Source of the DNA: an uncultured Sphingomonadales bacterium
GTDB lineage: Bacteria; Pseudomonadota; Alphaproteobacteria; Sphingomonadales; Sphingomonadaceae
Assembly: GCA_937863505.1 (NCBI GenBank)
Contig: CALMGC010000051.1
Span: 1 to 32,961 of the forward strand
Length of the DNA stretch: 32,961 nucleotides
Reading direction: 5' to 3'
This document shows positions 1-32,961 of this stretch, piece after piece. The position numbers and the translations under genes are program-made. Within the stretch, counting starts at the first letter, position 1; every line of letters starts with the position of its first letter. Under the pieces are notes generated by a model. The model had not been told where the DNA came from and ran no database searches. It saw only the letters and a list, made by a program, of their open reading frames with translations.

Positions 1-137
1 CCGCCTGTGACACCGCCGGGACGGCCGACGTCGCCGCGACCCGCGCGGCGGGCGCGATCATCGCCGAGCGCCACGACGCGGAGGCTGACCGCGCGCTGAT
101 CGACCGCAGCATCGCCGGGCTCGGCCGCGCGCACTGA
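1..137 (+). CDS. C-terminal fragment of an unidentified protein (start lies outside the window)
   Basis: Open frame from the window edge ending ...DRALIDRSIAGLGRAH-TGA at 135-137, with coding-like composition, just upstream of chorismate mutase. Confidence 0.5.
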   Translation, partial: ACDTAGTADVAATRAAGAIIAERHDAEADRALIDRSIAGLGRAH

Positions 138-151
138 CGCGTGGCGGGCCT

Positions 152-445
152 ATGGTCGACCCCGAAGACTGCCGCACCATGGCCGAGGTCCGCGCGGGCG
201 TCGACGCGCTCGACGAGACGCTGGTCAAGCTGCTCGCCCGCCGCTTTCGCTACATGGACGCCGCCGCGCGCATCAAACCCGAGCGGGCGCAGGTGCGCGA
301 CGAGGCGCGCAAGGCGGCGGTGATAGCCCATGCGCGGGCGATTGCCGAGCGTGAGGGTGTGCCCGACGCGCTCGTCGCCGAATTATACGAGAGGTTGGTC
401 GAGACGTCCATTGCGTACGAGTTGGACCGCTGGAATGAACGCTAA
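152..445 (+). CDS. Chorismate mutase (AroQ class)
   Basis: 97 aa; MAEVRAGVDALDETLVKLLARRFRYMDAAARIK matches the AroQ helical pattern (R..ID.lD..lv.Ll..R). Confidence 0.9.
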   Translation: MVDPEDCRTMAEVRAGVDALDETLVKLLARRFRYMDAAARIKPERAQVRDEARKAAVIAHARAIAEREGVPDALVAELYERLVETSIAYELDRWNER

Positions 446-509
446 CGGCTAGCCGGTGTATAGGCTGTTGTCCCATTGCCGCCACGATTTTCGGTCAGCT
501 GTCATCTCC

Positions 510-974
510 ATGACAGAAATCAGACACGCGATTTTTCCGGACGATACGGCTGCGGTGCTGGGCATCTGGCGTGAGTTCATTGCCAACTCCCCGGTCAATC
601 TCGACTACCAACAAAATGACGCCGAGTTCGCGGACCTGGCCGGCAAGTACGTGGCACCGGGCGGCTGCATATTGTTGGCGGGTCAGGGGAACGACATCGA
701 GGGGTGCGTCGCCTTTCGCAAGGTCGATGCCGACATATGTGAGATGAAGCGGCTCTATGTTCGTCCTCACGCGCGCGGTAAGCGTCTGGGTCACGAGCTG
801 GTTGGCCGATTGATCGCGGAAGCCCGCATGGCCGGCTATCGCGAGATGAGACTTGATGTGATGGAGAAGTTTGTCTCCGCCCGAGACCTTTATCAGAGCT
901 TCGAGTCCGTCGCGGCTGAGCCGATCTCGTACAATCCGGTTCCGGGCGCGTCGTTCCTCGGTTTTCGGCTTTAA
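510..974 (+). CDS. GNAT family N-acetyltransferase
   Basis: MTEIRHAIFPDD... with CEMKRLYVRPHARGKRLGHELVGRLIAEARMAGYREMRLDV, the GNAT acetyl-CoA motif. The start at 510 is preferred over 456. Confidence 0.9.
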   Translation: MTEIRHAIFPDDTAAVLGIWREFIANSPVNLDYQQNDAEFADLAGKYVAPGGCILLAGQGNDIEGCVAFRKVDADICEMKRLYVRPHARGKRLGHELVGRLIAEARMAGYREMRLDVMEKFVSARDLYQSFESVAAEPISYNPVPGASFLGFRL

Positions 975-1078
975 TCGCGCGCACGATCGCCCGCGCTGCA
1001 CGAACTTAGGGACTGTTAGGCAGCAGCAACGGTCCAGTGCTCTAGCCCCGCGACTCTCGTCCCCCTACATCCTTAGTT

Positions 1079-3001
1079 ATGTCCTCCTACGGCCCGCCGA
1101 CCCGGTTTCACGAAGAGCAAGCCACTTTCACCATCCGGGGGAGCGACACGCCCGACCTCGACGCGGGCGTAGCTGCAATTCGTAACGTGTTGAAAACACT
1201 GCCCGCCGCGCCGGGCGTGTATCGGATGCAGGACGCCAAGGGCGACGTGCTCTATGTCGGCAAGGCGCGCGCGCTCAAGAACCGGGTCGCGAACTACACG
1301 AACGTGAACAATCTGACCCAGCGGCTCCGGCGCATGGTGTCGCAGACGCGGTCGATGACGATCGTCACCACCAACAACGAGGCCGAAGCGCTGCTGCTCG
1401 AGGCGCAGCTGATCAAGCGCTATCGCCCGGCGTACAACGTGCTGCTCCGTGACGACAAATCCTTCCCCTTCATCCTGCTACGTGGCGACCAGGAGTTTCC
1501 GCGCATCCAGAAGCATCGCGGGGCGCGGCGGGCGAAGGGCGACTATTACGGCCCGTTCGCGAGCGCGGGGTCGGTCAACAACACGCTCAACGCGCTTCAG
1601 AAGCTGTTCCTGCTGCGAAGCTGCACCGACGGGTTCTTCAAGACGCGCGACCGACCGTGCCTCCTGTACCAGATCAAGCGCTGTTCCGCGCCGTGCGTCG
1701 GACGGATCGACGAGGGCGGCTATGCCGAGTTGGTCGCCGACGCCAAGCAGTTCCTCGCGGGCAAGGCGACCGATGTGCAGGCCAAGCTCGGCAAGCAGAT
1801 GGAGGCGGCGGCGGAGGCGATGGACTTTGAGCTCGCCGCGCTGCTGCGCGACCGGCTGAAGGCGCTCACCTTCGTGCAGGGGACGCAGTTCATCAACGCG
1901 GAAGGCGTCGGCGATGCGGACATCTTTGCGATGGCGTGCAAGGACGGGGTGATCGGTATCCAGGCGTTCTTCATCCGCGGTGGGCAGAATTGGGGACACC
2001 GCAGCTTCTTCCCGAGCCATGTGAACGACGTGCCCGAAGATGAGGTGATGACAGCATTTCTCACGCAATTCTACGAGGAAGTGCCGCCCGCCCGCACCGT
2101 GTTCGTCGACCGCGAGTTGCCCGAAGCGGCGCTGCTCGCCGAGGCCTTCGCGGAGCAGGCGGGGCGCAAGGTCGAGCTGTCGGTGCCGCAGCGGGGCACG
2201 CGCCGCCGCCTGCTCGATCAGGCAAAGCGCAATGCGGAGGAGGCGCTCGACCGGCGGCTGGCGGAATCGACTACGCAGGCAAAGCTGCTGCGCGAGGTGG
2301 CCGAGCTGTTCGACCTGCCCGAGCCGCCCGACCGGATCGAGGTGTACGACAACAGCCATATCCAGGGCACCAACGCGCTCGGCGCAATGGTGGTCGCGGG
2401 GCCGGAGGGCTTCCGCAAGGGGCAGTATCGCAAATTCAACATCAAGGGTAACGAGGCCGCGACGGACGACGATTTCGGGATGATGCGCGAGGTGTTCCGC
2501 CGCCGCTTCGCGCGCCAGATGGAGGAAGCGCCCGACCGTGATGACGCGACTTGGCCCGACATCGTCCTCATCGACGGCGGCAGGGGCCAGCTCAACGCGG
2601 CGAGGGCGGTGCTGGAGGACCTCGGCATCGAGGACGTGTGCCTGGTCGGCGTCGCCAAGGGACCGCATCACGGGCGCGAGGGGCGCGAGGTGTTTCACAT
2701 GCTCGACGGGCGCGAGTTCCAGCTGCCGGTCAACGCGCCCGTGCTGTTCTACCTCCAACGGCTGCGTGACGAGGTCCACCGTTTCGCGATCGGCGCGCAC
2801 CGCGAGAAGCGCGCCAAGGCGATGGGGGCGAGCCCGCTCGACGAGGTGCCCGGCATCGGCCCCGCGCGCAAGAAGGCGCTGTTGATGCACTTCGGCACGG
2901 GGCGCGCGGTTCGGAACGCGAGCTTGGAGGACCTGCAAAAAGCGCCAGGCGTAAGCGTAAGCGTCGCGCAACAGGTGTACGACTTCTACCACGCGCGCTG
3001 A
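1079..3001 (+). CDS. uvrC: Excinuclease ABC subunit C
   Basis: 640 aa; GIY-YIG domain ([32 protein letters not shown]), UVR motif, RNase H-like domain ([15 protein letters not shown]) and C-terminal HhH. Confidence 0.97.
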
Positions 3002-3729
3002 TGCACCTCGCCGCGCCCGCAATCGTCCTGTCCACCCGCGCGCATGGCGAGCATGGGCTGATCGTCCGCGCACTGACGGAGCGGGACGGCGTGCAACCGG
3101 GCTATGTGCGCGGCGGGCGGTCGCGGCGGCTGCGGCCGGTGCTGCAGCCGGGCAATGCTGTGCTGGGCGATTGGCGAGCGCGGACCGCCGAGCAGCTTGC
3201 GGCGCTGACGGTGGAGCTGGTCGCGAGCTGCGCGCCGTTATGGGCGGAGCCGCTGCCGGCGGCCGCGATCGAATGGTCGACCGCGCTGACCGCCGCCGCG
3301 CTGCCCGAGGCGCAGCCCTATCCGGCGCTATACGCGGCGCTGAGCGGGATGCTCGGTGCGATCGAGGCGGCCCCCGCTGCGCGCGGCTGGGCGGCGGCGC
3401 TGGTGCGGTATGAGCTGTTGCTGTTGGGGGAACTCGGCTTCGGCCTCGATCTGGAACGGTGCGTGGTGAGCGGGGCGGAGGACGGACTTGCTTTTGTGAG
3501 CCCGAAGAGCGGCGGCGCGGTGAGCCGGGCGGCGGCGGCGGGCTATGAGGACCGGCTGTTCGCGCTTCCCGCGTTCCTGCGCGAGGGTGGCGCGGCGGAC
3601 TGGCCCGACATCTTGGCAGGCTTGCGGATCACCGGGCAGTTCCTGTCTCGCGACATCCTCACCGATCGCCGCGCCGAACCGCTGGCCGCGCGCGAGCGGC
3701 TAATCGAGCGCCTCAAGCGCGCCGCGTAG
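3001..3729 (+). CDS. recO: DNA repair protein RecO
   Basis: N-terminal OB-fold ([46 protein letters not shown]), [20 protein letters not shown] overlap with uvrC. Confidence 0.93.
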
Positions 3730-3787
3730 CACTCCGCTTGTCGAACCGCCCGCTTTTACCTAGGCGAGAGGGCGTGAAGGACGGATC

Positions 3788-4843
3788 GTGACGCGCAAGC
3801 TGGTTGCTTTGCTCCCCGGTGACGGGATCGGGCCGGAGGTGGTCGCCGAAGCGCGGCGGGTGCTCGACGCGCTGGGGCTAGACCTCGCTTATGAGGAGGC
3901 CGCGGTCGGCGGCGCGGCGTACCTCGCGAGCGGGCACCCGCTGCCGCCCGCGACGTTGGCGCTCGCCGCCCGCGCGGACGCGATCCTGTTCGGCGCGGTG
4001 GGCGACCCGCGCTTCGACACGCTCGACCGCGCGCTGAGGCCCGAACAGGCGATCCTCGGGCTCCGCCGCGAACTCGGGCTGTTCGCCAACCTCCGCCCGG
4101 CGCGACTGTTCGCGGGGTTGGAGGACGCCTCCGCGCTCCGGCCCGAGGTCGCGCGGCGGATCGACATGGTGATCGTCCGCGAGCTGACCGGCGATGTGTA
4201 TTTCGGCGACAAGGGCCGCCGAACGACCGACGCGGGCCTGCGCCAAGGGTATGACGTCATGGCCTATGACGAGGCGGAGATCGCGCGCATCGCCCGGGTC
4301 GCGTTCGGCATGGCGTCGCGGCGCAAGCGGGTGCTGCACTCGATCGACAAGGCGAACGTGCTCGAAACGTCGCAGCTGTGGCGCGACGTGGTAATGGAGG
4401 TCGCGCGCGACTACCCGGAGGTCGCGGTCACGCACATGTATGTCGACAACGCGGCGATGCAGCTGGTGCGGAACCCCGGCCAATTCGACGTCGTCGTCAC
4501 CGGCAATCTGTTCGGCGATATCCTGTCGGATCAGGCCAGCATGTGCGCGGGGTCGATCGGCATGCTGCCCTCCGCCTCCTTGCGCGCGTGGGAGGGCGAC
4601 ACCGGGCTGTACGAGCCGATCCACGGCTCCGCGCCCGACATTGCGGGGCAGGGCAGGGCGAACCCGTGCGCGGCGATATTGTCGGCGGCGATGATGCTGC
4701 GGCACTCGCTGGGCGAGCCGGAGGCGGCGGACCGGGTCGAGGCGGCGGTGGCGCAGGCGATCGCGGCTGGCGCGCGAACGGCGGACCTTGGCGGCGCGCT
4801 CTCCACCCGCGCGATGGGCGATGCGGTGCTGGCCGCGCTATGA
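3788..4843 (+). CDS. leuB: 3-isopropylmalate dehydrogenase
   Basis: 351 aa; [74 protein letters not shown]. Confidence 0.97.
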
Positions 4844-5961
4844 CTGGGGCGCTCGAGCTGGCGGTCGTCATCCCGACCTTCAACGAGCTGGCCAACGTCC
4901 CGCTGATCGTCGCCAAGCTCGACGCGGCGCTGGCGGGCGTCGCGTGGGAAGCGATCTTCGTCGACGACAACAGCCCTGACGGCACCGCCGACGCCGCCCG
5001 CGCGATCGGCGTACGCGACCCGCGAGTGCGCGTGATCCAGCGGATCGGGCGGCGCGGCCTGTCATCCGCCTGTATCGAGGGGATGCTCGCGACCCCCGCG
5101 CCGGTGGTGGCGGTGATCGACGGCGATCTCCAGCATGACGAGCGCATCCTCCCCGACATGCTGCGCGCGTTGCAGCGCGACCCGGCGCTCGATCTGGCGA
5201 TCGGCTCGCGGTTCGTCGCCGGCGGCGGGACGGGCGAGTGGGACAGCGACCGGGTGGCGAAGTCGGCGCTGGCGACCCGGCTGTCGCGCCGCGTGCTCCA
5301 GGCCGACGTGTCGGACCCGATGAGCGGCTTTTTCATGATCCGGACCGCGCGCGCGCGCGATCTGGTGCCGCGCCTCAACGCGATCGGCTTCAAGATCCTG
5401 CTCGACCTGATGACCGCCGCGCCGGTGCCGCTGCGCTTCGTGGAGCTGCCCTATACGTTCCGGGTGCGCCAAGAGGGGGAGAGCAAGCTCGATCATGTCG
5501 TCGCGCTCGAGTTCCTGATCGCGCTGTACGACCGCATGTTCGGGCGCGTCGTGCCCGTCCGCTTCGCATTGTTCGCGGGGGTGGGCGCGCTGGGCGCGAT
5601 CGTGCACTTCCTGGTGCTGATCCCGCTGTTCCGGCTGCTCGCGGCGGAATTCGCGATCGGCCCCGATCCGGCGTTCCGGGCGGCGACGATCGCGGCGACG
5701 CTGGCGGCGATGACGTTCAACTACCTGCTCGACAACGCACTGACGTACCGTGACGCGCGGCTGAAGGGGGCGAGGGCGCTGGCGAAGGGGTGGGCGGTGT
5801 TCTGCCTCGTCTGCGGCGTCGGCGCGGTCGCCAATGTCGGGGTCGCGAGTTTCCTGTTCGACGCGCGCTATGGCTTCGCGCTCCCCGCGCTGGCGGGCAT
5901 CGCGGTGGGCGCGGTGTGGAACTACGCGCTGTCCTCGCGCTTCGTGTGGGGGCGATATTAG
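4840..5961 (+). CDS. GT2 dolichol-phosphate-mannosyltransferase-like protein with C-terminal GtrA-type membrane domain
   Basis: [28 protein letters not shown]...[16 protein letters not shown]...[18 protein letters not shown]-terminal TM segments [24 protein letters not shown]. The start at 4840 overlaps the leuB stop (ATGA). Confidence 0.9.
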
Positions 5962-7232
5962 AGCCAGCTCCTAAACCACATCCAGCGCTGGAAAGACTGC
6001 GCGCCGGCGAGCGGCATCGCTGACAGGATCGGGTAGAACCACGCGAACAGCGCCGCGAGCAGCACGAGCCACGCCTCGTCCCACCCCTTCAGCCGCCCGC
6101 GCCCGAACCGCGCCCACGCGCCCGCGATCGGCAGCGCGAGCAGGATGCTGGGCAGGTAGTAATAGTAGAAGAATCCGAGCGACTTGGGGATCACCGCCCA
6201 GACCGCGAGCCCGGCGATCCACAGCAGCGCGGCGGCGGTCAGCCTCGCGTCGCGCTCGCGCCAGCCCGCCCACAGGCACAGCGGCACCGCGACCAGCCCG
6301 CTCCACAACATCGCCGGGTTGCCGAGCATCAACACCCCGCGCTGCGCCCCGTCGACGCGCTCGTACAGATACCAGATCGGCCGGATCATCAACGGCCACG
6401 TCCACCAGACGGATTGGTAGGTGTGCGCCGGAAGCACTTGTGTTTGCTGATGAAACATCGCGACCTGGAACGGGATCAGCGTGGCGAGCGTCAGCGGCTG
6501 ATCGGCATAGAAGAAGGCGGGCGCGAAGGTGACGAGATAGGCGAGCGCCGCCACCGCGCCGAGCGAGAGCAGCGCGGGGAGGGCGGCCATGCCCGGCCAA
6601 TGGCGCTGCCCCCTGCCGCCCAGCGCGGGCCCGATCGCCCGGTGGTCGCGCCACCGCACCCACAGGAACGCCGCGCCCGCGAAGCCGACGTACGGCAGGG
6701 CCGCCCACTTGCACGCGGTCGCGAGCCCCAGCAGTGCCGCGCCGAGCAGCCACCTGCGCCATGCCGCGCCAGCCTGCCCCGCCCGCATCGACCAGAGCAA
6801 GGCGGCGATGCCCAGAACCGCGAACGCCGCCATGAACCCGTCGAGCATGGCGATCCGCGCTTGCACGAACACGGTGAAGTTGAGCACCACCGCCGCCCCC
6901 GCCAGCGCCGCCGTGCGCGCGCGACTCCAGATCAGCCACGCGATCGCGACCACGCCCACCACGACCGCGCTCGCCGCCAGCGTCGACATCACCCGCCACC
7001 CGCAGCTGTCATCCCCGAACAGCCACATGCCAAGCGCGATCAGCTCCTTGCCCAGCAGCGGGTGCTCGGTGTTGCGCGGCCCCGCCAGCGTCAGCAGCAC
7101 GCGCGCGGCGGGGACGTAATGCACCTCATCGAACACCGGCTTGCCCGGCACGCTCACGCGAAACAGGAACAGCGCCTCCGCGACCAGGCCGAAGACGAGC
7201 GCGAGCGGCAGGGGGCGGCGGAACCAGGGCAT
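5958..7232 (-). CDS. PMT-family (dolichyl-phosphate-mannose--protein mannosyltransferase-like) glycosyltransferase
   Basis: Multi-TM; PVFDEVHYVPAARVLL...NTEHPLLGKELIALGMWLFGDDSCGWRVMS and ARIAMLDGFMAAF resemble PMT motifs (DExxY; HPPLxK). Start MPWFRRPLPLALVFG at 7232. Confidence 0.85.
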   Translation of the reverse strand: MPWFRRPLPLALVFGLVAEALFLFRVSVPGKPVFDEVHYVPAARVLLTLAGPRNTEHPLLGKELIALGMWLFGDDSCGWRVMSTLAASAVVVGVVAIAWLIWSRARTAALAGAAVVLNFTVFVQARIAMLDGFMAAFAVLGIAALLWSMRAGQAGAAWRRWLLGAALLGLATACKWAALPYVGFAGAAFLWVRWRDHRAIGPALGGRGQRHWPGMAALPALLSLGAVAALAYLVTFAPAFFYADQPLTLATLIPFQVAMFHQQTQVLPAHTYQSVWWTWPLMIRPIWYLYERVDGAQRGVLMLGNPAMLWSGLVAVPLCLWAGWRERDARLTAAALLWIAGLAVWAVIPKSLGFFYYYYLPSILLALPIAGAWARFGRGRLKGWDEAWLVLLAALFAWFYPILSAMPLAGAQSFQRWMWFRSWL

Positions 7233-7238
7233 CGGGCA

Positions 7239-7279
7239 GCGCCTCCCTTGCAGGGCGGCGCACGGAAAGGCAAAGCGCC
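7239..7279 (+). promoter_or_regulatory. Candidate translational-control leader of metZ: two mutually exclusive hairpins
   Basis: GCGCC(7239-7243)-T-CCC-TTGCA-GGG-C-GGCGC(7257-7261). The same GGCGC can instead pair with GCGCC(7275-7279), enclosing GGAAAGG(7264-7270), 5 nt before the ATG at 7285. Confidence 0.4.
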
Positions 7280-7284
7280 AAGCC

Positions 7285-8490
7285 ATGAAGCGCACCACCG
7301 GGCAGGACCGTTCGATCACGCAGGGCTGGCGACCCGCGACCCGCGCCGTCCGCGGCGGCACCGCGCGGTCGGAGTTCGGCGAGACGTCAGAGGCGATCTT
7401 CCTCACCTCCGGCTATTCCTACGATTGCGCGGAGGACGCCGCCGCACGGTTCGCGGGCGAGCAGGCTGGGATGACGTACTCGCGGCTTCAGAATCCGACG
7501 GTGGAGATGCTGGAACACCGCATCGCGCTGCTGGAAGGCGCGGAGGCGTGCCGCGCGGCCGCGAGCGGGATGGCGGCGATGACGGCGGTGTTGCTGTGCC
7601 AGCTGTCGGCGGGCGACCATATGGTCGGCGGGCGTGCGGCGTTCGGGTCGTGCCGGTGGCTGACCGACACGATGCTGCCCCGCTTCGGCATCGAGACGAC
7701 GGTCGTCGACGCGCGCGACCCGCAGGCATTCGCCGACGCGATCCGGCCCAATACCAAGGTCTTCTTCTTCGAAACGCCCGCCAATCCGACGATGGACGTG
7801 GTCGACCTGCGCGCGGTGTGCGATCTCGCCCGCGCGCACGGGATCACGACCGTGGTCGACAACGCCTTCGCCACCCCCGCGCTGCAACGCCCGATGGAAT
7901 GGGGGGCGGACGTCACCGCCTATAGCGCGACCAAGATGATGGACGGGCAGGGGCGCGTGCTCGCGGGCGCGGTGTGCGGGACCGAGGCGTTCATCAACGA
8001 CTCGCTGCTGCCGTTCACGCGCAACACCGGGCCGACGCTGTCGCCGTTCAACGCCTGGGTGGTGCTCAAGGGGCTGGAGACGCTCGACCTGCGTATCCGC
8101 CGCCAGTCGGAAAGCGCGCTGGAGGTGGGGCGCTTCCTCGAGCCGCGCGTGAATCGGATGCTGCATCCCGGGCTGCCGAGCCACCCGCAACACAATCTCG
8201 CGGCCACGCAGATGGACGCCTGCGGACCGATCTTCGCGTTCGAGGTGGAGGGGCGCGCGCAGGCACATGCGCTGCTCAACGCGCTGGGGCTGATCGACAT
8301 CTCGAACAACATCGGCGACTCGCGCTCGCTGATGACGCACCCCGCGTCTACGACGCATTACGGCGTCGCGCCCGAGAAGCGCGAGGAGATGGGTGTGACG
8401 GAGGGATTGCTCCGGCTCAACGTGGGGCTGGAGGATCCGGCGGACCTCCTCGCCGACCTTGACCAAGCGCTGACGATGGTGGGGCTGTGA
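7285..8490 (+). CDS. metZ: O-succinylhomoserine sulfhydrylase
   Basis: Start MKRTTGQDRSITQGWRPATRAVRGGTARSEFGETSEAIFLTSGYSYD; PLP lysine motif VTAYSATKMMDGQGRVLAGAV; Cys/Met metabolism PLP family. Confidence 0.93.
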   Translation: MKRTTGQDRSITQGWRPATRAVRGGTARSEFGETSEAIFLTSGYSYDCAEDAAARFAGEQAGMTYSRLQNPTVEMLEHRIALLEGAEACRAAASGMAAMTAVLLCQLSAGDHMVGGRAAFGSCRWLTDTMLPRFGIETTVVDARDPQAFADAIRPNTKVFFFETPANPTMDVVDLRAVCDLARAHGITTVVDNAFATPALQRPMEWGADVTAYSATKMMDGQGRVLAGAVCGTEAFINDSLLPFTRNTGPTLSPFNAWVVLKGLETLDLRIRRQSESALEVGRFLEPRVNRMLHPGLPSHPQHNLAATQMDACGPIFAFEVEGRAQAHALLNALGLIDISNNIGDSRSLMTHPASTTHYGVAPEKREEMGVTEGLLRLNVGLEDPADLLADLDQALTMVGL

Positions 8491-8885
8491 GGTCGCTCTT
8501 CCCCCATGCGGCGGAGACGGCGGGCGTGGTCGTGCGCGTGTCGGTCAGCTACCTGCCCGAACAATCCGAGCCGCGGCGCGGGCGCTGGTTCTGGGCCTAT
8601 CACGTCCGCATCGAGAATGAGGGCAGGCAGGCGGTGCAGCTGCTCACCCGCCACTGGGTCATCACCGACGGGCGCGGCGCTCGGCATTCGGTGGAGGGCG
8701 AGGGCGTCGTCGGCGAGCAACCGCTGATCGAGCCGGGTGGCAGCTTCGACTATGTCTCCGGCTGCCCGCTCGCGACGCCGACCGGACAGATGCAGGGCAG
8801 TTATCGCGTTGTCGGCGAGGACGGCGCGCAATTTGACGTCGCGATTCCCAAGTTCGCGCTGGTCGCCCCGGCGGTGGCGACGTGA
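8487..8885 (+). CDS. apaG: ApaG domain protein
   Basis: VRVSVSYLPEQSEPRRGRWFWAYHVRIENEGRQAVQLLTRHWVITDGRG...GVVGEQPLIEPGGSFDYVSGCPLATPTGQMQGSY. GTG start overlapping the metZ stop. Confidence 0.95.
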   Translation: MRSLFPHAAETAGVVVRVSVSYLPEQSEPRRGRWFWAYHVRIENEGRQAVQLLTRHWVITDGRGARHSVEGEGVVGEQPLIEPGGSFDYVSGCPLATPTGQMQGSYRVVGEDGAQFDVAIPKFALVAPAVAT

Positions 8886-8889
8886 CCGT

Positions 8890-8980
8890 CCCCCTCTCGC
8901 TTGCGGGAGGGGCTGGAGGTGGGCCGATCCGGTTGTTCTCCTCCAGCCCACCCCCGGCCCCTCCCGCAAGCGGGAGGGGG
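8890..8980. repeat. Large imperfect inverted repeat with nested palindromes (CTCCCGCAAGCGGGAG type)
   Basis: Left arm CCCCCTCTCGCTTGCGGGAGGGGCTGGAGGTGGG (about 8890-8923) and right arm CCCACCCCCGGCCCCTCCCGCAAGCGGGAGGGGG (about 8947-8980) are near-perfect reverse complements. Each arm has its own palindromic core. Confidence 0.85.
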
Positions 8981-8985
8981 GAAGG

Positions 8986-9780
8986 GTGAAACGAACTCAC
9001 CTTCCGCTCAACGGCCTGCGCGTCCTCGACGCCGCCGCCCGGCATCTCTCCTTCACACGCGCCGCCGACGAGCTCGCGGTGACGCCCGCCGCGGTCGGGC
9101 AGCAGGTGCGCGCGCTGGAGGAGACGCTGGGCGTGGTGCTGTTCCGCCGCACGACGCGTGGGCTGGAGCTGACGCCCGAGGGGGAGGCGGGGCTGGTGTC
9201 ACTGCGTGGCGGCTTTCTCCAGTTCGAGGAAGCGGTGCGCGCGATGCAGGCGGGGCAGTCGTCCAAATCGTTGACGATCGCCGCGCCGCGCGACGTGACG
9301 GAGAAGTGGCTGATGCCGCACCTCGCCCGGCTGGCGCGCGGCGACCGCGAGCTGCGCTTCCTCTTGGTCGCGACCGATGGCGAGCCCGACTTCACCGAAG
9401 CCAATCTCGATCTCGCGATCCGCTGGGCGGATGGGCCGGGTGATTACGAAGGGGAAGCGCTCGAGTCAGAAGGGCTGGTCGCGGTCGTTGCGCCCGACGG
9501 AGCCCGCGACGCGCCCGCGATCGCCTGGCCCGGCTGCCCGACCGAGGATGTGGGCGCGCCCGTTCGGGTCGCGGATGCGGGGCTGGCGATCGACGCGGCG
9601 GCGGAGGGGCTCGGTCGCGCGACCGTGCCCGAATTGCTCGCGCGACGCGATCTCGCGGCGGGGCGGGTGCGGGCGCTGGGCGAGCCCCGGCCCTCGCGGC
9701 TCGGCTATTGGCTCGTCGCCCCGCTCCCGCAATGGCGGCAGAAGAAGGTGCGCGCGCTGGTCAACGCGCTGACCGAATGA
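8986..9780 (+). CDS. LysR-family transcriptional regulator (GcvA-like)
   Basis: GTG start; LPLNGLRVLDAAARHLSFTRAADELAVTPAAVGQQVRALEETLGVVLFRRTTRGLELTPEGEAGL is the LysR HTH; LysR substrate-binding domain follows. Confidence 0.93.
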   Translation: MKRTHLPLNGLRVLDAAARHLSFTRAADELAVTPAAVGQQVRALEETLGVVLFRRTTRGLELTPEGEAGLVSLRGGFLQFEEAVRAMQAGQSSKSLTIAAPRDVTEKWLMPHLARLARGDRELRFLLVATDGEPDFTEANLDLAIRWADGPGDYEGEALESEGLVAVVAPDGARDAPAIAWPGCPTEDVGAPVRVADAGLAIDAAAEGLGRATVPELLARRDLAAGRVRALGEPRPSRLGYWLVAPLPQWRQKKVRALVNALTE

Positions 9781-10019
9781 GCGAGGACTTGGCCGCATAC
9801 CGGCACGCGGCGGCGCGGGTGGCGAGGCCTTTGCGAGTCGCTGGGCTTGCTCTGACGATTTTGGCGCTGGTGCTGGCGATGTGGCCGGGCCTGTCCAAAG
9901 CGGTGCCGCTCGCGATCGCCGCGCTCGCGTTGCTGCACCTGCTCGCCGCGATCAGCGTCCGGCTGCGTCGCCCCAAGCCGCAAATGCCAGCGCCTGACTG
10001 GTTAACGCCACGAAGCTGA
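9777..10019 (+). CDS. Small two-TM protein of unknown function
   Basis: 80 aa MSEDLAAYRHAAARVARPLRVAGLALTILALVLAMWPGLSKAVPLAIAALALLHLLAAISVRLRR; ATGA overlap with the upstream LysR gene. Confidence 0.65.
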   Translation: MSEDLAAYRHAAARVARPLRVAGLALTILALVLAMWPGLSKAVPLAIAALALLHLLAAISVRLRRPKPQMPAPDWLTPRS

Positions 10020-10073
10020 GCACGGGAGCGCCCGCGTCCACGCGGTATCAGCCGCGTCGCATGGCTTACCCCG

Positions 10074-10328
10074 TCAGCGGCACATCAGCGATGACGCGTT
10101 CGGCAATCCGCTTAACCGATCGCTGCTTAATGTGCATTCATGCGTGCCTGCGGGAAGGGAAGCCGTCAGCACCAAATCGGTTCCCCGATAATGGCAGGCT
10201 ATATAAACGGGCCCGCGTATCCCTTGAAACGTCCAGCGACTCATCGGGCCGGAGCCATGTTGCTGCAACGTGGTCGGCGCAAGCTCCACTTGGTCCCGAA
10301 CGACGCCATCGTAGAAGCCGATCGAACT
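10074..10328 (-). pseudogene. C-terminal remnant of a STY0301-like (putative immunity/lipoprotein) family protein
   Basis: Minus-frame FYDGVVRDQVELAPTTLQQHGSGPMSRWTFQGIRGPVYIACHYRGTDLVLTASLPAGTHECTLSSDRLSGLPNASSLMCR* with no intact N-terminus. Family recalled from motif pattern. Confidence 0.5.
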
Positions 10329-10528
10329 CAGGCAGGGCTGGCATAGCGCCCGTCTTCGAAAGTGGCGATAGCGGCTCCTTTGGCCAGTCCGGTCAAACCG
10401 CGGACCGGAGCTCCTTGCCGCCAATTCGCGGTCAATGGCGCGCCCGTATAGTGCTGGACCAAAGCGACACATTGCCCGCTACCCACCTTTGCAGTGCCCT
10501 CAAGGTCTTCGACTTTGGTGTAAACATA
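10328..10528 (-). pseudogene. N-terminal remnant of a BPSL0067-like (amidase-effector-type) family protein
   Basis: Minus-frame YVYTKVEDLEGTAKVGSGQCVALVQHYTGAPLTANWRQGAPVRGLTGLAKGAAIATFEDGRYASPA*. No in-frame start (TAA directly upstream). Truncated right after the ATFxxGRY segment. Confidence 0.6.
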
Positions 10529-10594
10529 TTACGGTGGCAGCATCGGCATACTAATTACCCCCGCTCTGACACTATCAGTATAGGCTACACCGCT

Positions 10595-11446
10595 TCAGTT
10601 CTTGAGCTTCCACCCGCGCCGGAGCAGCGTGTAGCACAACAGCCCCAGCGCCACATCTAGCCCCAACACCACCGCGCCGCCCAGCAGCACCGGCGAGTCG
10701 GCGACGCCGAGGAACCCGAACCGGAAACCGGAGATGATGTAGAAGAACGGGTTCACATGGCTGAACGCCCTGAACGCGGGCGCGAGGTGCGTGACCGAGT
10801 AGAACGTGCCCGACAGCAGGGTCAGCGGCGCGATGGCGAAGTTCTGCACCGCCGCGGCATGGTCGAACTTCTCCGCCCAGATCGACGTCAGCACGCCCAC
10901 CAGCGCCAGCAGCACCGCGCCGAACACGCCGAACCACAGGATCGCGAACGGCTGCACCGGCGTGACATGCACCCCCGGCCACAGCGCCATCGCCACCCAC
11001 ACCGCCGCGCCGACACACGCCGCGCGCGTCACCGCGCCGCCGACCATCGCCGCCAGCAGCTCCGCGCTCGACAGCGGCGGCATGAGGTAATCGACGATCG
11101 TCCCCTGGATCTTGCCCACCAGCAGCGAAAAGCTGGCATTGGCGAACGCGGTCTGGAGCATTCCCATCACGATCAGCCCGGGGGCAATGAAGTCCGCGAA
11201 CGGCACCGTGGCCGCGCCGACGTGCACCGGCTGCCGCCCGCCGGTCGCGACGGTGAAGATGATCAGGAACAGCAAGGTGGTGATCGCGGGCGCCCAGATC
11301 GTCTGCAGCTGCACCTTGAAAAAGCGGCGCACTTCCTTGACATAGAGTGTCTTGAGCCCGCCCCAATTCACTTGCCGGATCACCGGTACGCCGGGGGCGG
11401 CTCGTATCGCCGATACGTTTTCGCCGAAGGGGGGCTGGCTGCTCAT
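10595..11446 (-). CDS. ABC-2 type transporter permease
   Basis: GGLKTLYVKEVRRFFKVQLQTIWAPAITTLLFLIIFTVATG...FADFIAPGLIVMGMLQTAFANASFSLLVGKIQGTIVDYLMPPLSSAELL...LSGTFYSV; start MSSQPPFGENVSA at 11446. Confidence 0.92.
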   Translation of the reverse strand: MSSQPPFGENVSAIRAAPGVPVIRQVNWGGLKTLYVKEVRRFFKVQLQTIWAPAITTLLFLIIFTVATGGRQPVHVGAATVPFADFIAPGLIVMGMLQTAFANASFSLLVGKIQGTIVDYLMPPLSSAELLAAMVGGAVTRAACVGAAVWVAMALWPGVHVTPVQPFAILWFGVFGAVLLALVGVLTSIWAEKFDHAAAVQNFAIAPLTLLSGTFYSVTHLAPAFRAFSHVNPFFYIISGFRFGFLGVADSPVLLGGAVVLGLDVALGLLCYTLLRRGWKLKN

Positions 11447-11509
11447 CGCGCATTCGCGTAACCGCCGCCGCCGCCGCCCGCAACCCGGCGCACGGGAATG
11501 ATGACCATG

Positions 11510-12178
11510 ATGACCTGGACCGACGAGCGGATCGAGACGCTCAAGAAGATGTGGGAAGCGGGGCAGACCGCGAGCCAGATCGCCGAGGAGCTGGGCGGGG
11601 TGAGCCGCAATGCGGTGATCGGCAAGGCGCACCGGCTCGAGCTGCAGGCGCGTCCCTCGCCGGTGAAGCCAAACGAGCCCGCTGCGCCGCCGCTTGAGCC
11701 CGAGCCCGTGGTGGCCGCGCCGGAGCCGGAGCCGGAGCCGGAGGTCGAGGCGGAGCCGGAGCCCGAGGTGGAAGCCGATATCGAGACCGCCGACGACATC
11801 GCGTCGCCCGTGCCCGTCATCGCCGCGCCGATGCCGCCGCGCGAGCCGGTGCTGCGCTCGGTCGGTCCCGGCGGCTTCCTTCGTCAGGCCCCCGGCGAGC
11901 AGCAGCCGCCAAGCTCGCCCGCGCCGCCGCGCCGGCTCGTTCCCGCGCGGCCCTCACCCGACATCGCGGGCAAGACCGGGCTGCTCGACCTCAACGACAA
12001 AATCTGCAAATGGCCGCTCGGCCATCCGGGCGAGCCCGACTTCCACTTCTGCGGCGAGAAGGTGAATCCAGGCTTCCCCTACTGCGTCGACCATTGCGGC
12101 CACGCGTACCAGGCGCAGCTCCCCCGCCGCGACCGCCGCGCGCCCCCGCTGCCGTTCGGGGGGCCGAGGGCGCGGTGA
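11510..12178 (+). CDS. gcrA: GcrA cell-cycle regulator
   Basis: MTWTDERIETLKKMWEAGQTASQIAEELGGVSRNAVIGKAHRLELQ is the GcrA N-terminus; C-terminal KWPLGHPGEPDFHFCGEKVNPGFPYCVDHCGHAYQ. Several ATGs lie at 11498-11510. Confidence 0.95.
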   Translation: MTWTDERIETLKKMWEAGQTASQIAEELGGVSRNAVIGKAHRLELQARPSPVKPNEPAAPPLEPEPVVAAPEPEPEPEVEAEPEPEVEADIETADDIASPVPVIAAPMPPREPVLRSVGPGGFLRQAPGEQQPPSSPAPPRRLVPARPSPDIAGKTGLLDLNDKICKWPLGHPGEPDFHFCGEKVNPGFPYCVDHCGHAYQAQLPRRDRRAPPLPFGGPRAR

Positions 12179-12196
12179 GACCGCACGGGAAGGGGC

Positions 12197-13351
12197 CTAT
12201 AGTCCCTTCCCGTAAACCTGGTAGACTTTGTTGACGCGGCTCTGGATGGTTTCCGCGATCGAGCGCATCCCTTGGTTGTCCTCGAGAATCCAGCCGATCT
12301 CGCCGCGGCTTGCGCCATAGCGGTCCACCGACGCGCGGCGGATATATTCGATCATCATGAAGGCGAGCTGCGAGGCCATGCGCGAGGCTTGCAGCTCCTT
12401 GACGACGCCCATCAACGGCACGCGCATTGTCCGCACCTTGGGCTTCCTCAGCCATAGCAGCAGCTTGGCCCAGCCGAACGGCAGCAGCTCGCCGCTCAGC
12501 GGCTTGATCGCCTCGTTGAGGTCGGGGAGCGTAATCATGAACGCAACGGGCTTGCCGTCCAGCTCGGCGATGCGGATCAGGTCGTTGAACACGATCGGCT
12601 TCAGCTTGACGCCGACATCGTCGATCTCGGGCTCGGTCAGCGGCACGAAGCCCCAATTGTCGCTCCACGCGTCGTTGAGGATGCCGAGGATGATCTCCGC
12701 TTCCTGCTTGAACTTGCGCTTGTCGACCTCGCGGATATGGATGCGCGAGTTCTTCTCGCCCGAGGCGATGATCCGCTTCACGATCGGCGGGAACTCCTGC
12801 GTGATGTCGAGATCATAGGTGAGCAGGCGTTTCTCGCAGGCATAGCCGGCGCGCTCGACCCACGCTTGGTACTCGGGCCTGGCATGGCCCATCATGATCG
12901 TCGGCGGGTGGTCGTGTCCTTCGGTCAGCAACCCCGGTTCCTCCCAGATCGATTGCGACACGGGGCCGAGCGCGCGGCTCATCCCTTCCTTGCGCAACCA
13001 CGCTTCCGCGCGGGCGAGCAGGGCGGTGAACACGCCCTCGTCCTCGGCATCCATCAGCCCCCAAAAGCCGACGCCGGGCCCGAACCCCTGCGCGGCGTCC
13101 ATCGACAACGCGAGCGTATCGATATGTGCGGAGATGCGGCCCACCACCTTGCCGCCGCGCTCGGCCAGGAAAAGCTGAGCGCGCGCATGGCTGTACCAGC
13201 CGTTTCTCTCGGGAGTTATCAAGCCCAGCGCCTCGCCCTTCAACGGCGGAACCCAGGCGGGGTCGTCCTTGTACAGGCGAAACGGCAAGTCGACGAACGC
13301 TTTACGATCGCGCTTGGTCTTGACCTCGCGGATGGTGACTTGGTCGGTCAT
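12197..13351 (-). CDS. GNAT-fold YghO-like N-acyltransferase; candidate bacterial ceramide synthase (bCerS-like)
   Basis: 384 aa; KAFVDLPFRLYKDDPAWVPPLKGEALGLITPERNGWYSHARAQLFLAERGGKVVGRISAHID...GLLTEGHDHPPTIMMGHARPEYQAWVERAGYACEKRLLTYD. bCerS assignment rests on recalled family similarity plus locus context. Confidence 0.6.
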   Translation of the reverse strand: MTDQVTIREVKTKRDRKAFVDLPFRLYKDDPAWVPPLKGEALGLITPERNGWYSHARAQLFLAERGGKVVGRISAHIDTLALSMDAAQGFGPGVGFWGLMDAEDEGVFTALLARAEAWLRKEGMSRALGPVSQSIWEEPGLLTEGHDHPPTIMMGHARPEYQAWVERAGYACEKRLLTYDLDITQEFPPIVKRIIASGEKNSRIHIREVDKRKFKQEAEIILGILNDAWSDNWGFVPLTEPEIDDVGVKLKPIVFNDLIRIAELDGKPVAFMITLPDLNEAIKPLSGELLPFGWAKLLLWLRKPKVRTMRVPLMGVVKELQASRMASQLAFMMIEYIRRASVDRYGASRGEIGWILEDNQGMRSIAETIQSRVNKVYQVYGKGL

Positions 13352-13452
13352 GTCGGTCCCCCGTTCGTGCTTGCCCGCGACTGTACCCGGCGCGGGCGAT
13401 GCCGAAAAGGGCGGGTCTCGCATCGCCGCGAAGTCGCCATTATGTGCGGGCA

Positions 13453-14538
13453 ATGGACCGAGTTATGACGACGCTTGCCTTCTCTCGTGCGGCTCCGGCG
13501 GACAGGCCGGCGCGGGAGCGTGTCGCCGACGACAAGACGATGCTGCGGACGGCCGCCGAACTGACGCGTGATCTTAACGCGCCCCGCCGGGCGGTATACT
13601 GGGGTGACATGCTGGGCTCGGCCGCGCTCGGCTATGGCGCGCTGGCGGGGGCGGTGCTGTTGCCGGGCGGGTGGGCGATCGTCGCGGGGGTGGTCGCGGT
13701 GCTGGCGCTGTACCGGGCGAGCTTGTTCATTCACGAGATCAGCCACATGCGCCATGCCGCGGTGCCCGGCTTCAAGGCGGGGTGGAATGCGATGATCGGC
13801 GTGCCCCTGCTCGCGCCGAGCTTCATGTATGAGGGTGTTCACAACCTCCACCACGCGCGGACGCGGTACGGGACGGTGGACGACCCCGAATACCTCCCGC
13901 TCGCGTTGATGAAGCCGTGGACGGTGCCGCTGTTCGTCGCGCTGGCCGCGCTCGCTCCGGTGGGGTTTCTCCTTCGCTATGCGTTGCTGACGCCGCTGTC
14001 GTTGGTCGTGCCGGGGTTGCGGCGTGCGGTGGTGGAGCGCTTCTCGTCGCTGGCGATCAATCCGCAGTTCCGCCGCCGGATGCCGGAAGGCGCGGCCGGG
14101 CGCGAAATGCTGCGGCTGGAGCTCGCCGCGAGCGCGTGGGCGATCGCACTCGTCGCGCTTGTCGCGACGGGCGTCGTGCCGCTGCGCGCGATTGCCATCG
14201 CGTTGCTCGTGCTGTCGGCGGTGATGGTGCTGAACCAGGTGCGCACACTCGTCGCGCACCTTTGGGAAAATGACGGCGAGGCGATGAGCGTCACCGCGCA
14301 ATATCTTGACTCGGTCAACGTGCCGCCGCCGACGCTGCTGCCCGCTTTGTGGGCCCCGGTGGGGCTCCGCTACCACGCGCTCCATCACCTGCTGCCGGGG
14401 CTGCCGTATCATTCGCTGGGCGAGGCGCATCGGCGGCTGGCGCGCGCGGTGGACGCGGGCTCGCCCTATCACCGTGCGAGCTATGCCGGGCTGCCCGGAC
14501 TGCTCGGCAAGCTGGTGCGGAGCACGGTCGGGCGTTGA
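13453..14538 (+). CDS. Membrane fatty acid desaturase/hydroxylase family protein
   Basis: Three histidine boxes: HEISHMRH, HNLHHARTRYG, HALHHLLPGLPYHSLGEAHRRL; TM segments; start MDRVMTTLAFSRAA. Confidence 0.9.
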   Translation: MDRVMTTLAFSRAAPADRPARERVADDKTMLRTAAELTRDLNAPRRAVYWGDMLGSAALGYGALAGAVLLPGGWAIVAGVVAVLALYRASLFIHEISHMRHAAVPGFKAGWNAMIGVPLLAPSFMYEGVHNLHHARTRYGTVDDPEYLPLALMKPWTVPLFVALAALAPVGFLLRYALLTPLSLVVPGLRRAVVERFSSLAINPQFRRRMPEGAAGREMLRLELAASAWAIALVALVATGVVPLRAIAIALLVLSAVMVLNQVRTLVAHLWENDGEAMSVTAQYLDSVNVPPPTLLPALWAPVGLRYHALHHLLPGLPYHSLGEAHRRLARAVDAGSPYHRASYAGLPGLLGKLVRSTVGR

Positions 14539-14539
14539 G

Positions 14540-15631
14540 CTATTCCTCGGTGCGTACCAGCACGCTCTCGCCTATAAGCAAGAACATCAGGAACGGTGCC
14601 CAAGCCGCGAGGAACGGCGGGTAAGCACCCAGATTGCCCATCGCCAGCGCGAAATTGTCCGCGACGAAGTACGCGAAGCCGAGCGCCATGCCGATCACCG
14701 CGCGCACGAACAGCTGCCCCGATCGCGCCAGCCCGAACGCCGCCACCGCGCCGAGCAGCGGCATCAGCACCGCCGAGAGCGGCCCCGACAGCTTATGCCA
14801 GGCCGAGCCCTCCAGCGCCTTGGTCGGGCGGCCCGCGTCCGACAGGTCGCCGATCGCGGAGCGGAGCGCGCCGAACGACATCGAATCGGGGTCTACCGTC
14901 GCCAGCGTGAACTGGTCAGGCCGCACCCCCTCGGCGACATGCAGCGCCGGAAACCGCGTCTGCCTGTCCTTCGCCACGTCGAAGCGCCGCGCGGGGAAGA
15001 TGTGCCAGCCCTCGCCGTCGCGCACCCCGCGCGGGGCGGTGATGATCGACACCAGCCGTCCGCCCGTCCGGTCGTAGATGGTGACGCCCGTCAGCGTCGC
15101 CGCCGGTCCGCGGCCCTTGACCTGGTCGGCCTGGACAAGGTCGTCGCCGTCGAGCACCCACACGTTGCTCCGGTCGCCGCGATCGGTCGGCACTGCGCCA
15201 TACTCGACCAGCTGCCATTGCGTCAGCACGCCCGTGGCGCGGCTGACGACGCGGTCGTTGAACGCGAACGACAGCGCCGCGACGCCGAGGCTCGCAACCA
15301 GCAACGGCGCGAGCACCTGATGCGCGGACATGCCCGCGCCCTTGAGCGCAATCACCTCGCTGTTGGTGTTCATCTGCCAGAAGGTGACAAGCGTTCCGAG
15401 CAGTACCGCATAAGGCGTTGCAAAGGCGACCACCTGCGGCAAACGGAGCGACACGTAGCGCCACACCTCGGCCTCGCTGTTGCCCGGGTGCGCGAGAATC
15501 TTACCCGACTCGCTCAGCACCGCGAGCATCGTCAGCACCAGCGTCATGCCCGCGAGGATCGCGAACACGCGTACGAGGAACAGCCGCGCCATGTAGAGGG
15601 CGACCGTGCGCGAGGGGAACAGCCCGCTCAT
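14540..15631 (-). CDS. lptG: LPS export ABC transporter permease LptG
   Basis: MSGLFPSRTVALYMARLFLVRVFAILAGMTLVLTMLAVLSESGKIL...NTNSEVIALKGAGMSAHQVLAPLL; overlaps upstream lptF. Confidence 0.92.
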   Translation of the reverse strand: MSGLFPSRTVALYMARLFLVRVFAILAGMTLVLTMLAVLSESGKILAHPGNSEAEVWRYVSLRLPQVVAFATPYAVLLGTLVTFWQMNTNSEVIALKGAGMSAHQVLAPLLVASLGVAALSFAFNDRVVSRATGVLTQWQLVEYGAVPTDRGDRSNVWVLDGDDLVQADQVKGRGPAATLTGVTIYDRTGGRLVSIITAPRGVRDGEGWHIFPARRFDVAKDRQTRFPALHVAEGVRPDQFTLATVDPDSMSFGALRSAIGDLSDAGRPTKALEGSAWHKLSGPLSAVLMPLLGAVAAFGLARSGQLFVRAVIGMALGFAYFVADNFALAMGNLGAYPPFLAAWAPFLMFLLIGESVLVRTEE

Positions 15632-16821
15632 GCGGTCGCCTCGCGCCGCCCCGGCAACCAGCGCCCGATCGCGCGGCCGAGCTTGGCGAACCCGCGCTCT
15701 AGCCCGCCGATGGGCTGCCCGCCCGGCACATAGGCGATGGTCCGATACATCCACAGCACCAACGCGGCGAAGAGGGCGAACGGTCCCCACAGCGCCAGCG
15801 TCGGATCGACCTTGCCGAGCGCGCCGAGCGAGTCGCCATACTGGTTCACCTTGTGATAGGTGACGACCATCACGATCGCGAGGAACACGCCGAGCGCGGA
15901 GGACGACCGCTTGGGCGGGACGCCGAGCGCGATGCCGAGCAGCGGCATCAGGAAGATCGACACGATCTCCGCGACGCGGAAGTCCCACTCGGCGCGATAG
16001 GTGTCGCGCTGCTCGCGCGTCGCGTCCTTGTTGCGACCGAGGCGGCGGAGCTCGGGCAAGGTAAGCTCCAGATTCTGCTCGCCGCGTTGCCGGAAGGCCT
16101 CGAACTTGGGCAGGTCGATCGGCAGGTCGTGCGAGGTGAAGGTGAGCACGCGCGGCTGCGGGAAGTCGGCGCGGTTGTGGATCAGCACACCATTGCTGAG
16201 CCGGAACACGATGGTGTCGGGATCGGGGCTGGCGAGAAAACGCCCGCGATCGGCGGTGATGCCGACCCAGTCACCCTTGCTCGACAGCGCCTGGACGAAG
16301 ATACCGGTCAGCTGCCGCCCTTCGTCATGGCTCTGCTCGACCCTGAGCGTCATCCGCTTGCCCAAGTGGGTGAACTCGCCGACCTTGATCGACGCGCCGA
16401 GCGCGCCCGTCCGCAGTTCAAACTTTAGCCGCTCGTACCGATAGCGCGCTTTGGGCTGGACATAGCCGACGATCGCGAAGTTGAGCAGCGCCAGCCCGAT
16501 CGCGAACAGGTACGGTACGCGCAGCAACCGCGTATAGCTTAGCCCCACGCCGCGCATGACGTCGAGCTCCGACGATCCCGCGAGCCGGCGGAACGCGAGC
16601 AGCACGCCGAGCAGCAGCCCGATCGGGATGCCGAGCCCGAGATATTCGGGCAAGAGGCTCGCCAGCATTCGCCAAACCACCGCGACCGGGCCGCCCTCGA
16701 TGGCGACGAACTGGAACAGGCGCTGCATCCGGTCGAGCACCAGCAGCGCGGCCGCGATGATCAAGGTGGAGAAGAGCGGCACCGCGATCAGCCGCGCCAT
16801 GTAACGATCGATCGACTGCAT
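15628..16821 (-). CDS. lptF: LPS export ABC transporter permease LptF
   Basis: MQSIDRYMARLIAVPLFSTLIIAAALLVLDRMQRLFQFVAIEGGPVAVVWRMLASLLPEYLGLGIPIGLLLGVLLAFRRLAGSSELDVMRGVGLSY; YjgP/YjgQ family. An alternative start lies at 16863. Confidence 0.93.
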   Translation of the reverse strand: MQSIDRYMARLIAVPLFSTLIIAAALLVLDRMQRLFQFVAIEGGPVAVVWRMLASLLPEYLGLGIPIGLLLGVLLAFRRLAGSSELDVMRGVGLSYTRLLRVPYLFAIGLALLNFAIVGYVQPKARYRYERLKFELRTGALGASIKVGEFTHLGKRMTLRVEQSHDEGRQLTGIFVQALSSKGDWVGITADRGRFLASPDPDTIVFRLSNGVLIHNRADFPQPRVLTFTSHDLPIDLPKFEAFRQRGEQNLELTLPELRRLGRNKDATREQRDTYRAEWDFRVAEIVSIFLMPLLGIALGVPPKRSSSALGVFLAIVMVVTYHKVNQYGDSLGALGKVDPTLALWGPFALFAALVLWMYRTIAYVPGGQPIGGLERGFAKLGRAIGRWLPGRREATA

Positions 16822-16939
16822 GGGCTGGCGGACGGGCTCGCGGACGGGAACGGCGTGGGGCACAAGCTATAGGTGGGGGACGCGCGCCCGTCAGCTTTAT
16901 TCGGCGGCGATCACCTCGGGCGCGCGGGTCGTCGCAGGG

Positions 16940-16967
16940 GCTTCCGCTCACTGCGCTGGCGGTAAGC
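16940..16967 (-). terminator. Candidate stem-loop terminator downstream of spt
   Basis: GCTT-A-CCGC...GCGG-AAGC stem (8 bp, one bulge) shortly after the spt stop on the minus strand; no clear T-tract. Confidence 0.35.
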
Positions 16968-16981
16968 GCGGCCGCATTTAA

Positions 16982-18244
16982 TTAATGAAGCGTTCCCGTC
17001 GCCTCGCCCGCCGCGCGGAACATCGCCAGCACCGTCGCGATCTGCTCGGGTGTGTGCTCGGCGCAGAGCGAGCAGCGGAGCAGGAAGGTCCCCGCCGGCG
17101 TCGCGGGCGGACGCGCCATGTTGACGTACAAGCCGCCTTCCAGAAGCGCCTGCCACATCGTCACCGCCTGTTGCTGGTCGTGGAGGATCACCGCGACGAT
17201 CGCGGACTGCGGCGTCGCCGTGCCGAGCGTGAAGCCCATTTCGGTCAGCCCCGCGTGAAGCGCGCGCGCATTGTCCCACAAGCGGCGGCGCTTGTCGTGC
17301 GCGAACATCAGCTTGCGGATCGACGCGGCGGCGGTGGCGACCACCGACGGAGGCAGCGAGGCGGTGAAGATATACGGGCGGCAGGCGAGCCGCATCACTT
17401 CGAACTTGGGATGGTTCGACACGCAGAAGCCGCCCACGGTGCCGACCGACTTGGAAAAGGTGCCGATGACGAAATCGACCTCGCCCTCCAGCCCCTGTTC
17501 CTCATACACGCCGCGCCCGTTGGGGCCGTAGAACCCCATAGAATGCGCTTCGTCGGACAGCGTCATGGCACCGTGTTTCTTCGCGACAGCAACCATTTCC
17601 GCCAGCGGCGCGACGTCGCCGAGCATCGAATATACGCCCTCGAGCACGACGAGCTTGCCCGCTTCCCTAGGCAGGCGGGACAGGCGACGATCGAGGTCCT
17701 CGACCGAATTATGGCGAAACCGCACGACCTCCGCATTGCCGAGCGCGCAGCCGTCATAAATCGACGCGTGGCTGTCCGCGTCGAGGATGATGTACTCGCC
17801 CTTGCCCGCGATCGTCGACAGGATGCCGAGGTTCGCCTGATAGCCGGTCGAGAACACCATCGCGTGCCGCGCGCCGTAGAACGCCTTTAGCGCCTCCTCC
17901 GCTTCGACATGGTCGCGAAAGGTGCCGTTGAGCATCCGGCTGCCGTTGGTGCCCGTCCCGAACCGGTCGAGCGCGTCCTTGCCCGCCCGGATCACGTCGG
18001 GGTCGAACGTCATGCCCATGTAATTGTAAGTGCCGAGCAGGATCGTCTTCCTGCCGCGGATCACCGCCTCGGTTGGCGAGGTGACCTCGTCCATGACGAT
18101 CCCGAACGGATCGCGCACCCCCGTCGCGAGCAGCGCCTCGCGCTCGGCGATGAGCGGGTCGAACTTGGAGAACAGGTCGCGCTCGGGAGCGACCGGGGCC
18201 GGGTCGAGCGTCAACGCCTCCGCTTGAAAGCCTGCCTCCGTCAT
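16982..18244 (-). CDS. spt: Serine palmitoyltransferase
   Basis: 420 aa; ILLGTYNYMGMTFDPDVIRAGKDALDRFGTGTNGSRMLNGTFRDHVEAEEAL...LSDEAHSMGFYGPNGRGVYEEQGL...VIGTFSKSVGTVGGFCV; close to Sphingomonas SPT as recalled. Confidence 0.96.
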   Translation of the reverse strand: MTEAGFQAEALTLDPAPVAPERDLFSKFDPLIAEREALLATGVRDPFGIVMDEVTSPTEAVIRGRKTILLGTYNYMGMTFDPDVIRAGKDALDRFGTGTNGSRMLNGTFRDHVEAEEALKAFYGARHAMVFSTGYQANLGILSTIAGKGEYIILDADSHASIYDGCALGNAEVVRFRHNSVEDLDRRLSRLPREAGKLVVLEGVYSMLGDVAPLAEMVAVAKKHGAMTLSDEAHSMGFYGPNGRGVYEEQGLEGEVDFVIGTFSKSVGTVGGFCVSNHPKFEVMRLACRPYIFTASLPPSVVATAAASIRKLMFAHDKRRRLWDNARALHAGLTEMGFTLGTATPQSAIVAVILHDQQQAVTMWQALLEGGLYVNMARPPATPAGTFLLRCSLCAEHTPEQIATVLAMFRAAGEATGTLH

Positions 18245-18483
18245 GCGGTGAGCTTGCCCACCGCATCGACGAGCTGGCCCACCGTCTCGATCTCCGCCTG
18301 CATGTTCATGGTAATGACGATATCGAACTCGTCCTCCACCGCCGCCACGAAGTCGAGCACGGTGAGGCTGTCCCATTCGAGGTCGCCCTGGAAGGTGGTC
18401 GCCTCGCTCAGCGCGACGCCCTTCTTGTTGAACGGCTCAATCTGGCGCGCGACGGTGTCGAAGATGTGCTGGCGGTCGGTCAT
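18241..18483 (-). CDS. Acyl carrier protein associated with serine palmitoyltransferase
   Basis: 80 aa; DLEWDSLTVLDFVAAVEDEFDIVI carries the phosphopantetheine DSL motif; 4-bp overlap with spt. Confidence 0.93.
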   Translation of the reverse strand: MTDRQHIFDTVARQIEPFNKKGVALSEATTFQGDLEWDSLTVLDFVAAVEDEFDIVITMNMQAEIETVGQLVDAVGKLTA

Positions 18484-18546
18484 GGGGAATCCTGATTGCC
18501 GGATGAATGCGGCGCGGTTGCGGCGGCGCGGCGCCACGTCCGCGCG

Positions 18547-19449
18547 CTATAGCAACCCGCGCGCGCTATACCATCGCGCGGTCTCGGTGAGCGCGTCGGG
18601 GGTGGGCGTCTCCGAGCGCCACAGCGAGGGCGGGGGTGGGCGGCGGCAGACCCAGTCGGGATGCGCCATGTAGCGGACCCGGTCGGGGGTGAGCTTCGCG
18701 CCGCTCCCCCGCGCCATGACGTCGACCGCCGCACCGAGGCGGAGCAGCGGGCGGGGGAGGGGCAGCGGCAGTACTCGCGCGCCCACCGCCGCGCCGATCG
18801 CGTGGGCGAAATCGCGGTGGTCCCAGCCTTCGGGCATACCGTCGTCGGGTTCCAGCGTGTCCCCGACCGCGATCTCCGACGTGGCGAGCGCGAGCAGGAG
18901 GCGGACCAGCTCGGGCGCATATATCCATGACGCCCGCCCGCCCGCAGGGGGGAGCGGCATCACGTGCTGCCGCGCCATCCGAAACAGGTCGAGCACGTCG
19001 GTATCGCGCGGTCCAAACACGCCCGGCGGTCGCACGATCGTCCAAGCGAGCGGAGAGCCGGTGACGACTCGCTCGGACTCCGCCTTGGACCAGCCATAAT
19101 CGGAGAGCGCGGGCTCGCGCGCGGACAGCGAGGAGACATGGACGAAGCGGCGCACACGCGCGGCTTCGGCGGCGGCGAGAACGGCGTGGGTGCCTTCGAC
19201 GTTGCCGGCCGCAAAGACGGCGCGGTCCGGGGCGCTTACGAGACCAGCGACATGGATGGCCGCATCCGCGCCCTCCACTAGGCGGACCAGCGCGTCGGCA
19301 CGGTCGAGCGCGCCCTCGACCCAGGTCACGCCCTCGCGCGGCGGCTGCGCCCGGCGGGTGAGCGCGCGGACGGTGTGACCTTCGCCGAGCGCGCGGTCGA
19401 GCAGGTGCCCACCGACGAACCCGGTCGCGCCCGTGATCGCCAGGATCAC
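18547..19449 (-). CDS. NAD-dependent epimerase/dehydratase family protein; likely CerR-type ceramide/oxo-sphinganine reductase
   Basis: GTG start; MILAITGATGFVGGHLLDRALGEGHTVRALTRR Rossmann motif; VHVSSLSAREPALSDYGWSKAESE (YxxxK). Adjacent to acp-spt as in the Caulobacter sphingolipid locus. Confidence 0.85.
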   Translation of the reverse strand: MILAITGATGFVGGHLLDRALGEGHTVRALTRRAQPPREGVTWVEGALDRADALVRLVEGADAAIHVAGLVSAPDRAVFAAGNVEGTHAVLAAAEAARVRRFVHVSSLSAREPALSDYGWSKAESERVVTGSPLAWTIVRPPGVFGPRDTDVLDLFRMARQHVMPLPPAGGRASWIYAPELVRLLLALATSEIAVGDTLEPDDGMPEGWDHRDFAHAIGAAVGARVLPLPLPRPLLRLGAAVDVMARGSGAKLTPDRVRYMAHPDWVCRRPPPPSLWRSETPTPDALTETARWYSARGLL

Positions 19450-20546
19450 AACAGCGCCATGTGGCTGCGATGCACCAGCGCCGCTCGGGGCGCATAGCCC
19501 AGCAGCGCCGCGTGCTCATCCGAGCGACGACCGAGCAGGCGCGCGGCTTCGGCGCCGTCATACTCGCTCAGCCCGCGCGCGACCGGGCCTGTCGGGCCGG
19601 CGATCACGACCAGATCGCCGCGCGCGAACCGCCCTTCGACGCGCGTCCCCCCCGCCGCGAGCAGCGACCCGCCCCCCACCAGCGCGCGCGCCGCACCCGC
19701 GTCGATGTGGATGGTGCCCTTTGCAGTCAGCCCGCCCGCGAGCCACGCCTTGCGCGCGGGCGCGCTCCGCTCGGCGACGAACAGCGTATGGCGCGCGTCG
19801 GTCGAGAGCGGGTTGGCGGCCCGCCCCGACGCAACCGCGAGATGCGCGCCCGCCGCGTTGGCAATGCGCGCCGCGGCGACCTTCGACGCCATCCCGCCCG
19901 AGCCCATGCCCGAGGCGGAGCCGCCGGTCGCTATCGCCTCCACGCCCGCATCGACGCGCTCGACGCGAGCGATGTGAGTCGCGCCGGCGAGCGCCGGGTC
20001 GCGGTCGTACAGCCCGTCGACATCGGACAGGAGCAGCACGGCGCTCGCCCCCGCCGCCTGCGCCACCCGCGCGGCGAGCCGGTCGTTGTCGCCGAAGCGA
20101 ATCTCCTCGGTCGCCACGCTGTCATTCTCGTTAAGCACGGGGACGACGCCAAGCGAGAGCAGCCGATCGAGCGTCGCGGTCACGTTGAGATAGCGGCGGC
20201 GGTCTTCCAGATCATCGAGCGTCAGCAGCATCTGCGCGGCGGTAAGCCCCTGCGCGCCGAGCACCTCCGCCCAGACTTGCCCCAGTGCGATTTGCCCCAC
20301 CGCGGCGGCGGCTTGCGCATCCTCAAGCGTGGCGCGCCCGCCCTTCGCAAGTCCGAGCCGCCGCGCGCCGAGCGCGATCGCGCCGGAGGACACAACTGCA
20401 ACCTGCTGCCCTTCGCGTAGCCGAGCAGCGACGTTGGCGGCGACGCCCTCCAGCCACGCCCGCCGCACCGCGCCTTCGGGCTCGACGAGCAGCGCCGAGC
20501 CGATCTTGATGATCAGCCGCGGGCAGGAGGCGGGCGGAAAGAGCAA
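19446..20546 (-). CDS. proB: Glutamate 5-kinase
   Basis: RLIIKIGSALLVEPEGAVRRAWL...VVSSGAIALGARRLGL...VLNENDSVATEEIRFGDNDRLAARVAQAAGASAVLLLSDVDGLYDRDP, with C-terminal PUA domain. Confidence 0.97.
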   Translation of the reverse strand: MLFPPASCPRLIIKIGSALLVEPEGAVRRAWLEGVAANVAARLREGQQVAVVSSGAIALGARRLGLAKGGRATLEDAQAAAAVGQIALGQVWAEVLGAQGLTAAQMLLTLDDLEDRRRYLNVTATLDRLLSLGVVPVLNENDSVATEEIRFGDNDRLAARVAQAAGASAVLLLSDVDGLYDRDPALAGATHIARVERVDAGVEAIATGGSASGMGSGGMASKVAAARIANAAGAHLAVASGRAANPLSTDARHTLFVAERSAPARKAWLAGGLTAKGTIHIDAGAARALVGGGSLLAAGGTRVEGRFARGDLVVIAGPTGPVARGLSEYDGAEAARLLGRRSDEHAALLGYAPRAALVHRSHMALL

Positions 20547-20553
20547 CGTCGGT

Positions 20554-21114
20554 TCAGTCGCGCGCGAACACGTCCGCGTGCGGGATGGTGAGGTCGAGCG
20601 CGGGGATCACGATCCCGCGCGTGCCGGAGAAGATATGGTCGAGCCAACCCTCCTCCAGCCGTTCGACCGTGCGGCAGAGCTCGGCGTCGGGATCGACGAA
20701 CGCGATCGTTCGGATGGAGGGCACGCCCTTGTACTCGGCCAGCTTTTCGCCTTGGTCGAACGCGGCGGTGCCCGGCGACAAAACCTCGATAACAATGGTC
20801 GGGTCCAGCAGCGCTTTGGTCCGACGAAGATCCTCGCGCGGCGGCTGGTCGCAAAAGACGCTTACATCGGGGTAGCGTACCTGCGTATCGCTGACCTGCA
20901 CCGCAAAGTCGGAATCGTACGGGCGGCAACGGCTACCGCGAAGGCGCGTACGCAGCCAGCTGTATATGTTGCCCTTCACCCAAGAGTGCGGTTCCAAGCC
21001 ACCAACCATGGCGACGATCATGCCGTCATGAAGCTCGAACTTGCGGTCGCTGCCGAAATCCATGTTAAGGAATTCGTCGGCAGTAATTTTGCGATAAGCT
21101 GGATCGAGGCGCAT
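20554..21114 (-). CDS. Uma2 family endonuclease-like protein (DUF820, PD-(D/E)XK fold)
   Basis: YRKITADEFLNMDFGSDRKFELHDGMIVAMVGG...YDSDFAVQVSDTQVRYPDVSVFCDQPP...DPTIVIEVLSPGTAAFDQGEKLAEYKGVPSIRTIAFVDPD. Confidence 0.93.
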   Translation of the reverse strand: MRLDPAYRKITADEFLNMDFGSDRKFELHDGMIVAMVGGLEPHSWVKGNIYSWLRTRLRGSRCRPYDSDFAVQVSDTQVRYPDVSVFCDQPPREDLRRTKALLDPTIVIEVLSPGTAAFDQGEKLAEYKGVPSIRTIAFVDPDAELCRTVERLEEGWLDHIFSGTRGIVIPALDLTIPHADVFARD

Positions 21115-21129
21115 GGCCCCCTTTTATAC

Positions 21130-22176
21130 CTAAACCGGCGACCACTCCACCTCGTCCTCGCCGTCATCGTCCTTGCCCACGACGATTGCCGCCTCGCCGA
21201 TCGCGTCGAGCAGTCGGTCGAGCGCCCAGTCGACGCCGGTGCCCGCCGCCGCGGAGACCGGGATCACCTCCGCCCCGCTCGCCTCTTCCAGCTCGCCGAC
21301 CAGCGCGGCGATCAGCTCGTCGTCGAGCGTGTCGATCTTGTTGAGCGCGACCACCTGCGGCTTGTCGTCCAGCCCCGCGCCGTACGCGGCGAGTTCGTCG
21401 CGGACGATGCGGTAGCTCTCGCCCACATCCGCGTCCCCCGCATCTACAAGGTGAAGCAGCACCCGGCACCGCTCGATATGGCCGAGAAAGCGGTCGCCGA
21501 TGCCGGCGCCCTCCGCCGCGCCCTCGATCAGGCCGGGGATGTCGGCGAGCACGAACTCGCGCGCGTGGTGGCGCACGACGCCGAGCTGCGGGCGGGTGGT
21601 GGTAAAGGCGTAGGCGCCGACTTTCGCCTGCGCGTTGGTTACCGCGTTGAGGAACGTGCTCTTGCCCGCGTTGGGTAACCCGACCAGCCCGGCGTCGGCG
21701 AGCAGCTTGAGGCGCAGCCACACCCACGCCTCCTCGCTCGGCCAGCCGGTGCCGTGCTGGCGCGGCGCGCGGTTGGTGGAGGTCTTGTAGCTCGCATTGC
21801 CGCGCCCGCCGTCGCCGCCTCGCAGGAACACCTCGCGCTGGCCGGGGGCGGTGAAGTCGAGCAGCACCTCCTCGCGGTCCTCGTCCAGCACCTGCGTGCC
21901 GACCGGCACCTGGATGACGCGATCGTCCCCGCCGCCGCCGGTGCGGTTCGCGCCCGCGCCGCCGCTGCCCCTCGGCGCGCGGAAATGCTGGGTGTAGCGA
22001 AAGTCGATCAGCGTGTTGAGGCCGGGCACCGCCTCGAAAACGATATCGCCGCCTTTGCCGCCGTTGCCGCCGTCGGGGCCGCCATATTCGACGAACTTCT
22101 CGCGCCGGAACGACACCGCGCCGGGGCCGCCCGCGCCGGAGCTGACGTAGATCTTTGCCTGGTCGAGAAAGTGCAT
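21130..22176 (-). CDS. obgE: GTPase Obg/CgtA
   Basis: MHFLDQAKIYVSSGAGGPGAVSFRREKFVEYGGPDGGNGGKGGDIVFEA; GLVGLPNAGKSTFLNAVTNAQAKVGAYAFTT; DIPGLIEGAAEGAGIGDRFLGHIERC. Confidence 0.98.
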   Translation of the reverse strand: MHFLDQAKIYVSSGAGGPGAVSFRREKFVEYGGPDGGNGGKGGDIVFEAVPGLNTLIDFRYTQHFRAPRGSGGAGANRTGGGGDDRVIQVPVGTQVLDEDREEVLLDFTAPGQREVFLRGGDGGRGNASYKTSTNRAPRQHGTGWPSEEAWVWLRLKLLADAGLVGLPNAGKSTFLNAVTNAQAKVGAYAFTTTRPQLGVVRHHAREFVLADIPGLIEGAAEGAGIGDRFLGHIERCRVLLHLVDAGDADVGESYRIVRDELAAYGAGLDDKPQVVALNKIDTLDDELIAALVGELEEASGAEVIPVSAAAGTGVDWALDRLLDAIGEAAIVVGKDDDGEDEVEWSPV

Positions 22177-22191
22177 GGCGCGCCGTATCGG

Positions 22192-22331
22192 TTTAGCGGA
22201 GCTAAAGCGAGGCTCGGCGAGTGTCGGGCCGGTCGTCCCCCGGACGACCTGAAACAGCCGGGGGCTGTTTCACCCGACACTCCCGGCCAGCGGCGTCCCA
22301 GCGCCGTCTGACGACGCGGGCTTTGCCCGCG
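22192..22331. repeat. Hairpin-dense intergenic island containing a three-way-junction palindrome (22219-22282)
   Basis: TTTAGC-GGA-GCTAAA (22192-22206); outer stem GAGTGTCGGG/CCCGACACTC (22219-22228/22273-22282) enclosing GGTCGTCC-CCC-GGACGACC (22231-22249) and TGAAACAGCC-GGG-GGCTGTTTCA (22250-22272); CGGCG-TCCCAG-CGCCG (22291-22306); CGCGGGC-TTT-GCCCGCG (22315-22331). Confidence 0.85.
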
Positions 22332-22525
22332 GCGCGCCTGCCAAGCGGATCGCGATTTCTCTATTCGTCGAACCCGGTCCCGAACCCGCGCCGTCGTTAC
22401 CGTTTTTCAACGCACGACCGCCTAGGACCTCCGGCAGCAGGGCGGCACGACCGAATCGGCGTTCTGCCTTGCCTTGTCAGTACCGACCCGCCCCTGCGCG
22501 GAACCGAGCTCAAGGACTTGCACGC

Positions 22526-22900
22526 ATGGAAGTGATCAAATTCGGATCGGACGACCTGGAGAACAGGCTGGCCACGGACCCGTCGCGCGCCGAGCTGCTG
22601 CCGTTCGGGGCCATCATGGTCAACCAGCAGGGTGACGTGATCCGCTACAACCACGTCGAGTCGGGGATCAGCGGGCGCAACCCGGGCGACGTGGTCGGCA
22701 AGAACTTCTTCAACGACGTCGCCCCGTGCGCGAAAGGGCAGGCGTTTTATAATCACTTCTTCCGCGCCGTCGCCGACGGCCATGTCAACACCATGTTCGA
22801 CTACCAGTTCGACTACAAGATGCAGGCGACCAACGTACGCATCCACATGAAATCCGCCGATGCCGCCCGCGGCATCTGGATCTTCATCAAGCGCGTCTGA
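22526..22900 (+). CDS. pyp: Photoactive yellow protein (PAS-fold blue-light receptor)
   Basis: 124 aa; MEVIKFGSDDLENRLA...LPFGAIMVNQQGDVIRYNHVESGISGRNPGDVVGKNFFNDVAPCAKGQAFYNHF...NTMFDYQFDYKMQATNVRIHMK...IFIKRV. Collinear with recalled Halorhodospira PYP, retaining chromophore Cys (DVAPC), Tyr42, Glu46 and Arg52 equivalents. Confidence 0.95.
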   Translation: MEVIKFGSDDLENRLATDPSRAELLPFGAIMVNQQGDVIRYNHVESGISGRNPGDVVGKNFFNDVAPCAKGQAFYNHFFRAVADGHVNTMFDYQFDYKMQATNVRIHMKSADAARGIWIFIKRV

Positions 22901-22928
22901 GCGTGCCGCCTCTCTGGAGATCGAAGCA

Positions 22929-23306
22929 ATGAAAGAGACACCTATCGAGAGGGCGGGCGATTACGACTCCGACCTGTTCTCGCCCGAGGAGTTGGAGATG
23001 ATGCACGGCGCGCAGGGCGTGACGGAAGAAGCGGACTTGCACCACGACGCGGTCGAGTTGCAGCGGCAATACGCCGCGCTCGCGCGCATGGTGGCGGAGG
23101 GCGGCGAGCGCGAGCGGCAGCTGCGCGCGCTGGTCAACGAGCTGAGCCTCCTCGCCAAGGCGAACGAGCAGCAGCGTTCCTATCACGAGCAGACGCAGAA
23201 CCTCGCCCGGCTGGTGCTGGCGAGCAGCGAGCGCGAGCTCCACCTCCAGCAATGTCTGGAGGCGGTCCGCAACGTCGCGTTGACGCGCGTCCGCAACATC
23301 GTCTGA
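22929..23306 (+). CDS. Small coiled-coil/helical protein of unknown function, downstream of pyp
   Basis: 125 aa MKETPIERAGDYDSDLFSPEELEMMHGAQGVTEEADLHHDAVELQRQYAALARMVAEGGERERQLRALVNELSLLAKANEQQ...; 28-bp gap to pyp. Confidence 0.75.
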   Translation: MKETPIERAGDYDSDLFSPEELEMMHGAQGVTEEADLHHDAVELQRQYAALARMVAEGGERERQLRALVNELSLLAKANEQQRSYHEQTQNLARLVLASSERELHLQQCLEAVRNVALTRVRNIV

Positions 23307-23319
23307 GCCGAGCGACCCC

Positions 23320-23829
23320 ATGCAGACTGCGACCCAAGCCGCCGCTTCGCCCTTCCGCGAGCTGCGCCACCTCGACCAGCAAGCGCAGGACCGGCTCGCC
23401 GACCTCGGTGCGACACTCGCGCCGATGCAGGCGCTGAAGCGCACCGGGCGTCGCCCGTTGCTGTTCAACGGCACCACCGTCGCGACGATGTGCGGGGTCA
23501 CCCCGGCGCTGCCCTTCTGGTACGAGTTGAACGTCCACCGGACGGTGATCGGCAGCTATGTCAGCGACATCCGGCTGTTCCACAAATCCCCCGACCTCCA
23601 CGACCTGTTCTGGGTCGAGGAGCATGACGAGCTGGAAGCCGTGGTCAGCTATCTCGAACGCTACGACCCGGCGGGGGACGTCGGCGTACCGCGCGAGATG
23701 ACGACGCGCGCAGGCTCGCCGGCGGAGCTGGCGCTGTGGACGGCGCGGTTGCAGATGCAGGTCGATGCGATCACGCAGCACTACCGCGCGCTGGCGGGCG
23801 AGCTGTTGCACACGCTCACCAAGGGGTAA
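23320..23829 (+). CDS. Conserved-looking protein of unknown function, pyp operon
   Basis: 169 aa MQTATQAAASPFRELRHLDQQAQDRLADLGATLAPMQALKRTGRRPLLFNGTTVATMCGVTPALPFWYELNVHRTVIGSYVSDIRLFHKSPDLHDLFWVEEHDELEAVVSYLERYDP...; 13-bp gap to the preceding gene. Confidence 0.75.
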   Translation: MQTATQAAASPFRELRHLDQQAQDRLADLGATLAPMQALKRTGRRPLLFNGTTVATMCGVTPALPFWYELNVHRTVIGSYVSDIRLFHKSPDLHDLFWVEEHDELEAVVSYLERYDPAGDVGVPREMTTRAGSPAELALWTARLQMQVDAITQHYRALAGELLHTLTKG

Positions 23830-23865
23830 GGCGCACTCCTCTCCTTGGTGGGGAGGAGCCTTACC
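23825..23865. terminator. Bidirectional terminator-like hairpin spanning both convergent stop codons
   Basis: Outer GGTAAGGC(23825-23832)/GCCTTACC(23858-23865), inner CTCCTCTCC(23836-23844)-TTGGT-GGGGAGGAG(23850-23858). The TAA of the 169-aa gene and the TAA of the ligase both lie in the stem. Confidence 0.7.
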
Positions 23866-25036
23866 AGTCCGCGGGCTTCCCCATCGCGTTGACCGGTAAC
23901 GCCCCGCCCAGCGCGAAGCGGCGCGGGCGTTCGGGCGCGGAAAGGCGGTCGCCGCACCAGCGGTCGAGATTGCCCAGCAGCGCTTCGTCCTCGGCGCCCA
24001 CCGGCACGACAAACGCCTTCAACCGCCCCGTGTCCGCCTCCAGCCGCACCACCGCGTCCGCCACCCCGGCATGGGCGAGCAGGGTGTCGCGCACCCGCGC
24101 GGGAAAGACGTTGACGCCGCCGACCTGCACCGCGCCGTCGCGGCGGCCCTCGACCACAAAGTGCCGCTTGCCGAGCCAGCGGAGGTGATCGGGCACCCCG
24201 GCCGCGAGCCGGGTTCCATCGGCCAGCAGCCGTTCCAACCGCCCGTCCTGTGCGGACCAGCCGTCCAGCAGTGTATAGGCCGCGCCCTCATGCTCGCGCA
24301 CCGCGACGCCGCCCGTCTCGCTCGACCCATAGACCTCGACCAGCCGTTCCAGCCGTTGCCCGCGCAGGCGATGCGCGAGCTGCGACGGCATCGGCGCGGT
24401 TGAGGTGACGCCGGTGACGCCGTCAGGAAAGGCGAGCAGCGAGCGGGCGAGATAGGCCCAGTGCGTCGGCGTCCCGATCACCAAGGTGGCCGGCGCGGCG
24501 GCGCGCACCGCTTCCGCGCCCGTCACCTCGACCAGCTCGCACCCGAGCAGGTCGGGGAGCAGCGCGGTGAAGATCGCGCCATAGATGTGATGTCCCGGCA
24601 CCAACGCGACGACGCGGCGGGTGCCCGCGAACCGCGCCGCCCAGCCGTCCGCTTCCGCGCTAAGATCGGCGATCGCGTGGGTGCAGCGCTTGGGCTCGCC
24701 GGTCGACCCGGAGGTGCGGAAGGTCAGGTGCGTTCCCGTCGCCGCCAGTGATTGCTCGATCAGGTCGCACCAATCACCGACGCTCGGCAGGGCGAGCAGG
24801 TAATCCTCCACGCCGTGCTCGTGGAGATGAAAGAATTCGTTAAGCGCGGAGGCGACGTCGAGCCGTTCGAGGCTGTCGAGATCGAGCCCGCCCTCGTCGA
24901 CCCGCGTGGCCTCGCTCCAGCCCGCCCGCCCCAGCGTCGCCGCCGACCGCCCGCGCGACCGCGCCAGCTCGGCGGCGAGGAGGTCGAGCACGAGCCGCCG
25001 CACCGCGCGACGCGACAGGACAGGGGTGGACGCCAT
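23861..25036 (-). CDS. AMP-forming acyl/aryl-CoA ligase with N-terminal carrier-protein-like domain; probable p-coumarate-activating enzyme for PYP
   Basis: N-terminal GGLDLDSLERLDVASALNEFFHLHEHGVEDYLLALPSVGDWCDLIEQSL (ACP-like DSL); A-domain motifs LTFRTSGSTGEPKRCTH, LVEVYGSSETGGVAVRE, VEGRRDGAVQVGGVNVFPARV, LPVNAMGKPADW. Confidence 0.85.
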   Translation of the reverse strand: MASTPVLSRRAVRRLVLDLLAAELARSRGRSAATLGRAGWSEATRVDEGGLDLDSLERLDVASALNEFFHLHEHGVEDYLLALPSVGDWCDLIEQSLAATGTHLTFRTSGSTGEPKRCTHAIADLSAEADGWAARFAGTRRVVALVPGHHIYGAIFTALLPDLLGCELVEVTGAEAVRAAAPATLVIGTPTHWAYLARSLLAFPDGVTGVTSTAPMPSQLAHRLRGQRLERLVEVYGSSETGGVAVREHEGAAYTLLDGWSAQDGRLERLLADGTRLAAGVPDHLRWLGKRHFVVEGRRDGAVQVGGVNVFPARVRDTLLAHAGVADAVVRLEADTGRLKAFVVPVGAEDEALLGNLDRWCGDRLSAPERPRRFALGGALPVNAMGKPADW

Positions 25037-25115
25037 GCTCGCTCCTTTGCCCTTCGATGGGCCCGAGCGATTAAGCGCCGACGCGGTTAACGAAGGGTAA
25101 GCGGCTGTCGGTTGC

Positions 25116-26369
25116 CTAGCCGATCAGCAGCCCGGCGAGCGCCGCGCTCATCAGGTTGGCGAGGCTTCCCGCCGCCAGCGCGCGCAGGCCGAGGCGCGCG
25201 ATGACGGGGCGTTGGTTGGGCGCGAGCCCGCCCGTCACCGCCATCTGGATCGCGATGGAGGAGAAGTTCGCGAAACCGCACAGCGCGAAGGTGATCACCG
25301 CAACCGTGCGCGGAGACAGCTGAGCGGCCTGTTTGCCGAGGTCGATATAACCCACGAACTCGTTGAGGACGATCTTCTCGCCGAACAGCCCGCCCGCGAT
25401 GCCCGCCTCATGCCAGGGGACGTTGAGGAGGAACATCACCGGCTTGAACACGAGGCCGAGCAGGCTCTGGAAGCTCAGCCCCGGCAGGCCGACCAGCGCG
25501 CCCAAGCCGCCGAGCAGCCCGTTGGCGAGCGCGACCAGCGCCACGAAGGCGAGCACCATCGCCCCTACCGCGACCGCGAGCCGAACGCCCGTCTGCGCGC
25601 CCTGCGCGGCGGCCATGATGATGTTGGCGGGCTTTTCCTCGTCATGCGTCGCGTCGGGAAGCGGCTCGCCCGCGATCGGTCCGGCGACCGCGCGGTCTTC
25701 GGTCGCGAGCGCGCGACGGTCGGGCATGATGATCTTCGCCATCAGGATACCGCCGGGCGCGGCCATGAAGCTGGCGGCGAGGAGGAATTCGATGCGGATG
25801 CCCATCGAGGCATAGGCGGCGAGGATCGTGCCCGCGACGCCGGCCATGCCGCTGGTCATCACCGTGAACAGCTGCGGCGGGGTCAGCGCGGCGAGATAGG
25901 GGCGGATCACCAGCGGCGACTCGCTCTGCCCAACGAAGATGTTCGCGGCGGCGCACAGCGATTCCACCTTGGACACGCCGATCACCCGCTCGATCGCGCC
26001 ACCCAGCCAGCGGACGATCAACTGCATGACGCCGAGATGATATAGGATCGACACCAGGCTGGCGAAGAAGATGATGACCGGCAGCGCGGCGATCGCGAAG
26101 CTGGTGCCGCCGATCTCGGGCTTGGCGAGCGGGCCGAACAGGAATTCGACACCCGCATGGGCATAGCCGAGCAGGTTGGCGACACCGCCGGACAGGAAAC
26201 GCAACGCGCTCACCCCCCAGGGGGCGTAAAGCACCATCACCGCAATGCCTGCCTGCAACGCGAACGCCGCACCGACGACACGCAGGCGGATCGCGCGGCG
26301 GTCGGTCGACAAGGCAAGGGCGATAAGCAGGATGGCGGCGATGCCTGCCATGCCGATCAGGAAACGCAT
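25116..26369 (-). CDS. Concentrative nucleoside transporter (CNT/NupC family)
   Basis: MRFLIGMAGIAAILLIALALSTDRRAI...GTSFAIAALPVIIFFASLVSILYHLGVMQLIVRWLGGAIERVIGVSKVESLCAAANIFVGQSESPLVIRPYLAALTPPQLFTVMTSGMAGVAGTILAAY. Confidence 0.95.
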   Translation of the reverse strand: MRFLIGMAGIAAILLIALALSTDRRAIRLRVVGAAFALQAGIAVMVLYAPWGVSALRFLSGGVANLLGYAHAGVEFLFGPLAKPEIGGTSFAIAALPVIIFFASLVSILYHLGVMQLIVRWLGGAIERVIGVSKVESLCAAANIFVGQSESPLVIRPYLAALTPPQLFTVMTSGMAGVAGTILAAYASMGIRIEFLLAASFMAAPGGILMAKIIMPDRRALATEDRAVAGPIAGEPLPDATHDEEKPANIIMAAAQGAQTGVRLAVAVGAMVLAFVALVALANGLLGGLGALVGLPGLSFQSLLGLVFKPVMFLLNVPWHEAGIAGGLFGEKIVLNEFVGYIDLGKQAAQLSPRTVAVITFALCGFANFSSIAIQMAVTGGLAPNQRPVIARLGLRALAAGSLANLMSAALAGLLIG

Positions 26370-26505
26370 GTGGCCGTGTCGTCCTTCACCGCCCGCCGCC
26401 GGGCTCCCCGGGCCCGGTATGGCCGGGCGAAGCGGGGTGGCACAAGCGTTTCCGGCGGCGCTCACCCGCATTGACGCATCTCCGCGAGCCGGTAGCGTGC
26501 GCGCG

Positions 26506-27180
26506 ATGACGCAAGCTGCACCCGTGCCTAGGTCCCTGTTCGCGCTGTCGGTCTTCTATGGCGGGATGGTGTGCATCGCGGGGGTGCTCGGCAACAAGCA
26601 GGTGTCGTTGGGGCCGCTCTCCGCGCTGGGGCCGATGCTGGGGCTGGGCCCGCTCGCGATCGAGGGCGGCATCTTCGCGTTTCTGCTGCTGGTCGTGGTG
26701 TCGAGCGCGGTGGCGGAGCTGCACGGGCGCAGCGTTGCCAACCGGCTGGTGCGGTTCGGCTTCGTGCCGTTGATCGCGTCCATCCTGCTCGCACTGCTGG
26801 TGCTGGCATTCCCGCCTTCGCCCGAGATGCGGGGCGAGAATCTTCAGGCATTCACGTCGATGATGACGGGGACGCCGCGCATCTGGGTGGCGGGGATCAT
26901 CGCCTATGGCATCTCGCAGACGCTCAACGTGACGGTGTTCGCGTGGTTGAAGGGGCGCGAGGGCGCGTCGCTGCTGTGGCTGCGCGCCGCGGTGGCGAGC
27001 GTCGGGAGCCAGATCGTCGACGCGCTGTTCTTCATCACGATCGCCTTTTACGGCCAGTTCCCGATCGGCCCGCTGCTGATCGGGCAGCTGGTGGTCAAGG
27101 TGCTGCTGTCCGCGCTGCTGGTCCCACCCGCGATCTACGCGGCGGTGGCGCTGGGGCGATGGCTGGATGCGCGTGGTTGA
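26506..27180 (+). CDS. Queuosine precursor transporter (VUT/YhhQ family)
   Basis: FYGGMVCIAGVLGNKQVSLGP...EGGIFAFLLLVVVSSAVAELHGRSVANRLVRFGF...SQTLNVTVFAWLKGREG...LWLRAAVASVGSQIVDALFFITIAFYG. Confidence 0.88.
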   Translation: MTQAAPVPRSLFALSVFYGGMVCIAGVLGNKQVSLGPLSALGPMLGLGPLAIEGGIFAFLLLVVVSSAVAELHGRSVANRLVRFGFVPLIASILLALLVLAFPPSPEMRGENLQAFTSMMTGTPRIWVAGIIAYGISQTLNVTVFAWLKGREGASLLWLRAAVASVGSQIVDALFFITIAFYGQFPIGPLLIGQLVVKVLLSALLVPPAIYAAVALGRWLDARG

Positions 27181-27271
27181 TCGGATCGCCGCGGCCTGCT
27201 ACATGGGTCACCGGAGCCCGCGGTCATGGGAAAGCCGTATAGAGTAGGGTAACCGGGCGACCGGTTCGACA

Positions 27272-27808
27272 TTACTCGCGGCGGGCTCCACCTTTTACTG
27301 CCCGCTTACGCATCGACTTTAGCGCCACGACGCGGTTCGGTCTCAACTCTTCGGCGTACCGGTATTCGTGGCCATCGATTAAGGCAATATATTCTAGGCG
27401 CAGCGGCTTGGCTGATCGCGCCTTCCCAATTGCAGCAATCGCGTGGGCACGCCCGATTACCTCATCTATGCGCGCAAAATCGGATTTGCGGATCGCTGCC
27501 TGTCCTCGCGCGGCTTCGCTCGCCGGGTCGCCATGCGATCTGAAGATGTGACGAATCTCGCTGCTTTGAACCACGCGGGTGTACCCAGCGATCGAGTGAC
27601 CGGTGCTATCCAGCACGGCCGCAACGTTCCTGACGGAGACTTGACCGAGCGACGTCGTGGAATGCTCCTTGCCGGAACGCATGGCGCGGGTGACGTGCTC
27701 TCTTAAGGCAGCGGCTTCTTCGGGGGTCACGAGTAGGCTTCTCCGTCGCTGGGCTGACGACCGCTGCTCCGGCGTAGAGCTTTTTCCAATGACGTAACGA
27801 CCGTTCAT
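27272..27808 (-). CDS. Standalone phage-type BECR-fold (PBECR-like) nuclease-domain protein
   Basis: [71 protein letters not shown]...[34 protein letters not shown] resembles recalled PBECR domains (IRHI..HG..E..RGQ..I...D...I..V). Confidence 0.6.
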
Positions 27809-27843
27809 TTGCACCCGCCCCTGCGCCCGTTAAGGCACACCGC

Positions 27844-28740
27844 ATGACCGATCACTCCCCCCATCCTGCCCTGCTCGCCAAGGCGGAGACGCTGACGGAG
27901 GCGCTGCCGTACCTTCAGCGCTATGCGGGCAAGACGTTCGTGATCAAATATGGCGGGCACGCGATGGGCGATCCCGATGCGGCGCGCGACTTCGCGCATG
28001 ACGTGGTGTTGCTGAAAGCAGTCGGTATCAACCCGGTGGTGGTGCATGGCGGCGGGCCGCAGATCGGCGCGATGCTCAAGCGGCTGGGCGTGCAGTCCGA
28101 GTTCATCGGCGGCCTGCGCGTGACCGACAAGGCGACGGCGGAGATCGCCGAAATGGTGTTGGCGGGCTCGATCAACAAGGAGATCGTCGGCTGGATCGGG
28201 CAGGCGGGCGGGCGCGCGGTGGGCCTGTCGGGCAAGGATGCGGGGCTGGTGCGCGCGGAGAAGATCGCGGGCCGCGCGCCCGATCCGTTGCAGGGCATCG
28301 AGCGGCACGTCGACCTGGGCTTCGTAGGCGCCCCGGTCGCGGTCGACCGGACGATCATCGACACGCTGTGCGACGCGGGGATGATCCCGGTGGTCGCCCC
28401 GATCGGGATCGGCGCGGACGGGCACACATACAACATCAACGCCGACACGATGGCGGGCGCGATCGCCGCCGCGCTGGGGGCGGCGCGATTCTTCCTGCTC
28501 ACCGACGTAGCGGGTGTACTGAAGAACGGTGAGCTGCTTACCGATCTCACCCCCGCCGCCATCCGGCGGCTGCGTGAGGAGGGCGTGGTCACCGGCGGGA
28601 TGATCCCCAAGCTCGACACCTGCATGGCCGCGGTCGGCGCGGGGGTGGACGCGGCGGTGATCCTCGACGGGCGGGTGCGGCACGCGCTTCTGCTGGAGAT
28701 CTTCACGCGCAAGGGCGTGGGCACGCTGGTGCGGTGTTGA
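27844..28740 (+). CDS. argB: Acetylglutamate kinase
   Basis: [64 protein letters not shown]...[31 protein letters not shown]. Confidence 0.98.
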
Positions 28741-28807
28741 GCGGAGCAGGGGTTACTCCGCGCGCGCGCATCGGCTAATCGGCGCGGCAACACACCGGAG
28801 CGCCGCC

Positions 28808-29107
28808 GTGATTACACTGACCATTATTCAAATCCTCCACGTCATCCTCAACGTGGTATGGTGGATCATCATCGCGCAGTTCGTGGTGTCGCTGCTGATC
28901 ACGTTCAATGTCGCCAACAACATGACCATCCGTTCGATCGCCAGCGGGCTCGATCAGGTGACGGAGCCGCTCTACCGCCCGATCCGGCGGGTGCTGCCGG
29001 TGATGGGCGGGCTCGACTTCGCGCCATTGGTCGTGCTGGTGCTAATGCAGATCATCACCATCGTCATCGACAATGTCGCAGCCAGCTTCATGGCGGGCGT
29101 GGGCTGA
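28808..29107 (+). CDS. YggT family membrane protein
   Basis: 99 aa; two hydrophobic segments; [36 protein letters not shown]. Confidence 0.93.
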
Positions 29108-29979
29108 TGACCGCGCGCATCATCGACGGCAAGGCGCGCGCGGCGACGTTGCGCGCCGAGGTGGCCGACGGCGTCGCGGCGTTCGCGCAAGCGGCGGGGC
29201 GTGCTCCGGGGCTGGCGGTGGTGCTGGTCGGCGAGGACCCGGCGTCCGCCGTCTACGTCCGCTCTAAGGGGCGCGCGACCGAGGCGGCGGGGATGCTCGG
29301 GTGGGAGCACCGGTTGCCTGTCGAGACTTCGCAGGCCGAACTGCTCGCGCTGGTGGGGCGGCTCAACGCCGACCCGGCGGTGGACGGCATCTTGGTCCAG
29401 CTGCCGCTGCCGCCGCACATCGACGCGAGCGCTATCATTCTCGCAATTGACCCCGACAAGGACGTCGACGGCTTTCACCCGGTCAACGCGGGGCGTCTGG
29501 CGACGGGGCTGCCCGGCTTCGTCCCCTGCACCCCGCTCGGCTGCCTCATCCTGTTGCGCGACGCGGAGCCGCATCTGGCGGGGCTCGACGCAGTGGTGGT
29601 GGGCCGCTCCAACATCGTCGGCAAGCCGATGGCGCAGCTGCTGCTCGGGCAAAGCTGTACCGTCACAATGGCGCACAGCCGCACCCGCGATCTGTTCGCG
29701 CGCGTGCGGCAGGCGGACGTGGTCGTCGCGGCGGTCGGCGTCGCGGGGATGATCCGGGGCGAATGGATCAAGCCGGGCGCAACCGTGATTGACGTCGGCA
29801 TCAACCGCACGGACAAGGGCCTCGTCGGCGATGTCGACTTCGCCTCGGCGAGCGAGGTCGCGGGTGCGATCACGCCGGTGCCGGGCGGGGTGGGGCCGAT
29901 GACGATCGCCTGCCTCATGCGCAACACGCTGGAAAGCGCGTGTCGGCGCGAGGGCGTCGCCTTTCCCGACGAGCTGTAG
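29107..29979 (+). CDS. folD: Bifunctional methylenetetrahydrofolate dehydrogenase/cyclohydrolase
   Basis: [28 protein letters not shown]...[15 protein letters not shown]...[17 protein letters not shown]...[19 protein letters not shown]...[19 protein letters not shown]. Confidence 0.98.
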
Positions 29980-30597
29980 ATGCTCGAACTCTACGTCTCC
30001 GCGCTGGTCACGTTCTTCGTGGTCATCGACCCGCTCGGCTGCGCGCCGATCTTCGCGGGGCTGACGGCGGGGGCGTCGGCGGCGCATCGGCGCAGCCAGG
30101 CGGTCCGCGCGGTGGGGATCGCGTCGGGCATCCTGCTCGTGTTCGCGGTGTTCGGCGAGGACCTGCTCCGAGGGCTCGGCATCGAGCTCGCGAGCTTCCG
30201 CATCGCGGGCGGGATCATGCTGTTTCTGATCGCGCTGGAGATGGTGTTCGAACGCCGGACGCAGCGCCGCGAGGATCGCGCCGCCAAGGTCGCGCAGGCG
30301 AACGAGGAGGATGTGTCCGTTTTTCCCATGGCGATGCCGATGATCGCCGGGCCGGGCTCGATCGCGAGCGTGATGCTGACGGGCGCGCGGCATCCGGGGC
30401 TGGCGCAGCATCTGGTGGTGCTGGGGGCGATGGCGACGATCCTGATTGCGACCTTGCTGTCGCTGCTGGCGGCGGGGCCGCTGATGCGGCTGCTCGGCGC
30501 GCGGATCGAGGCGGTGATCACGCGGTTGCTGGGGGTGCTGCTCGCGGCGCTGGCAGTGCAGTTCGTGGTAGATGGGTTGGCGGTGAAGCTGGGGTAG
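29980..30597 (+). CDS. MarC family membrane protein
   Basis: 205 aa; VTFFVVIDPLGCAPIFAGLTAG...LLRGLGIELASFRIAGGIMLFLIALEMVF...FPMAMPMIAGPGSIASVML. Confidence 0.93.
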   Translation: MLELYVSALVTFFVVIDPLGCAPIFAGLTAGASAAHRRSQAVRAVGIASGILLVFAVFGEDLLRGLGIELASFRIAGGIMLFLIALEMVFERRTQRREDRAAKVAQANEEDVSVFPMAMPMIAGPGSIASVMLTGARHPGLAQHLVVLGAMATILIATLLSLLAAGPLMRLLGARIEAVITRLLGVLLAALAVQFVVDGLAVKLG

Positions 30598-30619
30598 ACA
30601 GAAGGTCGGTACTGTGTTT

Positions 30620-30865
30620 TCACCGAATCAAGATTGCAACTTCCGGAGTATCTCGCATAGAGTACTCGTGATCTCCTCTTTTCAGTCCAATTTTGAGAGG
30701 AAAGTGTACTATGCGATCCACTGTGGCAAATTGCTGAGTATGTTGCCACTCGAAGTTGATCGTGTCACCCGCGCGAGGAAGAGCAATGAATTGAAAATCT
30801 CCAATGTCCTCGCTTTCAAGTGCCTCACCGCCGGGACCAAGTTTCGGACGGACCACATTACCCAT
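30620..30865 (-). CDS. Small hypothetical protein in a lower-GC patch
   Basis: About 81 aa MGNVVRPKLGPGGEALESEDIGDFQFIALPRAGDTINFEWQHTQQFATVDRIVHFPLKIGLKRGDHEYSMRDTPEVAILIR; protein-like beta pattern. Confidence 0.6.
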   Translation of the reverse strand: MGNVVRPKLGPGGEALESEDIGDFQFIALPRAGDTINFEWQHTQQFATVDRIVHFPLKIGLKRGDHEYSMRDTPEVAILIR

Positions 30866-30934
30866 AATCACTCGTCTTCCTCCGCCTTGGAAATGTGTTA
30901 AGAGACGGCCAACTGCGCTACCTATTCTTTACGG

Positions 30935-32767
30935 TCAACCCACCCGGAACACCCGCAACGGATCACCCCTCGGCAGCGGCAGCGGGGTCAGCCACGGAAA
31001 CGTCGCCCCACGCGCGAGCTGCGCGTAGAAGCCCTTGGGTGCCCGCGCGCGGTAGACGGTGGACTCGGCCATGTTGGGGCACACCACCAGCAACGTCGCC
31101 CTGTGCCGCCGCATGATCGCGCGCGCCTGTGTCGGCGGGCCGGTGAAGGCGTGCTGGACGTCGAGGATCGCGTCGCCGTTGCGGTGATATGGTCCCGCCA
31201 CCGCGTCGTGATGGGTGACCGTGATCATTCGCGGGCCGAGGTCGACGAAGCTGAACGCCGTCTGCGCCGGAAATCGGTCGAGCGCGGCGAGCGCGGGCAG
31301 GGTCATGCAGCGAGCGTTGGCGCGGTTGACGCGGGCGGCGAAGGCATCGGGCTTTCCGCCCGTCGGCACCCAGCGCAGGATCATGCTCGCGAACACGCCC
31401 GCCACCACCAGCAGCGCGAGCGCGCCCCCCGCCGCCCACACGCGGGACTTGCGACGGTGGCGCGCGACCCAGGGGACCAGCGCCCAGACCAACGCTACCA
31501 CGCCCGGCACGCCGAGCAGCTGCGCGCCCGCGCCGCTGCGCACCTGCCAGAACATCATCGCCGCCCCGAACATGGAGAACAGCAGCACCGGCCCCCAGCC
31601 GGTCCAGCGCGTGCGCCGATCCGCGCGCGCCGTGGCGAAAATCGCGCCGATCAACCCGATCACCGGCAGCGCAGCGAGCGGAACGCCGAGACGCCAGCCA
31701 TACTGGTAAATGGGCTTGGCCTCGCGCACGTTGCTTAGCCAGTTGCGTTCGAGCTCGGGCGAGACCTGTTCGGGTCGACCGAGGCATTGCGGGAAGAAAT
31801 GCGCGAACCCCGCCGCGATGGCGAGACCGGCGACGACCGCCAGCGCAAGCCGCACCTCGCGCCGCGCCGGGCTCAGCTGCGCGAGGACGAGCAGAAGCAC
31901 GCCCGCAGCGGCCACCACGCTCAGCCATACGGGCGTCAGCGCGTCGCAGCGCAGCACGCTCGAGTCCCAGGACTGGAAGCCTTCATAACCGATCAGCCCG
32001 CCGGCGCCGAGCGCCAGCGCATAGACGGTCAGCCGCTCCGCCTCGCGCCGGTCCCACACCCATCGCAGCGCCAAGATCGCGCCCGCCATAGCCGCAAAGG
32101 GCAACATCTCCAAGCCGATCGCGAGACTGACCGCGCTCGCCGCCCCCACCAGCGCGCCGCCGCGCCGCGCGGCGGGATCGCACAGGCCCGCCACCGTCAG
32201 GCTCAGCATCGCCAGCTGCCAACCGTGATGGTCGATGCGGTCGGGCATGAACATCGGCAGCGTCGCCGAGCAGCAGACCAGCCCCAGCACCGCCAGCGGC
32301 CAGGCGAGCGGGCTCACCAGCCGCCGCACCGTCGCCCCGAGCCCGAGCATCGCCACCGCCATCGGCAGCAACGGCGCGACCCCGCAGGCGATCCGCTCCG
32401 CCCAGAACGTGCCCGTGAACGGGCGTAAGCCGAGAATCAGCGCGGCGAGCGGCATGTCAACGATGCGCGACCAATGGATGTTGAAGCCGAGCGGCGGGTT
32501 CATCCGGTGCTGGCGCAGGTCGAACCACGCTTGTCCGTGGAGCAGCGCGCGCACCTGCATCAGCCGCATATTGTCGTCGGTGTCGCCGAGCCCGAGCCAG
32601 TAGATCTGCCCCCACCGGCTCCAGAACAACGCCGCCGCGACGAACAGCCACGCGGCCAGCGTGAGCCGCATCCAGTGCCGGTCGAGCTCCTCGATCAGCG
32701 TGGCGGGGCGGCGGCGGACGGGGAGCGGCCAATCCAAAGTCACTTTATTCACGCGGGCGCTCGCCAT
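30935..32767 (-). CDS. Large multi-TM membrane protein, probable GT-C-type glycosyltransferase
   Basis: About 610 aa; LGDTDDNMRLMQVRALLHGQAWFDLRQHRMNPPLGFNIHWSRIVDMPLAALILGLRPF in the first extramembrane loop (acidic motif typical of GT-C enzymes), many TM helices. Confidence 0.8.
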   Translation of the reverse strand: MASARVNKVTLDWPLPVRRRPATLIEELDRHWMRLTLAAWLFVAAALFWSRWGQIYWLGLGDTDDNMRLMQVRALLHGQAWFDLRQHRMNPPLGFNIHWSRIVDMPLAALILGLRPFTGTFWAERIACGVAPLLPMAVAMLGLGATVRRLVSPLAWPLAVLGLVCCSATLPMFMPDRIDHHGWQLAMLSLTVAGLCDPAARRGGALVGAASAVSLAIGLEMLPFAAMAGAILALRWVWDRREAERLTVYALALGAGGLIGYEGFQSWDSSVLRCDALTPVWLSVVAAAGVLLLVLAQLSPARREVRLALAVVAGLAIAAGFAHFFPQCLGRPEQVSPELERNWLSNVREAKPIYQYGWRLGVPLAALPVIGLIGAIFATARADRRTRWTGWGPVLLFSMFGAAMMFWQVRSGAGAQLLGVPGVVALVWALVPWVARHRRKSRVWAAGGALALLVVAGVFASMILRWVPTGGKPDAFAARVNRANARCMTLPALAALDRFPAQTAFSFVDLGPRMITVTHHDAVAGPYHRNGDAILDVQHAFTGPPTQARAIMRRHRATLLVVCPNMAESTVYRARAPKGFYAQLARGATFPWLTPLPLPRGDPLRVFRVG

Positions 32768-32846
32768 AAGAGGTCGCTCCCGCGCCGTTTTCGCGCCGGG
32801 AGGGGCTGGGCGCGTCCTATCGGCGTCCACGCAAAGGGCAAGACGC

Positions 32847-32961
32847 GTGGCGGTGACGGATCGGCTTGAGCAATGGCGGGCGAGCGGCGTGTTGGGACAA
32901 CTTGTCCGCTTTGGCATCGCGGGCGGGCTGTCGAGCGTGGTATACTCGCTAGTCTATATAC
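32847..32961 (+). CDS. GtrA-like family protein, N-terminal fragment (runs off the window)
   Basis: GTG start; VAVTDRLEQWRASGVLGQLVRFGIAGGLSSVVYSLVYI resembles the GtrA N-terminal TM pattern. Confidence 0.65.
   Translation, partial: MAVTDRLEQWRASGVLGQLVRFGIAGGLSSVVYSLVYI

Follow-up and report, generated by a model that had tools for sequence, protein, structure and literature searches.

Which protein takes up the light signal from a single-domain photoactive yellow protein (PYP) is stated to be an open question in PMC9664959 and PMC12826048, neighbourhood surveys from 2022 and 2025 which, in their accessible parts, propose kinases, GGDEF/EAL proteins and chemoreceptors as partners. The locus described here raises this question in a compact form. 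In a 32,961-nucleotide stretch of DNA from an uncultured Sphingomonadales bacterium (hereafter the window), pyp is followed by two ORFs coding for P0002 and P0003, which are faced by a ligase gene, pcl (Table 1). An original prediction, made from the letters alone, regarded both proteins as candidate signalling partners or chromophore-loading factors of PYP, and named their co-occurrence with pyp in other genomes as the means of checking this.

Table 1. Features of the pyp locus, in coordinates of the window
Feature	Position	Strand	Basis or remark
pyp, photoactive yellow protein, 124 aa	22526..22900	+	TIGR02373; chromophore residues Y41, E45, C68
P0002, 125 aa, predicted single long helix with internal repeat	22929..23306	+	homologue only in sphingomonad L023
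P0003, 169 aa, A-type member of an apparently undescribed pyp/gas-vesicle-linked family	23320..23829	+	
hairpin between convergent P0003 and pcl, probable shared terminator	23826..23866	.	fold energy
pcl, PYP-type 4-coumarate ligase, 391 aa	23861..25036	-	TIGR02372
carrier-like N-terminal region of pcl; Ser55 codon 24872-24874	24731..25036	-	homologue alignment, weak profiles

All four ORFs were recovered at the positions originally called. The product of pyp passes the equivalog cut-off of TIGR02373 (157 against 143 bits), is 49% identical to the PYP of Halorhodospira halophila and keeps Tyr42, Glu46 and Cys69 in the alignment as Y41, E45 and C68; Cys68 is the predicted p-coumarate acceptor. 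The tight plus-strand order is borne out by gaps of 28 bp between pyp and P0002 and of 13 bp between P0002 and P0003, and so is the convergence with the ligase, whose stop codon is 31 bp from P0003; the hairpin common to the two genes (-23.4 kcal/mol, z -3.8, with 0 of 200 shuffles equally good) is probably their shared terminator. P0002 and P0003 are real genes: their composition is that of coding sequence (GC3 0.91), and third codon positions show the lowest conservation against their homologues at a second sphingomonad locus, L023. A search of the window against Rfam gave no match. By eye, nested inverted repeats are visible at 22220-22290, where 350 bp separate obgE from the divergently oriented pyp, as a possible regulatory or repeat element.

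A scan of 85,462 genomes yielded 293 PYP relatives, of which the best 80 were retained with up to 10 kb of flanking sequence, and here the two proteins parted company. P0002 has a homologue at only one other locus among these best 80 of the 293 (L023, tblastn), so that its expected co-occurrence with pyp mostly fails and it can be ruled out as a general PYP partner. It is helical, as had been described, in an AlphaFold2 model built from an alignment of two sequences only, where residues 19-124 form one helix; Pfam, NCBIfam, PHROGs and PDB sequence searches gave nothing convincing for it. Relatives of P0003, on the other hand, adjoin pyp in 16 of the 80 loci, a set made up of the relatives nearest to the window PYP rather than an even sample, and do so again in an independent genome, G659. 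All 16 loci are alphaproteobacterial, and in them the family genes are tight neighbours of pyp. An iterated HMM search returned 47 ORF hits, corresponding to 46 distinct genes as the window gene was counted twice (in the window and in L002), with usually three paralogues per locus: type B is the first family gene after pyp, type A (that of P0003) the next, and type C lies upstream of pyp or elsewhere nearby. The A copies form a single clade (SH-aLRT 94), and it is an A copy only, next to pyp, that the window retains.

This protein family is apparently undescribed. The literature searched, in its accessible parts, contained no description of it; Kyndt 2004 or supplementary tables may mention these ORFs. 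P0003 itself found nothing convincing in PHROGs, Pfam, NCBIfam or PDB sequences, and the family as a whole produced no convincing match over Pfam or NCBIfam cut-offs and none over the PDB cut-off. Some relatives, not including P0003, show a sub-cut-off likeness to the EXLDI protein TIGR04342 (weak matches in 5 of 42 members, best 1.5e-3; for the G659 member 6.6e-4 and 20 bits, short of the 32-bit cut-off), which we treat as a lead only. A plasmid or phage origin of P0003 was considered and rejected, with no plasmid match and phage matches at E 0.2 only, and in BFVD the sole match below 0.001 carries no name and has an rmsd of 11. The family stands as a specific and conserved candidate tied to PYP in one clade.

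The original prediction holds in part. What it missed is the decisive setting, that of gas-vesicle (gvp) clusters: GvpA and GvpN queries match exactly the family-bearing pyp loci, with no hit elsewhere among the pyp loci surveyed. In L034 the gene order is pyp-B-A-pcl-gvpN-gvpO-gvpA with more gvp genes downstream, and in L023 it is gvpN, gvpA, lyase, pyp. The association of PYP with gas vesicles is itself already published: pyp lies beside gas-vesicle genes in Rhodobacter capsulatus and Loktanella sp. SE-62 (Kyndt 2004, cited in PMC3646047), and PMC6273459 includes gas vesicles and buoyancy in one of its tables; 'gas vesicle' does not occur in the accessible part of PMC12826048. By sequence comparison, the window locus is recognisable as a PYP cassette of this gas-vesicle-linked alphaproteobacterial clade. 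It resembles the R. capsulatus and Loktanella loci, as given in the cited literature, in that its PYP groups with those of such clusters, and differs from them in the lack of gvp genes in the window, with none found in its genome, in having one family copy and in the extra helical P0002. Immediately upstream of pyp, clusters of the Rhodobacteraceae type and G659 carry a second protein family (L105:11503-12000; L033, L034, L035, L040, L041, L043-L046; L026 ~9530-9925), which is absent from the window; the two members scanned gave no Pfam or NCBIfam match.

An even sample of 385 alphaproteobacterial genomes was searched for the family, for PYP over the cut-off and for GvpA, which were found in 2, 6 and 4 genomes, respectively. 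Both family-bearing genomes, G659 and that of the window, carry PYP, and the family is absent from the four PYP-only and the three gvp-only genomes. G659 possesses PYP and gvp genes, with the family gene ~2.6 kb from one pyp; its second pyp (L106, G659:C69:521-886) is on another contig and is adjoined by a pcl-like match. Among ten further whole PYP genomes, hand-picked and with two of them serving as positive controls, the family occurs in 2/2 with GvpA (three copies each) and in 0/8 without. Summed over whole genomes, it is found in 0 of 12 with PYP and no gvp, in 0 of 3 with gvp and no PYP, and in 3 of 3 with both.

We suggest, with a probability of about 0.5, that P0003 is an effector or adaptor coupling light-driven changes in PYP to buoyancy control, this being the best-supported reading of the locus. 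A probable tyrosine ammonia-lyase (TAL), encoded elsewhere in the genome, would make p-coumarate, which pcl would activate and Cys68 of PYP would take up; P0003 would then couple the resulting light responses to buoyancy, probably by protein-protein contact. In relatives up to three paralogues (A, B and C) adjoin pyp and gvp genes, and in the window the A copy alone remains, together with a lineage-specific helical protein and away from detectable gvp genes. It is from the gene identities, the family and its linkage and co-occurrence, as observed in the genomes, that we infer the contact with PYP, the direction of the signal and the buoyancy output. P0003 is a candidate, open to experimental test, for the much-sought relay of the PYP light signal, and the gas-vesicle context points to a phenotype worth measuring as PYP output: in the gvp-bearing relative Rhodobacter sp. 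KR11, which has three paralogues, the readout (buoyancy, refractile vesicles) is a visible one.

The strongest alternative is that the family consists of gas-vesicle assembly or regulatory accessories whose only tie to PYP is a common gene cluster; the window copy would then be a remnant, or its gvp genes would be missing from the assembly. The perfect overlap of the family with gvp clusters among pyp loci is what this would predict, and the PYP tree adds to it. In that tree, built on 125 columns and with many weak forks, the PYPs that have family genes alongside group together (2 label changes, against 16.6 under shuffling), and nested among them are those of Belnapia and Craurococcus, in which pyp and pcl are kept and gvp genes and the P0003 family are both absent. 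As the two were lost together while pyp stayed, the function of the family may lie with gas vesicles and not with PYP; the pattern links it no less closely to gas vesicles than to PYP, and for this reason the alternative is retained as a real possibility, on balance an unlikely one. Speaking against it, in small numbers, are the three gvp-bearing genomes without PYP, which lack the family, and the window copy, retained beside pyp with no gvp gene found. Independent events are few, since most of the co-occurrence comes from one PYP clade.

The exception is the genome of the window, the one in which P0003 is present without any gvp gene detected. GvpA and GvpN had no match in the window and GvpA had none in the genome; GvpF/L (PF06386) likewise gave no hit there, nor in any control genome, though the model does match L034 proteins. 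The assembly comprises 324 contigs and is 87.7% complete, and gvp genes could lie in its missing part, because the order in L023 is gvpN-gvpA-lyase-pyp and the lyase of the window's genome is cut by a contig end. Unless they do, buoyancy as an output is unsupported in this organism. It may be that P0003 represents a new class of PYP effector: it would bind PYP and relay whether the sensor is lit, as a rule to the formation of gas vesicles, and would have been kept in this sphingomonad after gas-vesicle loss for a new light output; we offer this extension tentatively and regard it as doubtful.

It is improbable that P0003 is instead a nucleic-acid-binding regulator of PUR/whirly-like fold switched by PYP. 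Its predicted structure (mean pLDDT 88.9) combines a sheet of five strands with short helices and, at residues 134-168, one long helix at the C-terminus, and the highest-probability PDB match is the PUR domain of Borrelia Pur-alpha (3nm7; Foldseek probability 0.97, target TM 0.61, rmsd 2.9 over ~63 residues), which overlaps part of the sheet-plus-helix core. The E-value of this partial overlap is however 0.2, there is no sequence match, the long C-terminal helix is extra to P0003, and the pI of A-type proteins is in the acidic range (median 5.1, range 4.5-6.0), which argues against simple nucleic-acid binding.

The part of the original prediction that concerned signalling survives for P0003 as the coupling role proposed above. 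A contribution of P0002 and/or P0003 to loading the chromophore onto PYP, suggestive as their operon position between pyp and pcl may be, is very improbable, and neither protein resembles a chromophore loader: 12 gvp-less PYP genomes, several having pcl beside pyp and three having PYPs that nest within the family-bearing group, lack the P0003 family, and P0002 is confined to two loci. Moreover, E. coli supplied with the two enzymes of chromophore biosynthesis has reportedly yielded the holoprotein for both H. halophila and R. capsulatus PYP.

The ligase scores 352 bits against the TIGR02372 equivalog cut-off of 335, so that its carrier-like architecture, singled out in the original prediction, is ordinary for PYP loci. 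The Pfam AMP-binding match begins only at position 170 of 384, and the N-terminal ~95 residues show likeness to a carrier domain. Profiles hint weakly at a true phosphopantetheine carrier domain: PF00550 gave weak matches in only 8 of 26 such N-termini (best 1.9e-3) and none in the window copy, and against the PDB acyl carrier proteins rank first (E 0.015), followed by T4 lysozymes (0.05). Because the serine of the D-S-L motif (Ser55) in this region is invariant in 85 of 85 aligned homologues, ligases of the PYP type might transfer p-coumarate to a phosphopantetheine arm of their own and not to free CoA, which raises the question of how the chromophore is handed over.

An ammonia-lyase gene had been noted as lacking, and this is true of the window. 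The genome search proposed at the same time nevertheless recovered a 299-aa aromatic lyase fragment (PF00221, 281 bits) at the end of another contig, C179, where the contig end interrupts the reading frame. The fragment is 52% identical to the lyase adjoining pyp in L023 and contains VYHL, which we take to be the His-Leu selectivity motif of tyrosine ammonia-lyase. It is probably a TAL, which would explain the 'missing' enzyme. With pyp, a PYP-type pcl and a lyase in the genome, the system resembles the pyp-pcl-TAL operon reported for H. halophila in the accessible part of PMC12826048, and is unlike it in that pcl is convergent, the lyase is unlinked and P0002 and P0003 are added.

As to the origin of the locus, PYP was not found in ten genomes of the same genus, and acquisition of pyp by transfer in this lineage is therefore plausible. 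An empty-site comparison did not recover the ancestral junction: among the loci of this genus that were examined, no pyp was found on the 5' side of obgE, and five showed neither nupC nor pyp within ~12 kb of it. Between obgE and proB the window carries a 186-aa ORF (20554-21114, minus strand) that is also found beside obgE in four same-genus genomes at ~45% identity and was not found in the remaining ones examined. At 16982-18537 on the minus strand, an aminotransferase-like ORF is accompanied by a small protein of acyl-carrier type; by eye the two look like a serine palmitoyltransferase-type sphingolipid pair.

Follow-up and report, generated by a model that had tools for sequence, protein, structure and literature searches.

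Photoactive yellow protein (PYP), a bacterial blue-light sensor, is a textbook photoreceptor. In published accounts, its chromophore pathway runs via p-coumaroyl-CoA (PMC12826048, PMC6273459). A locus in which pyp lies beside a ligase gene with an apparent acyl carrier protein (ACP) domain raises the question of whether the chromophore is held on the ligase itself and passed from there to the photoreceptor. We analyzed this locus in a 32,961-nt stretch of DNA (the window) from an uncultured Sphingomonadales bacterium. A sequence-only reading of the window had proposed a p-coumarate-type ligase with an N-terminal ACP-like domain, and had suggested that direct delivery to the PYP cysteine, should the domain be phosphopantetheinylated, would be a distinctive route.

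The ligase open reading frame is located where that reading had placed it, and the adenylation motifs and carrier pattern that it quoted (GLDLDSLERLDVASALNEFF, TSGSTGEPK, YGSSETGG, GRRDGAVQVGGVNVFP and a terminal GK) are all present in the protein. The assignment to p-coumarate-type ligases is confirmed by the TIGR02372 model (PYP-associated 4-coumarate--CoA ligase family), which scores above its cut-off (Table 1). The match spans residues 6-387, so the N-terminal region belongs to the family model. The Pfam AMP-binding domain (PF00501) covers residues 108-247, and AMP-binding_C matches residues 318-387 slightly below its cut-off. The P-loop, A5 motif, A8 hinge (GRRDG) and C-terminal lysine (K387) of ANL adenylate-forming enzymes are all present, as is the genetic linkage to PYP that is typical of TIGR02372 proteins. 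The product of the tail-to-tail pyp gene retains the chromophore-site residues Tyr, Glu and Cys (YN..ES...APC in the alignment).

Table 1. Coordinates of the ligase gene, its predicted functional sites, neighboring genes and one degenerate homologue (window positions unless a locus is named)
Feature	Position	Strand	Evidence or remark
PYP-type 4-coumarate ligase (pcl), 391 aa	23861..25036	-	ORF from ATG; TIGR02372 351.8 bits (cut-off 334.7); N-terminal ACP domain and short ANL adenylation core
ACP-fold domain, residues 9-100 (helices 9-28, 55-69, 71-80, 86-100)	24737..25012	-	family profile, AlphaFold2, VIA-align
Ser55 codon AGC, predicted phosphopantetheine site in D54-S55-L56	24872..24874	-	D-S kept in 52/52 intact homologues
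ATP P-loop (A3) TSGSTGEPK, residues 108-116	24689..24715	-	sequence; PF00501 108-247
A5 motif YGSSETGG, residues 236-243	24308..24331	-	Y236, G237 and E240 invariant in family alignment
A8 hinge motif GRRDGAVQVGG, residues 297-307	24116..24148	-	R298 and D300 invariant in family alignment
A10-type lysine K387, predicted catalytic for adenylation	23876..23878	-	50/52 intact homologues, remaining two gapped; missing in degenerate L050
Photoactive yellow protein (pyp)	22526..22900	+	TIGR02373 156.9 bits (cut-off 143.05); tail-to-tail with pcl
Uncharacterized ORF between pyp and pcl	22926..23306	+	no Pfam/NCBIfam match; 56% identity in L037
Uncharacterized ORF between pyp and pcl	23320..23829	+	no significant family match; 44% identity in L037
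Degenerate PCL homologue	L124:6314-7636	+	between AI-2E-type transporter and Crp-type regulator

The N-terminal domain was compared with carrier proteins at the level of sequence and of predicted fold. A domain search suggested by the sequence-only reading gave a divided answer: the adenylation domain was recovered by PF00501, and the carrier model PF00550 yielded no row for the window ligase at E <= 10 in a single-sequence Pfam search. Across the family, PF00550 matched 2 of 31 members, weakly (best E 0.061). However, a profile built from the 31 N-terminal domains recovered ACPs as all of the best 60 of its 98 matches to PDB sequences, with a best E-value of 3.7e-5. An earlier profile of 12 Sphingomonas N-domains gave 83 matches among all PDB sequences (best E 5.9e-4), and nearly all of the 60 that were listed are named ACPs or ACP subunits of complex I; this profile aligned Ser55 on the carrier serine (LGLDSLD). 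The AlphaFold2 model has the four-helix ACP fold (pLDDT 87), with Ser55 opening helix II. By VIA-align, this model superimposes on Thermus ACP 1x3o with a Z-score of 12.0 (rmsd 1.5 Å, 79 residues) and on the aryl-polyene ACP ApeE with a Z-score of 10.7, and since middling Z-scores may reflect merely a common arrangement in helical bundles, we take the fold result jointly with the sequence profile. Among the VIA-align matches listed, all rows that name a molecule are ACPs, carrier domains or ACP-containing complexes. Foldseek E-values for the 101-residue domain are weak (best 0.046), and the listed rows with probability >0.1 are nearly all ACPs. An approximate PROSITE carrier pattern matches 28 of 42 family members and not the window ligase, and serves as a lead only. 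Because the family profile and the fold searches are positive, we judged the single-sequence PF00550 result insufficient as an argument against a carrier and set it aside. Thus, on sequence and model evidence, the window gene is a PYP-type 4-coumarate ligase with a genuine ACP-fold N-terminus, and its predicted phosphopantetheine site is the DSL serine originally singled out.

We then aligned 54 family proteins, of which 52 are intact; a fragment that starts near a contig edge (L135) and a degenerate homologue (L050) were left out. The set consists mostly of Sphingomonas proteins, with about 18 distinct members from other lineages, including plasmid records of Methylobacterium, Rhizobium, Niveispirillum, Indioceanicola and Caballeronia, and genomes of the window's class and of a second class of the same phylum. 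Two of the loci (L136, L137) encode PYPs that are 77-78% identical to the H. halophila protein. Among the intact homologues, whose N-domains have a median identity of 32% and a minimum of 15%, only the Asp54 and Ser55 columns of this domain are fully invariant. Among the 51 Ser55 codons read, 43 are TCN and 8 are AGY; the presence of both classes indicates that serine was retained across codon-class changes. Among matches with E <= 1e-45, every intact family member recovered has the D-S serine. We therefore rejected a fusion restricted to the window genome, as the D-S carrier domain recurs family-wide. The survey of other PYP-linked ligases proposed in the sequence-only reading shows that they share the fusion, and its claim of distinctiveness fails for this genome: judged by the aligned proteins, the ACP fusion is a feature of the PYP ligase family. 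One Sphingomonas genome (G793) possesses three PCL genes (L037, L047/L128 and C31), one of them with a window-type pyp cluster and one with a cluster of the PYP-like/GGDEF type.

The only full-length homologue without the carrier serine is an open frame found at L050/L124. In this protein the P-loop is replaced by KAAARDE, and the terminal Gly-Lys is absent together with the D-S serine. No PYP relative was detected in the 14 kb examined around the gene. Its product is a possible pseudoenzyme. Together with the strict conservation of the carrier serine elsewhere, its loss where adenylation appears to be lost supports, as a single case, the predicted use of phosphopantetheine by the intact enzymes.

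In their genomic context, these ligases are linked to pyp genes. All 21 intact loci with long flanks (12 from a pattern scan, 8 plasmid records and L125) encode a PYP or a PYP-like PAS protein of divergent sequence; of 12 additional loci with short flanks, 10 have a PYP gene next to the ligase gene. Genes for GGDEF or EAL proteins usually adjoin the pcl and PYP-like genes at the long-flank loci, and the chromophore cysteine is kept in the aligned PYP-like proteins.

Beyond the family, the highest TIGR02372 scores in a phylum sample (about 107-130 bits, over the core only) belong to ligases whose open frames span 430-770 aa. The ligases at L123 and L117 adjoin ApeI-like or FabA-like dehydratases, in the case of L123 also a carrier gene and an ammonia lyase; the L126 ligase neighbors LolA-like, MMPL and acyltransferase genes, and the L127 ligase lies beside an ACP. 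By gene content, these four neighborhoods are of the type found in aryl-polyene clusters, where the literature gives ApeH the role of an acyl-ACP synthetase (PMC8041823). In the family-level search, the remaining ANL enzymes score no higher than about 62 bits, for the most part in their C-terminal region; the exception is L004 (88.6 bits), whose frame runs well beyond the ligase, as in ApeH-ApeI fusions. In a tree of ANL cores, the PCLs form their own clade (support 100/100), apart both from the ApeH clade and from the other ANL enzymes; as the tree is unrooted, it shows this clade and not its sister group. The comparison suggests descent of the PCLs from ACP-charging ligases.

Several known systems share parts of this architecture. 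The window ligase matches the TIGR02372 family model over its full length, including the N-terminal region, and shares the linkage to pyp; the family name and the literature found describe a CoA ligase and make no mention of a carrier domain. ApeH-type synthetases are adenylate-forming like PCL and are among the next-best profile matches. ApeH loads its aromatic acid on an ACP that is a protein of its own (PMC8041823), and it retains an N-terminal region where PCL has the fused ACP. The type II ACPs AcpP and ApeE have the four-helix fold, the D-S-L serine and the conserved Glu and Phe of helix II in common with the PCL domain, which differs in its fusion to an enzyme, its conserved Trp40 and Trp89, and a divergence that leaves single sequences below Pfam detection. 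FadD22 is an A-T module for p-hydroxybenzoate with a C-terminal carrier. Adenylation-carrier fusions that charge hydroxycinnamates are already known as well, as the A-T module of FnsA takes the place of 4CL for p-coumarate (PMC9606254). Both modules resemble PCL in joining adenylation and carrier in one chain and in activating a hydroxycinnamate or hydroxybenzoate; however, their C-terminal carrier feeds a polyketide synthase, whereas the carrier of PCL is N-terminal and its presumed acceptor is the cysteine of a photoreceptor.

From these observations we infer phosphopantetheinylation, self-loading and direct hand-off to PYP. In the proposed scheme, the most economical one in our view, the adenylation core would form p-coumaroyl-AMP, and an AcpS-type phosphopantetheinyl transferase of the cell would convert the ACP domain to its holo form at Ser55. 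The thiol of the Ser55 phosphopantetheine would then accept the p-coumaroyl group, either in cis or, if the enzyme is a dimer, in trans. Finally, trans-thioesterification would move the chromophore from this enzyme-bound thioester to the conserved cysteine in apo-PYP. The window genome possesses a single phosphopantetheinyl transferase, an AcpS-sized PF01648 protein of 150 aa. In the predicted models, only about 3 residues separate helix IV (ending at residues 98-100) from the first core strand (from residue 103), and the ACP domain may thus need a dimer or a large movement to reach its own active site. We give the full mechanism, a self-loading p-coumaroyl carrier ligase that delivers to the PYP cysteine, an even chance of being correct. 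The broader proposition, that PYP-type ligases as a group carry p-coumaroyl on a phosphopantetheine of their own and load the photoreceptor cysteine from it directly, bypassing free CoA, is put forward more tentatively, at slightly less than even odds.

The same enzyme might be an ordinary CoA ligase, whose free p-coumaroyl-CoA reacts with PYP, while the ACP-fold domain would dock to PYP or a partner and the serine would cap helix II. This would agree with the published pathway (PMC12826048, PMC6273459), and with FlxY, a flexirubin 4CL that is also unlike plant 4CLs and produces p-coumaroyl-CoA in vitro (PMC3992019). An Arg-Pro-Lys/Arg patch of the CoA-binding kind at residues 370-372 is mostly retained among the 52 intact homologues (R370 in 46, K/R372 in 38) and resembles the Arg/Lys patch of CoA ligases (PMC8460268); together with the published CoA accounts, it weighs against the full mechanism and leaves the bypass of free CoA a hypothesis. 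However, docking alone need not fix the D-S pair in every intact member at such low identity and through both serine codon classes, and the degenerate homologue has lost the serine together with its catalytic motifs. We consider the docking explanation rather unlikely, though a serious contender.

It can also be speculated that the holo domain is charged but acts as a store of the intermediate, or as a donor to CoA, to a second carrier or to a signaling protein of the operon, and not directly to PYP. The mixed operons that combine PCL genes with GGDEF/EAL genes and divergent PYP-like PAS genes are in line with such a role; yet a PYP or PYP-like cysteine protein near every intact long-flank locus is the simplest acceptor, and another destination seems improbable to us. 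Finally, the ACP fold could be a relic that bears no phosphopantetheine and has taken the place of the N-terminal ANL core segment to stabilize the protein. Indeed, the core starts almost directly at the P-loop strand in the predicted models, and short carrier-less ANL proteins exist (4gs5), but a relic would be expected to vary at D54 and S55, the very residues that are invariant in the domain, and we regard this origin as improbable as well.

An invariant-serine carrier domain in a dedicated ligase family suggests that the chromophore donor may be a protein-bound thioester. If correct, the self-loading mechanism would account for the targeting of a reactive thioester to a single cysteine. 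It would also be one of few cases in which a carrier mediates chromophore insertion, and would be relevant to PYP-based tags, where PYP is made or charged with added ligases. Neither an N-terminal carrier domain of PYP ligases nor delivery to a photoreceptor from such a carrier was found in the open-access papers searched.

Several additional features of these loci and of the window genome were observed. The four-gene set of the window recurs at L037, where PCL is again convergent to the other three genes. Among the loci examined, only L037/L078 share the two uncharacterized ORFs located between pyp and pcl, which are possible PYP signaling partners. The PYP-like PAS proteins encoded near pcl at L038-L048, L107-L109, L112-L114 and L125 are about 24-38% identical to the window PYP; the chromophore Cys is kept, mostly in a QCMNNFMVAQRFE motif, and the Tyr and Glu are mostly kept. 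Some of these divergent proteins are annotated as 'phosphonate transporter', others as hypothetical or PAS proteins. Second PYP-like domains occur in longer open frames at two loci that already possess a PYP or PYP-like gene (L111:8075-9079 and L040:612-1694). The window genome has a single aromatic ammonia lyase gene, truncated where its contig ends (G000:C179:40-798, L116), which is a candidate source of p-coumarate; its LVYHLASGVG segment (YHL motif) is presumably tyrosine-lyase-like. Finally, the window encodes a stand-alone acyl carrier protein (18241-18480, minus strand; PF00550, 33.6 bits) that adjoins a PLP-dependent aminoacyl transferase-like ORF, an arrangement that we take to be that of sphingolipid synthesis clusters.
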